From NCBI GenBank assembly GCA_031081585.1, contig JAVHLY010000019.1, positions 1-58,164 on the forward strand: a stretch of 58,164 bases of DNA. The letters run 5' to 3'. Position numbers and translations under genes: made by a program. Positions within the stretch are counted from its first letter, which is position 1; each line of letters begins with the position of its first letter. Below the pieces are notes generated by a model that worked only from the letters and a program-made list of their open reading frames with translations, did not search any database and had not been told where the DNA came from. Source of the stretch: Armatimonadota bacterium (GTDB lineage Bacteria; Sysuimicrobiota; Sysuimicrobiia; Sysuimicrobiales; Humicultoraceae). This document shows, one piece after another, positions 1 through 58,164 of this stretch.

Positions 1-117
1 GGGCGGTCCTCCCCGTCCACCCGGAAGGGGTTGGTTTCCAGCGGGAAGGATTCGTCACATGGCCCTCCTCTACTGTCAACACTAATGCGAAACAGGACAC
101 CCTAGCCGCACCCTGAA

Positions 118-126
118 TGCTATACT
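118..126 (+). promoter_or_regulatory. Extended -10 promoter of tRNA-Thr
   Basis: TGC followed directly by TATACT forms an extended -10 element. Its predicted start lies about 5 nt before the tRNA 5' end. I see no convincing -35 box, which is usual for extended -10 promoters. The first 117 bases of the window hold no gene that I can support. Confidence 0.55.
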
Positions 127-137
127 CGCCCTGGCAG

Positions 138-214
138 GCCGCTGTAGCTCAACCCGGCAGAGCACCGCACTTGTAATGCGGGGGTTGGGGGTTCGACTCC
201 CCCCGGCGGCTCCA
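138..214 (+). tRNA. tRNA-Thr (anticodon TGT)
   Basis: A full cloverleaf can be folded. The acceptor stem GCCGCTG pairs with CGGCGGC, the anticodon loop reads CTTGTAA (anticodon TGT, decoding ACA), the T arm has the GTTCGAC loop, and the 3' CCA is encoded (212-214). The gene stands alone, about 200 nt upstream of moaA. Confidence 0.95.
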
Positions 215-417
215 CCGCGTTCGACCCGGATCCCCGCTCAGGCGCCGCGACGCCGCTCCAGCGCCGGCAGCGCCGCGCCCAGCCCGGCCAGCGTCCAGAA
301 CCGAAAGTGGAAGGTCCGCGAGGGTCAGCACGGTCCCCGTGACGGGGCGGGCCGGCCCGACGGCCCGGCCCGGTGGCTGGCCTCCGCCGCGCCGAGGGGG
401 TAGCATGGGAACCAGCG

Positions 418-1395
418 ATGCGCGACCAGTACGGGCGGGAGCTGCGCGACCTCCGGATCTCGCTGACGGACCGGTGCAACCTGCGGTGCGTCTACTGCAT
501 GCCGGCCGAGGGGATCGCCTTCCGCCCGCCCGAGGACCTCCTCCAGGACGACGAGCTGCTGCTACTGGTGCGCATCGCCGCCGAGCTGGGGGTGCGTAAG
601 GTCCGCCTCACCGGCGGGGAGCCCACCGTGCGGCCGGGCATCGTGGACCTGGTGCGCGAGATCGCGGCGGTCCCGGGCATCGAGGACGTGGCCATGACCA
701 CGAACGGCGTCCTCCTCGAGTACCTGGCCGCCGACCTGGCCCGCGCCGGCCTGCGGCGCGTGAACGTCAGCCTGGACACCCTCGACCCGGCCAAGTTCCG
801 GCGCATCACTCGGGGAGGCCGCGTCGAGCGGGTCCTGGCCGGCATCGCCCGCGCCGAGGCGGTGGGACTGCGCCCGATCAAGCTCAACGCCGTGGTGGTG
901 CGCGGCTTCAACGAGGAGGACGTCGTCCCGCTGGCCCGCCTGACCCTGGAGCACCCCTGGGAGGTCCGCTTCATCGAGGTCATGCCCTTCGGCAGCGTGG
1001 CCGACCTGGCCGAGGCCGGCATCGTCCGCAGCGAGGAGACGAGGGCGCGCATCGAGGCGGCGCTGGGCCCGCTCCACCCGCTGGACCTCTCGGGCGAGGA
1101 CCCCGCCCGGACCTACGCCCTGCCCGGCGCGCCCGGCCAGGTGGGGTTCATCAGCCCGGTGAGCGAGCCCTTCTGCGCCCGCTGCGGCCGCCTGCGCCTG
1201 ACCGCGGACGGGCGGCTGCGCCTCTGCCTCCTGCGCGACGACGAGGTGGACCTGCTGACGCCGCTGCGGCGGGGAGCGGGCGTCGAGGAGGTCCGGGAGC
1301 TCTTCCGCGCCGCCGCCTACCGGCGGCCCTTCGGCCACGCCCTGGCCGAGCGCCTCTTCCCCCAGCAGCGCGTGATGATCCAGATCGGCGGCTGA
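418..1395 (+). CDS. moaA: GTP 3',8-cyclase MoaA
   Basis: This radical SAM enzyme converts GTP to 3',8-cyclo-GTP, the first step of molybdenum cofactor synthesis. The SAM cluster motif CxxxCxxC is at Cys20, Cys24 and Cys27, followed by GGEP at about residue 66. The C-terminal substrate-binding 4Fe-4S cluster is CARC...C (Cys253, Cys256, Cys270), and the protein ends in the Gly-Gly tail typical of MoaA. The frame opens upstream at 373, but the ATG at 418 gives the usual family start MRDxxGR. The gene converges on sigH. No other moa gene is in the window. Confidence 0.96.
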   Translation: MRDQYGRELRDLRISLTDRCNLRCVYCMPAEGIAFRPPEDLLQDDELLLLVRIAAELGVRKVRLTGGEPTVRPGIVDLVREIAAVPGIEDVAMTTNGVLLEYLAADLARAGLRRVNVSLDTLDPAKFRRITRGGRVERVLAGIARAEAVGLRPIKLNAVVVRGFNEEDVVPLARLTLEHPWEVRFIEVMPFGSVADLAEAGIVRSEETRARIEAALGPLHPLDLSGEDPARTYALPGAPGQVGFISPVSEPFCARCGRLRLTADGRLRLCLLRDDEVDLLTPLRRGAGVEEVRELFRAAAYRRPFGHALAERLFPQQRVMIQIGG

Positions 1396-1469
1396 CCTCC
1401 CCCGCGCGGCGGCCAGAGCGCGCACACGACTCCCTCACCCGGCGCCGCCCCCAGGCGCGGGCCCGCCCC

Positions 1470-1616
1470 TCAGACGTCCTCGGGGTCGACCAGCTCCTCC
1501 TCCTCCGGGGTGAAGCGCTCCCCGCAGCGCGGACAGGTGACCACCTCGTCCGCCTCGAGCGGGACCAGGCGCAGGATGACGTGCTGGCAGCGGGGGCAGG
1601 TGAGCCGGTAGACTAG
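1470..1616 (-). CDS. Small zinc-ribbon protein (start unresolved)
   Basis: A short reading frame follows sigH with a one-base overlap. It encodes about 48 residues with two CPxC knuckles (CPRC at the N-terminus and CPRCGE some 20 residues later) and an acidic tail. This looks like a zinc ribbon. In Bacillota the next gene after sigH is often ribosomal protein L33, but this sequence does not resemble L33. There is no ATG, GTG or TTG at the expected place, so the true start is unknown. It may begin inside sigH or use a non-standard codon. Confidence 0.45.
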   Translation of the reverse strand, partial: LVYRLTCPRCQHVILRLVPLEADEVVTCPRCGERFTPEEEELVDPEDV

Positions 1617-2251
1617 CCGTCCTCGCCGTCGAGGTTGCGCTCGAGCTTGCGCTTGACGCGCTGCAGGGCGTTGTCGATGGACTTGACGTGGCGGTTGAGC
1701 TCGGTGGCCATCTCCTGGTAGGACTTCCCCTCCAGGTAGGCCGTGAGCACCTTGTGCTCCAGGTCGGAGAGGTTCTTGCGAATGCGCTCGCGCATGCTGG
1801 CCGAGGCTTCCTGGTTGATCACCAGCTCCTCGGGGTCGCTGACCTTGATGCTGCTGATGACGTCGAGCAGGGTGCGGTCGGAGTCCTCGTCGTAGATGGG
1901 CTTGTTCAGCGAGATGTAGGAGTTGAGCGGGATGTGCTTCTGTCGGGTGGCCGTCTTGATGGCCGTGATGATCTGGCGGGTGATGCACAGCTCGGCGAAG
2001 GCCCGGAACGAGGAGAGCTTGTCGGCGCGGAAGTCGCGGATGGCCTTGTAGAGGCCGATCATCCCCTCCTGGATGATGTCCTCCCGGTCGGCCCCGATCA
2101 GGAAGTAGGCTTTGGCTTTGACGCGGACGAAGTTGCGGTACTTGCTGATGAGGAATTCGGCGGCCTGGTCATCCCCACGCTTGGCGGACTCGACGAGATC
2201 TTCATCGGGCATGTCGGTGTAGCTCAGCGTCTCTCTTCGTGCCAGCGCCAC
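1613..2251 (-). CDS. sigH: RNA polymerase sigma-H factor
   Basis: This 212-residue sigma-70 family factor is very close to Bacillus SigH, which controls transition-phase and early sporulation genes. Shared blocks include SKYRNFVR, the region 2 core FLIGADREDIIQEGMIGLYK, the segment ELCITRQIITAIKTATRQKH, and the region 4 helix-turn-helix segment SYQEMATELNRHVKSIDNAL. The chosen start is GTG at 2251. An ATG at 2212 is possible but would remove N-terminal residues. It lies downstream of rlmB, as in Bacillota, but has its own promoter at 2368-2396. Whether this organism sporulates cannot be told from the window. Confidence 0.93.
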   Translation of the reverse strand: MALARRETLSYTDMPDEDLVESAKRGDDQAAEFLISKYRNFVRVKAKAYFLIGADREDIIQEGMIGLYKAIRDFRADKLSSFRAFAELCITRQIITAIKTATRQKHIPLNSYISLNKPIYDEDSDRTLLDVISSIKVSDPEELVINQEASASMRERIRKNLSDLEHKVLTAYLEGKSYQEMATELNRHVKSIDNALQRVKRKLERNLDGEDG

Positions 2252-2355
2252 GCTCTCGCCTCCCGCCAGAAGCCGCCCGGCCGCCCCTCCGGGCTCGCCG
2301 GAGACCCCGCGCCCGAGCTCCCGGCGGTCGCTCCGCCGTCAGCTGCTCTCTTCAT
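2224..2355 (-). CDS. Possible leaderless upstream ORF of sigH
   Basis: An ATG lies 12 nt after the -10 box of the sigH promoter and opens a 43-codon frame that overlaps the sigH start by 28 nt. The product is rich in Ala, Gly and Arg and matches no family I know. Its placement suggests a translated leader, but it could be a chance frame in GC-rich DNA. Confidence 0.25.
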   Translation of the reverse strand: MKRAADGGATAGSSGAGSPASPEGRPGGFWREARAWRWHEERR

Positions 2356-2367
2356 TTGTCGGCCCGA

Positions 2368-2396
2368 ATTATACGAACGGCTCTGGAAAGCGTCAA
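2368..2396 (-). promoter_or_regulatory. Sigma-A type promoter of sigH
   Basis: On the minus strand TTGACG and TATAAT are separated by 17 bp. The -35 box overlaps the stop codon of rlmB, so sigH can be transcribed separately from the upstream rlmB-cysS genes. Confidence 0.85.
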
Positions 2397-3178
2397 GGAA
2401 ATTGTGCGCGCCCTGTCGCTGCGCCCTGCGGCGCGCCGCCCGCCGGCGCCGCATCGACCGGCCCCGCCTCGCCGGGAGGCGGCGACGGCGCCGGCAGCAT
2501 CTGCCGCCGGATCTCGTAGAGGAGGACGGCGCAGGCAGTGGCGGCGTTCAGCGACGCCACCCGCCCCCACATGGGGATGCGCACCAGGCGGTCGCACCGC
2601 TCGCGCACCAGCCGGGAGAGCCCCCGCCCCTCGCTGCCGATCACCAGGGCCAGCGGCGGCACCAGATGCGTGCGGAAGAGGTCCTCGCCGCGCAGGTCCG
2701 CCCCCGCCACCCACACCCCCGCGCGCTGCAGCCGCTCGATGGCCTGCGCCAGGTTGGCCACCTGCGCCACCGGCAGGTGCTCCACCGCCCCGGCCGAGGC
2801 CCGGGCCACCGCGGGGGTGAGGCCGCTGGCCCGCCGGGTGCGCAGGACAACACCGTGCGCCCCGGCGGCCTCCGCCACTCGGATGATCGCCCCGGTGTTC
2901 TGCGGGTCCTCGATGCCGTCGAGGAGGACCAGGAGCGGCGGCTCACCACGCGCGGCGGCCGCCGCGAGCAGCGCCTCCAGGTCGACGCTCGGACGGACGG
3001 CGGCGAGGGCGATCACGCCCTGATGGGCGCCCGTCCGCGCCCGCCGGTCGAGCCAGCGCCCCTCCACGACCTGCACGGGCACCCCCCGCGCCCGCGCCAG
3101 CGCGACGAGCTCGCGCATCGCCCGGTCGTGGGCGGCGCGCGCCACCAGCAGCTTGCGGATGGGGCGGCCGGCCAGCAA
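2393..3178 (-). CDS. rlmB: 23S rRNA 2'-O-methyltransferase RlmB (SpoU family); start unresolved
   Basis: This SPOUT methyltransferase is expected to methylate Gm2251 of 23S rRNA. The substrate-binding domain holds GAHQGVIA. The trefoil-knot domain shows the three SpoU motifs: LDGIEDPQNTGAIIR, IGSEGRGLS, and IPMWGRVASLNAATACAV. The first usable codon is TTG at 3178. However, homology clearly continues upstream (VEGRRAVREAL, matching the family's YGRNAVxEAL), where no ATG, GTG or TTG exists. The frame is the same as cysS and opens directly after the cysS TGA. This may mean a rare start codon or stop readthrough (see findings). Confidence 0.88.
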   Translation of the reverse strand: MLAGRPIRKLLVARAAHDRAMRELVALARARGVPVQVVEGRWLDRRARTGAHQGVIALAAVRPSVDLEALLAAAAARGEPPLLVLLDGIEDPQNTGAIIRVAEAAGAHGVVLRTRRASGLTPAVARASAGAVEHLPVAQVANLAQAIERLQRAGVWVAGADLRGEDLFRTHLVPPLALVIGSEGRGLSRLVRERCDRLVRIPMWGRVASLNAATACAVLLYEIRRQMLPAPSPPPGEAGPVDAAPAGGAPQGAATGRAQFP

Positions 3179-3240
3179 CGCCTCGCGGACGGCGCGGCGT
3201 CCCTCGACCTGGTCGGGTTCCGCCGCCGCGACGCGCGGGT

Positions 3241-3300
3241 CGGGGACGTGCCGGTCGGGGACGCGCCGGTCGGGGACGCGCCGGGCGGGGACGTGCCGGG
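3241..3300. repeat. Four tandem 15-bp repeats between cysS and rlmB
   Basis: Four consecutive copies of cggggacgYgccggK follow each other without a gap. In the rlmB frame they read as RVPDR/HVPAR units, five codons each, so the frame is preserved. Confidence 0.9.
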
Positions 3301-3316
3301 CGGGGTGGGCGATGGC

Positions 3317-4906
3317 TCAGCTCCTCCGGCGGGCCAGGCGCCAGCGCGAGCCGCCCGGGAAGTCCTCCACCACGATCCCCAGCCCCCCCAGCCGCGCCCG
3401 CACCCGATCGGCCAGCGCGTAGGCCCCGGCGGCCCGCGCCTGCTGCCGGCCGGCCAGCAGCGTCCCGATCAGCACCTCCGGGTCCGCGTCGCCCGCCGCG
3501 TCCGGGAAGAGAGCGGGGTGCTCCGCCCGGAGCTCCACGAGCAGCGTACGCAACCCCTCGACCACCTCGGGGCCCAGCGGGGCCGCTTCCAGCCGCAGCC
3601 CCAGCACCCCGCCGAGCTCCCGCAGGAGGTCCCGGGCCGCCCACACGCCCGCCCGTCCGCGTCCGGTGCCCTTCAGGATGGCGTCGGCGACGCGGTTGAG
3701 CTCTGCGGCCAAGCGGAAGAGCACCGCCAGCGCCTGCGGCGTGTTCAGGTCGTCGTCCATGGCGCGCTCGAAGGCCCCGCGCGCCTCCGCAGTCGCCGCG
3801 TCCAGCCCCGCCGTCGCCCGGTCGTCGGGCGGGGCGGCGGCGATGGCGTCGTCGGCGTTGCGCAGCGCCGTTCGCAGCCGCTCCACCCCGCGGGAGGCCG
3901 CCGCCACCGCTTCGTCCGTCCAGCGCAGCGGGGTGCGGTAGTGCGTCCCCAGGAGGAAGGCCCGGATGGCGTCGGGCTCGTGACGCTCCAGCGCCTCCGC
4001 CAGGGAGACGATGTTGCCGAGGTGGCGCGTCATCTTCTCCTCGCCCTCGGCGGGGCGCAGCAGGGCGTGGTGCACCCAGTAGCGGGCAAAGGGGACCTTG
4101 CCGGTGTAGGCCTCCGCCTGGGCGATCTCGTTCTCGTGGTGGGGGAAGATCAGGTCCTGCCCGCCGCCGTGGATGTCGATCTGCTCCCCCAGGAACTGCA
4201 GGTTCATGGCCGTGCACTCGATGTGCCAGCCGGGGCGCCCCGGCCCCCAGGGGCTCGGCCACGACGGCTCACCCGGCCGCGCCGCCTTCCACAGCGCGAA
4301 GTCCATCGGGTGGGCCTTGCGCGGGTCCACCTCCACTCGCGCGCCGGCCAGCAGCTCCTCCGCCGTGTGGTGGGAGAGCTGCAGGTAGCGGGGGAAGGCG
4401 GTCACGCGGAAGTAGACGTCGCCGTCGACGGTGTAGGCGTAGCCGCGGGCCAGCAGCCCGTCGATGACCTGCACGATGGTGGGGATCACCTCGGAGGCGC
4501 GCGGGTAGGCGTGGGCCCGCCGCACCCCCAGCGCGTCCATTTCCCGGAAGAAGCGGGCGATGTGCTCCTCGGCGATGGCGGCCACCGGCCGCCCCTCGCG
4601 GGAGGCGCGCTCGATGATGCGGTCCTCGATGTCGGTGAAGTTCTGCACGTGCCGCACCTGGTAGCCGCGGTACTCCAGGTAGCGCCGCAGCACGTCGAAG
4701 ACGGCGTAGGAGAGGGCGTGCCCCACGTGCAGCCCGCCGTAGAGGTTCGGGCCGCAGACGTAGAGGCGCACGCGCCCCGGCTCCAGCGGGGTGAAGGGCT
4801 CCCGCCGCCGGGTCAGGGTGTTGTAGAGGGTCAGAATGGGCGCCTCACCTCGACCACGTCGTGGGCGGCGATGAGCTCCCAGGTGCGCCGCACCCGCAGC
4901 GTCCAC
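3317..4906 (-). CDS. cysS: Cysteinyl-tRNA synthetase
   Basis: A class I aminoacyl-tRNA synthetase that charges tRNA-Cys. The zinc ligands are recognisable in VCGP, WHIEC and FPHHENE. The two signature motifs are unusual: HIGH reads HVGH within VCGPNLYGGLHVGHA (the family usually has VCGPTVYD), and KMSKS reads KMTRH within EKMTRHLGN. Homology begins at ILTLYNTLTRR (ATT codon at 4837), where other CysS proteins have Met. The only standard start upstream is GTG 4906, which overlaps the preceding gene. Either GTG 4906 or an ATT start is possible. It sits beside rlmB as in Bacillota. Confidence 0.9.
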   Translation of the reverse strand: MDAAGAAHLGAHRRPRRGRGEAPILTLYNTLTRRREPFTPLEPGRVRLYVCGPNLYGGLHVGHALSYAVFDVLRRYLEYRGYQVRHVQNFTDIEDRIIERASREGRPVAAIAEEHIARFFREMDALGVRRAHAYPRASEVIPTIVQVIDGLLARGYAYTVDGDVYFRVTAFPRYLQLSHHTAEELLAGARVEVDPRKAHPMDFALWKAARPGEPSWPSPWGPGRPGWHIECTAMNLQFLGEQIDIHGGGQDLIFPHHENEIAQAEAYTGKVPFARYWVHHALLRPAEGEEKMTRHLGNIVSLAEALERHEPDAIRAFLLGTHYRTPLRWTDEAVAAASRGVERLRTALRNADDAIAAAPPDDRATAGLDAATAEARGAFERAMDDDLNTPQALAVLFRLAAELNRVADAILKGTGRGRAGVWAARDLLRELGGVLGLRLEAAPLGPEVVEGLRTLLVELRAEHPALFPDAAGDADPEVLIGTLLAGRQQARAAGAYALADRVRARLGGLGIVVEDFPGGSRWRLARRRS

Positions 4907-5202
4907 GGGTCGAGCCAGCGCAGGCGGCGGAGGTCGAACGCCCCCCGGTCGGTGACCACGCGGAAGTAGGCGGCGTGGTACTCCCGCCGCGTCTCCAGGA
5001 CGCGGCGCACCGTGTAGAACTCTCCCGCCCGCCAGAACCCCGTGGGGCGGGCGCGCGGCCCCGCCGTCTCCACCGCCACCGGCTCGCGCAGTGCCGCCCG
5101 CTGGACCAGGAGCAGGCGGGGCGAGCGGCGCAGGCGGGCCAGTTGCCGTGCCGCCCGCACGGCCAGCCGTGCCTTGCGCAGCCGTACCTCATGCCGGCGC
5201 AC
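4831..5202 (-). CDS. Uncharacterised 123-residue protein
   Basis: A basic N-terminal half is followed by a conserved-looking segment with GFWRAGEFYTVRRVLETRRE and YFRVVTDRGAFDLRR, ending in a short beta-rich domain. It resembles small DUF6504-type proteins, but this assignment is from memory and weak. Its stop overlaps the possible ATT start of cysS, so the two are co-transcribed. It is divergent from the HAD gene with only 23 bp between them. Confidence 0.6.
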   Translation of the reverse strand: MRRHEVRLRKARLAVRAARQLARLRRSPRLLLVQRAALREPVAVETAGPRARPTGFWRAGEFYTVRRVLETRREYHAAYFRVVTDRGAFDLRRLRWLDPWTLRVRRTWELIAAHDVVEVRRPF

Positions 5203-5827
5203 GTCCGCCCTCCTCCACCAGTGCTATGGTACATGGCGTGCGGCCCGCCACCATCCTCTTCGACCTGGACGGCACGCTCGCCGACTCCTTCGCCCTGATC
5301 GCCGGGGCCTTCCGCCACGCCTGCCGGGCGGTGTTGGGACGCGAGGCGACGGAGGCGGAGGTGCTGGCGCGCTGGGGACTGCCGCTGCCCCTGCGCCTGG
5401 CCGGGCTCGACGCCGGGCGGGTGCCGGACCTGCTGGCGGCGTACAGCGCCTGGTACGACGCGCACCATGCCGCCCTCCTCCGCCCCTTCCCCGGCGTGCC
5501 GGCCATGGTCCGCGCGCTGGCCGGCCTCGGGGTGCGTCTGGGGGTGGTGACCTCCAAGCGGCGGGGGCCGGCGCTGCGCGACCTGGAGGCGCTGGGGCTG
5601 GCGCCGTTCCTCGAGACGGTCGTGGCCGCCGAGGACGCGGCCGCGCCGAAGCCGGCCCCCGACCCGGTGCGGGAGGCGCTGCGCTGCCTGCGGATGGCGC
5701 GGGCCGGTGCCTGGATGGTGGGAGACGGCCCGCTCGACATAGAGGCGGGCCGCCGCGCCGGGGTCCTCACGGTGGGCGCAGCATGGGGCGCGCTCGATCG
5801 GGCGGCGCTGGTGGCCGCGGCGCCCGA

Positions 5828-7005
<1,178 letters not shown>

Positions 7006-7006
<1 letters not shown>

Positions 7007-8730
7007 TAGGGCAGCACCTCCCGCACGGCCACCGCGCGCACCCCCAGGTGGAGCGCCACCAGCAGCAGGGTGACCAGCGCGGCCACGGCGGCCGAGAGCG
7101 CGATCTTCCCCTCCTCGTGCAGGCCGAAGACCACCACCCCGAGGGTCTCGTGCCCCGCCGAGTAGAGGAGGACGGAGAGGGTGAGCTCGGCCACCGCCGG
7201 GATGAAGACCAGCACCCACCCGGCGGCCAGGCTCGGGCGGAGGATGGGCAGGACGACCTCCTGGAAGGCCTCCCGGGCGGTGGCCCCGCTGATGCGCGCC
7301 GCCTCCTCCAGGGAAGGGTGCACCTGGGCCAGCCCGGCCATGACGGTGCGGAAGCCGAAGACGAGGAAGCGGGCGACGTAGGCCACCAGCAGGATCCAGA
7401 TGGTGTTGTAGAGGTGCAGGCCCACCAGGGGCACCGGGCGCAGCCAGGCCAAGATCATGGCCAGGGCCACCACCGTCCCCGGCACGGCGTAGGGAATGGT
7501 GACCAGGAGCTCCAGCAGCGGCGCCCCGCGCACCCGCACCCGCTCCACCAGGTAGCCCAGCACGAGCCCCAGCGCCACCACCAGCGTCGCCGACCCTGCC
7601 GCCAGTCCAACGCTGTTCACGAGGGCCCGCTGGACCTTGGGGATGCCCAGCAGCGCCGTGCGGAGGTGCCCCAGCGTCAGGTGCTCGGGGGCGGGCGCCA
7701 GGCCGTACGCCCGGGTGAGCGCCGTGAGCAGGATGGCGGCGAGCGGGAGGAGCACGCTCACCAGCACGAAAGCCCCCAGCCCCATCACGGCGGGCCAGCG
7801 CCACCGACCCAGGGTGAGGCGGGTCGGGGCACCGGCCTGGCCGGTGACCACGGCGAAGGTGGCCCGCCGCAGCAGGCGGCGCTGGGACCACAGCAGCACC
7901 GCCGCGATGGCCACGAGCCATAGCGAGAGCGCCGCCGCCACCTGGAGGTTGTGGGGCAGATCGAAGTTCAGGATGGTGTCGTAGATCTTCGTCGGCAGGA
8001 CGACGTAGCGCGCCGGGAAGCCGATCACCGCGGGGATGCCGAAGTTCGCCAGCGAGGACATGAAGAGGAGCACTGCCGCCGCCAGCACGCCCGGCAGCAT
8101 GAGCGGCAGCGTCACCTCGCGCAGCACCCGGGCCGGTCCCGCCCCGGCGATGCGCGCCGCCTCCTCCAGCGCGGGGTGCATGCGTTCCAGCACGCCGCGC
8201 ATGGTGGCGTAGGCGATGGGGTAGCCATAGAGGGTGAGGACGGCGACGACCCCCGCCGGCCCGTAGATCACCAGGAGCGGCTCCTGGGCTCCAGTGAGGG
8301 CGCGCCAGGCCTGGTTCAGGTAGCCCACCGGGCCGAGCAGGTAGACCCAGGCGATCGCCCCGATGAAGGGCGGGATCATGTAGGGCAGCAGCAGGGCGGT
8401 GTCCCACCGTCCCCGTCCCGGCAGGTCGGTGCGCGTCACCAGCCAGGCGAAAACCGTCCCCAGCACCGTCCCGCCGGCCGTGGCGCTGCCCGAGACGACC
8501 AGGCTGTTCACCAGGGCGCGGTGGGCGCCGGAGTCCGCGGCGACCCGGGCGAGGAGCTGCAGGGTCACCCGCCCGTCGGCGGTGACGGCGTTGAGCACCA
8601 GCACCACCGACGGGTAGAGGACGAGCACGAGGAGCAGCAGCGCCACCGCCCCCACGGCGACCGGCAGGACGGCCCGCCCCGTCGCCCGCAGAGCGGGGAG
8701 CGCCGCCGGAGGGAGGGTGGCCTCGCGCAC
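7006..8730 (-). CDS. ABC transporter permease, fused two-domain FbpB type
   Basis: One polypeptide carries two BPD_transp_1 domains in tandem, about 12 transmembrane segments. Each half has an EAA loop for ATPase docking: ALEEAARIAGAGPARVLREV and SLEEAARISGATAREAFQEV. This duplicated form is typical of FbpB/AfuB permeases for iron(III), and related systems for phosphonate or carboxylate. Start GTG 8730 lies 29 nt after the binding-protein stop. Confidence 0.92.
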
Positions 8731-8759
8731 CGCCGCGCCGGTCCGCCGCCGGCCCGCCG

Positions 8760-9788
8760 CTAGCGGGTCACGCCGAAGAGCTCGCCGAAGATACGGCGGA
8801 TCTCCTCGCGGTGGCGGTCGATGTAGGCCAGGTTGGGGTGGAGCACGCGCAGTTCGCTGATGTCCGGCACCCCCTCGGGGTAGGGGATCCCCGGGACGAC
8901 CGGGATGTAGGAGCGCTGCACGAAGAGGCGCTGCGCCTCCGGCGTGTACAGGTAGTTCACGAAGGCCTGGGCCGCCGGGACGTTGCCGGTCGTCTTGATG
9001 ATGGCCACGGGCGTGGGGACGAGCAGCGCCCCCTCGCGCGGCCAGATGTGGTCGACGGGGGAGCCCTCCCTCTTCAGGTTGCGCACGAAGAAGTCGACAA
9101 TCTGGGCGATGCTCACCTCCCCCGAGGCGAGCTTCTGGGCTACGTCGCCGTTGCTGCGCAGGACCACGGCGCCGTTGTCCCGCAGCTTGCGGTAGTAGTC
9201 CCACCCGAACTCCCGCAGGCTGGCGAAGGTACCCACGTGGTTGAAGGCGGCGCCGGAGACGAAGGGGCTCGGCATCCCCACCCGGCCGCGGTAGCGGGGG
9301 AGGGTGAGGTCCCACCAGCTGGAGGGGCGGAAGCGCACGTGGTTGGTGTTGAAGGCCACGACGTTGAAGATCAGGCGCACCTCGTGCATGCGGTCCCCCT
9401 CGTAGTGGTACGGGGCGGGGACGCGGGCGCCCGCCGGGGGCCGGTAGGGGAGGAGCAGGTCACGGCCGGCCAGGGACCGGAAGAAGTCGATGTCGGCGAA
9501 CCAGATCACGTCGGCCTGGATCCGCCCCGCCTGCAGCTCCGCCTGGAGCTTGGAGACCACCGGCCCCGAGCCGGCCCGGAAGATCTGCACGCGCACGCCC
9601 GGCGTGCGGCGCGTGAAGTCCTGCACGAGGGCGTTCACGTCGTCCTCCGACTCCGAGGTGTAGAGCGTGATCTCGCCCGACGGGACGGCGGCCGGCGCCC
9701 CCAACCCCGGGACGCCCGCGACCAGAGCCGCCGCCAGCCCCACCAGCACCGTCACTGCTCCCCTGGACCGTCTCCGCACCTCCACCAC
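8760..9788 (-). CDS. Periplasmic/extracellular binding protein, FbpA (iron(III)-type) family
   Basis: An N-terminal signal peptide (RRR, then a hydrophobic VTVLVGLAAALVAGV stretch) precedes a family 1-like solute-binding domain starting ITLYTSESEDDVNALVQDF. It continues with ADVIWFADIDFF and FNTNHV. Homologues bind ferric iron, 2-aminoethylphosphonate, thiamine or sugar acids. The ferric-binding tyrosine pair is not evident to me, so the ligand may well be an anion or sugar derivative, in keeping with the catabolic genes upstream. GTG 9788 is chosen as it gives a sensible signal peptide. Confidence 0.9.
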   Translation of the reverse strand: MVEVRRRSRGAVTVLVGLAAALVAGVPGLGAPAAVPSGEITLYTSESEDDVNALVQDFTRRTPGVRVQIFRAGSGPVVSKLQAELQAGRIQADVIWFADIDFFRSLAGRDLLLPYRPPAGARVPAPYHYEGDRMHEVRLIFNVVAFNTNHVRFRPSSWWDLTLPRYRGRVGMPSPFVSGAAFNHVGTFASLREFGWDYYRKLRDNGAVVLRSNGDVAQKLASGEVSIAQIVDFFVRNLKREGSPVDHIWPREGALLVPTPVAIIKTTGNVPAAQAFVNYLYTPEAQRLFVQRSYIPVVPGIPYPEGVPDISELRVLHPNLAYIDRHREEIRRIFGELFGVTR

Positions 9789-9808
9789 CCCTCTCTGCGT
9801 GGTCGCGT

Positions 9809-11017
9809 TCAGGCCGGGGCGGCCGCCGCCGCCCGCCACAGGTCTTCGAACTGCGCTTTGTTCCACCGGGCCAGGTCCGCCCCGGCGCTCAGCGAGAACC
9901 CTTCGATGGCGATGGTCCCCGTATAGGCGCGCAGGGCCGCCAGGACCCCCACCAGGTCCCGCTCCCCCTGCCCCAGCGGCAGGTGGAGTCGCGAGCGATC
10001 CGCGTCGCTCAGGTGGACGTGCACGACGTGCCGCAGCCGCCCCAGGAAGGCAGCCTCGTCCTCCCCCCAGGGGATGTGCGCCACGTCCAGGACGGTGCCG
10101 ACATTGGGGCGGTCCACGTCGCGCACCAGGCGGTTGGCGTCCTCCGGCGTGATGACGTACTCCCGTTGCCGGGCCTCCATGTGCTCGACGCCCACCACCG
10201 CCCCGACCGCCCGGGCATGGTCGGCCACCTCGCGGACCGCCGACACGAGCGCCGGCCAGTAGGCCTCCCCCTCATCGTAGGGCGCCGTGGTCTGCCCCGG
10301 GTGCATGACCACGAGCCGCACCCCCAGCTGCCCGGCCAGCTCCACCGAGCGGTGCAGGGCCGCCAGGGACGCCTCCCGGATGGGCTCCACCCGCGAGGTG
10401 GGGTTGAGGTCCCAGCTCAGGGTGTGCAGCGTCAGGCGCAGCCCCAGCCGCGCCGCCTGGGCGGCCAGCGCGGCCGGGTCGGCCCCCTCTTCCAGGAGCT
10501 GGTAGGCCCACAGCTCCACCCCGTCGTAGCCGAGGTCGCGCGCCGCCTCCAGGATCTCTTCGGCCGGATGGGCCCACAGCACGGGAGCGCTCAGCAGGAC
10601 CTGGCAGCGGCGCTCCGGGTGCGGGAGCTCGCCCGGGGCGAGCGCGGGCGGCCGCCGCTGCGTCCCACGCGCCGGGCGGAGGGCGCGCGGCCGGACGATG
10701 TCCATCGTCGTGCGCAGCTCGGCGGCGACGCGGAAGGGCTTGGTGAGCACCCGCCCGGGCAGGGAGGCGATGAAGGCCCGCGGGTTCCGGTTGAACTGGG
10801 TGGTGATCTCGAAGGGTTTGGCCAGCAGCCGCCGCACTACGCCGTCGACGTACTGCTCCATGAAGCGCAGCGTGTCCACGGCCACGGCCCGTCCGCAGCG
10901 GATGCAGGTCACACGCGAGAGACCCCCCTCGCCCGGCGTGACGAGGTGCGGCGCCGGGCGCCCGCAGCGGCGGCAGGCCAGCTCGACCTCGTACCGCTCC
11001 CGCACCCGGACCGTCAC
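9809..11017 (-). CDS. Zinc-ribbon (bh-like) domain fused to a sugar-phosphate isomerase/epimerase TIM barrel
   Basis: Residues 1-105 contain CRRC (Cys15, Cys18) and CIRC (Cys38, Cys41), then KPFEITTQFNRN and SLPGRVLTKPFRVAAELR. They resemble the small Bacillus 'bh protein' family. From about residue 137 the protein is an AP_endonuc_2/xylose isomerase-like barrel, with LGYDGVELWAY, VVMHPGQT, VGVEHM, GTVLDVAH and HVHLSD supplying the usual metal ligands. The product is probably an isomerase or epimerase for the substrate handled by this operon. It overlaps the E2 gene by 4 nt. The fusion is unusual. Confidence 0.82.
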   Translation of the reverse strand: MTVRVRERYEVELACRRCGRPAPHLVTPGEGGLSRVTCIRCGRAVAVDTLRFMEQYVDGVVRRLLAKPFEITTQFNRNPRAFIASLPGRVLTKPFRVAAELRTTMDIVRPRALRPARGTQRRPPALAPGELPHPERRCQVLLSAPVLWAHPAEEILEAARDLGYDGVELWAYQLLEEGADPAALAAQAARLGLRLTLHTLSWDLNPTSRVEPIREASLAALHRSVELAGQLGVRLVVMHPGQTTAPYDEGEAYWPALVSAVREVADHARAVGAVVGVEHMEARQREYVITPEDANRLVRDVDRPNVGTVLDVAHIPWGEDEAAFLGRLRHVVHVHLSDADRSRLHLPLGQGERDLVGVLAALRAYTGTIAIEGFSLSAGADLARWNKAQFEDLWRAAAAAPA

Positions 11018-12192
11018 GGTCCGCTCCGCGTGGAGGGCCCCCTGTCCACCCCCGGCCCCTGGTCCGTGCCGCCTCCCTGCGCCAGCAGGCGGCAGAGGTC
11101 GTCGAGGAAGCGGGCGCCGTCCGCCCCGTCAGCCACGCGATGGTCGAGCGCCAGCACCACCTCCCCGACCGGCCGCACGGCCACCGCGTTCCCCACCGCC
11201 CACGGGCGGGGACGGACCGCGCCCAGCGCCAGCAGCGCCGACTGGCCCGGGGGGATGAGCACGGTGAAGGCGTCCACGCCGAACACCCCGAGGTTCGAGA
11301 CGGTGAAGGCCGCTCCCTGGAGGTCCTCGGCCCGCAGCGTCCCCGCCCGCGCGCGCTCTGCCAGGAGCGCCACCTCCGCCTGGATCGCCTGGACACTCTT
11401 GCCGTCCGCGGCGCGCACCACCGGGGCGACCACGCCCTGCGGCGTGTCCACGGCCACGGCCACGTCGATGGCCTGGTGGACCAGGATGGCGTCCTCCTGG
11501 AAGGCGGCGCGCAGCAGGGGGTGTGCCCGCAGGGCGCGCGCCGCGGCGGCCACCACGGCGGCAGTGTACACGCGGGTGGGTGCGAGCCCGGAGAAGTCCA
11601 CCGCTCGCCTCAGGTAGATGTGCGGGATCTCCCGGGCACTCTGGGCCATGCGCGCGGCGATCGTGCGACGCCGCGCGTCGAGCGGCCGCCGCTCGCCCGG
11701 CGGGCGGAGGTGGGGCTCGACGGCGGGGCCACCCCCCGGCGTGGCCGGCAGCCGGTCCGGGGGCGACCTGCGCGCGGCCAGGGCCGCCTCCAGGTCGTGC
11801 TCGGTGATGCGCCCGCCCGGTCCGGTGCCGCGGAGGGTGGCCAGATCCACCCCCGCCTCACGGGCCCGACGGCGCACCGCCGGAGCAGCCGGCGGTTCCC
11901 CCGCCGGACGAGTCCCTGGCGCTGCGGCGGCCGCTGGGGCTGGGGGGGCCTCGCCGGGCGCCACGATGTAGGCGATGACGGCGGCCACCGGGACGCGCTC
12001 CCTCTCCCGGGCGCGGACCCCCGCCAGCACCCCATCGGCGGGCGCCTCCACCTCCATCGTCACCTTGTCGGTGATGACTTCCACCAGCGGGTCGCCCCGC
12101 CGGACCGCCTGGCCCTCGCCGACCAGCCAGCGCCCGAGCGTCCCCTCGGCCATCGTCATGTCGAACTTGGGCAGGATCACCGGCGTGGCCAT
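11014..12192 (-). CDS. 2-oxo acid / acetoin dehydrogenase E2 (dihydrolipoamide acyltransferase)
   Basis: Domains in order are one lipoyl domain (lipoylated Lys43 in TDKVTMEV), a peripheral E1/E3-binding domain (AVRRRAREAGVDLATLRGTG, about residues 105-140), and the catalytic CAT domain ending with HRVADG (His351, Asp355). It transfers the acyl group from E1-bound TPP to CoA. With 392 residues it is a compact one-lipoyl E2. It follows E1beta by 6 nt. No E3 (dihydrolipoamide dehydrogenase) gene is in the window. Confidence 0.92.
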   Translation of the reverse strand: MATPVILPKFDMTMAEGTLGRWLVGEGQAVRRGDPLVEVITDKVTMEVEAPADGVLAGVRARERERVPVAAVIAYIVAPGEAPPAPAAAAAPGTRPAGEPPAAPAVRRRAREAGVDLATLRGTGPGGRITEHDLEAALAARRSPPDRLPATPGGGPAVEPHLRPPGERRPLDARRRTIAARMAQSAREIPHIYLRRAVDFSGLAPTRVYTAAVVAAAARALRAHPLLRAAFQEDAILVHQAIDVAVAVDTPQGVVAPVVRAADGKSVQAIQAEVALLAERARAGTLRAEDLQGAAFTVSNLGVFGVDAFTVLIPPGQSALLALGAVRPRPWAVGNAVAVRPVGEVVLALDHRVADGADGARFLDDLCRLLAQGGGTDQGPGVDRGPSTRSGP

Positions 12193-12198
12193 GCGCTC

Positions 12199-13230
12199 CT
12201 ACCCCTCGGCCAGCACCTGCCGGACCGCGGCGACGATATCCTCCTCCTGCGGGACCGCCGCCCGCTCCAGCGTCCGGTTGTATGGGATGGGACACTCCGC
12301 CCCGCCCAGCCGGACCACCGGCGCCTTCAGGTGGTAGAAGGTCTCCCCCTCCACCAGTCGCGCCGCGACCTCAGCGCCGATCCCCAGCGTCTTCACCGCC
12401 TCGTAGACCACCACCACCCGTCCGGTCTTGCGCGCCGAGGCCGCGGGGGTCTCCGCATCCAGCGGCCGCAGCGTGCGCAGGTCCACCACCTCCACGTCCA
12501 CCCCTTCGGCGGCCAGGCGCTCGGCCGCCGTCAGGGCCCGCGGCACCATCACCGAGGTGGCCACCACCGTGACGTCGCGCCCTTCCCGGCGCACGGCGGC
12601 GACGCCGAGGGGAGCCGGCGCGGGCGCCTCCGGCACCGGCCCGCGGGTCCGGTAGAGGAGCTTGTGCTCGACGACGATGACCGGGTTGGGGTCGGCGATG
12701 GCGGCGAGCAGCAGCGCTTTGGCATCGGCGGGCGTCGCCGGAGCCACCACTTTCAGTCCCGGGACGTGGGCGAACCAGGCCTCCAGGCTCCCGGAGTGCT
12801 GCGCCGCCGCACCCGTCCCCGCACCCGCGGGCGTGCGCAGGACCATCGGGACGGTGACCGTCCCCCCGAACATGTAGCGCATCTTGGCCGCCTGGAGGAC
12901 GAGCTGCTCCATCGCCAGAGTGATGAAGTCCATGAACTGGATCTCCACCACCGGCCGCAGGCCGGTCACCGCCGCGCCGATGGCGCACCCGGTGATGGCC
13001 GCCTCGGAGATGGGCGTGTCGCGCACGCGCTCGGGCCCGAACTCCTCCAGCAGCCCGTCGGTCACCCCGAAGGCGCCGCCGTAGACGCCGATGTCCTCGC
13101 CGAGCAGGATCACGCGCTCGTCCGCGTGCATGGCCTGGCGAAGCGCCTCGCGGATGGCCTCCGCATAGGAGAGCTCCCGCACGCCCACCTCCGTCCCGCC
13201 CGTCGCCGTGCTCACGGCCCGCTCCGTCAC
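12199..13230 (-). CDS. E1 beta subunit, acetoin/pyruvate dehydrogenase type
   Basis: This transketolase-like subunit pairs with E1alpha. Conserved segments are [49 protein letters not shown], and [22 protein letters not shown], with the C-terminal [12 protein letters not shown] region. GTG 13230 overlaps the E1alpha stop (GTGA). A second GTG five codons later is possible. The subunit binds TPP at the interface with E1alpha. Confidence 0.92.
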
Positions 13231-14195
13231 GCGTACACCCCCTCGAGCAGGGTGGCCGGGTCCGGCTCGGGGCTGGCCTCGGCAAAGGCCAGCGCGGCGG
13301 CGACGGCGGCACGGGCCTCCGCCGCCAGCTGATTGGCCGCCGCCGCGGAGAGGACCCCTGCCGCCAGCAGGCGCGCCCGCAGACGGTCGATGGGGTCGCG
13401 GGCCCGCCAGGCCTCCACCTCCTCCCGGGCGCGGTAGCGCTGCCGATCGCTCTTGCTGTGGCCCCGGTAGCGGTAGGTCACGCACTCCAGCAGCGCGGGT
13501 CCGCCGCCCTGGCGGGCCCGCGCCACCAGCTCGGTCGCCACCGTGTACACCGCGACCACGTCCATGCCGTCCGCCGTCACCCCGGGCATCCCGTAGGCGG
13601 CGGCCCGGTCACTCACCCGCGCCACACGCATCGCCCGCCCCACCGGCATCGACATGGCGTACTGGTTGTTCTCGCAGACGAAGAGCACCGGCAGCTCCCA
13701 GATGCTGGCCAGGTTGAGCGCCTCGTGGAAGGCCCCCTCGTTGGCGGCCCCGTCCCCGAAGAAGGCGACGCACACCTGGCCGGAGCGGCGCAGCCGGATG
13801 GAGAGGCCTACCCCGGTGGCGATGGGCAGCCCGCCGGCCACGATCCCGTTCGCCCCCAGGTTACCGCCGGCCACGTCCGCGATGTGCATGCTGCCGCCGC
13901 GGCCGCGGCAGTACCCCGTGGCCTTCCCCAGGAACTCGGCCATCATGCGGCGCACGTCCGCGCCCTTGGCCAGGCAGTGGCCATGGCCGCGGTGGGTGCT
14001 GAGGATGTAGTCGCCGGGTTGCAGCGCCGCGCATACCCCCGCCGCCACCGCCTCCTGCCCGACGCTCAGGTGCATCGTGCCGTGGACCCGGCCCTGCGCG
14101 AACAGCTCGTCGGCCAGCTCCTCGAAGGCACGGATGAGCAGCATCGTCCGCAGCAGCGCGACCAGGCGATCCGGGGGCAGGCCTCCCGCGCTCAT
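13227..14195 (-). CDS. TPP-dependent E1 alpha subunit, acetoin dehydrogenase (AcoA) type
   Basis: The TPP/Mg motif runs from GDG (147-149) to NN (176-177). The block [22 protein letters not shown] and GGSMHIAD...[12 protein letters not shown] are closer, by eye, to AcoA than to pyruvate dehydrogenase E1alpha. The enzyme would cleave acetoin or a related ketone or 2-oxo acid and pass the acyl unit to E2. Starts at ATG 14195, overlapping the regulator by 4 nt. No acetoin synthesis genes are nearby, so the true substrate is open. Confidence 0.9.
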
Positions 14196-15193
14196 CGGTC
14201 GCCTCCCGCGCCCGCCGGCCCGGGATCACGACGCCCGCCCCCCGCGGCGGTGTCGCGCCCGCCCAGCACCTCCACCACCGCCGCCGCCGTCCGGTGGTCG
14301 GTCACCACCACGTCCACGAGACCGCCGCGCACCGCCCCGGCGATGGCCCGGGCCTTCTCCGTCCCCGCCGCCACCGCCACCACCGTGGTGAGGCGGCGCA
14401 GCTCCTCCAGCGTCACCGCCACGGTGCGCGCCTCCAGCTCCGGCGCGGCGGGGCGGCCCTCGGCCGTGAAGAACCGGGTGCAGACGTCCCCCACGGCGCC
14501 CCGGCGGCGCAGTGCCGCCAGGTCGGCGGCACTGAAGTAGCCGCTCTCGACCAGGGTGGAGGACGGCACCGGCGCGCCGATGCCGACGAGCGCGACGTCG
14601 GCGCGGCGCGCCAGGTCGAGGACCCGCCGGATCGCCGGGTCGGAGAGGAGGGCCTGGCGCACCCGCGGGTGGGCGGCCACGGCCGGCGCGTGCAGGAGGG
14701 TGACGCGGCCGCCGAGGGCGGCCGCGGCGCGCCGGACGAGGTCGTTGGCATGGATCTCACTGCGCACCTGACCTACCCCGCCCACGAGCGGCACGAGCTC
14801 GACCGGTACCCGCCGCTGGGCCGGCAGCGCCTCCACCACCGCGGCCACCGAGCGGCCCCAGGAGATCCCCAGGCGCATGCCCGGGCGCAGCAGCCGGACC
14901 AGCAGCGCGGCTCCCGCTCGGCCGACCGCCGCCCGGGTGACGGCGGGATCGGCCGCCGCCTCCACGACCACCGCTTCCCGCACCCCCCGACGTTCGAGCG
15001 CCCGCGCCAGCTTCGGGTACGCCTCGGGCGCGCGCGCCACCTCGATGCGCACGACTCCCTCCGCCCGGGCCCGCCGCAGCAGGCGCGAGACGGTGGGGCG
15101 TGAGAGCCCGAGGCGCTCGGCGATGGCCTGCTGGGTCAGGTCCTGCAGGTAGTAGAGGTCGGCGACCCTGGCCAGCAGCGCGTGGTCCATCAT
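14192..15193 (-). CDS. SorC/DeoR-type sugar-binding transcriptional regulator
   Basis: The N-terminal helix-turn-helix is [28 protein letters not shown], followed by a sugar-isomerase-like effector domain ([44 protein letters not shown]). Members bind phosphorylated sugars and control the adjacent catabolic genes. It lies second in the operon, overlapping both neighbours by 4 nt, so it is probably autoregulated. The inverted repeat at 16508-16544 is the likely operator. Confidence 0.9.
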
Positions 15194-16491
15194 CCGCCCG
15201 GTCCCCCCAGCAGGCCCTGCCGGAGGAGGGCGTCCTGCAGGCGCCGGGCCTGCACGACCACCGCGCCTTCGTCCAGGACCACGTCCGCGTAGCGCAGCGG
15301 GCACCCCGCCGCCACCGGGCGCAGGACCCGCGCGCCCTGCGCCAGGCCCACGGGCAGCAGCCCCTCGGCTGACGCGCGGTCGGCCTCCTCGGCCAGCCCG
15401 TAGACAGTCTCGCCGCCGATCCCGTCCAGCACCTCCTCCGGGCGGAGGTCGCGCTTGGCCACCGCCACGCACTCCACCCGCGGCGGGCCCGCAGGCGCCA
15501 GCGTCACCTCGCCGTCGAGCGCGGCTCGGGCGATGGAGCGGGGGACCTCCAGGCTGGCCAGGTGGTAGGGACGGTGGAGCAGGTAGTAGGGTCCGTCACC
15601 CATGCGCAGGTAGGCCAGGTCGCCCCGCAGCGCCTCCGGGGCGGTCACGACGAGGAAGACGCCGGGTGCGACGTCGCCGACGGCGTAATCGACCACGCCC
15701 CGCCGCTGCAGAATGCCGCCGTCGCCCTCGGGGACGAAGGTGTGCAGGAGGTCAGCCAGATCCGCCGCGGGGCCGTGCAGCCCCGGCCGGTCGATCCCGA
15801 GGCCGGCGGCGTTGGCGAGGGCGGCCAGCTCAGCCATGGTCTTGGTGCCGTCCACGAAGGCGGTGAGCATGCGCGGACTCATCCCACGGGTGCGCGCCTC
15901 CCCGGCGAGGCGGGCCGGGGTGGCGGTGCGGTCGAGGCGGTTGTTCTTGCCCTTGCCGGCGCAGATCACCTCGAGGCCCATCAGCCGCGCCTCGTCCACC
16001 AGCTCTCCCAGCGCGGCCGGCTCGTCGCCGGCGGCCAGGGTGTAGACCGCCCCGCTGCGCCGGGCCAGGTGCCCGAGCAGGGGGCCGACGGTGACGTCGG
16101 CCTCGACGTTCAGGGAGACGAGCGCCCGTCCGGGCCGCAGGGCGCAAAGGCCCAGACGCGCCCCCACCTCCGGCTCGCCCGTGGCGTCCACGAGGACGTC
16201 CACCGGCAGGTCCGCGACGCCCTCCGCCCGGGCGGTCACGGCCACGCGTCCCTCGCGGACGAGGCGCGCAGCCTCCGCTCCGTCGGCGGCCACGGCCGCC
16301 CGGAGCCCCGCGGCCTCAGCGGCCCCGAGCGCCCGCTCCACCCTGACGTCGCACAGGGCGACGAGGCGCATGCCCGCCAGGGCCGCCACCTGACGGGCGA
16401 CCCCGGCGCCCATCTGCCCGACGCCGACCACCGCCACGCGGACCGGCCGCCCCTCCCGCTCCCGTGCCTGCAGCCGCGGCAGCAACCCCAT
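15190..16491 (-). CDS. NAD(P)-binding homoserine-dehydrogenase-like oxidoreductase with SAF domain
   Basis: A Rossmann domain (VAVVGVGQMGAG) and a catalytic domain with ICAGKGKNN and MLTAFVDGTKTMAELA are followed by a C-terminal SAF domain from about residue 330 (VAKRDLRPEEVLDGIGG). Members of this family turn up in catabolic clusters for tetroses, branched sugars and sugar acids, acting as dehydrogenases or oxidoisomerases. The exact reaction is not predictable. ATG 16491 is chosen because GLLPRLQ is a typical N-terminus. It is the first gene of the operon. Confidence 0.85.
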   Translation of the reverse strand: MGLLPRLQAREREGRPVRVAVVGVGQMGAGVARQVAALAGMRLVALCDVRVERALGAAEAAGLRAAVAADGAEAARLVREGRVAVTARAEGVADLPVDVLVDATGEPEVGARLGLCALRPGRALVSLNVEADVTVGPLLGHLARRSGAVYTLAAGDEPAALGELVDEARLMGLEVICAGKGKNNRLDRTATPARLAGEARTRGMSPRMLTAFVDGTKTMAELAALANAAGLGIDRPGLHGPAADLADLLHTFVPEGDGGILQRRGVVDYAVGDVAPGVFLVVTAPEALRGDLAYLRMGDGPYYLLHRPYHLASLEVPRSIARAALDGEVTLAPAGPPRVECVAVAKRDLRPEEVLDGIGGETVYGLAEEADRASAEGLLPVGLAQGARVLRPVAAGCPLRYADVVLDEGAVVVQARRLQDALLRQGLLGGPGG

Positions 16492-16507
16492 GGGCTCACG
16501 GATCCTC

Positions 16508-16544
16508 GGTGAACGAACGATCAGTCTTTGCACAGATGTTCACC
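16508..16544. promoter_or_regulatory. Inverted repeat, candidate operator of the SAF/SorC operon
   Basis: GGTGAAC and GTTCACC are separated by 23 bp, 17 bp upstream of the first ATG of the operon. The position and the TGAAC/GTTCA half-sites suit a SorC/DeoR-type regulator such as the one encoded in the operon. The assignment to that protein is inference. Confidence 0.5.
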
Positions 16545-16633
16545 GCAGGGGACGCGGACTCCTGGTGGGGCCGCGAGGGGGAAGGAGAGGGCACGGCCCG
16601 GCCGACGATCGCCCGGCGACCGTCGGCGGGGGC

Positions 16634-17704
16634 CTACCGGCGGGGCACGGTGGAGGAGCCGGCGGGGAGCTCGCTGCGGGGCCGGGCGAAGATCATGCGG
16701 CCGGCCACGGTCTGCAGGACGCTCGTCACCACCACCTCGGCCTGCTCGCCGATGAGGCGCCGACCGCCCTCCACCACCACCATCGTCCCGTCCTCCAGGT
16801 AGCCGACCCCCTGACCGGCCTCCTTGCCCTCCCGGAGGATTTGGAGGGAGAGGGTCTCCCCCGGCAGGAGGATGGGACGCAGCGCCTGCGCCAGCTCGTT
16901 GATGTTGAGGACGCGCACACCCTGCAGCTCCGCCACCTTGTTGAGGTTGAGGTCGTTGGTCAGGATGGCCGCGCCGATGCTGCGGGCGTAGGCCACCAGG
17001 CGGGCGTCGACCTCGCCGTCGGCCGCCCCGGCTTCCTCGACGACGCGCACGGCGCCGAACTCCTTCTGCAGGGTGTTCAGGACGTCGAGCCCCCGGCGCC
17101 CACGGGCGCGCCGGATCGGGTCGGCGGAGTCGGCGATGCGCTGCAGCTCCTGCAGGACGAAGCGGGGGACGAGCAGGGGACCGTCCACGAAGCCGGTGCG
17201 GCAGACGTCGGCGATGCGCCCGTCGATGATCACGCTGGTGTCCAGCACCTTGGGCACCGCCCGGGGTCCGGCCCCCTCGTCCTCGTTGCGGATGCGCGGG
17301 AGGATGGTGGTCACCTCCTCGCGCCGCTGCAGGGCCACGTGGATGCCCAGGTAGCCGAAGATCAGCGCGGCCAGCGGCCGCAGGTAGGGGCCGAGGAAGG
17401 GCAGCCCGCCCAGGGGCAGGCTTACCAGGAAGGCGATGAGCAGCCCGACGATGAGCCCGGTCACCCCCAGGGCCAGGTCGCGCAGGGAGAGGCGGGCCAG
17501 CCCGCGCAGGACGAAGTCCATGGCCGCCACGAACTGCCGCCACAGCCAGGGGCTGAGCAGCCAGCCCAGCAAGGCGACGATGACCGCCAGGCCGATGCGG
17601 GCCAGCGTTTCCGGGAAGACCGAGAGGACGAGACGCTGAGTGGCCAGCTGGAACCCGACGAGCGCGCCCAGCAGACCCCCAACGGCGCGCAGGGCGGTCT
17701 GCAT
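16634..17704 (-). CDS. PIN and TRAM domain membrane protein (YacL-like)
   Basis: Four hydrophobic segments fill the first 125 residues. A PIN domain follows, with acidic residues in VLDTSVIIDGRIAD, FVLQELQ, and ILTNDLNLNKVAE. A C-terminal TRAM domain covers PGETLSLQILREGKEAGQGVGYLEDGTMVVVEGG. This is the architecture of Bacillus YacL, a predicted membrane-bound RNase. As in Bacillota it lies next to the radA region. The -10 box ends only 9 nt before ATG, so the mRNA is probably leaderless. Confidence 0.93.
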   Translation of the reverse strand: MQTALRAVGGLLGALVGFQLATQRLVLSVFPETLARIGLAVIVALLGWLLSPWLWRQFVAAMDFVLRGLARLSLRDLALGVTGLIVGLLIAFLVSLPLGGLPFLGPYLRPLAALIFGYLGIHVALQRREEVTTILPRIRNEDEGAGPRAVPKVLDTSVIIDGRIADVCRTGFVDGPLLVPRFVLQELQRIADSADPIRRARGRRGLDVLNTLQKEFGAVRVVEEAGAADGEVDARLVAYARSIGAAILTNDLNLNKVAELQGVRVLNINELAQALRPILLPGETLSLQILREGKEAGQGVGYLEDGTMVVVEGGRRLIGEQAEVVVTSVLQTVAGRMIFARPRSELPAGSSTVPRR

Positions 17705-17713
17705 GTTGCTTTG

Positions 17714-17722
17714 ATTATAGCA
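17714..17722 (-). promoter_or_regulatory. Extended -10 promoter, leaderless yacL
   Basis: The minus strand reads TGC-TATAAT, then nine bases, then ATG. Transcription should begin within about 2-3 nt of the start codon, and no Shine-Dalgarno fits in between. Confidence 0.75.
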
Positions 17723-17746
17723 CGCGCACGCCGCACGGCGGTCGCC

Positions 17747-17776
17747 TTGACACGTGCGGAAACGCGCTCCTACAAT
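17747..17776 (+). promoter_or_regulatory. Sigma-A type promoter
   Basis: TTGACA and TACAAT are separated by 18 bp. It drives the gene at 17884 and is divergent from the yacL promoter. Confidence 0.8.
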
Positions 17777-17883
17777 GGCGCTGCGCGTTCCGGGATCCGC
17801 GGCCTGGCAGGGTCTGCGGCCGGTGCTCCCGCGGCGCGCCCCCGCCCCAGCGGGAGCCCCACCCCGGACTCAGGAGGCGCGGG

Positions 17884-18279
17884 ATGAAAGAGACCGACCA
17901 GGCCGCGTTCCAGGATCTCGTCGGCCAGTACCTCATTCGCCACCGCAGCATCCTCGACGTCCAGAGCAAGCTCGTGGAGTCCTCCGCCCGCATCGCCCGG
18001 GCCCTGGCCAAGGCCGTGACCTCCTGCGGCTGCGTCCAGATCGCGGCGGAGCGCCAGCGCTTCCCGGCCAACCTCTCGCTGGCAGAGGTCCGGGAGCAGC
18101 TCTCCACCCACCTGCAGGGGGAACCCTGCGAGCGCTGCCGCGAGACCCTGGAGGACGAAGTGGGGACGGCCCTCTTCTACCTGGCCGCCCTCTGCCACGT
18201 CACGGGCCTGGACCTGGGCGCGATCCTGCGGAAGGAGCGCGAGCGCGTCGCCGCCCTCGGTCTCTTCCACCTGACCTAG
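17884..18279 (+). CDS. Conserved small protein of the radA/yacL neighbourhood
   Basis: The 131-residue product begins KETDQAAFQDLVGQYLIRHRSILDV. It contains TSCGCVQI and the cysteine pair CERC, and ends in a helical part FYLAALCHVTGLDLGAIL, reminiscent of MazG-like helical proteins. I recall similar proteins (often labelled DUF1573) next to radA or disA in clostridia. Its function is unknown. The Cys motifs suggest metal binding. It is the only plus-strand gene in this block and has its own promoter. Confidence 0.75.
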   Translation: MKETDQAAFQDLVGQYLIRHRSILDVQSKLVESSARIARALAKAVTSCGCVQIAAERQRFPANLSLAEVREQLSTHLQGEPCERCRETLEDEVGTALFYLAALCHVTGLDLGAILRKERERVAALGLFHLT

Positions 18280-18289
18280 CCCCGCCCGC

Positions 18290-19651
18290 CTAGCCCAGCA
18301 GCACGGCCAGCGCCTCGCCCAGGGTCGCCACGCCGGCGACCTCCACGCCGGCCCCGCGGGCTTCCTCGACGTTCCCCCGCGGCACCACCAGCCGGGCAAA
18401 GCCCAGGCGCGCCGCCTCGGCCATGCGCCGGGCGGCGTGGCGCACCGTCCGCACCTCCCCGCCCAGGCCCACCTCGCCCAGGACCACGCTGCCCGGGTCG
18501 AGCGGCCGGTCGCGGAAGGCGCTGGCCACGGCCGCCGCCAGGGCCAGGTCGGCCGCCGGGTCGGCGACGCGCAGCCCGCCCGCCACGCTGGCGTAGACGT
18601 CGTGCATGGCCAGGTGCAAGCCCGCCCGCTTCTCCAGCACCGCCAGCAGCAGCACCAGGCGGTTGTAGTCCACCCCGGCGGCGGTGCGCCGCGGTACCCC
18701 GAAGTGCGTGGGGGTGACCAGCGCCTGCACCTCCAGCAGCAGCGGCCGGGCCCCCTCCATGGCGCAGACGATGGCCGACCCCGAGGCGGACACCGCGCGC
18801 TCGGCCAGGAAGGCCGCCGAGGGGTTCGGGACCTCGCGCAGCCCGTCCGAGGCCATCTCGAAGACCCCGAGCTCGTGGGTCGAGCCGAAGCGGTTCTTGG
18901 TGGCGCGCAGGAGGCGGTAGGCGTGGTGCGGGTCCCCCTCGAAGGCCAGCACGGTGTCCACCAGGTGCTCCAGCACCCGCGGGCCGGCCAGCTGCCCCTC
19001 CTTGGTGACGTGGCCGACCAGGAGGACGGTCACCTCCTGTCCCTTGGCCACCCCCAGCAGCGCGGCGGCACACTCCCGCACCTGCGCCACGCTGCCCGGC
19101 GCCGAGGGGACGTCCGGCCGGTAGACTGTCTGGATCGAGTCCACCACCACGAGCGCGGGGCGGAGGCGCTCCACAGCGCGCTGGACGGCCTCCAGGTCGG
19201 TCTCGGCCAGGAGGAGGAGGTCGCGCGGCAGCGGGCCCAGCCGCCCCGCGCGCAGACGGGCCTGGCGGGCGGACTCTTCGGCGGTGACGTAGAGGACGGT
19301 ACGCCCCTGGGCGGCCACGCGGGCGGCCACCTGGGTGAGCAGGGTGGACTTGCCGATCCCGGGGTCGCCGCCGATGAGGACGAGCGCGCCGGGGACGAGG
19401 CCGCCGCCCAGCACGCGGTCGAACTCCGCGATGCCCGTGGTGGCCCGCGGCTCGCGCTCGAGGGCCACGTCGGTGATGGAGACGACCTCGGCCGCCCGGG
19501 CCGGGGGCCGCGGGACCGGGGGCCGGGGGACCGGGGCCGCGGGCTCCTCGACGAAGGTGTTCCACTCGCCGCAGGCGGGGCAGCGCCCCAGCCACTTGGG
19601 CGAGACATGGCCGCAGGCCTGGCAGGCGTAGCGCACGCGCGTCGTCGGCAT
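18290..19651 (-). CDS. radA: DNA repair protein RadA
   Basis: This RecA-like branch-migration helicase starts with a C4 zinc finger (CQAC, Cys10/13; CPAC, Cys24/27). Walker A is GGDPGIGKST, and the RadA-specific motif KNRFGST follows. A Lon-protease-like C-terminal domain includes DPAADLALAAAVASAF and VVLGEVGLGGEVR. Length is 453 residues, normal for the family. It follows clpC on the same strand, as in Bacillota. A GC-rich proline stretch (residues 38-52) replaces the usual linker. Confidence 0.96.
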   Translation of the reverse strand: MPTTRVRYACQACGHVSPKWLGRCPACGEWNTFVEEPAAPVPRPPVPRPPARAAEVVSITDVALEREPRATTGIAEFDRVLGGGLVPGALVLIGGDPGIGKSTLLTQVAARVAAQGRTVLYVTAEESARQARLRAGRLGPLPRDLLLLAETDLEAVQRAVERLRPALVVVDSIQTVYRPDVPSAPGSVAQVRECAAALLGVAKGQEVTVLLVGHVTKEGQLAGPRVLEHLVDTVLAFEGDPHHAYRLLRATKNRFGSTHELGVFEMASDGLREVPNPSAAFLAERAVSASGSAIVCAMEGARPLLLEVQALVTPTHFGVPRRTAAGVDYNRLVLLLAVLEKRAGLHLAMHDVYASVAGGLRVADPAADLALAAAVASAFRDRPLDPGSVVLGEVGLGGEVRTVRHAARRMAEAARLGFARLVVPRGNVEEARGAGVEVAGVATLGEALAVLLG

Positions 19652-19719
19652 GGGCGGTCCTCTCCTTCTATCGGCGGCGGGGGGCAGGTTTCCTCCCCTC
19701 CCGTGGCGCAGCCGCAAAG

Positions 19720-19750
19720 CGACGACCCGGGCGGTGGGCCCGGGTCGTCG
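19720..19750 (-). terminator. Stem-loop after clpC
   Basis: An 11-bp GC-rich stem (CGACGACCCGG with its complement) follows the clpC stop. The downstream sequence is CTTTG, so the U-tract is weak. It could be a partial terminator between clpC and radA. Confidence 0.55.
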
Positions 19751-19779
19751 GTCGCACAGCGCGCGGGGCTCCGCGGGGG

Positions 19780-22236
<2,457 letters not shown>

Positions 22237-22401
22237 GACGTCCTCCTCTCCGCCAGGCGCGGAGGGGATCCCGCCCGGGGGAGCCGGCAGGAGTGGCGCC
22301 GGGACCGCTCCGGCCGATTAGGCCAACGAATTCTGGGTGCCCGAAGTTCACTCCTGCCGCCAGCCCCTCTATCGGACGGCGGATCCGGCGAGCACAACCG
22401 C

Positions 22402-22419
22402 CTGACGGAGATCCGTCAG
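22402..22419. promoter_or_regulatory. Perfect 8-2-8 palindrome in the greA-clpC gap
   Basis: CTGACGGA-GA-TCCGTCAG lies about 165 nt upstream of clpC, in the 332-nt gap between greA and clpC. It is not a CIRCE element. It may be an operator for clpC or a transcript hairpin. I see no other clear feature in the gap except a weak promoter-like TTGTGC/GATAGA pair. Confidence 0.4.
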
Positions 22420-22568
22420 CCGATCCCGCCATCATCTATGGTACTACGCTCCGGCGCTCCACCCCATTCCCCACCCCCGCCTTCTACATACCCAACTCGG
22501 GGGAGGGGGCGGCGCGCACCGTCGCAGGCAGCACCGGGGAACTCAGAGGGAGCCTGGGGCCGGGAGGG

Positions 22569-23054
22569 TCACCCGCGCACATCGAGGACGGTGTAGCGCA
22601 GGGTGCCGGCGGGAACCTGGATCTCGACCGTCTCGCCCTTCTTCCGGCCGAGCAGGGCCCGGCCCACGGGCGACTCGTTGCTGATCCGGTCATGCGTCGG
22701 GTCGGCCTCCGCCGACCCGACGATGGTGTAGGTGAGCCGCTCGCCGTTGCTGAGGTCCTGCAGGGTGACGGTGCAGCCGACGGTGACCTCGTCGGTCTTG
22801 CGGTCGTTCCCGTCGATGACGCGGGCGTTGCGCAGAATGGCCTCCAGCTGGAGGATGCGCCCCTCCACGAAGGCCTGCTCGTTCTTGGCGTCCTCGTACT
22901 CGGCGTTCTCGGCGAGGTCGCCGAAGTCCTTGGCCGCCTTGATGCGCTCGGCGATCTCCTTGCGCCGCACGACCTTGAGGTGCTCCAGCTCTTCCTCGAG
23001 CCGGCGCAGCCCCTCCGGGGTCAGGATCGTCTCCTTCTCACCCTTGTCGACCAT
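22569..23054 (-). CDS. greA: Transcription elongation factor GreA
   Basis: The coiled-coil N-terminal domain carries LTPEGLRRLEEELEHLKVVRR and the acidic tip DFGDLAENAEYEDAKNEQ. The C-terminal FKBP-like domain ends ESPVGRALLGRKKGETVEIQVPAG. GreA stimulates RNA cleavage in backtracked RNA polymerase. ATG 23054 gives 161 residues, the normal size. The gene has a strong promoter and a terminator-like hairpin in its leader. Confidence 0.96.
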   Translation of the reverse strand: MVDKGEKETILTPEGLRRLEEELEHLKVVRRKEIAERIKAAKDFGDLAENAEYEDAKNEQAFVEGRILQLEAILRNARVIDGNDRKTDEVTVGCTVTLQDLSNGERLTYTIVGSAEADPTHDRISNESPVGRALLGRKKGETVEIQVPAGTLRYTVLDVRG

Positions 23055-23171
23055 ACGCTCCACCGGGATGCCCGCCCTCCTGCCCGGGACGACCTCCCCC
23101 TGGCAGACGTCGACCGTGACGCTCGCGCGCCACGTCGGATGCGGCCACCCGTGCACGGGCGGGCCGGGGGG

Positions 23172-23200
23172 AACAGAAAGTAGGCCCGGGACGGGCCTAC
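23172..23200 (-). terminator. Terminator-like hairpin in the greA leader
   Basis: GTAGGCCC pairs with GGGCCTAC around a 5-nt loop, followed by TTTCTGTT. It begins about 10 nt after the -10 box and lies about 120 nt before greA, so many transcripts may end here. Confidence 0.65.
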
Positions 23201-23209
23201 GCGTCGGTC

Positions 23210-23239
23210 AGTATAGGCGAGGCGCCGCGCGGGCGTCAA
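23210..23239 (-). promoter_or_regulatory. Sigma-A type promoter of greA
   Basis: TTGACG and TATACT are separated by 18 bp on the minus strand. Confidence 0.85.
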
Positions 23240-23384
23240 GCAGCGGCCGGTCTCAGCGCCGGGCCACCCTCTCCAGCCGCGGACCCGCCTCCCTCGTCTG
23301 TGCGACGCGCGGGGACCCCATCCGCCGCTCCGCCCGGCGCGCGCGCCACTTGGACGGCGTACGCGGCCGTTCGTGCGTCACGGC

Positions 23385-23414
23385 CACTGGGTCCGGGCCC
23401 AGTCCTGTTCGGTC
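23385..23414. repeat. Palindromic intergenic repeat, copy 1
   Basis: On the minus strand this reads CCGAACAGGACTGGGCCCGG and continues with ACCCAGT; the core ACTGGG..CCCAGT is palindromic. A near copy lies at about 27486-27512. Each follows the last gene of a minus-strand operon. The rest of 23240-23467 shows no gene. Confidence 0.45.
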
Positions 23415-23467
23415 GGGGAGCTCGCGCGACGTGCCCGGTGGATACCGGCGCCCTGCCCGCACCCTCC

Positions 23468-24559
23468 TCATCCGACCACCCCGGAGGCGCGGACGGCGCG
23501 GGTGCGGATGCGCTCCACCTCCTCGTCCGGGATGGCCCGCTCGAAGCGGCGGAACCCGGCGACGCGGAAGCCGTGGCGGCGCCCCAACGCCAGGATCTCC
23601 TCCACCTGCGCCACGCTGATGGCCCGCCCCACCGTGTAGTCGGCGTACCGCCGCTCCAGCGCCAAGATCATCGTCTCGGCCATGCACGCCTCCACCATGC
23701 GCGGCGGGAGGCCGAAGTCCAGGCCGAAGTCCGGCTCTCCCGGCACCTCGATGACGCCGCCGTCGATCACCAGCACGTCCCCCCGCCGCTCGTAGACCAG
23801 GCGGGAGACGTTGCGGGGGCGGGCCACGTCGCAGACCACCGCGCCGGGCCGCAGGTCCTCGGGCTCGATGAGCGGCTCGGTGGCCGACGTGACGGTGAAG
23901 ACGATGTCGCCGTCGCGCACCGCGCGGCGGGGGTCGGCGGCGGTGGCGACGTCGCGCGCCGTCTTGCGCAGGTCGGCGGCCAGCGCCTCCAGGCGGTCGG
24001 GGGTGCGCGCCACCAGCGTCAGCCGCGCCGCCTGCGGGGCCACCAGCCGGCTCACCGCCGCGCCGATGGCCCCCGTGGCCCCCACCATGACCACGTGGGC
24101 CTGCGCCGGCCCCCTCCCCAGCCGCTCCGCCGCCAGCCACGCCGCCTCCACCGCCGTCCCGGCGGTGTAGGCGTTGCCGGTGGTGACGCCGATGCGCACG
24201 CGCTCGGCCACCGTCACCCCGCCGTCGCCCACCACCTTGGTGAAGGCGGCCAGCCCCATGATGCCCGCGCCCAGGCGTTCGGCCAGGGCCCCGCACTGCG
24301 CCAGACGGCGGTAGACGAACTCGGGCGGGCTGGCCAGCAGGACGCGCGTGGTGAGCGGCAGCCCGATGAACCACCCCTCCGCCGTCGCCCCCGTGGGCGA
24401 GCGGATCCCGGTGATGCGCGAGGCGACCAGCGGGGGGACGAACCGCGCCGCCCACTCCAGCAGCGGGCCGGGCGCGCGCCGCAGCACGCCGAACTTGCGG
24501 GCGAAGTCCTCCACCCGCAGCGGGTGGAGGACGAAGGCGAAGCGCCCGGGTGCCGTCAT
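23468..24559 (-). CDS. Acyl-ACP reductase-like / shikimate-dehydrogenase-like oxidoreductase
   Basis: The protein has a Rossmann motif (VVMVGATGAIGAAVS). Before it lies a segment, ITGIRSPTGATAEGWFIGLP and VVGDGGVTVAERVRIGVTTGNAYT, resembling cyanobacterial long-chain acyl-ACP reductase, which makes fatty aldehydes. The C-terminal part, FGLPPRMVEACMAETMILALERRY with GRAISVAQVEEI, also matches. It could instead be one of the proteins labelled shikimate dehydrogenase in databases. Its ATG overlaps the upstream gene by 4 nt. No aldehyde-deformylating oxygenase is present. Confidence 0.7.
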   Translation of the reverse strand: MTAPGRFAFVLHPLRVEDFARKFGVLRRAPGPLLEWAARFVPPLVASRITGIRSPTGATAEGWFIGLPLTTRVLLASPPEFVYRRLAQCGALAERLGAGIMGLAAFTKVVGDGGVTVAERVRIGVTTGNAYTAGTAVEAAWLAAERLGRGPAQAHVVMVGATGAIGAAVSRLVAPQAARLTLVARTPDRLEALAADLRKTARDVATAADPRRAVRDGDIVFTVTSATEPLIEPEDLRPGAVVCDVARPRNVSRLVYERRGDVLVIDGGVIEVPGEPDFGLDFGLPPRMVEACMAETMILALERRYADYTVGRAISVAQVEEILALGRRHGFRVAGFRRFERAIPDEEVERIRTRAVRASGVVG

Positions 24560-25587
24560 GAGGGCGCCCCGGCCGCCGGGTGCGGCCCGCGGACCGGCGC
24601 GGTCCCGGGCTGCGGCGCCCAGGCCCGCTCCAGGTTGAGCACTTCGACCCGCGGCCGGAAGCCCGCCCGGGCCATCAACGTCAGGTAGTCTTGCGGCGCG
24701 AGCTCCTCGGGCCGCCGCCCTGAGACCGCCACCAGGATCGCCTGCACCAGGTTCGTCCCCGGCGAGCGGCCGCCGCCGAGCTCGGGCGTGGAGGTGACGA
24801 CCATCCACACGCCGCGGCGGCGCAGCGCCTCCACGTCAGCGGCGGTGAGGGTGTTGGTGAAGACGAGCTTCCCGCCGAGGTCCTCGGGCATGTGCCGGCG
24901 GATGTAGAGGAAGTCCCCGGCCAGCACCTCGGCCCAGGCGTAGGCGCCGGCGAAACGCGGGACGATCTCCTCCTGCCGGGCGCCGGTGGGGTAGAGCCAG
25001 GTGAAGGGCAGGCGCGTGATCACGGGCAGCGCCAGCGCCGCCAGCACGCGCACCGTCCCCAGCCCCCGCAGCAGGACCGGCAGGCCCAGCGCGAACATGA
25101 GGTCGCCGAAGCGCACGTCGCTGCCGGCCCGGGTGAAGGCCTCGGCCAGCCCGTAGCGGTCGACCGCGCTCACCAGCAGCACCCGCCGCCCGCGCAGGTC
25201 CACCCCGTGCTCCCGCGGCAACCACTCCAGCACGAGCCGGCGCTCCAGCAGGCTCTTCAGCGCCCCGCCGTCCACCACCGGCGTGCGCAGGCCCCGCACC
25301 AGGCGGGCGATGTCGCGGATGGGGTAGCGGCGGTGACCCACCGTGAGGGCCAAGTTGGCCCCGCCGATGGCCAGGACGTCCACCTGGCCGTCGAGGGCAC
25401 GCAGCATCCGGCCGTAGGCGGCCAGGTCCGGCACGCCGATCCGCTCGGCCACCACCTCGCGCCCCAGCACCCGCAACGTGAGGCGGTAGTCGCGGGCGGG
25501 CGAGCCCAGGCTCACCGAGACCACGCGCAGCGGCCGCGCCGCGTCGTCCCCGACGGGCGCGGGGGACGGAGGGGAGGCGGCGATCAC
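24556..25587 (-). CDS. Conserved protein often labelled quinate 5-dehydrogenase; function unknown
   Basis: The 343-residue product starts (after a disordered stretch) VVSVSLGSPARDYRLTLRVLGREVVAERIG. It contains DVLAIGGANLALTVGHRRYPIRDI and VMFALGLPV-like segments, and WMVVTSTPELGGGRSPGTNL. I see no classical NAD-binding GxGxxG, so the database name is doubtful. It is translationally coupled to the reductase downstream and follows coaX by 22 nt. The pair probably acts in one pathway. Confidence 0.65.
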   Translation of the reverse strand: MIAASPPSPAPVGDDAARPLRVVSVSLGSPARDYRLTLRVLGREVVAERIGVPDLAAYGRMLRALDGQVDVLAIGGANLALTVGHRRYPIRDIARLVRGLRTPVVDGGALKSLLERRLVLEWLPREHGVDLRGRRVLLVSAVDRYGLAEAFTRAGSDVRFGDLMFALGLPVLLRGLGTVRVLAALALPVITRLPFTWLYPTGARQEEIVPRFAGAYAWAEVLAGDFLYIRRHMPEDLGGKLVFTNTLTAADVEALRRRGVWMVVTSTPELGGGRSPGTNLVQAILVAVSGRRPEELAPQDYLTLMARAGFRPRVEVLNLERAWAPQPGTAPVRGPHPAAGAPS

Positions 25588-25609
25588 GGTCGCCCCTCGC
25601 AGGCGGCGA

Positions 25610-26425
25610 TCACAGCCGCCCCTCGCCCGAGGGGCGCGCCGGTGCGGGTTCCCGGTTGCGCTCGTAGATCAGACGCAGGCCCTCCAGGGCCAGCAGCGGC
25701 TCGTGGTGCATGATGCTGCGACACTCCTGCAGGATCAGCTCCGCCCACCCCCCGGTGGCCACGGTCACCGCCGGCCGACCCAGTTCCTCCTGCATGCGCC
25801 TCAGCAACTCCTCCACCTGCCCGACGAAGCCGAAGAAGATCCCCGACTGCATCGCCGCCACCGTCGACCGGCCGATGGCCGTGCGCGGCCGCACCAGCTC
25901 CACGCGGTGGAGCTGGGCGGCGTGCTCGGCCAGCGCCTCCACGGAGATGCCCACCCCCGGGGCGATGGCGCCGCCGAGGAAGTCCCCCTCCGCCGAGACC
26001 ACCGAGAAGGTCGTGGCCGTGCCCAGGTCGACGACGATGACCGGCCCGCCGTAGCGGGCGTAGGCGGCGACGGCGTTGCAGATGCGGTCCGCCCCCACCT
26101 CCTTGGGGTTCTCGTAGAGGATGCGCATGCCCGTGCGCACCCCGGGCCCCACCACCAGCGGGACCTGCCCCAGGTACTGGCGGCAGAGGCGCTCCATCGT
26201 GTCCATCAGCGGCGGGACGACCGAGGCGATGGCCACGCCCCCGACGTCCCCGAAGGCCGCCCCCCCGGAGGTGAAGAGCGCCCGCAGCAGCATGGCGTAC
26301 TCGTCCGCGGTCTTGTGCCGGTCGGTGGCGATGCGCCAGTGGTGGAGGAGGTCCGCGCCCCGGTACAGCGCCAGCTTGATCAGGGTGTTGTTGATGTTCA
26401 CCGCGAGGAGCAGCCCGGACGCCAT
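25610..26425 (-). CDS. coaX: Type III pantothenate kinase CoaX
   Basis: The first step of coenzyme A synthesis, phosphorylation of pantothenate. The ASKHA-fold motifs are seen: EVGADR (catalytic Asp), VVDLGTATTFSVV, GGAIAPGVGISVEAL, and VATGGWAEL. The first nucleotide-binding loop is odd: AVNINNT where the family has DxGNT, so the usual Asp is Asn. ATG 26425 is chosen. It lies directly after the S-component gene, suggesting that pantothenate is the transported vitamin. Confidence 0.9.
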   Translation of the reverse strand: MASGLLLAVNINNTLIKLALYRGADLLHHWRIATDRHKTADEYAMLLRALFTSGGAAFGDVGGVAIASVVPPLMDTMERLCRQYLGQVPLVVGPGVRTGMRILYENPKEVGADRICNAVAAYARYGGPVIVVDLGTATTFSVVSAEGDFLGGAIAPGVGISVEALAEHAAQLHRVELVRPRTAIGRSTVAAMQSGIFFGFVGQVEELLRRMQEELGRPAVTVATGGWAELILQECRSIMHHEPLLALEGLRLIYERNREPAPARPSGEGRL

Positions 26426-26451
26426 CGGCTCGACCCCTCCCCGGCGCGGCC

Positions 26452-27237
26452 TCAGGCGCCGCCGCGCATGGCCGTGACGGCGCGGTAGACCGGGACGGTG
26501 ACGAGCACGGCCAGGATCACCTCGGGGAGGCCGTGGGTCGCCCCGACGAGGACGGCGGCGCCGGCGGGCAGGAAGCCGAAGAGCACCGCCAGCGTGAGCA
26601 CCCCCACGGTGTTGGTGAGCGTCCCGGCCACCGCGGCCGCCGCCGGGGCGGCGTTCTCCCCGCGCAGCAGCGCATGGGCGAGGAGGGCGGAGGCCACCCC
26701 CGCCGCCACCGGCAGCCAGAGCGACGAGGCGGTGGCCGCGGCCACGGTGCGGTAGCCCTCCACGAGCCAGTTGGGCTGGATCCGTCCCGCCGCCAGCGCG
26801 GCCAGGAAGCGCACCGCCCCGGGGCCGAGGATCGTGTAGATCCCCGCGCCCACCGCGGCCGCGGCGAAGAGGCGGGCGTGCCGGGCGGCCAGCGCGCGGA
26901 AGACCAGGAAGGCCACCACCCCGATGAGGATGCGCGGGCCGAAGGCGATGAGCGGCTGCTTGAAGATGGGGATGGTCGCCCGGGTGAAGGAGAAGGCCCC
27001 GAAGATGGCGCCGACGAGCGCCCCCACGACGGGACCTTCCAGCACGGCGGCGATGATCACCGGGATGTGCATGGTCGTGGCGCTCCCGGCCGGCGTGGGG
27101 GCGGGGATGAAGCCGAGCCCGGGGACGAGCCCGAGCACGACGGCCACGGCACCGAGGGCGCCGCTCACCGTGATGTCCCGGGGCGTGAGGCGGACCCCCC
27201 AGCGTGCAGGCGGGGGGGCGAGGCGGGCGTGGGCCAT
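26452..27237 (-). CDS. ECF transporter S-component, probably for pantothenate
   Basis: This 261-residue membrane protein has several hydrophobic helices and the S-component signature TTMHIPVIIAAVLEGPVVGALVGAIFGAFSF near the N-terminus. S-components bind a vitamin and dock on a shared EcfA/A'/T module, which is not in the window. The substrate is inferred only from its place 27 nt upstream of coaX. ATG 27237 has a GGAGGG site 8 nt before it. Confidence 0.82.
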   Translation of the reverse strand: MAHARLAPPPARWGVRLTPRDITVSGALGAVAVVLGLVPGLGFIPAPTPAGSATTMHIPVIIAAVLEGPVVGALVGAIFGAFSFTRATIPIFKQPLIAFGPRILIGVVAFLVFRALAARHARLFAAAAVGAGIYTILGPGAVRFLAALAAGRIQPNWLVEGYRTVAAATASSLWLPVAAGVASALLAHALLRGENAAPAAAAVAGTLTNTVGVLTLAVLFGFLPAGAAVLVGATHGLPEVILAVLVTVPVYRAVTAMRGGA

Positions 27238-27439
27238 GGTGATCCCTCCGTTCCAGTTCTGCGCTCGAGCCGTCCGTGCGGGACGGCTCCAGCAGATACC
27301 GGACAGGGCTCGCAGCGAATGCGGGTCTGTCCAGTCCGGCTCCCTGGGGGATGCCGGCTGCGTTCAGCCTACTGCGTCGGTGTCCCGCGGGCAAGCCGGA
27401 TGCGGAACGGGAGGGCCCGACGCTCCACTGGCGCGCGGG

Positions 27440-27466
27440 CAGTCTGTTCATGATGGGAACAAACTG
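27440..27466. promoter_or_regulatory. 27-bp inverted repeat upstream of the ECF-coaX operon
   Basis: CAGTnTGTTC and GAACAnACTG flank a 7-bp centre. All nine paired positions match. It lies about 205 nt upstream of the S-component ATG and is a good operator candidate. It lacks the spacing of a BirA box. No known riboswitch is recognisable in this 282-nt gap. Confidence 0.5.
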
Positions 27467-27485
27467 TCCATATCTCGATTGACCG

Positions 27486-27512
27486 GGCCCGGACCCAGTT
27501 CTGTTCGGTGCG
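27486..27512. repeat. Palindromic intergenic repeat, copy 2
   Basis: The minus strand reads CCGAACAGAACTGGGTCCGG followed by GCCCGGT, near-identical to the copy at about 23.4 kb. It lies 8 nt after the stop of the P1 peptidase gene. Confidence 0.45.
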
Positions 27513-27519
27513 TCACGGG

Positions 27520-28485
27520 CTAGGCCCGCGCCGCCGCCTGGACCGCCCGCACGATCGCCCGCGCCGTCGCTTCGGCCGCGGCCGCCGCCACCGCCAGCGG
27601 GTGCGCCCGTCCGCGCCCCGTGGAGAGCACGAAGACCGCGTCCCCGTCGAAGAGCGTGTGGGCCGGGGAGACCGCACGGGCCAGTCCGTCGTGCGCCTGG
27701 GCGGCGACACGGGTGGCTTCGTCGCGCGTGAGCAGGGCATCGGTGGCCACCACCACGAGCGTCGTGCTCGTCCCCGGGCGGCCGAAGGTCAGGTCGCCCT
27801 CCCAGGTCAGCAGCGCTGCGGCCGTGTCGAGGAAGCGGCCGTCGGGCAGGCGCGCGCCGGCGACGATCCTGCCGGTGTGCGGGTCGCGGACGTCCCCGAA
27901 CGCGTTCACGACCGCCAGCGCCGCCACGCGCACGTCCCCGGCCAGGCGGAGCGCAACCGTGCCCACCCCGCCGGGCATCGCGCCGGCCGGCCCGAGGAGC
28001 TTCCCCACGGTGGCCCCGGTACCCGCCCCCACGCGCCCCTCCGCCACCGGTCCGTCGGTGGCGGCCAGGCAGGCGGCGTAGGCCATCTCAGGCGTCGGGC
28101 GGGCGTCGGCGCGCCCCACCGCCAGGTCGAAGAGGACGGCCGCGGGAACGATGGGCACCCGGGCCACGCCGGCGTCGAAGCCGACCCCACGCTCCTCCAG
28201 CCACCGCACCACACCGTCCGTCGCCGCCAGCCCGAAGGCGCTCCCACCGGTGAGGAGGACGGCGTGGACCTGCTCCACGAGCATCCCGGGCCGCAGGAGG
28301 TCGGTTTCCCGAGTCCCCGGCGCCCACCCGCGCACTTCGCCGGCGGCCAGCGCCCCCGCCTCGCAGAGGACCACCGTGCACCCGGTGCCACCGTCCCGGT
28401 CGGTGGCGTGGCCCACGCGGATGCCTGGAACGGCGGTCAGCCCCTCGTGGTCACTCACGGAGACCTGCCCCTCCTGGTCACTCAT
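27520..28485 (-). CDS. P1 family peptidase (DmpA / NylC-like N-terminal nucleophile hydrolase)
   Basis: Family landmarks are GIRVGHATD, GCTVVLCE, LLTGGSAFGLAATDGV, and the probable self-cleavage and nucleophile site in GTSTTLVVVATDALLTRDEA. Members act as D- or beta-aminopeptidases or oligoamide hydrolases after autoproteolysis into two chains. The start ATG 28485 overlaps the birA stop by 8 nt, so it is the last gene of the hut/birA operon. Confidence 0.88.
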   Translation of the reverse strand: MSDQEGQVSVSDHEGLTAVPGIRVGHATDRDGGTGCTVVLCEAGALAAGEVRGWAPGTRETDLLRPGMLVEQVHAVLLTGGSAFGLAATDGVVRWLEERGVGFDAGVARVPIVPAAVLFDLAVGRADARPTPEMAYAACLAATDGPVAEGRVGAGTGATVGKLLGPAGAMPGGVGTVALRLAGDVRVAALAVVNAFGDVRDPHTGRIVAGARLPDGRFLDTAAALLTWEGDLTFGRPGTSTTLVVVATDALLTRDEATRVAAQAHDGLARAVSPAHTLFDGDAVFVLSTGRGRAHPLAVAAAAAEATARAIVRAVQAAARA

Positions 28486-29338
28486 GGGAGCTGCGCGGGG
28501 AGACGCCCCCGGGGTGGCCACCCTCGCCCGGCCGCACCTGGGTGACCTCCCCGGCGACGAGGCGCCGCACACCGCCTGGTGTGCGCACGACCAGCGCACC
28601 GGCCGGATCGACGTCCACCGCCTCCCCCTCCACCACCTCGCGGCCCGTGGCCACCCGCACCGGTTGCCCCAGCGTGACGCACAGGTGGCGCCAGCGCGCC
28701 AGCACCTCGTCGCCGCGGCCCGCGCGCTCGGCGTCGTGCACTTGGGCCAGCGCACCGAGCAGTCGGTCCAGCGCGGCCTCCACCACCTCGTCCACCTCGT
28801 CCGGGTCGACACCCTCCGCCGTGGCCGGAGCGTACGCTCCCGTCCGGCGTGACGCTTCCGCCTCGCGTGACCCCCCCGCCGGGAGCAGCGAGCCGGCCTC
28901 CGCGCGCACCTCCGGCGGCAGCGCGGCCAGGTCGACGCGCACGTTCAGGCCGATCCCCACCACGGCGTGCGGCGGGAGGGCCTCCACCAGGATGCCGCCC
29001 ACCTTGCGCCCGGCCAGGACGAGGTCGTTGGGCCACTTCACGCGCACGTCCGCCCCGCTCACCGCCCGCGCCGCGTCGGCCGCCGCCACGGCCACGAGCA
29101 GCGGCAGCCGCGAGGGGACGTCCGGCAGCTCCAGGAGCACCGAGCACCACAACCCGCCGGGCGGGGACGCCCAGGTGCGCCCCAGCCGCCCGCGCCCGGC
29201 GCTCTGGGTGCGCGCCACCACCACCGTCCCGGATGGCGCCCCCGCCATGGCCATCGTGCGCAGGAGGTCGTTCGTCGAGGTGGCGTGCTCGACGCGGTGG
29301 ACCGTCCAGCGCCGGGTGCCGGGGCGGACCTCGCTCAC
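28478..29338 (-). CDS. birA: Biotin--[acetyl-CoA-carboxylase] ligase (BirA without DNA-binding domain)
   Basis: The catalytic domain shows SAGRGRLGRTWASPPGGLWCSV (biotinyl-AMP loop) and KWPNDLVLAGRKVGGILVE, and a C-terminal SH3-like domain follows. There is no N-terminal helix-turn-helix, so it is a group I ligase and not a repressor. An insertion rich in Ala and Arg (about residues 165-185) is unusual. It overlaps the fchA-like gene by 4 nt. Confidence 0.93.
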   Translation of the reverse strand: MSEVRPGTRRWTVHRVEHATSTNDLLRTMAMAGAPSGTVVVARTQSAGRGRLGRTWASPPGGLWCSVLLELPDVPSRLPLLVAVAAADAARAVSGADVRVKWPNDLVLAGRKVGGILVEALPPHAVVGIGLNVRVDLAALPPEVRAEAGSLLPAGGSREAEASRRTGAYAPATAEGVDPDEVDEVVEAALDRLLGALAQVHDAERAGRGDEVLARWRHLCVTLGQPVRVATGREVVEGEAVDVDPAGALVVRTPGGVRRLVAGEVTQVRPGEGGHPGGVSPRSSHE

Positions 29339-30000
29339 GCCAGGGACGCCTCCACGACGCGCACGACCGCCTCCCGGAGCGCCTGCGCCCGGCGCCGGAC
29401 CTCGGCGGCCTCGCGACGCAGCCGGTCGACCTCCTCGCCGTCGCGCAGGCCCTTCAGGTTGATGGCCACGTTCAGCAACGCCCCCTCGGCCGCCGCCGCC
29501 GCCAGGTGCGCCGCCACGCCCAGGTCGCTGGCGGCATGGGGGTTGGCCACCGGGGCCAGGCGCCGGGCGGTCTCCAGCACCTCCACCGCGGCCGCTGCCG
29601 TCCGCAGCGGGACGGCGGTAGCCATGTGCAGGGCCGCCTGCACCGCCTCACGCCGGCGGGCCCGCTCCTCGTCGGTCGAGCGCGGCAGGCGGTAGGCCGC
29701 CATCACCGCCTCGAAGGCCCGAGCGTCCTCGTCGGCCGCCCGTACCAGCGCCGCGCGCAGCCGCTCGGCGTCGGCCAGTGCCCCCGCCGCCTCCGCCGGC
29801 GCGTCGGCAGCCCCTGCGGCGGCCTGTCCGGCTTGCCGGGATTCTGCGGCCTCCGCGGGCAGCGTCAGCCGCGCCACCATGGCCACCAGCGCCGCCGCCT
29901 GGGCCCCCGCGAGCGCGGCCGCACTCCCCCCGCCCGGTGCGGGGGCGCGGGAGGCCAGCTGTTCGAGCCACGCCCCCACGCGCTGCTCCGCCACGCTCAC
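29335..30000 (-). CDS. fchA: Formiminotetrahydrofolate cyclodeaminase-like protein
   Basis: The all-helical FTCD_C family fold is suggested by APAPGGGSAAALAGAQAAALVAMVARLT near the N-terminus and NPHAASDLGVAAHLAAAAAEGALLNVAINL near the C-terminus. It should convert 5-formimino-THF to methenyl-THF, using the product of FtcD upstream. An Ala-rich insertion sits at residues 60-75. The neighbours hutI and ftcD support the role. Confidence 0.88.
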   Translation of the reverse strand: MSVAEQRVGAWLEQLASRAPAPGGGSAAALAGAQAAALVAMVARLTLPAEAAESRQAGQAAAGAADAPAEAAGALADAERLRAALVRAADEDARAFEAVMAAYRLPRSTDEERARRREAVQAALHMATAVPLRTAAAAVEVLETARRLAPVANPHAASDLGVAAHLAAAAAEGALLNVAINLKGLRDGEEVDRLRREAAEVRRRAQALREAVVRVVEASLA

Positions 30001-30016
30001 GGCGCCATCCCTCCGC

Positions 30017-31303
30017 TCACGGCGGCACCACTCCGGCGCGGCTGGAGTAGACCCGGCGACCGCGCTTGTAGACCTCGTCCACCAGGCTCACCCCGAAGTG
30101 CATCGCCACCGCGCGGTAGTCGTCGGCGTCGAGGATGAGGAAGTCGGCCACCTTCCCCGGCTCCAGGCTGCCCACCGCCTCCGCCATGCCGACGGCGTGG
30201 GCGGCGTTCAGCGTCGCCGCCACCACGGCCTCCGCCGGGCGCAGACGCATCCCCACGCAGGCCAGGGCGATGGCCATGGGCATCGACCACGTGGGCGACG
30301 TCCCCGGGTTGAAGTCGGTGGCGAGGGCGATGGGGACGCCCAGCGCGATCATGTGGCGGGCCCGTGCGTAGGGGAGGCCGAGGAAGAAGGCGGTGCCGGG
30401 GAGGAGGACGCCGATGGTGCCGGCGGCGGCCATGGCGCGCAGCCCCTCGTCGCTGGCGCAGAGGAGGTGGTCGGCGGAGATCGCCCCCACCTCGGCGGCC
30501 AGCCGCGCCCCGCCCAGGTCGGAGAGCTCGTCGGCGTGCAGCTTGGGGACGAGCCCGGCGGCGCGGCCGGCCTCCAGGATGGCGCGCGCCTGCTCGGGCG
30601 TGAAGGCCCCCTGCTCGCAGAAGACGTCGCAGAACTCGGCCAGGTCCTCATCGATTACGGCGGGGAGCATCTCCTCGATGACCAGGCGCACGTAGCCGTC
30701 GGCGTCGCCGGCGAACTCCGGCGGCAGGGCGTGGGCGCCCAGGAAGGTGGGGACGATGTCGAGGTGGTGGCGGGCGTGCAGGCGGTGGGCGGCGCGCAGG
30801 AGCTTCAGCTCGTCCTCCACCGTGAGGCCGTACCCGCTCTTCACCTCCACCGTGGTGGTGCCGCAGGCCAGCAGGCTGTCGAGGCGGGCCGCGCCGAGCT
30901 CCACCAGCCCCGCCTCGCCCATCACCCGCGTCTGGGCGACGGTGCGGAGGATGCCCCCGCCGCGCGCGGCGATCTCCAGGTAGCTCAGCCCCTGCAGGCG
31001 CTGCTCGAACTCGTCGGCGCGCGACCCGGCGAAGAGGAGGTGGGTGTGGGGGTCGACGAAGCCCGGCAGCACCACCCGCCCGCCGGCGTCGACCACCTCG
31101 GCGGCGCGGCCGGCCGCCTCCCGCACCTCCGCCTCCGGCCCGGCGGCCACCACGACCCCGTCGGCCACCGCCAGCGCCCCGCCGGTGACGAGCCCCACAT
31201 CGGCCAGCGCCGCCCCCCGCCGCGGGGTGTCGTTGCCTCCCGGGTGGCGCGGGGCCAGCGTGAGGAGCTGGCCGATGTTCACGACAAGGAGGTCGGCGGT
31301 CAC
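30017..31303 (-). CDS. hutI: Imidazolonepropionase HutI
   Basis: An amidohydrolase that opens 4-imidazolone-5-propanoate to N-formiminoglutamate. The metal site HTHLLFAG is near residue 77, with EVKSGYGL, AHALPPEF, CDVFCEQGAF, HADEL, and DFNPGTS following in the HutI order. Length is 428 residues. Starts with GTG at 31303, immediately after the ftcD stop. Confidence 0.95.
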   Translation of the reverse strand: MTADLLVVNIGQLLTLAPRHPGGNDTPRRGAALADVGLVTGGALAVADGVVVAAGPEAEVREAAGRAAEVVDAGGRVVLPGFVDPHTHLLFAGSRADEFEQRLQGLSYLEIAARGGGILRTVAQTRVMGEAGLVELGAARLDSLLACGTTTVEVKSGYGLTVEDELKLLRAAHRLHARHHLDIVPTFLGAHALPPEFAGDADGYVRLVIEEMLPAVIDEDLAEFCDVFCEQGAFTPEQARAILEAGRAAGLVPKLHADELSDLGGARLAAEVGAISADHLLCASDEGLRAMAAAGTIGVLLPGTAFFLGLPYARARHMIALGVPIALATDFNPGTSPTWSMPMAIALACVGMRLRPAEAVVAATLNAAHAVGMAEAVGSLEPGKVADFLILDADDYRAVAMHFGVSLVDEVYKRGRRVYSSRAGVVPP

Positions 31304-32200
31304 CTACTCCATCAGCCGGGTCTCGAGGATCTGGTCGCGCCGGAAGTCGCGCAGCCGCAGGGCATAGCGGGCCACGTCCACCAGCGCATCCAGCGGGAGC
31401 AACCCCACGACCTCGCTCTCGGCGATCTCCACCCCGAAGCGCGCGGCCTCCACGCGGACGAGCTCGAAGGCCCGCATGATGGGGGTGCGGGTGTGGTCGA
31501 GGAGGTTGAGCGAGACCTGGGCCTGCCCGCGTTCCGAGGTCACGCCCATCGCCTGGACGTTCACCAGCCCGCCGCTCGACTCGCGCACCGCCCGGGCCAC
31601 CTGCTTGGCCACGTTCACGTCGGTGGTGTTGAGGTTGATGTTGTAGGCGATGAGCGGCCGCCGCCCCCCCACCACCGTGGCCCCGGCGGTGGGGTGGGGG
31701 ACGGCCGTCCCCACGTCGGGGGCCCAGGCCGGGTCGCTCATCTTCTCGCGCAGCCCCTCGTACTCCCCCTTGCGGATGTCGGGCAGGCGCACCCGCTCCG
31801 GCCGCGTGGCCGCCGCCCCGTAGAAGTAGACCGGCACCTGCAGCCGCTCCCACAGCCGCCGCCCCAGCGCCCGGGCCAGGGCCACGGCCTCGTCCATGGT
31901 CACGTCGGCGATGGGGACGAAGGGGACGACGTCCACCGCCCCGATGCGCGGGTGCTCGCCCCGGTGGGTGTTCATGTCGATGAGGGCCACCGCGCGCTCA
32001 CACAGGCGGAAGGCGGCCTCGGCCACCGCTTCCGGTTCGCCGGCGAAGGTGATGACCGACCGGTTGTGGCTCTCGTCGGACTGGACGTCGAGGAGGCGGA
32101 CGCCCTCGACCCCCCGCACCGCCTGGACGACGGCCTCGATGACCTCGCGCCGACGCCCCTCGCTGATGTTGGGGACACACTCGAGCAAGCGCCTGCTCAC
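31304..32200 (-). CDS. ftcD: Glutamate formimidoyltransferase
   Basis: Transfers the formimino group from formiminoglutamate to tetrahydrofolate. Conserved segments include LLECVPNISEGRR, DMNTHRGEHPRIGAVDVVPF, and AYNINLNTTDVNVAKQVARAVR. Length is 299 residues, the stand-alone form rather than the FTCD fusion, with the deaminase encoded separately downstream. The gene starts with GTG 32200, seven bases after a -10 box, so the mRNA is probably leaderless. Confidence 0.94.
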   Translation of the reverse strand: MSRRLLECVPNISEGRRREVIEAVVQAVRGVEGVRLLDVQSDESHNRSVITFAGEPEAVAEAAFRLCERAVALIDMNTHRGEHPRIGAVDVVPFVPIADVTMDEAVALARALGRRLWERLQVPVYFYGAAATRPERVRLPDIRKGEYEGLREKMSDPAWAPDVGTAVPHPTAGATVVGGRRPLIAYNINLNTTDVNVAKQVARAVRESSGGLVNVQAMGVTSERGQAQVSLNLLDHTRTPIMRAFELVRVEAARFGVEIAESEVVGLLPLDALVDVARYALRLRDFRRDQILETRLME

Positions 32201-32207
32201 GCCGTTG

Positions 32208-32236
32208 AGCCTACACCATGCCCCCTCCCCCCTCAA
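32208..32236 (-). promoter_or_regulatory. Promoter of the ftcD-hutI-fchA-birA operon
   Basis: TTGAGG and TAGGCT are separated by 17 bp. The -10 box lies 7 nt before the ftcD GTG, which fits leaderless initiation. Confidence 0.55.
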
Positions 32237-32336
32237 CGGCATCGGCCGCGCCTGCCCGGGCCCGGGTGCCCGCAGCTCCTGCGGGCGCCGGGGAGGAGGG
32301 AGGCGCCCGTGCGCGGGCGAAGGGCCATGGCGCCAG

Positions 32337-32906
32337 ATGCAGCCTGAACGTCGTCTCCGGCTCAGCCGCTTCCTGTCCCTGATCCTGCGCCACCGTCCCG
32401 ACGAGGTCGGCCTGACCCTCGACGAGGAGGGGAGCGTGCCCCTGGACGCCCTGGTGGCGGCGCTGCGCCGGCACGGCGGGTGGGAGGGGGTGACCGAGGC
32501 CGACGTGCTGGCCGTGGTCCACCACGACCCGCGCCGCTTCGAGGTGCGCGCCGGCCGCATCCGCGCCCGCCACGGCCACACCGTCCCCCTTCAGCACCCC
32601 GGCCCGGCGGTGCGGCCGCCGGAGTGGCTCTATGCGGCGCTCCCCGCCCGCCAGGCGGACGAGGTGCAGGCGGCGGGGCTGCGACCGCGCGAGCGGCGCT
32701 TCGTCCACCTGGTCGACACCTGGCTCGAGGCGGCGCGGGCCCTGGAACGCCACGGCGAGGCCGGCCTGGTCGTCCCCGTCCTGGCGCGGCGGGCCCACGA
32801 CCGCGGCGTGGCGTTCTTCCAGGCGTCCGAGCACCTCTACCTCACTCCGGGCGTCCCGCCCGACTTCGTCCTGCTCCCCGCCCGCGTGCAGGCGGTCGAG
32901 GCCTGA
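32337..32906 (+). CDS. kptA: RNA 2'-phosphotransferase KptA
   Basis: Tpt1/KptA enzymes remove an internal 2'-phosphate using NAD. The N-terminal winged helix reads LSRFLSLILRHRPDEVGLTLDEEG, and the ADP-ribosyltransferase-like half includes RHGHTVPL, LYAALPARQADEV, RRFVHLVDT and FFQASEHLYLTPGVPPDFV. The length of 189 residues is typical. It is divergent from ftcD and 9 nt upstream of prsW. The role of KptA in bacteria, which lack tRNA splicing of the eukaryotic type, is largely unsettled. Confidence 0.93.
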   Translation: MQPERRLRLSRFLSLILRHRPDEVGLTLDEEGSVPLDALVAALRRHGGWEGVTEADVLAVVHHDPRRFEVRAGRIRARHGHTVPLQHPGPAVRPPEWLYAALPARQADEVQAAGLRPRERRFVHLVDTWLEAARALERHGEAGLVVPVLARRAHDRGVAFFQASEHLYLTPGVPPDFVLLPARVQAVEA

Positions 32907-32915
32907 GGCGCCCCG

Positions 32916-33581
32916 GTGGGCCTGGTCGTCCTGGCCGTCGCTCCGGGGATCTTCTGGCTGTGGTACTTCCTGGCCCGCGACCACCTCCACCCGGAGCCGC
33001 GCGGGCTCGTCCGCCGGGTCTTCCTGCTGGGCGCCGTCTCCGCCGTGGCGGCGGGACTCGTCGAAGTTGCCCTCTTCCGACTCCTCGGGCTCGACCCGGC
33101 CGGGCCCTACCTGCCGCACGGGGCCGGGGCCGCCCTGCTGGTCGGCACCGTCGAGGAGGCGGCGAAGTTCGCGGTGGTCCTCCTGGCGGTGTACCGCCAC
33201 CCGGCCTTCGACGAGCCGCTCGACGGGATCGTCTATGCCGTGGCGGCCTCGCTCGGCTTCGCCACGCTGGAGAACCTGGCCTACGTGCTGCGGGGCGGAG
33301 TGGCGGTGGGGGTCTTGCGGGCGCTGCTCGCCGTCCCGGGCCACGCCTGCTTCGGCGCGCTCATGGGGTTCTACATCGGTCTGGCGCACCGCCACCCCCG
33401 CCGCGCCACGCGGCTGCTCGCCCTGGGGCTGGGCACGAGCGCCCTGGCCCACGCCGTCTACGACGGGGTCCTCTTCACGCGCACGCTGGTGGCGCTGAGC
33501 GTCGTCCCGGTGGTCATGGGGTTGTGGTGGCGGGCGCTGGTGGTGACGCGGCGGGCGCAGGCCTACGGGCCGGGCGGGTGA
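32916..33581 (+). CDS. PrsW-family intramembrane metalloprotease
   Basis: A 221-residue protein with about seven membrane segments. The PrsW signature is visible: GTVEEAAKF (Glu-Glu), FDEPLDGIVYAVAASLGFATLENLAYV, and two His-containing helices, VPGHACFGALMGFY and ALAHAVYDGVL. Bacillus PrsW cleaves the anti-sigma factor RsiW; no anti-sigma factor is nearby. Starts GTG 32916, and its end overlaps the convergent ASCH gene by 19 nt. Confidence 0.9.
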   Translation: MGLVVLAVAPGIFWLWYFLARDHLHPEPRGLVRRVFLLGAVSAVAAGLVEVALFRLLGLDPAGPYLPHGAGAALLVGTVEEAAKFAVVLLAVYRHPAFDEPLDGIVYAVAASLGFATLENLAYVLRGGVAVGVLRALLAVPGHACFGALMGFYIGLAHRHPRRATRLLALGLGTSALAHAVYDGVLFTRTLVALSVVPVVMGLWWRALVVTRRAQAYGPGG

Positions 33582-33955
33582 TGGGAGGTGGGCGGGTGGG
33601 GACCGTCCCCCTCGACGATGCGCGAGAAGTGGATCACGGTGACGAGGTCGTCCAGCCCGACCGGCCGGCCGTAGATCGTGGCCAGGAAGTCCATCAGGTC
33701 CTCGTGGCGGCGGAGCTCCGGGTTGTCGCGCTCGATCTCCCGCGGCGTCACCTCGGCCAGCCGCTTCACCTCCACCCGGTCGATGATGGCCACCCCGACC
33801 TTGCGCCGCGTCCCGAAGCGCCGGCCCACCGTCAGCCAGACGACCTGCCCGTCGCGGTACTTGTCGCGCTTGTCGCCCAGGCGGATGGTGGCCGTCTTGC
33901 GCCCCTGGCGCAGCATCTCGCCGAACACCGACGAGTAGAAGTTGAGGGCGTACAC
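33563..33955 (-). CDS. ASCH-domain RNA-binding protein
   Basis: The protein opens with MYALNFYSSVFGEMLRQGRK and TATIRLGDKRDKYRDGQ, the ASCH GxKxxT-type motif, and continues with AIIDRVEVKRLAEVTPREIERDNPE. ASCH domains have a PUA-like beta barrel and are thought to bind RNA, with a few acting as amidohydrolases. The C-terminus is a short Pro/His-rich tail that overlaps prsW. The gene may be co-regulated with kptA, but no direct link is visible. Confidence 0.85.
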   Translation of the reverse strand: MYALNFYSSVFGEMLRQGRKTATIRLGDKRDKYRDGQVVWLTVGRRFGTRRKVGVAIIDRVEVKRLAEVTPREIERDNPELRRHEDLMDFLATIYGRPVGLDDLVTVIHFSRIVEGDGPHPPTSHHPPGP

Positions 33956-34087
33956 CGGTCCTGTGCCTCGAACTGGGGGTGAAAACCGCCTCCTAGCATG
34001 GCATCCCGGGGAATCGGCGTAAAGAGGCGCACGGGGCAGGCGCCAGAGCCGAGGCGGCGCGCGCCCCGGCCGGCCCGACGGGACCGG

Positions 34088-35746
34088 TCAGCCCGCCAGC
34101 ATGGGCATGACGATGCCGCCGCGCCTGGCCGCGTCCACCGCCTCGGGGTAGCCCGCGTCGGCGTGGCGGACCACGCCGCTACCGGGGTCGGTGGTGAGGA
34201 CCCGTTCCAGCTTCTGCGCCCCCAGCGCCGTTCCGTCGGCCACCACCACCTGCCCGGCGTGGATGGAGTACCCGATGCCCACCCCGCCGCCGTGGTGCAC
34301 CGCCACCCAGGTGGCGCCGGCGCAGGCGTTCAGCAGCGCGTTGAGGATGGGCCAGTCGGCGATGGCGTCGGAGCCGTCCCGCATCCCCTCGGTCTCGCGG
34401 GTGGGCGAGGCCACCGACCCGGCGTCCAGGTGGTCCCGCCCGATGGCGATGGGCGCCTCCACCCGGCCGGTCCGCACCAGCTCGTTGAAGGCCAGCCCGG
34501 CCTGGGCCCGCTCCCCGTAGCCGAGCCAGCAGATGCGCGCCGGCAGCCCCTGGAAGGGGACGCGCTCCCGGGCCAGGCGCAGCCAGCGGGCCAGCGCCTC
34601 GTCCTCGGGGAAGAGGCGCAGCACCGCCGCGTCGGTGACGGCGATGTCCTGCGGGTTGCCGGAGAGGGCCACCCAGCGGAAGGGCCCGCGCCCCCGGGCG
34701 AACAGCGGGCGGATGTAGGCCTGCACGAACCCCGGGTAGGCGAAGGCCTCCCCGTAGCCGGCCTCGCGCGCCTGCCCGCGCAGGTTGTTGCCGTAGTCGA
34801 AGACCACCGCCCCGCGCCGCTGCCAGGTGACCATGGCCTCGCAGTGGCGGACGATCGACTCCCGCGCCATGCGCACGTAGCGCTCCGGGTCCTGCCGGCG
34901 CAGCACCGCCGCCTCCTCCGCCGTCACCCCTGAGGGGATGTAGCCGCCGAGCGGGTCGTGGGCTGAGGTCTGGTCGGTGACGACGTCGAAGGCGGCGTCG
35001 CGCCGCAGCAGCTCGGGGTGCACGTCGGCGGCATTGCCCAGCAGGGCCACCGAGAGCGGGTGGCCGGTCCGTCGCGCCTCTTCCACCCACCGCAGCGCCT
35101 CGTCCAGGTCGTCCGTGGCCCGGTCCACCCACCCGGCCTGGCGGCGGCGGTGGATGCGCGCCGGGTCCACCTCCACGACCAGGGCCACCCCCTCGTTCAT
35201 CGTGATGGCCAGCGGCTGGGCCCCGCCCATCCCGCCCAGCCCCGCCGTGAGCACCGCGCGGCCGCGCAGCGTCCCGCCGAAGTGGCGCCGGGCCACCGCG
35301 GCAAACGTCTCGTAGGTGCCCTGCAGGATCCCCTGGGTGCCGATGTAGATCCACGACCCCGCGGTCATCTGGCCGTACATGGTCAACCCCATGGCCTCGA
35401 GGCGCCAGAACTCCTCCCAGGTGGCCCAGGCCGGGACGAGCATGGCGTTCACGATCAGCACCCGGGGCGCCCACTCGTGGGTGCGGAAGACCGCCACCGG
35501 CTTGCCCGACTGGACGAGCAGGGTCTCGTCGTCGGCCAGCCCGCGCAGGGTGCGGACCAGGGCGTCGAAGGCCTCCCAGCTCCGCGCCGCCTTGCCCGTC
35601 CCGCCGTAGACGATCAGGTCGGCGGGGCGCTCGGCCACCTCGGGGTCGAGGGTGTTCATGAGGAGGCGCAGCGCCGCCTCCTGCCCCCACCCGCGACAGG
35701 AGCGCACCGGCCCCCGCGGCGCCCGCACGACACGCGGCTCAGCCAT
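34088..35746 (-). CDS. hutU: Urocanate hydratase HutU
   Basis: Converts urocanate to imidazolonepropionate with tightly bound NAD. Landmarks are [54 protein letters not shown] (NAD binding), [23 protein letters not shown] and [17 protein letters not shown]. Length 552 matches the family. Start ATG 35746 is 76 nt after the hutH stop. Confidence 0.97.
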
Positions 35747-35763
35747 GGTCCGTCCCCTCCCGG

Positions 35764-35841
35764 CGCGCCAGCATCCCGCGCCTCACACCAACTCGCCCAG
35801 GACGCGCCAGCATCCCGCGCCTCACGGCAGCTCGCCCACGA
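35764..35841. repeat. 39-bp tandem duplication at the hutH 3' end
   Basis: Two adjacent 39-bp units starting cgcgccagcatcccgcgcct cover the last codons and stop of hutH and repeat them downstream. The period is a multiple of three, so the second unit re-creates a LGELV-stop ending in the same frame. Confidence 0.85.
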
Positions 35842-37363
35842 CGCCCTCGGCGGCGGCCACGAGCGCCCCCTCGCGCACCAGGGCGTAGGCGGCCTCCAGG
35901 TCCTCGGCCAGGACGCGGTCCTCCCGCAAGGGGGGGACGGCCGCGCGCAGCCGCTGCCAGGCCGCCCGCACCGCCGGCGCGGCCGCGTCAGGCCCCGCCT
36001 CCCCGGCCAGGCGCAGCTCCAGCGCCTGCGCGGCGCACACCGCCTCGATGGCCAGCACCCGGCCCACGTGCTCCACCACCTGCGCCGCTTTGCGGGCGGC
36101 GATGGCCCCCATGCTGACGTGGTCCTCCTGGTTCGCCGAGGTGGGGATGGTGTCGACGCTGGCGGGGTGGGCGAGCACCTTGTTCTCGGCCACGAGCGCC
36201 GCGGCGGTGTACTGGGCCAGCATCAGCCCCGAGTGCAATCCGCCAGCCGGGGCGAGGAAGGGCGGCAGCCCGCTCAGGTGCGGGTTGACCAGCCGCTCCA
36301 CGCGCCGCTCGCTGATGGTCCCCAGAGCGGCCGCCGCCACGGCCAGCACGTCCAGGGCCAGGGCCACCGGCTGCCCATGGAAGTTGCCGCCCGAGACCAC
36401 GCGGCCGCTGTCGGGCAGGAGGACCGGGTTGTCGGTGACGGCGTTGATCTCCACCTCCAGCGCCGTGCGGGCGAAGGCGATGCCGTCGCGGGCGGCGCCG
36501 TGGACCTGGGGCATGCAGCGCAGGGCATAGGCGTCCTGGATGCGCTCGGCGGGGCGCGCCAGCCGGCTGCCGGCCAGGAGCCGGCGCAGGTTGGCCGCGC
36601 TGCGCACCTGCCCGGGTTGCGGGCGCAGGCGGTGGAGGTCGGCGTCGAAGGGCGCCGGCAGGGCCAGCAGGGCTTCCGCCGTCATCGCCCCCACGACGTC
36701 CGCCGTGCGGGCCAACCGCTCGGCGGCCAGCAGGGCCAGCGTCCCGACGGCCGTCATCATCTGGGTCCCGTTGATGAGGGCCACGCCCTCCTTGGCGTCG
36801 AGCCGCCGCGGCGTCAGCCCGGCGGCGCGCAGCGCCTCCGCCGCGGGGCGCCGGTGGCCCTCCTGCACCACCCACCCTTCCCCCATGAGCGCCAGGGCCA
36901 GGTGGGCCAGCGGGGCCAGGTCGCCGCTCGCCCCCACCGACCCCTGGGAGGGGATCACCGGCAGGAGGTCGTGGTTGAGCATGGCCACCATCAGGTCGAG
37001 CGTCTCGGGGCGGATGCCGGAGTGGCCCAGGGCCAGCGTGTGGGCCCGCAGCAGGAGCATCGCCCGCACCTCGGGCGGCGCCAGCGGTGGGCCCACCCCG
37101 GCGGCGTGGCTGCGCACGATGTTGGCCTGGAGGGCGGCACTCTGCTCGGGCGAGATACGCCGTCCGGCGAGCGCCCCCACACCGGTGGTGATGCCGTAGA
37201 CGGCGGCGCCCCCGGCCACCAGGTCCTCGACCAGCGCCCGGGCCCGCCGTACCCGTTCGCGCGCGCCCGGGGCCAGGCGCACCGGTACCCGGCCGTAGGC
37301 GACGCGTCCCACGTCCTCCGGGGTGAGGACCGCTCCCACGGCCACGCCGGGCTCCTCGGCCAT
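35822..37363 (-). CDS. hutH: Histidine ammonia-lyase HutH
   Basis: First step of histidine degradation, giving urocanate and ammonia. The MIO cofactor forms from Ala145-Ser146-Gly147 in [12 protein letters not shown]. Other conserved parts are [28 protein letters not shown], and [18 protein letters not shown]. The 513-residue length is normal. It is followed by hutU, while the remaining hut genes form a separate operon at 29.3-32.2 kb. Confidence 0.97.
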
Positions 37364-37373
37364 GCCCGGGCGG

Positions 37374-37886
37374 CTAGCGGAGGCGCGGGTCGACGTAGGT
37401 CATCTGGACCGGACGGTCACGTACGGCCGTGGCCGTGGCCAGAGTGGCGCCGCTCTTGGGGTCGACGATGGTGAGGTTCACGCGGCGCACCTGCTCCAGC
37501 TGCGCCAGGATCGCCTGGCTGGCCAGTTCGGCCTCGGCGGTGAGGAACTCGCGGGAGTTCTGCTTCGACTGCGCCGGCTCGGGCTTGAAGGTGGCCGACT
37601 CGAAGGTCACCGCGGCCACGCCGGTGGCGGCGTCCACCTGGGAGGCCTTGACGGTGTTGCGGCCGATGATGTTCTCCACCAGGTTGCGGGCGATGACCTC
37701 GGGCGGGGCGGGGCGGCGGGCGGCCTCCTGCTGCTGGCGCCACAGGTAGTCCCAGGTGAAGAGCCCCGCCCCGGCGACGAGCGCCACCGCCAGGAAGGCC
37801 ACGATGGGCCCCAGGCTCAAGCCCGTCCTGCGCTGCAGTCGCCCGGCGCGGTCACGGACCACTGCTCCACCTCCCCTCGGCCGCAT
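37374..37886 (-). CDS. Membrane-anchored protein of unknown function
   Basis: A basic N-terminus ([12 protein letters not shown]) is followed by one membrane helix, [22 protein letters not shown], and a soluble domain of about 120 residues with [12 protein letters not shown] and [18 protein letters not shown]. The topology suggests an outside-facing domain. It could start at ATG 37886 or the GTG five or more codons later. It lies 10 nt upstream of hutH. I do not recognise the family. Confidence 0.65.
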
Positions 37887-37928
37887 CGTGCCGGCGCGGC
37901 GATGCCCGGGGTCGTCGCGCGCCGCCCG

Positions 37929-38630
37929 TCACCCGGCGCGGCGCGCGTCCGGGGCGGCGCGGATGGCCTCGCTCGTCGTGATGGTGCCGCGGTACAGGAA
38001 GGCGACCTGGCGGATAGCGGCGTGCAGGTCGAACGGCACCAGCGCCGAGATGGCGTCCACCGGCAGGATGACGCGGTAGCCGTGCAGGGCGGCGCTCCCG
38101 GCGGTGTGCAGGACGCAGATGTTGGCCACCGTGCCGCAGACGATCACCGCCTCCTGGCCGGCCAGGCGCAGCTCGTGGTCGAGCGGCGTGCCGAAGAAGC
38201 CGTCATAGCGCAGCTTCTCGATGACGCGCTCCTCGGGCCGGGGGCGGAGCTCGTCCACGATCTGCCACCCCCAGGTGCCGTGGAGGACGTGCCGCCCCCA
38301 GATGGGGAACTCGGGGTCCCCCTCTCGGTGGGTGTCCTGGGTGAAGAAGACGCGCATCCTGTGCTCCCGGGCGAAGCCGAGGAGCCGCTGGATGGCCGGG
38401 ATGGTCGCCTCCGCCGTTGGCACGACCAGGGCGCCGCCCGGCTTCACGAAGTCGTTCTGCATGTCGACGACGATGAGGGCCGTGCGCGCGGGGTCGACCC
38501 GGACCTCCGGCTCCAGCTGGTAGGCGGGAACCTCCACCGTCGCCGGGGCGGGCTCCGCCACCGCGACCCCCGGCGCCTGCCCGGGCGCCTCCAGCGTGAC
38601 GGACCCCGCGCGGGCTTCCGGCGCGGCCAT
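37929..38630 (-). CDS. Isochorismatase / nicotinamidase-like cysteine hydrolase
   Basis: The fold signature ALIVVDMQNDFVKPGGAL gives the catalytic Asp, EKLRYDGFFGT the Lys, and VICGTVANICVLHTA the nucleophile Cys with a cis-peptide. This group contains nicotinamidases and related amidases. The first 45 residues are a low-complexity Ala/Pro/Val extension not typical of the family. Start ATG 38630 is 5 nt after the ftsH stop, so it is read from the ftsH transcript. Confidence 0.87.
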   Translation of the reverse strand: MAAPEARAGSVTLEAPGQAPGVAVAEPAPATVEVPAYQLEPEVRVDPARTALIVVDMQNDFVKPGGALVVPTAEATIPAIQRLLGFAREHRMRVFFTQDTHREGDPEFPIWGRHVLHGTWGWQIVDELRPRPEERVIEKLRYDGFFGTPLDHELRLAGQEAVIVCGTVANICVLHTAGSAALHGYRVILPVDAISALVPFDLHAAIRQVAFLYRGTITTSEAIRAAPDARRAG

Positions 38631-38635
38631 GGCGG

Positions 38636-40546
38636 CTACGAGGTCTCGGGCTTGGGCCGCAGGCGCGGCAGCCCCGGCTCGGGCCGCGCCTTGGCCTCCG
38701 CGGGCGCCTCCGCGGCGGGGGCCGGCGGGGCCGGCGCGGGCCCGGGCGGCTCCAGGGGCAGGCCCGCCAGCACCCGCTCCAGCTCCTCGGCTTCCAGGCT
38801 CTCCCGCTCCAGCAGGGTCCGGGCGAGCCGCTCGAGCTGGTCGCGGTGCTCCATCAGGGTCGCCCGCGCCCGCTCGTAGCACTCGTCGATGATGCGGCGG
38901 ATCTCCTTGTCGATCTCGTAGGCGATCTCCTCGGAGTAGTTGCGGCTCTCCACCAGGTCCCGCCCGAGGAAGACCGGTCCGTGGCGCTTGCCCAGCGACA
39001 GCGGCCCCAGCTTCTCGCTCATCCCGAACTCGGTGACCATCTTGCGGGCCAGCTCGGTGGCCTGCTCGAAGTCGTTCTGCGCCCCGGTAGTGACCTCGCC
39101 GAAGACCAGCTCCTCGGCCACCCGCCCGCCCAGGGCCACGGTGATGCGGTCCAGGATCTCGCCGCGGGTGTAGTTGTACTTGTCCTCGGGCGGGGCTGAG
39201 ATGACGTAGCCGAGCGCCATCCCGCGGGGGAGGATCGTCACCTTGTGCGGCGGGTCCGCGGACGGCAGCAGCTTGGCCAGCAGGGCGTGCCCGCCCTCGT
39301 GGTAGGCGGCGATCTCCCGCTCCTTGGGGCTGAGGATGCGGCTCTTCCGCTGCGGGCCGGCGATGACCCGCTCGATGGCCTCCTCCATCTCGGCCATGGT
39401 GATCCGCTTCTTGTTGCGCCGCGCCGCCAGGAGCGCCGCCTCGTTCATCATGTTGGCCAGGTCGGCTCCGCTGAAGCCGGGCGTGCGCTTGGCCAGCAGG
39501 TCCAGGTTGACGTCCTCGGCGATGGGCTTGCCGCGGGCGTGCACCTCCAGGATGGCCCGCCGCCCCTTGGTGTCGGGGTTGTCCACCACCACGCGGCGGT
39601 CAAAGCGGCCGGGGCGCAGCAGGGCCGGGTCGAGGATGTCGGGGCGGTTGGTGGCGGCGATGACGATGATGCCGGCGTTGGGGTCGAAGCCGTCCATCTC
39701 CACCAGCAGCTGGTTGAGGGTCTGCTCGCGCTCGTCGTGCCCGCCGCCCAGTCCCGCGCCGCGCTGTCGGCCGACGGCGTCGATCTCGTCGATGAAGACC
39801 AGGCACGGGGCCGACTTCTTCGCCTGGTCGAAGAGGTCCCGCACACGACTGGCCCCCACCCCCACGAACATCTCCACGAACTCCGAGCCCGAGATGGAGA
39901 AGAACGGCACCCCCGCCTCCCCGGCCACCGCCTTGGCCAGCAGCGTCTTGCCGCTGCCCGGCGGGCCGATGAGCAGGACGCCGCGCGGGATCTTCGCGCC
40001 CAGGGCCTGGAACTTCTTGGGGTGCTTGAGGAACTCGATGATCTCCTGGAGCTCCTCCTTGGCCTCGTCCACCCCGGCCACGTCCTCGAAGGTCACCCGC
40101 GGCTTGTTGTCGGTGTGGAGCCGGGCCCGGCTCTTCCCGAAGGACATGGCCTGGTTGCTGCCGCTCTGGGCCTGGCGGAGCATGAGCATCCACAGCCCCA
40201 CCAGGAGGAAGATGGGCAGCAGCGTGGAGAGGATGTTCGGCCAGAAGACGGAGCGCGACTTCGGCTCGTACTTGATGGCCACGTGCTTGGCGCTGAGCTT
40301 GGCCAGCGTCTCCTCGCCCACGGGGCCGTAGGTGATGAACTCCTCGCCGTCGCGCAGCCGCCCGGTGATGCGCTCATCGCTGATGGTCACTTCCTGGATC
40401 TGCCCCTGCTCGACGCGCGTGAGGAAGACGCTGTAGGGGAGCTCCTGCCGGGGCGTGCGCTGGCGGTAGAGGGGCAGGAAGAAGTAGACGACGACCGCGA
40501 TGATCACGGCCCAGACGATCATGTTGCGGAGATAGCGGTTCAGCAC
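38636..40546 (-). CDS. ftsH: ATP-dependent zinc metalloprotease FtsH
   Basis: A membrane AAA+ protease for quality control. Membrane helices cover about residues 8-27 and 103-123. Walker A GPPGSGKT is at 194-201, Walker B FIDEID at 251-256, the SRH in [19 protein letters not shown], and the zinc site HEGGH at 416-420. The Ala/Pro-rich C-terminal tail is variable in the family. Length 636. tilS lies 40 nt upstream, the usual Bacillota order. Confidence 0.98.
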
Positions 40547-40585
40547 CCTGCTCCTCCAGCGGACGAGGGCCGATCCCCTCTCCTC

Positions 40586-41626
40586 TTACCCGTCGCGGTC
40601 CCCCACGGCGACGCCCTGCCCCGCCGCGACCGTGGTGCCGCCCTCCGGCGGCTCCGGACGGCGCAGGTGGATCTCGCCACCCACCACGGCGGCCACCACA
40701 CCGGGGAGGTTCACCTGCCGGCCCTCCCGTCCCTCCTGCGCCAGACGCAGGACCCCGCTGATGTGAACGCCGCGCAGCCGGCGGGTGTTCCCGCCCGCCC
40801 GGCGCACCGCCCGGCGCACCAGGCGCCGCTGCAGGGCGGGCGGCTCCGCCTGCAGGGCGGCACGGCGCAGCGCCACCACGCCCGCTCCCAGGCGCAGGAC
40901 GCGCGCCTCCGCCTCCCGCGCCAGCCGGTCCAGCAGGGCGTCCTCCTCCGCCAGCCACTCCGCCGCGTCGCGCAGCCGCCAGCGGACGCCCGGGATATGC
41001 CCCTCCAGCAGGGGCAGCAAGTCATGACGGATGCGGTTGCGCAGAAAGCGCCGGTCGACGTTGGTGGGGTCCTCGCGCCACCCCACGCCCTGCTCGCGGA
41101 GCACGTCGCGCGCCTCCCGGCGCCACACCCCGAGCAGCGGCCGCACCAGCTCCACCCGGCCGAGCGGCCGGGTCGCCCGCATCCCGGCCAGCCGACCGCC
41201 GCCCAGCAGCCGCAGGAGGAGCGTCTCGGCCTGGTCGTCGGCGGTGTGGCCCACCGCCACCTTCCCACATCCCTGGGCCAGGGCCAGCCGCTCGAGGGCG
41301 GCGTAGCGGGCGGCCCGCGCCGCCGCCTCGGGTGACCGGCCCGCGCCCGCAACCACCGTCACGCGCTCCTCGACGCAGGGCAGCCCCCACTGCGCGCTCA
41401 GGTCGCGCACGAAGCGGGCGTCGTCGGCTGCCTCCGGCCGCAGCCCGTGGTCGACGTGCCCCACAATCAGGCGCAGGCCCATCGCCGGTGCCAGCGCGCG
41501 CAGGGCCACCAGCAGGGCCACCGAGTCTCCCCCGCCGGAGACGCCCACCAGCACGGCGTCGCCCGCCGCGAAGAGGTGGGCGGCTCGAATGCGCTCCACG
41601 ATGCGGGACAGCCCTCGCCCGGTCAT
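40586..41626 (-). CDS. tilS: tRNA(Ile)-lysidine synthetase TilS
   Basis: Modifies C34 of tRNA-Ile2 to lysidine, changing AUG to AUA reading. The PP-loop SGGGDSVALL is near residue 30, followed by GHVDHGLR, ARAARYAALE, GHTADDQAETLLLRLL and WREDPTNVDRRFLRNRIRHDLLP. A C-terminal domain is present but divergent. ATG 41626 is preferred; ATG 41683 would add 19 residues. Confidence 0.94.
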   Translation of the reverse strand: MTGRGLSRIVERIRAAHLFAAGDAVLVGVSGGGDSVALLVALRALAPAMGLRLIVGHVDHGLRPEAADDARFVRDLSAQWGLPCVEERVTVVAGAGRSPEAAARAARYAALERLALAQGCGKVAVGHTADDQAETLLLRLLGGGRLAGMRATRPLGRVELVRPLLGVWRREARDVLREQGVGWREDPTNVDRRFLRNRIRHDLLPLLEGHIPGVRWRLRDAAEWLAEEDALLDRLAREAEARVLRLGAGVVALRRAALQAEPPALQRRLVRRAVRRAGGNTRRLRGVHISGVLRLAQEGREGRQVNLPGVVAAVVGGEIHLRRPEPPEGGTTVAAGQGVAVGDRDG

Positions 41627-41689
41627 CGCCCCGCCCTGCCCGCGCCGCCACCGACCCTCGGTGATCGGCGTCGCACGGGCCATAAAAGG

Positions 41690-41709
41690 AAAAACGGCCG
41701 TCGGGGCCG
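41690..41709 (-). terminator. Terminator after tRNA-Met
   Basis: A 5-bp GC stem (CGGCC/GGCCG) with a 5-nt loop is followed by TTTTT just after the tRNA CCA end. Confidence 0.65.
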
Positions 41710-41710
41710 G

Positions 41711-41787
41711 TGGTGGCGGCGGGGAGACTCGAACTCCCGACACCGCGGGTATGAGCCGCGTGCTCTGACCACCTGAGCTACGCCGCC
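41711..41787 (-). tRNA. tRNA-Met (anticodon CAT, elongator type)
   Basis: The acceptor GGCGGCG pairs with CGCCGCC, with discriminator A and encoded CCA. The anticodon loop is CTCATAC. The stem and loop resemble Bacillus elongator tRNA-Met more than tRNA-Ile2, although the neighbour tilS made Ile2 worth considering. Confidence 0.92.
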
Positions 41788-41801
41788 ACGCGCTCCATCC
41801 C

Positions 41802-41807
41802 ATTATA
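41802..41807 (-). promoter_or_regulatory. -10 box of tRNA-Met
   Basis: TATAAT lies 14 nt before the tRNA 5' end. No good -35 box is visible. Confidence 0.6.
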
Positions 41808-41845
41808 GGGGATCGCCCGGGGAGATGCAGCGGACGGGGACCCGC

Positions 41846-42325
41846 TCAGCCGCGGATCTGGAAGGTGAGGGCCGGGGTCTCCACCTCGCGCCCCGGACCG
41901 TCGGGCAGCCGCCCGGTCAGGACGCCCACCGCCTCATAGGTCCCGGGCTCCACCCGCCGCCCCTGCAGGTCGACCTGGGGCCAGGAGGCGCTGAAGGCGA
42001 GCGCCCGCCCCGCGTCTAGGGTGACGTCCTGCACCACCTGGATGAAGGCCTTGTCGTGCGACCACCGCCAGACCAGCGCTCCCCGGCGGCGCACCACCAG
42101 GTCGAAGCGCTGTCCCGAGGGGAAGTGCACGGTCACCGGCGTCGCCCCCGCGTTCCGCAGGACGACGCGCGCCTCGACCGGCTCCCCCGCCAGGTAGGTG
42201 GTTTTGTCGAGCGTCAGCTCCAGCACGAGCGGTCCCACGGTGCGCTGCACCGACGGCCGCTCCGGCGGCGGCCCCGATGCGGCCGCGACGAGCCCCAGGA
42301 CGATCATGGCGATGACCGGCCACAT
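41846..42325 (-). CDS. Secreted BsuPI-domain protein
   Basis: A signal peptide (WPVIAMIVLGLVAAASG) precedes a single Ig-like BsuPI domain, known from the Bacillus intracellular proteinase inhibitor. Segments such as LELTLDKTTYLAGEPVEARVVLRNAGATPVTVHFPSGQRFDLVV and PGTYEAVGVLTGR fit. The protein is probably exported. Whether it inhibits proteases is unproven. Start ATG 42325. Confidence 0.85.
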   Translation of the reverse strand: MWPVIAMIVLGLVAAASGPPPERPSVQRTVGPLVLELTLDKTTYLAGEPVEARVVLRNAGATPVTVHFPSGQRFDLVVRRRGALVWRWSHDKAFIQVVQDVTLDAGRALAFSASWPQVDLQGRRVEPGTYEAVGVLTGRLPDGPGREVETPALTFQIRG

Positions 42326-42582
42326 AGCACACCTCCGGGCGCGGCGGTCGGGCCGCACCGGGGCGGGCGCCTCCAGGCGCCGTGGAGGGCCCTCCCCCAC
42401 GGTCTACGGGCCCCGCCGGCGGGCGGTTCCCTCACTCCCGCTCCCGAGCGCCTGGGCCCGGCGGGTGGGCCCAGCGGGTGGAGCCCCAGCGCGGGCCCTG
42501 CAGGTGGAGCCCCAGCGGGAGCCCACCGGTGGGCCCAGGGGGCCTGCAGGCGGCGCGACGACCCTGCGTGAGACCGGCGCGC
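42326..42582. repeat. Gap between rpoZ and the BsuPI gene, with short GC-rich repeats
   Basis: A run near 42470-42545 repeats ggtggagccccagcg twice, followed by related cggtgggcccag units. I find no coding frame with family resemblance and no clear terminator. Confidence 0.5.
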
Positions 42583-42789
42583 CTACTTGATGCCGGCGCG
42601 GGGGGCCTCGTAGCGGATCTTCCCGGCGGCGATCTCCTCCAGCGCCACCGTCACCGGGTTGCTGCTGTCCACGTCGACGAGGGGCAGCGCGCCCTCCTTC
42701 AGCTGGCGGGCGCGCTTGGCGGCCACGATGACCAGCGCGTACTTGTTCTCGACGCGATCGAGCAGAGCCTCGAGCGGCGGCTTGATCAC
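42583..42789 (-). CDS. rpoZ: RNA polymerase omega subunit
   Basis: The 68-residue product MIKPPLEALLDRVENKYALV, followed by IVAAKRARQLKEG and NPVTVALEEIAAGKIRYE, matches short Gram-positive omega subunits, which help assemble RNA polymerase. The start is GTG 42789, with GAGGTG 9 nt upstream. It has its own strong promoter. Confidence 0.95.
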   Translation of the reverse strand: MIKPPLEALLDRVENKYALVIVAAKRARQLKEGALPLVDVDSSNPVTVALEEIAAGKIRYEAPRAGIK

Positions 42790-42849
42790 GACCTGGACAC
42801 CTCAAGCGCACTGGGGGACGTCCGGACGGCTGCCGTGTCCGGCCCGGTG

Positions 42850-42878
42850 TTTATAGCAGGGGGTCATGCCCCTGTCAA
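42850..42878 (-). promoter_or_regulatory. Sigma-A type promoter of rpoZ
   Basis: A consensus TTGACA and a TATAAA are separated by 17 bp, just beyond the pilT stop. Confidence 0.88.
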
Positions 42879-42892
42879 CGCCCCGGCGCGGC

Positions 42893-43969
42893 TCAGGCCA
42901 CCCCGACGGAGCGGCGGCCCATCAGCTGGTCGAACTCCTGCAGGTTGCTGGCCCGCGCCCGGGCCTCCTCCAGGGAGACCAGGCGGCGCTCGACCAGCTG
43001 CCGCAGCGCCTGGTTGAGGCTCTGCATCCCCTCCCGCGCCCCCGACTGGATGGCGGACGGCAGCTGGAAGGTCTTCCCCTCCCGGATCAGGTTGCGGACC
43101 GCCGGGGTCATGACGAGCACCTCGCAGGCGGCCACCCGCCCCCGGCCGTCCAGCCGCGGCAGGAGCGTCTGGGAGACCACCCCCTCCAGCGAGAGGGAGA
43201 GCTGCATGCGCACCTGGGTCTGCTGGTGGGGCGGGAAGACGTCCACGATGCGCTCCACCGCCTGGCTGGCGCTCTGGGTGTGCAGGGTGGCGAAGACCAG
43301 GTGCCCCGTCTCGGCGGCGGTGATGGCGGTGGCGATGGTCTCCAGGTCGCGCATCTCGCCGATGAGGATGACGTCGGGGTCCTGGCGCAGCACCCGGCGC
43401 AGGGCGTGGCCGAAGGAGTGGGTGTCGGAGCCCACCTCCCGCTGGTTGATCACGCTCTTCACGTCGTGGTGGAGGTACTCGATGGGGTCCTCGATGGTGA
43501 CGATGTGGGCCGTGCGGGTGTGGTTGATGTGGTTGATCAGCGCCGCCAGCGTAGTGGACTTGCCGCTCCCCGTCGGCCCGGTGACCAGCACCAGCCCGCG
43601 GGGCAGCTCGGCGAAGCGGCGCAGTACCTCGGGCAGCCCCAGTTCCTCCAGGGTGGGCACCTTCATGGGGATGACCCGGATGGCCGCGCCGGGCGCGCCG
43701 CGCTGGATGAAGATGTTCACCCGGAAGCGGGAGAGCCCGGGCACGCTGTAGGCGAAGTCCAGCTCCCGCTCCTCACGGAAGGCGTCCCGCTGCTCGGGGG
43801 TGAGCATGCTCTCGATGAGCGCCTGGAGCTCCCCCACCTCGAAGGGCGGGTACTCCTCCGCCGGGACCAGTGCGCCGTTGATGCGCAGCATGGGTCGGGT
43901 CTTCACCTTGAGGTGCAGGTCCGAGGCCTGGCGCTCGATGACCAGCCGCAGCAGGGTGTGGATGTCCAT
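42893..43969 (-). CDS. pilT: Type IV pilus retraction ATPase PilT
   Basis: A secretion-ATPase-family motor that retracts type IV pili. The N-terminal PAS-like domain has ASDLHLKVKTRPMLRINGAL; Walker A is GPTGSGKSTTLAA, Asp box motifs lie in VTIEDPIEYLH, and Walker B in DVILIGEMRDLETI. The His box is HLVFATLHTQSA and the AIRNLIRE-like motif (PAVRNLIREGK) marks PilT. ATG 43969 has GGAGG 7 nt upstream. No other pilus gene is in the window. Confidence 0.95.
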   Translation of the reverse strand: MDIHTLLRLVIERQASDLHLKVKTRPMLRINGALVPAEEYPPFEVGELQALIESMLTPEQRDAFREERELDFAYSVPGLSRFRVNIFIQRGAPGAAIRVIPMKVPTLEELGLPEVLRRFAELPRGLVLVTGPTGSGKSTTLAALINHINHTRTAHIVTIEDPIEYLHHDVKSVINQREVGSDTHSFGHALRRVLRQDPDVILIGEMRDLETIATAITAAETGHLVFATLHTQSASQAVERIVDVFPPHQQTQVRMQLSLSLEGVVSQTLLPRLDGRGRVAACEVLVMTPAVRNLIREGKTFQLPSAIQSGAREGMQSLNQALRQLVERRLVSLEEARARASNLQEFDQLMGRRSVGVA

Positions 43970-44015
43970 GGATCCTCCCACGGAATGACGTCCGGCCGCT
44001 GAAGGGCCCTCCCAT

Positions 44016-44064
44016 GAAAAAGGCCAGAGGCGCCGGGGGGGAAGCGCATGCAGCCTCTGGCCTT
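44016..44064 (-). terminator. Terminator-like hairpin in the pilT leader
   Basis: AAGGCCAGAGGC pairs over 12 bp with GCCTCTGGCCTT, with a 21-nt loop, followed directly by TTTTTC. It lies about 50 nt upstream of pilT and no minus-strand gene lies above it. It is therefore either an attenuator in the pilT leader or a guard against antisense transcription. I could not match it to a known riboswitch. Confidence 0.6.
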
Positions 44065-44207
44065 GCCGTGCCGGTTCACCGTCTCTATGCCCACCCCGGC
44101 GGCGCGCTAGACCGGTCGGGGCGGGTGCCGCGCGGCAGGTGCGCGCGGATTGCCGGGCGAAACGGGGGAGTATCGCACCCATCTCCTCCACGGTGAGGTG
44201 GACGCTC

Positions 44208-45779
44208 ATGCTCCGTCGGAACCTGGTGGGAAGTCTCCTCCTGGCCCTCCTGGTCGCGGGGAGCCTGATGCTGGGCACGCCGGTGCCCGGCCGCGGCCAG
44301 ATCCCCAACACCGTGCTGGTCGTCGGCGCCAACATCGACGACGCCGTGAGCCTGGATCCCGCCCAGGCCTTCGAGTTCACGTCGGTGTGGGTCGTGGACC
44401 AGATCTACGACACGCTGGTGGACTTCAACCGCGACCTCACCCGGGCCGTGCCCAGCCTGGCCCGCTCCTGGACGGTCAGCGACGGCGGCAAGACCTACAC
44501 CTTCCGCCTGCGGCCGGGCGTCCGCTTCCACAGCGGCGCCCCCGTGGACGCGCGGGCCGTGGAGTTCTCCATCCGGCGGGCCCACCGACTGAAGATGGCG
44601 CCCTCCTTCATCATCACCGACTTCATCGCCCGCCCCGAGGACGTCGTGGCGGTGAGCCCCGACACCGTGCGGGTGACCTTCAACCAGACGATGCCGGACG
44701 TCCTCATGGCCTCGGTGCTGAGCAACCCGGTCACGGGGGTGGTCGACCCGGCGCTGGTGCAGCGCAACGCCACCGCCGACGACCCGATGGCCAACAAGTG
44801 GCTCACGGAGAACTCCGCCGGCTCCGGCCCCTACCGGCTGCACTCCTGGCGCCGCAACGTGCGGATCGAGCTGGAGGCGGTCTCAGGGCACTGGCGGGGG
44901 ACGCCGCGGCTGCGGCGCTTCATCTACCTGGGGATGCCCGAGCCCACCGCCCAGCTGTTGGCGCTCCAGCGCGGCGACATCGACGTCGCCACCGACCTGC
45001 TGCCGCGGCAGTTCCGCGAGCTGGAGCGCGCCCGGGGCATCGTCGTGCGCAGCACGCCGGCCTTCCAGGTGCGCTACCTGGCCATGAACGCCCAGACCGA
45101 GCCCTTCACCCGCGTGCCGGTGCGCACCGCCCTGAAGTGGGCCATCGACTACGACGCCATCCGCGGCATCTTCGAGGGCGCCACCGACATGGGGCAGACC
45201 ATCGTGCCCACGCGCATGTTCGGCCACCTGGCCGACCGCCCCTACCGGCGCGACCCCGCCCGCGCCCGGGCGCTGCTGCGCGAGGCCGGCCTGGAGGGCG
45301 GGTTCCGCACGGAGCTGCTGGTGGGGACGGATCCGCCGCTGCCGGACGTCGCCGCGAAGATCAAGGAGGACCTGGCCGCCGTGAACGTCCAGGCGGAGGT
45401 GCGGGTGCTGCGCAGCGCCGACCTCCTGGGGATCTACCGCGGCCAGCGCCACCAGATGGTCATCGCCCGTTGGGGCGCCGACTACCCCGACCCGGACAAC
45501 CTGGCCAAGGCCTTCGCCGACTTCGACGCCCGCGTCCTGGCCTGGCGCAACCGCTGGGACCACCCGGTGAAGCGGCTGGTGCAGCAGGCCGTGGCCGAGC
45601 TCGACCCCGCCAAGCGCAAGGCGCTCTACGAACAGATCCAGAAGGTGGTCCTGGAGGAGGGCCCCTACGTGATCCTGGGCTACCCGCTCAACCAGATGGC
45701 CCTGCGCAGCAACGTGAAGAACTTCGAGCCGTCGCCGCTCTTCGCCATGACCGAGCTCTTCGACGCCTACAAGGAGTAG
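44208..45779 (+). CDS. Peptide/nickel-type ABC transporter substrate-binding protein
   Basis: A signal peptide (LLLALLVAGSLMLGTPV) leads into an SBP family 5 domain with LDPAQAFEFTSVWVVDQIYDTLV, SWTVSDGGKTYTFRLRPGVRFHSG and GTGPYRL-like ENSAGSGPYRLHSWRRN. It binds oligopeptides, dipeptides or similar ligands. ATG 44208 is chosen for the signal peptide. It is divergent from pilT. A conserved lipobox Cys is not seen, so anchoring is unclear. Confidence 0.93.
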   Translation: MLRRNLVGSLLLALLVAGSLMLGTPVPGRGQIPNTVLVVGANIDDAVSLDPAQAFEFTSVWVVDQIYDTLVDFNRDLTRAVPSLARSWTVSDGGKTYTFRLRPGVRFHSGAPVDARAVEFSIRRAHRLKMAPSFIITDFIARPEDVVAVSPDTVRVTFNQTMPDVLMASVLSNPVTGVVDPALVQRNATADDPMANKWLTENSAGSGPYRLHSWRRNVRIELEAVSGHWRGTPRLRRFIYLGMPEPTAQLLALQRGDIDVATDLLPRQFRELERARGIVVRSTPAFQVRYLAMNAQTEPFTRVPVRTALKWAIDYDAIRGIFEGATDMGQTIVPTRMFGHLADRPYRRDPARARALLREAGLEGGFRTELLVGTDPPLPDVAAKIKEDLAAVNVQAEVRVLRSADLLGIYRGQRHQMVIARWGADYPDPDNLAKAFADFDARVLAWRNRWDHPVKRLVQQAVAELDPAKRKALYEQIQKVVLEEGPYVILGYPLNQMALRSNVKNFEPSPLFAMTELFDAYKE

Positions 45780-45862
45780 GCGGCCCGCGGGCGGCCGACC
45801 CCGCCGCGGCCGCCCGCCCTCCACCTCCTCGGGTCTGTGCGTCGACCGGAGCGCCGCGACCC

Positions 45863-46870
45863 GTGACCGCCTACCTGGCCCGCCGCCTGGCGCTGGCCAC
45901 CGTGGCCATCGCCGGCGTCCTCGTCATCACCTTCGTCCTCTCCCACGTCATCCCCGGCGACCCCGTGGCCGCCATCCTGGGGCCGCAGGCGCCCGACGAC
46001 GTGATCGAGGCGCTCCGCCACCGCTGGGGCTTCGACCGCCCCCTGCACGAGCAGTTCGTGCGCTACGTGGGGCGCCTGGTCCGCGGCGACCTGGGGGAGT
46101 CGCTGGCCACCCACCGCCCCGTGCTGGTGGACCTGCGGGAGTTCTTCCCGGCCACCATCGAGCTGGCCACGGCGGCCATCCTGGTGGGCACCACAGCCGG
46201 GCTCGCCGTCGGCATCCTCTCCGCGGTCACCCGGGGGAGCTGGCTCGACCATGCGGTGCGCGTGGCCTCGCTGGTCGGGCTCTCCATGCCGGTCTTCTGG
46301 CTCGGCATCATCGCCCTGCTGCTCTTCTACTACGCGCTGGGGTGGCTGCCCGGGCCCGGCCAGCTCGACGTCTACCTGGCGCGGCCGCCGCGGGTCACCG
46401 GGCTGGTCACGGTGGACGCCCTGCTGGCCGGCGACCTGGCCACCTTCCGCAACGCCATGGGCCACCTCGTCCTGCCCGCGCTGGTGCTGGGCTCCCACGC
46501 CCTGGTCGGGATCGCCCGCATCACCCGGGCGAGCATGCTCGAGGTGCTCGGGCAGGAGTACATCAAGACGGCCCACGCCAAGGGGCTGGCCCGCCGCACC
46601 GTGATCGTGCGCCACGCCCTGCGCAACGCCCTGCTGCCCATCGTCACCGTGATCGGCGTCTACTACGGCAGCCTCCTGGAGGGGGCGGTCCTCACCGAGA
46701 CCGTCTTCGCCTGGCCGGGGCTGGGCCGCTACGCCACCAGCGCCATCCTCTCCCAGGACTTCGCCGCCATCATGGGCTTCACCATCCTCATTGCGCTCGT
46801 CTTCTCCCTGGCGAACCTGGTCGTCGACCTGACCTACGCGCTGCTCAACCCACGGATCCGCTATGAGTGA
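45863..46870 (+). CDS. ABC transporter permease, DppB type
   Basis: The DppB/OppB family start YLARRLALATVAIAGVLVITFVLSHVIPGDPV is followed by about six membrane helices and the EAA loop EYIKTAHAKGLARRTVIVRHALRNALLP. GTG 45863 is chosen. It lies 83 nt after the binding-protein gene. Confidence 0.94.
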   Translation: MTAYLARRLALATVAIAGVLVITFVLSHVIPGDPVAAILGPQAPDDVIEALRHRWGFDRPLHEQFVRYVGRLVRGDLGESLATHRPVLVDLREFFPATIELATAAILVGTTAGLAVGILSAVTRGSWLDHAVRVASLVGLSMPVFWLGIIALLLFYYALGWLPGPGQLDVYLARPPRVTGLVTVDALLAGDLATFRNAMGHLVLPALVLGSHALVGIARITRASMLEVLGQEYIKTAHAKGLARRTVIVRHALRNALLPIVTVIGVYYGSLLEGAVLTETVFAWPGLGRYATSAILSQDFAAIMGFTILIALVFSLANLVVDLTYALLNPRIRYE

Positions 46871-47759
46871 GGCCGGGGCGGCCGTCGCGCGGGCGGCCGC
46901 GGCGATGAGCACCTCGCGCACCTGGCGGCTGGCCTGGCGCACGCTGCGCAATCCGCTCTCCCTGGCGGGGCTCGGGCTCATCGCCGCCCTCGTCCTCACC
47001 GCGCTCCTGGCCCCCGTGCTCGCCCCCTCCGACCCGCTGCGCACCGAGATGACCGCGCGCCTACAGCCCCCGAGCCGCGCCCACCCCTTCGGCACCGACC
47101 AGCTCGGCCGCGACGTCCTCAGCCGCGTCCTCCACGGCGCGCGGATCACGCTGCGCATCGCCATCCTCACCGCGGTGGTGGCCACCGCCATCGGGCTGCC
47201 CGTGGGCGTGCTCTCCGGCTACTTCCGCGGACGCACCGACGACCTGCTGATGCGACTCACCGACATGTTCATGGCGTTCCCCCGGCTCATCCTGGCCATG
47301 GCCATCGCCGCCGCGCTGCGCCCCTCGCTGGAGAACGTCATCCTCGCCATCTCGCTGGCCGGGTGGCCCATCTACGCCCGCCTGGCCCGCTCCATGGCCC
47401 TGGCCATCCGCGAGGAGGTCTACATCGAGGCGGCGCGCGCGCTGGGCGCCAGCGCCTGGCGCATCCTCACCCGCCACGTGCTGCCCGGCGTGGTCAGCCC
47501 GGTGATCATCCAGGTGAGCCTGGACATGGGCGGGATCATCCTCACCGCCGCCGGGCTGGGCTTCATCGGCTTCGGCGCCCAGCCGCCCACCCCCGAGTGG
47601 GGCTTGATGATCTCGGAGGGGCGCAACTACGTCCCCGGACAGTGGTGGCTGGCCACCTTCCCGGGCCTGGCCATCTCGCTGGTCGTGCTGGGCTTCAACC
47701 TGCTGGGGGACGGGATCCGCGACGTCCTGGACCCCCGGCTGCGCACCGGGCGCGGGTAG
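46863..47759 (+). CDS. ABC transporter permease, DppC type
   Basis: The N-terminal DppC/OppC helix (PLSLAGLGLIAALVLTALLAPVLAPSDP) is followed by HPFGTDQLGRDVLSRVLHGAR and the EAA loop EARALGASAWRILTRHVLPGV. ATG 46863 overlaps dppB by 8 nt. The matching ATPases (DppD/DppF) are not encoded here, so they must come from elsewhere in the genome. Confidence 0.94.
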   Translation: MSEAGAAVARAAAAMSTSRTWRLAWRTLRNPLSLAGLGLIAALVLTALLAPVLAPSDPLRTEMTARLQPPSRAHPFGTDQLGRDVLSRVLHGARITLRIAILTAVVATAIGLPVGVLSGYFRGRTDDLLMRLTDMFMAFPRLILAMAIAAALRPSLENVILAISLAGWPIYARLARSMALAIREEVYIEAARALGASAWRILTRHVLPGVVSPVIIQVSLDMGGIILTAAGLGFIGFGAQPPTPEWGLMISEGRNYVPGQWWLATFPGLAISLVVLGFNLLGDGIRDVLDPRLRTGRG

Positions 47760-47868
47760 GCGCATGCCCGCCACCTGCACGCGGGTGCGGCCAGGGCAGC
47801 CCTGGGGGTCTCGCGGCGGCCGACCTGGGGGTCTTCGTCGGTCCGGTCTACGGCCGTAGCGGCCGCGC

Positions 47869-49047
47869 TCAGGCCCCCGGCGCCCCTGCGGCGTCCGGGA
47901 ACCACCGCGCCAGGCGCTCGCGCTCGAAGGCGACCTTCTCCTGGAGGTGCTCCGGGCGGGGTTCCCCCACGCGCACCTGGGGTGGCGCGGTGAAGAAGTT
48001 CCCCTCGACCCGCGTGGCCAGCCCTCCCCCCACCTCGATGAAGCAGTAGCCGTACCCGTCGAAGGTCTCCGACGGGGACCGGCCGGCCAGCAGAGCGGCG
48101 AGGTTCCGTCCCACGACGGCCCCCTGACGCTCCGCGAAGATGCCCGCCTTGGGGAAGGGCAGCCCCGCGCCCGTCTGCAGCGCCACCACGTCGCCCACCG
48201 CGAAGACCCGCTCGTCCGTCGTCGCCAGGGTGGCCGGGTCGACGTGCACCCAGCCGCCCTCGCCGGCGAGACCGCTGGCGGCTACCGTCGGCGCCGGCCG
48301 GTGGGGCGGCACCACCGCCACGACGTCGGCGGCCACGCGCTCACCGCCGCTCAGCACCAGCCGCCCGTCCTCCACCGCCTCGACCACCGTACGGGGGCGA
48401 AAGCGGATCCCGCGGGCCACCAGTTCCCCCTCCACCGCCTCGCACGCCTGCGGCCCGGCGGAGGGCAGCGAGGAGGGCTGCGGCGAGAGGACCTCCAGCT
48501 CCACCCGCTGGCGCCGGCCGGTGCGGCGCAGCAGGTCGTCGATGAGAAAGGCCGCTTCGTAGGGGGCGGGCGGGCACTTGTAGGGGAGGCCGGCGATGGC
48601 CACGACGACCCGGCCCTCGCCGAGATCACGCAGCCGCGCGCCCAGCCGTTCCGCGTCGGCGGCGTCGTACAGGTTGAAGAGGTCCGGCCGACCCGCCGCC
48701 ATCCCGGGCACGAGGTCGGGACGCGGCTGGGCGCCGGAGGCCAGGACGAGGAAGTCGTAGCGCAGGTCCTCCCCGTCGACGCGCACCCGACGCGCGTCCG
48801 GATCGATCCCCTCCACCCGCCCCTGCCGGAACGGCACGCCCCTGGCCGCCAGGCGCGTCCGGTCGCGCTCTCCCGCCCCGCGGGTGCTGCGCCCGTCCAC
48901 CAGCCACAGCTTGCGCAGGCCCATGAGGAAGGTCCGCGAGGCATCCACCACGAGCAGCTCGGCCGCATCGCCCGCGGTTTCGCGCAGGGCGTAGGCGACG
49001 CTCAGGCCCCCGAAGCCTCCGCCGATGACGACCACCCGTGCCGGCAC
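47869..49047 (-). CDS. FAD-dependent pyridine-nucleotide / sulfide:quinone-type oxidoreductase
   Basis: The N-terminal FAD motif is VVVIGGGFGGLSVA, the second dinucleotide region VVVAIAGLPYKCPPAPYEAAF, and the C-terminal FAD motif VFAVGDVVAL. The Cys in YKCPPAPYE and another in YGYCFIEVGGG match positions used by sulfide:quinone oxidoreductases and flavocytochrome c subunits. A third SQR cysteine is not obvious, so the activity could be of type II NADH dehydrogenase kind. Start GTG or ATG at 49047 as annotated. Confidence 0.85.
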   Translation of the reverse strand: MPARVVVIGGGFGGLSVAYALRETAGDAAELLVVDASRTFLMGLRKLWLVDGRSTRGAGERDRTRLAARGVPFRQGRVEGIDPDARRVRVDGEDLRYDFLVLASGAQPRPDLVPGMAAGRPDLFNLYDAADAERLGARLRDLGEGRVVVAIAGLPYKCPPAPYEAAFLIDDLLRRTGRRQRVELEVLSPQPSSLPSAGPQACEAVEGELVARGIRFRPRTVVEAVEDGRLVLSGGERVAADVVAVVPPHRPAPTVAASGLAGEGGWVHVDPATLATTDERVFAVGDVVALQTGAGLPFPKAGIFAERQGAVVGRNLAALLAGRSPSETFDGYGYCFIEVGGGLATRVEGNFFTAPPQVRVGEPRPEHLQEKVAFERERLARWFPDAAGAPGA

Positions 49048-49158
49048 CGTCCGTCCCCTCCGTCCCGTGACCGGGCTCTCCGTACCACCCCGGCCGTGTC
49101 GATGTCATTCTAAGGGAAAGCTCGTTGCGGGCGGAGGGCGCCCGGAGGGAGGTGGGCG

Positions 49159-49353
49159 ATGGCGCCGTGGCAGATGGTGGAGGTGGTGGGATCCTCGTCG
49201 CAGAGCATTCAGGAGGCGGTCCGCGTGGCCGTGCGGGCCGCGGGGGCGCGGACGGCCAAGTGGTTCGAGGTGCGCGAGATCCGGGGCGTGGTGACGGATG
49301 GGGAGGTCGGGGAGTTCCAGGTGCGGGTGGCGGTGGGCTACGAGACCCGCTGA
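49159..49353 (+). CDS. Dodecin family flavin-binding protein
   Basis: The 64-residue product has VEVVGSSSQSIQEAVRVAVR and the hallmark KWFEVREIRGVV, closing EFQVRVAVGYETR. Dodecins form dodecameric shells that store riboflavin or FMN/CoA. The ATG has GGAGGTGGG just upstream. It faces the rRNA operon end. Confidence 0.94.
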   Translation: MAPWQMVEVVGSSSQSIQEAVRVAVRAAGARTAKWFEVREIRGVVTDGEVGEFQVRVAVGYETR

Positions 49354-49452
49354 GGGCTCCGGCGCCGGAGTGAGCCACGGAGATGGCTGAGGGGGGCCAG
49401 CTCCCGTCACGTCCGGCCGGCCGTCGGCCACCCTTGCTGGCCCGTCGGGCGG

Positions 49453-49488
49453 AAAACACGTCGCGGGAGGCCCAAGCCTCCCGCGACG
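49453..49488 (-). terminator. Terminator of the 23S-5S operon
   Basis: A perfect 12-bp stem CGTCGCGGGAGG with its complement and a 6-nt loop is followed by TGTTTT, 5 nt after the 5S 3' end. Confidence 0.9.
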
Positions 49489-49493
49489 GTGAC

Positions 49494-49609
49494 TCCCGGC
49501 AGCGACCTACTCTCCCACGGCGTTGCCACCGCAGTACCATCGGCCCTGGAGGGCTTAACGACCGTGTTCGGAATGGGAACGGGTGTGGCCCCTCCGGCAT
49601 CGCCACCGG
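49494..49609 (-). rRNA. rrf: 5S ribosomal RNA
   Basis: About 116 nt with the diagnostic core CCATTCCGAACACGG and the 3' stretch GAGAGTAGGTCGC. Ends pair as the terminal helix. Ends are estimated to within a few bases. Confidence 0.93.
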
Positions 49610-49658
49610 GAATGCGACCGGTGTCCCTGACATCGGCATAGGGAAGCGGCCCCGCGTC

Positions 49659-49704
49659 GGGTGTCGCGGCAGGTCCGGCGGGGGCTTAGGCGCACGCGAC
49701 ACCC
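49659..49704. other. Hairpin in the 23S-5S spacer
   Basis: GGGTGTCGCG and CGCGACACCC form a 10-bp stem in the spacer of about 210 nt. It may be a processing site. No tRNA is present in the spacer. Confidence 0.55.
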
Positions 49705-49797
49705 AACGACGGGACACACCTACCCAAGATCGCGGGGCGGACTCACGCACTCGGCGTTCCGATCACAGCCCCGGCGATCCCGGGACAGCACCTGGCA

Positions 49798-49810
49798 GGC
49801 TCTGTACAGC
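49798..49810 (-). other. 23S processing stem, 3' arm
   Basis: GCTGTACAGAGCC on the transcript is the exact complement of the 5' arm at 54368-54380. Together they would form the long helix cut by RNase III. Confidence 0.8.
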
Positions 49811-49954
49811 CGCCCCTAAGACGGGCTCAAGCCCTCGCCCGATTAGTACCGGTAGGCTCAACGCCTCTCAGCGCTTACACCCCCGGCCTATCAACCTGGT
49901 CATCTCCCAGGGGGCTTACCCGGTTGACCCGGTGGGAGACCTCGTCTTGGGGTG

Positions 49955-49987
<33 letters not shown>

Positions 49988-50119
49988 CGTCCGGACATGG
50001 CTACCCGGCGCGTGCCCTTGGCAGGACAACCGGTACACCAGAGGTCCGTCCACTCCGGTCCTCTCGTACTAGGAGCAGCTCCCCTCAAGTCTCCTGCGCC
50101 CGCGGTGGATAGGGACCGA

Positions 50120-50861
50120 CAGTGTTGTTACTCCTCCTGGAAGGGGAGGGGGCAGGTCATTTCTGCCTGCCTCTTTCAGTCGCCTGAAAGCTCGGACTGT
50201 ATCTTCACCTCGTGCGAGGTGTCTGGCGTACAGTCTCTGAGGGTTCCAGATGAGCAAGGACCGTCTCCAGCGACAGCCGTCGCCGAGCTCCACCCTGATT
50301 CATCGCGAAGGCCACGCGCAGCAACTCGCGGAGTCCTGCGGGGTGACGATGTTGCCCCACCGCCACAGCCCGGACGACAGCCGCGAACCGCTCGAAATCA
50401 TGACGCTTCGTCGTGTGCAGGCGATACCGCTCGAAGAACGGGATCACCTTCCCGATCAGGTCGGAGCGATGTCTTACCACCAACACCCAGGTTCTGTCTC
50501 GCAGGCTCTTCCCGTGGTTCCGCTTGATGTGCCCGCAGCCCAACACGCTCTGGATCAACTCCAGCACGTGCTGATTACCGTCGTTCTGGGAAACCCGGAA
50601 CTCGGGCACGATCTGCCATCGCCACCGGGTGGTGGGATGACGTTGCACCGCCACGTGGAACGAACCTTCCCCGTCGACAAAACCTGCGATGTAGTGGCTG
50701 ATCCCCTCATCTGGCCTTCCCTGCTGGTTACCTGCACCCATCGCATTGTCACCCATCCCTACCTATCGGCACATCCTCAACGGGTTTGCAGGATGGGTAG
50801 CGTGGGATCCCCCAGGCTTTCCAGCATATAGCCAGATTTATAGACAGCAACGGTCCAGGTT
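50120..50861 (-). mobile_element. Group I intron at 23S position about 2609
   Basis: The 742-nt insert follows a U and ends in G. P1 pairs exon AGACAG-U (50862-50868) with IGS GCTGTCT (50842-50848), giving the required U.G at the splice site. P10 pairs GGACCG (50851-50856) with 3' exon CGGTCC (50113-50118). P4 pairs GCTGG (50821-50825) with CCAGC (50723-50727). The R and S elements read CTCAGAGACTGTACG (about 50227-50241) and GAAGATACAGTCC (about 50194-50206), forming P7. Removal restores the E. coli exon junction GACAGT/TCGG. Confidence 0.95.
50205..50756 (-). CDS. LAGLIDADG homing endonuclease in the 2609 intron
   Basis: A 183-residue single-motif LAGLIDADG protein: [16 protein letters not shown] followed by [22 protein letters not shown] and [26 protein letters not shown]. 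It resembles I-CreI, which acts as a dimer and cuts a neighbouring 23S site. The ORF starts in the P3-P4 region and its stop lies inside the S element, so coding and ribozyme sequences overlap over most of the intron. It is intact and probably functional. Confidence 0.93.
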
Positions 50862-50898
50862 ACTGTCTCACGACGTTCTGAACCCAGCTCACGTACCT

Positions 50899-50932
<34 letters not shown>

Positions 50933-51007
50933 ACTACAGCCCCAGGATGAGATGAGCCGACATCGAGGTGCCAAACAGGGCCGTCGATGTGGACTCTTGG
51001 GCCCTAT

Positions 51008-51041
<34 letters not shown>

Positions 51042-51197
51042 AAGCCACGGCGCTTCCACTTGCCGCCGTAGGATCACTAGGCCCGGCTTTCGCCCCTGCT
51101 CGGCTTGTAGGCCTCGCAGTCAAGCCCCCTTATGCCCTTGCACTCGCCGCACGGTTTCCAACCGTGCTGAGGGGACCTTTGGGCGCCTCCGTTACCG

Positions 51198-51234
<37 letters not shown>

Positions 51235-51513
51235 CCACTGTCCCCAGACCCGCTGAGGGCCCAGGTTAGGACGTAACCTTGCCGAGGGTGGTATTCCAAG
51301 GGTGGCTCCACCGAGGCTGGCGCCCCGGCTTCTCCGCCTCCCACCTATCCTCTACACGGTAAGACCACATCCAATGACAAGCTGCAGTAAAGCTCCACGG
51401 GGTCTTTCCGTCCAGCCGCGGGTGGCCCGTGTCTTCACGGGCTTCACAACTTCGCCGAGTCCCTCGTCGAGACAGCGCTCAGCTCGTTACGCCATTCGTG
51501 CAGGTCGGAACTT

Positions 51514-52257
<744 letters not shown>

Positions 52258-52329
52258 GGTTATAGTTACCGCCGCCGTTCACCGGGGCTTTGGTTCAGGG
52301 CTTCGCCCGGGCGAACCCGGACTAACCCG

Positions 52330-52365
<36 letters not shown>

Positions 52366-53098
52366 CCTATACGTCGCCTTACGGCTTCGCAGAGACCTGT
52401 GTTTTTGTTAAACAGTCGGCTGAGCCTATTCTCTGCGACCTCCTCGGGCTCGGTGCGTGACGCACCTCACCCTACCGAGGCACCCCTTGTCCCGAAGTTA
52501 CGGGGTCATTTTGCCGAGTTCCTTGACGAGGGTTCTCTCGCGCGCCTTGGCACGTTGAGTGCCTGGCCACCTGTGTCGGTTTGCGGTACGGGCGCCCGCC
52601 AGCCTGGCCACGAGGCTTTTCTTGGCAGTGTGGGCTGAGCCACTTCGCCGGGCATGCAACCCAGCTCGCGCTCGCGTCTCGGCGTTGGATGAGGCCCCGG
52701 ATTTGCCTGGGGCCTCCGCCTACCCGCTTGGCCCGGGACGACCAGCCCCCGGTAGGCCTACCCTCCTGCGTCCCCCCTTGGCTCATGACGGCTGACGAGC
52801 GGGGCCGGAATGTCGACCGGCTGTCCATCGGCTACGCCTGTCGGCCTCGCCTTAGGTCCCGCCTAACCTTACGCGGACGAACCTTCCGTAAGAACCCTTG
52901 GCCTTACGGCGGGCAGGATTCTCACCTGCCTTTTCGCTACTCATGCCGGCATTCGCACTTCCGGGTCGTCCAGCGGTCCTCCCGGTCCGCCTTCAACCTA
53001 CACCGGAACGCTCCCCTACCGCCCCGCGTCCCAGCGGACGCGAGACCCGCAGCTTCGGTACGTGGCTTGAGCCCCGTTGAATCTTCGGCGCAGCATCG

Positions 53099-53166
<68 letters not shown>

Positions 53167-53775
53167 AGCGAGGCCACTTCCTTTCCCACTTAGCCACGAT
53201 TTGGGGACCTTAGCTGGCGGTCTGGGTTGTTCCCCTCTCGACGATGGAGCTTATCCCCCACCGTCTCACTCCCGACGAACGCCGTCCGGGCATTCGGAGT
53301 TTGGTTGGGTTCGGTACGGGTCCTCCCGCCCTAGCCCATCCAGTGCTCTACCACCCGGAGGCTTGGCACCGGGGCTGCACCTCAATGCATTTCGGGGAGA
53401 ACCAGCTATCTCCGGGTTCGATTGGCATTTCACCCCTACCCACAGCTCATCCCCTGGTTTTTCAACACCAGTGGGTTCGGGCCTCCACGCGGGGCTAACC
53501 GCGCTTCACCCTGGCCATGGGTAGCTCACCCGGTTTCGGGTCTGCACCGTGCGACTGCACGGCCGAAGCCGTGCCTCCCCTCCGGGAGCGGCGCCCTGTT
53601 CAGACTCGGTTTCCCTCCGCCTCCGCGATTCGCTCGCTTAAGCTCGCCACACGGTGCAACTCGCCGGCTCATTCTTCAATAGGCACGCCGTCAGGCATTC
53701 CGATCCCTGAAGGGATCGGCATAGCCCTCCGACTGTCTGTAGGCACACGGTTTCAGGTTCTATTTCACTCCCCTC

Positions 53776-53808
<33 letters not shown>

Positions 53809-54134
53809 CGTGCGCTATCGGTCGCCAGGGGTATTTAGCCTTGGAGGGTGGTCCCCCCAGCTTCCCGCGGGGTTCCACGTGTCCCGCGGTACTCAGGAAC
53901 GTCACCCAGGAAGTCCCCGCCCTTTCGCCTACCGGGCTCCTCACCGTCTACGGCCTGCCGTTCCAGGACAGTTCGGCTAGAGCGGGGATTGGTCACTTCC
54001 CGGCCGGTTCGCAGCCCGGCCCGGTGACGCCCTCCAACCCCCGCGGCGCAACGCCTGCGAGCTCTCACGCGCCGCGGGTTTGGGCTGTTCCCGTTTCGCT
54101 CGCCACTACTCCGGGAATCTCGGTTGATTTCTCT

Positions 54135-54166
<32 letters not shown>

Positions 54167-54367
54167 ACTGGCCCTCCCGCACCTATGGATTCAGCGCGGG
54201 ATCCGGCGGTATGACCCGCCGGGGGTTGCCCCATTCGGAGACGACCGGATCGAAGGTTGCTAGGCACCTCCCCGGTCCTTTCGCCGCCGGCAGCGTCCTT
54301 CATCGGCCCCTGGCGCCAGGGCATCCACCGTGCGCCCTTAGTAGCTTGAACACCCGCCTTAGGAGCA

Positions 54368-54380
54368 GCTGTACAGAGCC
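54368..54380 (-). other. 23S processing stem, 5' arm
   Basis: GGCTCTGTACAGC pairs perfectly with the 3' arm at 49798-49810; further pairs (CCTAAG with CTTAGG) extend the helix towards the rRNA. Confidence 0.8.
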
Positions 54381-54598
54381 TGTAACATCGGTCGCGCCGG
54401 TACACCTCGCCCGGCGCGGCAGGTCTGGCCTGCTGCTACAGGTGTCTTCCCTATGCAGTTGTCAAGGTACGCCATCCAGACCCGCGAGGTCCAGGGCCCT
54501 GCCCCGCGACCCTGCCGCCGTGGCAGGAGCGCCAGGTCCGGACCCGGGCTCGTCGCCCGGTTGAGCCGGCCGCCGGGGCCGACCCGCAGTACAGGCAC

Positions 54599-54637
54599 AA
54601 AAAGAGGGGATGACCTCATCCCCTCGGACGGTCATCC
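54599..54637 (-). terminator. Terminator with competing antiterminator in the 23S leader
   Basis: GAGGGGATG pairs with CATCCCCTC around a 4-nt loop (54604-54625), followed by TTTTT: a strong intrinsic terminator. Upstream GGATGACC (54630-54637) can instead pair with GGTCATCC (54608-54615), which includes part of the terminator's 3' arm. The two folds exclude each other, as in attenuators. The leader between here and the rRNA, about 220 nt, contains CTTGACAACTGCATAG, similar to spacer motifs before 23S in Gram-positives. Confidence 0.75.
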
Positions 54638-54701
54638 GATGCACCGTATGCGGTTTTAGCCGCTCTGGTACACCCAACCCCTCCTTCGTACTGCACCGCC
54701 C

Positions 54702-54729
54702 ATTATAGCCCCGGCAAGGGGGATGTCAA
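54702..54729 (-). promoter_or_regulatory. Consensus promoter of the 23S-5S operon
   Basis: TTGACA and TATAAT, both perfect, are separated by 16 bp. AAGGAGG follows about 15 nt after the -10 box (54680-54686), with GTG TAC CAG AGC GGC TAA six bases later, a possible five-codon leader peptide. Confidence 0.9.
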
Positions 54730-54862
54730 CGGCCCGGTCACCTCAGGCCGGCTCGGTCGCCTCAGGCCGCAGCGCCTCAACAGCGGCAGGGCCACCACGG
54801 GGGCCAGCACGTCGCCCAGGCCGGGAGGGACCCGCCATCTCCGACGGCGGCGGGGCGGGGGA

Positions 54863-56041
54863 CTACAGGCCCTGGCGGAGGATCGACCGGTCGAGCCGGC
54901 CCCGCAGCGCCAGGGTCATCTCCCGGAAGCGCTGGCGCAGGAGCGAGCCTTCGGCGCAGAGGTCGGCGAGGCGCGCCACGAACGTGGTGAGGTCGTGCAG
55001 GAGCCAGGCGCGCTCCTCGCGCCCTGCATCGTGCGGCATGGTGGACAGGCGGGAGAGCACCCGGGGGACCGTGGTCACCACCCCGTCGATGAGCCGACGA
55101 CGGATCGGATCGAGCTGCTCGGCCGGGGCCCCGCCCTCCTCCAGTGCCAGCAGCTCGTCCAGGATCAGGCCGCCCCCGCCGCGCGCCAGCTCCTCAGCCA
55201 GCGCAGCGTACCGGTCGGCCGGGATCCGCCCACTGCGTACCAGTGGGGAGGCGGCGGCGTCGCCCTGGCGCTCGCCGGCCAGCCCCTGGAGGACGTCCTG
55301 AAAGACCTCCACCAGGTCCCGGAGGCGCTCGCACGCTTCGGGGAACGGGAGTGCCGGGAGACGGTGGACCGGGGTGGCCGCTCTCCCCGCCTCCGGTGCG
55401 GAGGCGATGTCGGATCCCCTCGCTGCAGCGCCTCCCTCCCCGTCCGGCGCGTGGGCCGGCAGATCCGGGTCGGCGGAGCTCTCCGCGGTCGCTGCGCGCG
55501 CAGGCAGGTCACGGGGCGGACGGGCCGGCACGTCGCGGGTCCGCCGGGGCGGCGAGGTCGCCGGGGCCGAGGGCCGGGCCTCAGAACGGACAGAGGCAGT
55601 GAGGTGCTCCACCGCCCGCACGAAGGCCTGGACCTCCCGCTGCAGCGCCTCGCGTTCGATCGCAGTGGCCAGCCCCGTCGCTTCCCGCACCGTGAGGCTG
55701 CTGAGCAGTGCCGCGGCGTTGAACCGCGCCACCCGACCGGCATGGGCTTGCAGGCGCTCCAGGGCCTCCCGCGTGGGACGGTCGTGGCGCAGCGCAGCCG
55801 CCGTTCCCGCCTCGACCAGCGCCTGCGCCAGGGCGGTCCCGCCCCGGGACGCCAGCTCCCGAACCAGGTCCGCGGGCCTGGCTCCGCCCAGGTCCTCCTC
55901 TTCCAGCCACGCCGTCGCCGCAGAGAGTGGCCGCTGCAGCTCGAGGGCCGTCAGGAGGGCGCCGTACGCCGTCACCAAGTGGTACAGGCTGTCGAGGCGG
56001 ACCAGGACCTCGTCGGGGGCAGGTGAACGCTGGGTCCTCAC
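54863..56041 (-). CDS. Alpha-helical protein of unknown function
   Basis: The 392-residue product is largely helical, with RLDSLYHLVTAYGALLTALELQRPLS at the start, a disordered Ala/Pro/Arg middle (about residues 165-230), and a helical C-terminus with LPFPEACERLRDLVEVFQDVLQGL and LLHDLTTFVARLADLCAEGSLL. No membrane helix and no motif I recognise. GTG 56041 overlaps the PEGA gene stop (GTGA), so the two are coupled. Confidence 0.65.
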   Translation of the reverse strand: MRTQRSPAPDEVLVRLDSLYHLVTAYGALLTALELQRPLSAATAWLEEEDLGGARPADLVRELASRGGTALAQALVEAGTAAALRHDRPTREALERLQAHAGRVARFNAAALLSSLTVREATGLATAIEREALQREVQAFVRAVEHLTASVRSEARPSAPATSPPRRTRDVPARPPRDLPARAATAESSADPDLPAHAPDGEGGAAARGSDIASAPEAGRAATPVHRLPALPFPEACERLRDLVEVFQDVLQGLAGERQGDAAASPLVRSGRIPADRYAALAEELARGGGGLILDELLALEEGGAPAEQLDPIRRRLIDGVVTTVPRVLSRLSTMPHDAGREERAWLLHDLTTFVARLADLCAEGSLLRQRFREMTLALRGRLDRSILRQGL

Positions 56042-57891
56042 GGGGTCCCGTCTGCCCGGCCACGCATCCACCGCAGGACGCCCTCGGCTTCCCGGGCGTA
56101 GACGCTCCCGGGTGCCAGGCTGAGGACACGCTCGAGCGCCTGGCGCGCCTCGGCGGGCCGTCCCGCCCGGAAGGCGGCACGGCCCAACCACAGCCAGGCG
56201 CGCGGGGAGTGCGGCTGGACCTGGGTGGCCTGGCGGAAGCGCGCCAGGGCGGGACCGTACCACCCGGCCCGGTACAGGCTCAGTCCCTGCCGCATGAGCT
56301 GGTCGAATCGGCCGGTCGGGGACGACGAGGCGGGTGCGGCCGTGGCCCTGGACGCCGGAGCACCCTCCCGGGAACGCTCCGCCGCCGGTGAGGGCGCAGG
56401 TCTCGCGCGTGGAGCGGTGTCGGACGATCCGGTTTCAGGTGTACGGGCGCTCGCCCCTGCGCTCCCGGGCGGTCTGGCGGCCGGACGGGGCGATGGGGAT
56501 GGACGGACCCCGGGCAGGCGCACCGCGATCACCTGCACCGCCTCGCCCGTGAGCCGGATCGTCCGGTGCCACACCGCGTCGCCCATCCGCACCGTGAGGC
56601 TGACCGGGCGCCCCACAGGTCGCTGGATGGCCAGCGGGGTGCGCCCCTGGCGCACGCCGGCGACGAAGACCTCCGCGCCCGGAGGGTCGGACCGGACCAC
56701 GAGCGTGACGAGGGGCCCCGGGGCCGGCTGGACCTGCAGGGTCCTCGGGGATGCCGCACGCGGGGTAAGGGCGGGGCGCGGGGAGGATCGTGGGCGGGGC
56801 TGCGGCTGCGCCCGGGGGGTGGGTCGGCTCCCCGGGACTCCGCCCGGCGCCGACGCGCGCGGGCTCACCGCGGGCGATGGCGTGGTCACCGCCGTCGCGG
56901 CCACCTCGGACGGCGGGGCAGGACGGGCCGTCACAGGAGCGGTGGCCAGCGGCTGCGGGGGGGGAGCCAGGGACGCAGGGGGTGTCGGAGCGGACACCTC
57001 GCTGTGGGTCGTGGGCGACGGCGCGCGAAACCACCCCAGCAGGTACGGCGCGAGCAGCAGGCCCGCGGCAAGCCCGGCCAGGCACCCGCCGACCACGGCC
57101 ACCGCGGTCACCGGGACCCGCTTCCTGCGAGCGGGACCCGGACGGCCACCCTCAGGCTGCGGCTGGCCGGTCCGTCGCGCCGCAGCACGGCGCCCCGCGC
57201 CGTCCACCGCGACGGTCGATGCGTCCGGGCCCTGCCCGGGCGTGGCCTGCAGGGCCGTGGCCTGATCGGCCGCGGGCCGGAGCGCAGCGCCCTCCGGAGC
57301 CCGGCCGCTTCGCCCCTGGTCCCGGGAGAGTCCGTCCGGTGCCCCATCCCCGTCGTCGGCAGCGCCGGATGGTGCCGCCAGAGGTTCCCCTGGGACCGCC
57401 CCGATGGCCGAGGCGCCGGTAAGGACCACCTTGGCGGCACCACTCCCGCGCACCGGCCGGGGATCGGCCGCAGCCAGGCTGGCGGTGAGCGTCAGGAAGT
57501 CCTTCAGGTAGAGGGTTTCGGGGCGATCCGCGTCGTCGGGACGGTGGAGGGCCAGGGCGGCATCGAGCAGGACGACCCCGTCCTCCAGGTCCGCCCCCGC
57601 ATCCCCTCCCGCTTCCGCCCCGAACAGCCGCCGGACGGAGCGCGCGCGCACCAGGAGCGCCTGCCAGCGCAGGGCGGCAATGGCGGCCCGCCGGACGTCG
57701 TCGACGGGGGACGACCGCGGCGCTTGCCCCTCTGCCGCATCCGGCGGTTCGCCGGACTCCAGCAGGGCGCTCAGGTCCCGGTAGAGGGAGAGGGCTTCGG
57801 CCGCCCGCGGCTCGTGATCCGCTCCGAGCGCCCAGGCGCGGTCGAGGAGGTCGGTGAGAGCGGTTGCCTGTCCGGTCGATGCGCTCACCAT
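56038..57891 (-). CDS. Membrane-anchored PEGA and TPR protein
   Basis: An N-terminal helical domain (residues 1-125, DLLDRAWALGADHEPRAAEALSLYRDL) is followed by a disordered stretch, one membrane helix (VTAVAVVGGCLAGLAAGLLLAPYLLGW, about residue 280), a long Pro/Ala linker, a PEGA domain (VTLVVRSDPPGAEVFVAGVRQGRTPLAI), and C-terminal TPR repeats (QGLSLYRAGWYGPALARFRQATQVQPHSPRAWLWLGRAAFRAG). PEGA domains are usually extracytoplasmic. The N-terminal part likely stays inside and may interact with the downstream protein. Confidence 0.8.
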   Translation of the reverse strand: MVSASTGQATALTDLLDRAWALGADHEPRAAEALSLYRDLSALLESGEPPDAAEGQAPRSSPVDDVRRAAIAALRWQALLVRARSVRRLFGAEAGGDAGADLEDGVVLLDAALALHRPDDADRPETLYLKDFLTLTASLAAADPRPVRGSGAAKVVLTGASAIGAVPGEPLAAPSGAADDGDGAPDGLSRDQGRSGRAPEGAALRPAADQATALQATPGQGPDASTVAVDGAGRRAAARRTGQPQPEGGRPGPARRKRVPVTAVAVVGGCLAGLAAGLLLAPYLLGWFRAPSPTTHSEVSAPTPPASLAPPPQPLATAPVTARPAPPSEVAATAVTTPSPAVSPRASAPGGVPGSRPTPRAQPQPRPRSSPRPALTPRAASPRTLQVQPAPGPLVTLVVRSDPPGAEVFVAGVRQGRTPLAIQRPVGRPVSLTVRMGDAVWHRTIRLTGEAVQVIAVRLPGVRPSPSPRPAARPPGSAGASARTPETGSSDTAPRARPAPSPAAERSREGAPASRATAAPASSSPTGRFDQLMRQGLSLYRAGWYGPALARFRQATQVQPHSPRAWLWLGRAAFRAGRPAEARQALERVLSLAPGSVYAREAEGVLRWMRGRADGTP

Positions 57892-58164
57892 GGGTTGGAG
57901 CCGGCACCCCGGCTCGAAGACAACGACGGATGAGACCAGTCACCGGGGGATGTGCCCAGAGCGGCACGGGGCTAGGCCGGGAGCGGGAGCCGGGTGTGGG
58001 CCGGGAGGACCGGTGGGGCCCTCGACGGTCCGCCCCAGGCTGGCCGGCAGGTCGCCGGGCACGGGGGGCAGGAGGGGGCTGGAATCTGTTGTCCTACGTC
58101 AACCCAAGGTCCCGCGACGACACACTGCACATTGCGGCCTCGGGGCTGAAAGTGCAGGTTATGC
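57892..58164. other. Upstream region of the PEGA gene, window end
   Basis: No gene is supported here. Near the end CTGCAC and GTGCAG form an inverted repeat with a spacer of about 20 bp (about 58120-58155). A TTGACG occurs near 58095 on the minus strand but no matching -10 box is seen. Confidence 0.4.

Follow-up and report, generated by a model that had tools for sequence, protein, structure and literature searches.

Domains related to one of the two proteins described here turn carrier-bound acyl groups into aldehydes, as set out in two papers (PMC9594044, PMC8341465). In the acyl-ACP reductase AAR, a cysteine takes the acyl chain from its carrier and NADPH frees the aldehyde, according to PMC9594044, and in PigE a thioester is reduced to an aldehyde, as reported in PMC8341465. 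We found a gene for a protein of this type, P0001, in the window (the whole 58,164-nucleotide stretch of DNA that was analysed), next to a gene for an uncharacterised protein, P0002, of which a search of the open-access literature yielded no study. The nearest named record is the MAG "Armatimonadetes bacterium CSP1-3" (L062). Transcription on the minus strand runs from an ECF transporter component through coaX, P0002 and P0001 to greA:

26455..27237, minus strand: ECF transporter component, upstream of coaX
25613..26425, minus strand: coaX, type III pantothenate kinase (Pan_kinase, E 3.9e-73), upstream neighbour, outside the claimed function
24556..25587, minus strand: P0002, uncharacterised protein of 343 amino acids with an AAR-like predicted fold, from the GTG at 25587 to the stop at 24556; without the Cys and the glycine triad, with invariant D143, R144, D162, D225 and N279
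24556..24559, minus strand: ATGA overlap, the stop of P0002 shared with the start of P0001
23468..24559, minus strand: P0001, AAR/thioester-reductase-type enzyme of 363 amino acids, from the ATG at 24559 to the stop at 23468; Cys292, loop GATGAIG (160-166) and R185 after beta-2
22572..23090, minus strand: greA, downstream neighbour, in a conserved housekeeping cluster

The 4-nt overlap of the two genes behind coaX, reported in the original prediction, was confirmed: the ATGA lies at 24556-24559, and the GTG start of P0002, preceded by GAGGGG at a distance of a few bases, follows the coaX stop by 22 nt. The same spacing of -4 is found between P0002 and P0001 in many relatives, with a range of -4 to +49 over the loci read. 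Elsewhere in the window, the 23S rRNA gene (50816-54351, minus strand) exceeds the model by about 600 bases, and two open reading frames inside or just behind it (51544-52236 and 50205-50756, both minus strand) have, by eye, the look of LAGLIDADG homing endonucleases; the 23S rRNA gene thus probably holds one or more introns.

The reductase-type protein P0001

The best NCBIfam profile for P0001 was that of PigE, with 197.7 bits over residues 47-353, whereas the AAR profile (TIGR04058) scored 103.7 bits, below its curated cut-off of 449.7; Pfam recognised mainly the nucleotide domain (Shikimate_DH, PF01488, E 1.8e-13). The best solved relatives were the PigE-type aminotransferase/reductase 4ppm (E 1.4e-32) and the AAR 6jzq (E 6.6e-23), and in the alignment to these relatives Cys292 falls on the AAR cysteine. 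The AlphaFold2 model (pLDDT 91.0) has the whole-chain fold of AAR, superposing on 6jzq with a Z score of 37.7 and an rmsd of 2.6 over 325 residues at 28% identity; it reaches a Z of about 36 with the carmabin TAD domain (9e4u), 15.1 with the next family and 14.7-14.8 with shikimate dehydrogenases. The likeness to cyanobacterial AAR proposed from the DNA alone is real, but by profile score the protein stands closer to the PigE type. Cys292 is present in 35 of 36 aligned homologues, as is Gly166, and His12, Gly128, Gly160, Gly163, Asp244 and Glu295 are found in all 36. In our view P0001 most probably makes aldehydes by reducing acyl groups held on a carrier, and its cofactor is more likely NADPH than NADH, because of the arginine after beta-2 (R185) and the AAR precedent.

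The deformylating oxygenase ADO, the partner of AAR in cyanobacteria, had been predicted to be missing, and indeed PF11266 found no match in the genome of the window nor in any other of the phylum (0/43), the control search returning a match in Synechococcus elongatus. The cyanobacterial alkane (AAR-ADO) pathway was rejected on this ground.

The partner protein P0002

P0002 matched neither a Pfam family (at E 1) nor a PHROG family, and its only NCBIfam match, MioC (E 0.024), is not meaningful; the second protein was thus correctly predicted to show no visible NAD motif. Its sequence had no meaningful match in the PDB, a hmmsearch with the family profile giving a best E of 0.16, which is at chance level, and neither the Shikimate_DH and aroE profiles nor any DNA-binding or signalling domain of Pfam and NCBIfam was matched. 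Structure prediction was the proposed check. Against the model (pLDDT 91.9, 75-sequence alignment), four AAR entries ranked first among 1000 re-aligned chains (Z 13.8-14.1, rmsd 4.4-4.9 over 245-250 residues, 13-14% identity), followed by TAD (Z 12.7-13.0) and then glutamate dehydrogenases (10.6 and below), with the shikimate dehydrogenase 2hk7 at 9.4. This tie of the predicted fold to AAR is one of superfamily level, because P0001 also reaches a Z of about 14 against shikimate dehydrogenases and the hhalign comparison of the P0001 and P0002 families was not significant (probability 0.2%, E 0.37). Sequence comparison yielded no proof that P0002 descends from AAR, either in this hhalign result or in the chance-level profile matches in the PDB.

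The order of secondary structures is colinear between the two models, and this register, together with the weak hhalign alignment, places Cys292 of P0001 on Asn279 of P0002 (75/75 sequences), Gly163 on Asp143 (75/75), Gly160 on Ser, Cys or Ala in most sequences and Gly166 on Gly146 (71/75). At the position of the nucleotide loop P0002 reads SAVDRYG, without the glycine-rich NAD(P) loop. At twenty polar positions, conservation reaches 95% or more across the 75 sequences, and the alignment has no column that is mostly Cys.

Distribution of the pair and reductases lacking the cysteine

To describe the distribution of the two genes we used 43 genomes of the CSP1-3 phylum, 299 genomes of Bacillota (the Sporomusa phylum) and 80 named loci, counting as strong P0001 orthologues those over 400 bits and as AAR-type matches in the Bacillota sample those at E 1e-15. 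In the CSP1-3 phylum, P0002 occurs in 42/43 genomes and strong P0001 orthologues in 36/43; since all 36 adjoin P0002 on the same strand (coordinates compared by eye), the pairing is far beyond chance. The Bacillota sample has P0002 in 223 genomes and an AAR-type match in 191, with 186 genomes having both, 37 P0002 only, 5 the AAR-type only and 71 neither (Fisher p 1e-34, odds ratio 71, values inflated by shared ancestry and operon inheritance). In the suggested co-occurrence analysis, P0002 was usually found with an AAR-type protein (186/223), and always next to it for the strong orthologues of the phylum. Conversely, 37 of the 223 P0002-bearing genomes are without an AAR-type match at the threshold used, therefore P0002 can work alone. 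Of the 76 named loci with at least 700 bases of sequence, 40 have an AAR-type gene immediately behind P0002. Among 46 genomes chosen by hand from the 80 named loci, mostly those without an adjacent reductase, 36 encode one somewhere; no consistent functional neighbour of P0002 was seen in 16 inspected loci in which the reductase is not adjacent. In Carboxydothermus and others the P0001-type and P0002 genes are apart, and none of the 80 named loci showed a fusion of P0002 with P0001. Two loci (L124, L190) come from a record titled Methanoregulaceae archaeon and carry bacterial-looking genes beside Armatimonadota-like P0002 and P0001; this record is probably mislabelled or mis-binned.

Five P0002-bearing genomes of the phylum that lack a strong P0001 (G001, G002, G006, G011, G041) still show an AAR-type match of lower score. 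In G001, G002 and G041 this match is to the reductase part of a protein starting with a PlsY-like domain, and similar scores and open frames suggest the same type in G006 and G011. A weak match also occurs in 5 of the 36 P0001-bearing genomes (G004, G007-G010; read in G004, G007 and G010), the Fisher p for this pattern being 3.4e-4. Fusions of a PlsY-like glycerol-3-phosphate acyltransferase with an AAR-type reductase, of 548-602 amino acids and with the Cys kept, were seen in the CSP1-3 phylum and in one genome of the Bacillota sample. They were recognised by Pfam in L172:6145-7908(+), L173:3776-5581(-) and L180:7068-8711(+), and by sequence in L174, L175, L176 and L199:2720-4486(-); they possibly link aldehyde formation to membrane lipid synthesis. 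A second type, in Bacillota, joins a TamH-like class III transaminase to a thioester reductase (L178:6300-9032(+), L179:5729-8635(+), L200:2179-4917(+), L201:1928-4672(+), L202:7297-9987(-)). These fusions directly adjoin P0002 in L178, L179 and L201, preceding it in the last, and TamH-like fusions are found beside it in L098 and L116. They could possibly be acyl-to-amine enzymes outside the known tambjamine clusters.

A link of the pair to pantothenate and CoA supply, suggested by the neighbouring coaX, found no support. This link is weak because coaX is one of a group of clustered housekeeping genes (coaX, dusB, greA, lysS) with unrelated functions; any of these four genes is near P0002 in only 52 of the 80 named loci, and in Carboxydothermus the reductase remains in the cluster while the P0002 gene is elsewhere. 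CoA supply as a functional link is weakened by such loci, in which either gene has left coaX.

Low reductase scores were the criterion for selecting twelve loci (L201, L203-L213) in which the protein that adjoins P0002 in the slot of the reductase appears dead. Its cysteine is gone in eleven of them, replaced five times by W, twice by S and once each by G, E, D and A; the slot protein of L205 keeps the Cys and has lost Asn129. L137 provides a twelfth P0002-adjacent slot protein without the Cys (W), and L146, a near-perfect homologue counted apart from the P0002-adjacent set, carries Ser in place of the Cys and Val in place of the second glycine of the loop. In seven dead-slot genomes (G077, G094, G115, G211, G256, G267, G362) the search at E 1e-15 found no further AAR-type protein. 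Six others (G099, G184, G216, G245, G271, G296) show a split match over a frame of 901-959 amino acids, which suggests a transaminase-reductase fusion. All seventeen key residues checked in P0002 are kept in 9 of the 12 loci, the other three having a single Thr-to-Ser change. Pairwise omega over five pairs is 0.20-0.51 for the slot proteins and 0.06-0.15 for P0002 (dS being saturated in some pairs), so the slot protein is still constrained though relaxed, and P0002 is not relaxed. Parsimony on a quick tree of 85 rows, in which the dead rows are long-branched and unsurely placed, counts at least three changes of Cys state. A dead enzyme beside an intact partner, as found in some bacteria, is a hint that the pair has a role other than aldehyde production.

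Interpretation and comparison with known systems

We propose, with a probability of roughly 0.55, that the pair consists of a reductase that forms aldehydes and a conserved partner of similar fold but without redox function, both acting as one unit, probably a hetero-oligomer. Gene order, co-occurrence, residues, predicted folds and the dead versions were observed, and the substrate, the cofactor, the physical contact and a ligand of P0002 are inferred. P0001 would be a thioester reductase, probably NADPH-dependent, whose Cys292 would accept the acyl group that a phosphopantetheine carrier (ACP or CoA) delivers, before hydride transfer releases the aldehyde. P0002, of similar fold, should be incapable of either the acyl-Cys or the hydride step in that way, because it has an invariant Asn at the Cys position and an invariant Asp at the middle loop glycine. 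The two proteins are translated together, and the retention of a slot protein beside P0002 even where reductase chemistry is gone speaks for a functional unit, most simply a complex. P0002 would then be the part that stays constant, its nearly invariant polar residues forming a site for a putative ligand, and P0001 the redox part, which in some lineages appears to be dead or replaced by a transaminase-reductase fusion, perhaps also by a PlsY-reductase fusion. Against a unit count the genomes with P0002 alone, those in which the genes are apart, and the lack of a fusion in the 80 loci. More tentatively, and with the odds against it, P0002 and its slot protein could form an ancient hetero-oligomer, spread across Bacillota, Armatimonadota and the CSP1-3 phylum, that serves primarily some purpose other than making aldehydes. 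The reductase would be a separable catalytic subunit, inactivated on several occasions, and the core of P0002 would keep a new site, catalytic or sensory and free of both Cys and glycine loop, for acyl groups bound to carriers.

The two proteins might instead never touch, P0002 being a separate enzyme that catalyses an adjacent step of metabolism, such as consumption of the aldehyde or preparation of the acyl donor. The 37/223 genomes with P0002 and no AAR-type protein, the different kinds of AAR-type protein that it accompanies and its 20 polar columns, which resemble an active site, all speak for this, but a purely metabolic link leaves unexplained why P0002 keeps a Cys-less slot protein in 12 loci, seven of them in genomes without another AAR-type protein, and we regard this alternative as rather unlikely. 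A role of P0002, with or without P0001, mainly as a sensor or regulator of acyl-carrier state, tied to an HTH protein of Bacillota, would fit its tolerance of a dead or missing reductase and the presence of the HTH protein in 24 of the 80 named loci, in most cases encoded immediately before P0002. However, the window has no such HTH gene and P0002 no DNA-binding or signalling domain, which makes this role improbable. The HTH protein itself has 180 amino acids and a C-terminal part without assigned family (for example L097:7450-7989(+), and 23 other loci), and in Carboxydothermus a similar one precedes the reductase. The name "quinate dehydrogenase" first given to the second gene proved to be a mislabelling. 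Apart from that label, a genuine quinate/shikimate dehydrogenase has in its favour only a two-domain fold loosely like that of 2hk7; already contradicted at the profile level by the complete lack of Shikimate_DH or aroE matches, and at odds with the invariant Asp at the middle loop glycine, this identity is highly implausible and was rejected.

The preferred reading, a reductase and its conserved partner acting together, would give P0002 its first testable function through the tie to thioester reductases. This matters for a protein found in about three quarters of the sampled Bacillota group, with almost invariant polar residues and no Pfam or NCBIfam profile. The naturally dead reductases beside an intact P0002 represent evolution's own experiment for separating both roles, and the pair offers a lead to an undescribed metabolism of fatty aldehydes, amines or ether lipids in anaerobes and thermophiles.

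Among known systems, shikimate/quinate dehydrogenases have the two-domain Rossmann architecture in common with the pair, with PF01488 matching the nucleotide domain of P0001 only, but P0002 matches no such profile and P0001 is far closer to AAR. The carmabin TAD domain (9e4u) is close in fold to P0001 (Z about 36) and resembles P0002 (Z about 13); unlike them, it sits in a natural-product assembly line. Cyanobacterial AAR (6jzq, TIGR04058) shares with P0001 the fold (Z 37.7), the Cys position and the loop, whereas identity is 28%, the score is below the TIGR04058 cut-off and ADO is absent from the 43 genomes. The thioester reductase domains of PigE and PtTamH, which are transaminase fusions, provide the best curated profile for P0001 and share its catalytic Cys and GxxGxxG loop, but P0001 stands alone, without a transaminase domain, and is paired with P0002.

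Follow-up and report, generated by a model that had tools for sequence, protein, structure and literature searches.

A 23S-5S rRNA unit lies on the minus strand of the window, the whole stretch of 58,164 nucleotides that was analysed (Table 1). Its promoter, with a TTGACA and a TATAAT box separated by 16 nt at 54729-54702, is the sole such site in the 58 kb, where shuffled sequences give an expectation of 0. The GUG start codon of a mini-ORF is positioned 6 nt past the GGAGG of a Shine-Dalgarno (SD) sequence and is followed by an intrinsic terminator, GAGGGGAUGA-GG-UCAUCCCCUC-UUUUU at 54625-54599 (-), with 9 pairs and a 4-nt loop. A sequence-only reading of this DNA had described the region as a possible attenuator with a leader peptide; the consensus promoter, the SD, the five-codon M-Y-Q-S-G ORF and the terminator were all confirmed on the minus strand, and the mutually exclusive antiterminator that it had proposed is borne out by the prediction of two such folds for the leader. 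The predicted folding energy of the 101-nt leader is -46.4 kcal/mol; shuffled versions give -31.2 +/- 3.5, which corresponds to a z of -4.35. About 250 nt separate the attenuator from the start of the 23S gene at 54351 (-), and no second copy of the leader was found in the genome, so that it is single-copy there.

Table 1. Features of the leader and of the 23S-5S unit in the window.
Feature	Coordinates	Strand	Basis or remark
Promoter of the 23S-5S unit, TTGACA-16-TATAAT	54702..54729	-	Consensus, 12/12 matches
P1 5' strand	54680..54699	-	Transcript 5' end GCGGUGCAGUACG into SD AAGGAGG; partners are the terminator 3' arm, the U-tract and following bases
Shine-Dalgarno AAGGAGG	54680..54686	-	Sequence
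Mini-ORF GUG UAC CAG AGC GGC UAA (MYQSG-stop)	54656..54673	-	Stop codon within the P3 loop
P2/P3 hairpin with start codon and ORF	54638..54674	-	Predicted fold
Antiterminator 5' arm GGAUGACC (S1), then GUCC, able to pair with the terminator 5' arm	54626..54637	-	Compensatory changes, read-through fold
Terminator hairpin GAGGGGAUGAGGUCAUCCCCUC	54604..54625	-	3' part doubles as S1 and P1 partner
Terminator U5 tract	54599..54603	-	Sequence
P1 3' strand past the U-tract GUGCCUGUACUGCGG	54584..54598	-	Compensatory pairs across leaders
boxA-like CCUUGACAACUGCAUAG	54451..54467	-	By eye; between attenuator and 23S
23S processing stem, 5' arm	54353..54382	-	30 nt, 90% complementary to the 3' arm at 49796-49825
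23S rRNA	50816..54351	-	Rfam match
5S rRNA	49494..49610	-	Rfam match

Beyond the window, 14 more copies of the leader, in 13 more genomes, stand upstream of 23S; these genomes come from two families, f1 and f3, of the phylum CSP1-3, now called Sysuimicrobiota (PMC11604079), so that 15 leaders could be compared across 14 genomes. A nucleotide-level search within the family recovered the leader in seven other genomes, with the 23S start 150-270 nt downstream each time, while a covariance model (R1) found it in 10/11 genomes of f1 and 4/10 of f3 and a second model (R2), built from all 15 leaders, recovered the same 14 genomes. These 10 f1 and 4 f3 genomes are those in which the 5' flank of the 23S gene is readable; in the f3 genome G013 the region upstream of 23S is masked, and in families f2, f4, f6 and f7 the 23S 5' region is missing, fragmentary or unread, so that absence there says little. 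Every annotated match is followed by 23S, and the leader L031, near a contig end and too short for an Rfam 23S call, is followed by sequence that reaches the 23S 5' end. Nothing convincing was obtained when R2 was run on some 250 genomes from other phyla; a weak match in G044 was rejected as an outside homologue, its E of 0.004 per genome corresponding, over 291 genomes, to about one match expected by chance. One genome, G019, carries two differing copies of the leader, L031 and L034, from either two rrn copies or mixed strains.

All 15 leaders have the promoter with its 16-nt spacer, 13 matching the consensus at 12/12 positions and two at 11/12 (L018 with TATAAG and L030 with GATAAT), and all 15 have an SD core of GGAGG or AGGAG. 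The terminator hairpin was detected by a strict scan in 13/15 leaders and, with L018 and L027 included, by alignment in 15/15; the U-tract of the relatives is U4-U7, interrupted in L032 and L033 and short in L034. The spacer surrounding the leader is not conserved. This conservation across genera and families is the strongest evidence that the leader is real rather than a chance arrangement.

In the terminating state GAGGGG(AU) is paired with (AU)CCCCUC beside the U-tract. In the read-through state S1 (GAUGAGC::GCUCAUC) forms and the adjoining GUCC can pair with the 5' arm of the terminator; in P1 the 5' end and the SD are joined to CCCUCUU, the U-tract and later bases. For most leaders the two states are predicted to differ by only a few kcal/mol. 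Both read-through helices show compensatory changes. S1 is GAUGACC::GGUCAUC in the window, GAUGAGC::GCUCAUC in most leaders, GAUGGGC::GCCCAUC in L033 and GAUGGGU::GCCCAUC in L030; P1 contains GGCAC::GUGCC in L013-L015, GACAC::GUGUC in L030 and L033, GCAGUAC::GUACUGC in the window, and AAGGCAC::GUGUCUU plus GGUCU::AGACC in L032. When partners were swapped among species, only 5e-5 of the permutations were as good as the true pairing for S1 and 0.002 for P1 (0.003 and 0.0045, respectively, with 9 clade representatives). In a block alignment of the read-through state 90.9% of the cells are paired and 5 pairs are changed on both sides, with slid versions reaching at most 58% paired, and the covariation score was matched by 0/500 shuffles; as the P1 blocks were hand-picked and the sequences are related, with covariation counts that are not independent, these figures are supportive rather than exact probabilities. 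Three of the five pairs of helix 1 of P2/P3 are also altered on both sides, its length and pairing vary between clades, and the bases AGCGG and CG-N-AUACG are conserved. A pseudoknot between S1 and the terminator stem was considered and rejected: the shared 3' strand is continuous with no loop between, and the 3-10 nt spacer is apparently too short for about 13 bp. Since these features disfavour a pseudoknot, S1 and the terminator are treated as mutually exclusive. With an intrinsic terminator between promoter and gene and a conserved alternative helix excluding it, as seen in the covariation of S1 and P1, the conserved element is very likely a transcription attenuator. A role of the terminator as an insulator against upstream read-through was discarded, as it sits downstream of the promoter.

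The distribution of the leader follows the arrangement of the rRNA genes. In three genomes of family f5 the 16S gene lies directly upstream of 23S, and the leader is absent from all three by whole-genome searches with R1 and R2 and by R2 searches around their 16S genes. In f1 and f3 the 16S genes are elsewhere, on other contigs in G010 and 6.5 kb upstream in G016, and their units carry their own promoters. The same leader, for which the sequence-only reading had suggested a search before 16S, was not found upstream of 16S in two f1 genomes and three f3 genomes; three f3 16S leaders do carry a G+C-rich hairpin with UGUUGUUU after it, but this is a different element from the attenuator. No 16S was found with RF00177 in the genome of the window (G000); 16S was detected in only 10/43 genomes of the class, perhaps owing to introns or assembly gaps. 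In the genome of the window the 23S is presumably unlinked, judging by its own promoter and by the relatives. As far as these sequences indicate, the leader is restricted to unlinked 23S units. With this distribution, the conservation and the covariation, an attenuator controlling 23S-5S, as originally proposed, is well supported.

The mini-ORF is kept in frame from GUG to stop in f1 at lengths of 5, 6 and 10 codons. The f1 peptides are MYQSG (in four leaders, whose ORFs are identical but for the third position of the Gly codon), MQQLSG, MLEPRVQLSG, MEQPSA, MVQPSA and MRKPSE; in the ORF for MQQLSG (L016) the stop has changed from TAA to TGA. That the four length classes are all in frame has a chance of about 1 in 80 if the frame were free, with the classes treated as independent. 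The f1 leader L019 would require a CUG start, and five f3 leaders have no AUG, GUG or UUG start in the mini-ORF frame, so that AUC is needed, while -SG-stop is kept. The mini-ORF is thus likely to be translated in most of f1, on the pattern of its sequences; its translation in L019 and f3 is uncertain. An SD and a short ORF overlap the switching helices in f1, the ORF in P2/P3 and the SD in P1, whereas a standard start codon is not found in all members.

The leader resembles the leader-peptide attenuators of the trp and his type in having a promoter, an SD, a short ORF, and an exclusive antiterminator and intrinsic terminator within about 100 nt. It differs from them in that the target is an rRNA rather than a biosynthetic or resistance gene, a run of regulatory codons is lacking, and the SD is itself a pairing partner of the terminator arm. 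The ORF, moreover, is variable at 5-10 codons, and in f3 it is doubtful whether it could be translated. The anti-SD at the 3' end of the 16S of a relative (L040), CACCUCCUUU, matches the leader SD. The terminator 3' arm and U-tract, CCCUCUUU, resemble the anti-SD themselves (in L027 and L028, CUCCUUU, CCUCCUUU). Conservation of the SD thus has two possible causes, ribosome binding or pairing with the terminator 3' arm, and it may be 30S binding, rather than the peptide, that matters. AUC belongs to the class of start codons that IF3 discriminates against (E. coli infC); if the AUC start of the f3 leaders L030-L034 is used, the leader could sense the ratio of IF3 to 30S. The translation dependence put forward in the sequence-only reading stands in part: the SD is conserved and the f1 frame is kept, but f3 lacks a standard start and the SD also pairs with the terminator arm. 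Translation-dependent control is on this evidence plausible.

In the proposed mechanism, RNA polymerase starting at the consensus promoter would reach the intrinsic terminator after about 100 nt. Pairing of GAGGGG with CCCCUC would leave the SD free in the terminating state, while in the read-through state both terminator arms would be taken up, by S1 with GUCC on the 5' arm and by P1, which contains the SD. Through its mimicry of the anti-SD, the terminator 3' arm with the U-tract would make 30S subunits and the terminator arm rivals for one SD and, because the two compete, ribosome or 30S occupancy would set the output of 23S. The effect of such occupancy was modelled by masking the SD and start in equilibrium fold predictions at 37 C, with the transcript ending at the terminator arm, at the U-tract or at full length. 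Masking moved the balance toward the terminator in 11/15 leaders with the U-tract present and in 12/15 at full length, and negative feedback is preferred for this reason: an occupied SD would allow the terminator to form and less 23S would be made. The reading of 54729-54584 as a cis-acting attenuator of the unlinked 23S-5S unit, in which ribosome or 30S occupancy sets 23S output with a negative sign, is one to which we give about even confidence. Sensing of ribosomes or 30S subunits by the leader is likely; we infer that termination takes place in vivo, that ribosomes or 30S are the signal, and what the sign of control is. A slightly more tentative proposal is that the leader is a direct RNA ribosome sensor, the competition of 30S with an anti-SD-mimicking arm at one SD setting 23S synthesis in bacteria that transcribe 16S and 23S as separate units. 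We know of no direct RNA sensor for ribosome feedback on rRNA synthesis, and searches of openly available papers turned up no rRNA gene with an attenuator that senses ribosomes, most subscription papers lying outside the search. Such an element would bear on the question of how 16S and 23S are kept in step when their genes are unlinked, and a 23S-only attenuator with an SD in its switch makes the questions of rRNA balance and ribosome feedback testable.

The predicted direction of the masking effect depends on the transcript end chosen, and the same attenuator could act with the opposite sign: P2 would open when a ribosome binds or the mini-ORF is translated, freeing the S1 5' arm and favouring antitermination. 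L016, L018 and L027 shift against the preferred sign. When the RNA ended at the terminator arm, 8 leaders moved toward read-through on masking, 6 toward termination and 1 was unchanged; the terminator probability fell from 0.64 to 0.37 in L013, 0.50 to 0.28 in L014, 0.87 to 0.00 in L016 and 0.62 to 0.02 in L018. In L013, L016, L018, L027 and L028 masking also raised S1 at a stage preceding synthesis of the terminator arm, and by eye the GAU of the S1 arm has a possible partner in an AUU or AUC close to the start. This mixed or reversed effect arises because masking also opens P2 and so frees the S1 arm. The end of the terminator arm is likely to be the decision point, and full P1 would come too late to affect the decision as it includes bases after the U-tract. 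In the leader of the window the terminator is predicted to win in every case, which, like the missing standard start codon of f3, weighs against the preferred reading. Against the opposite sign, the leader of the window shows no effect of masking at the terminator arm, several f3 leaders show a slight contrary effect, and with the U-tract or P1 included most leaders go in the other direction. The opposite sign, the main rival, is rather unlikely; were it true, free 30S would raise 23S synthesis and so balance the two unlinked rRNAs.

It is improbable that the attenuator is real but responds to a protein, such as a free 50S ribosomal protein, or to some other ligand bound at P2/P3, with the SD kept only to pair with the terminator arm. 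The conserved bases of P2/P3 do exceed what pairing needs, and the f3 leaders without a standard start codon would be accommodated. Against this, f1 keeps the frame and a stop codon even through the TAA to TGA change in L016, and no Rfam leader family, including ribosomal-protein leaders and riboswitches, matched at the gathering score in the window or at E up to 5 in 54300-54900. The leaders of ribosomal-protein operons (L10, L20, S15 and others in Rfam) are likewise leader RNA structures that control ribosome components, from which this one differs in its rRNA target. Identification as a T-box, a known riboswitch or a ribosomal-protein leader was rejected for want of a match to any Rfam covariance model.

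A constitutive leader, in which the hairpin is a pause or folding element that, like E. coli tL, aids loading of the rRNA antitermination complex or folding of the pre-rRNA and nothing switches, is a shade less probable still. The rrn leaders of E. coli contain tL, a site of pausing or attenuation attributed to Kingston and Chamberlin (1981; cited in PMC3639268), the deletion of which is reported to cause polarity. Pausing or attenuation in rRNA leaders is thus known from tL. The element described here is likewise a Rho-independent site in an rRNA leader, with a boxA-like element downstream, but tL lies in the leaders of 16S-first operons, whereas this element precedes the boxA-like sequence and occurs only on the unlinked 23S unit. 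To our knowledge no mini-ORF or SD-based switch has been described for tL, and two covarying exclusive states, an SD and an in-frame mini-ORF exceed what a pause site needs. The likeness to boxA/Nus antitermination is that a boxA-like sequence precedes both 16S and 23S, CCUUGAAAACUGCAUAG upstream of 16S in relatives being the same element; in the 23S unit, however, it is downstream of the attenuator, so that the polymerase meets the terminator before boxA could modify it, and the 16S leaders of the f1 and f3 families have boxA without the attenuator element. That the terminated RNA of about 100 nt is a stable small RNA or ribosome decoy, with 23S made by steady read-through, would suit the strong promoter, the strong terminator and the free SD of the terminated RNA, but is very improbable, given that the conserved P1 takes in bases beyond the terminator, a pairing out of reach of a terminated RNA, and that the element always adjoins 23S.

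Further features are visible in the remainder of the unit. The processing stem suggests that the 23S gene extends beyond the Rfam end at 50816 to about 49826. Two ORFs for LAGLIDADG endonucleases (Pfam PF00961) lie inside the 23S region, at 50205-50756 (-) and 51544-52236 (-), with E values of 1e-21 and 1e-5, respectively. As the stem places the gene end past 50816 and these ORFs lie within it, the 23S would appear to contain intervening sequences. Group I introns (Rfam RF00028) are present in the 23S of L096 and L097, from the family f4 genomes G023 and G027. The boxA-like region at 54446-54467 is also 86% complementary over 22 nt to 49625-49646, just upstream of 5S.
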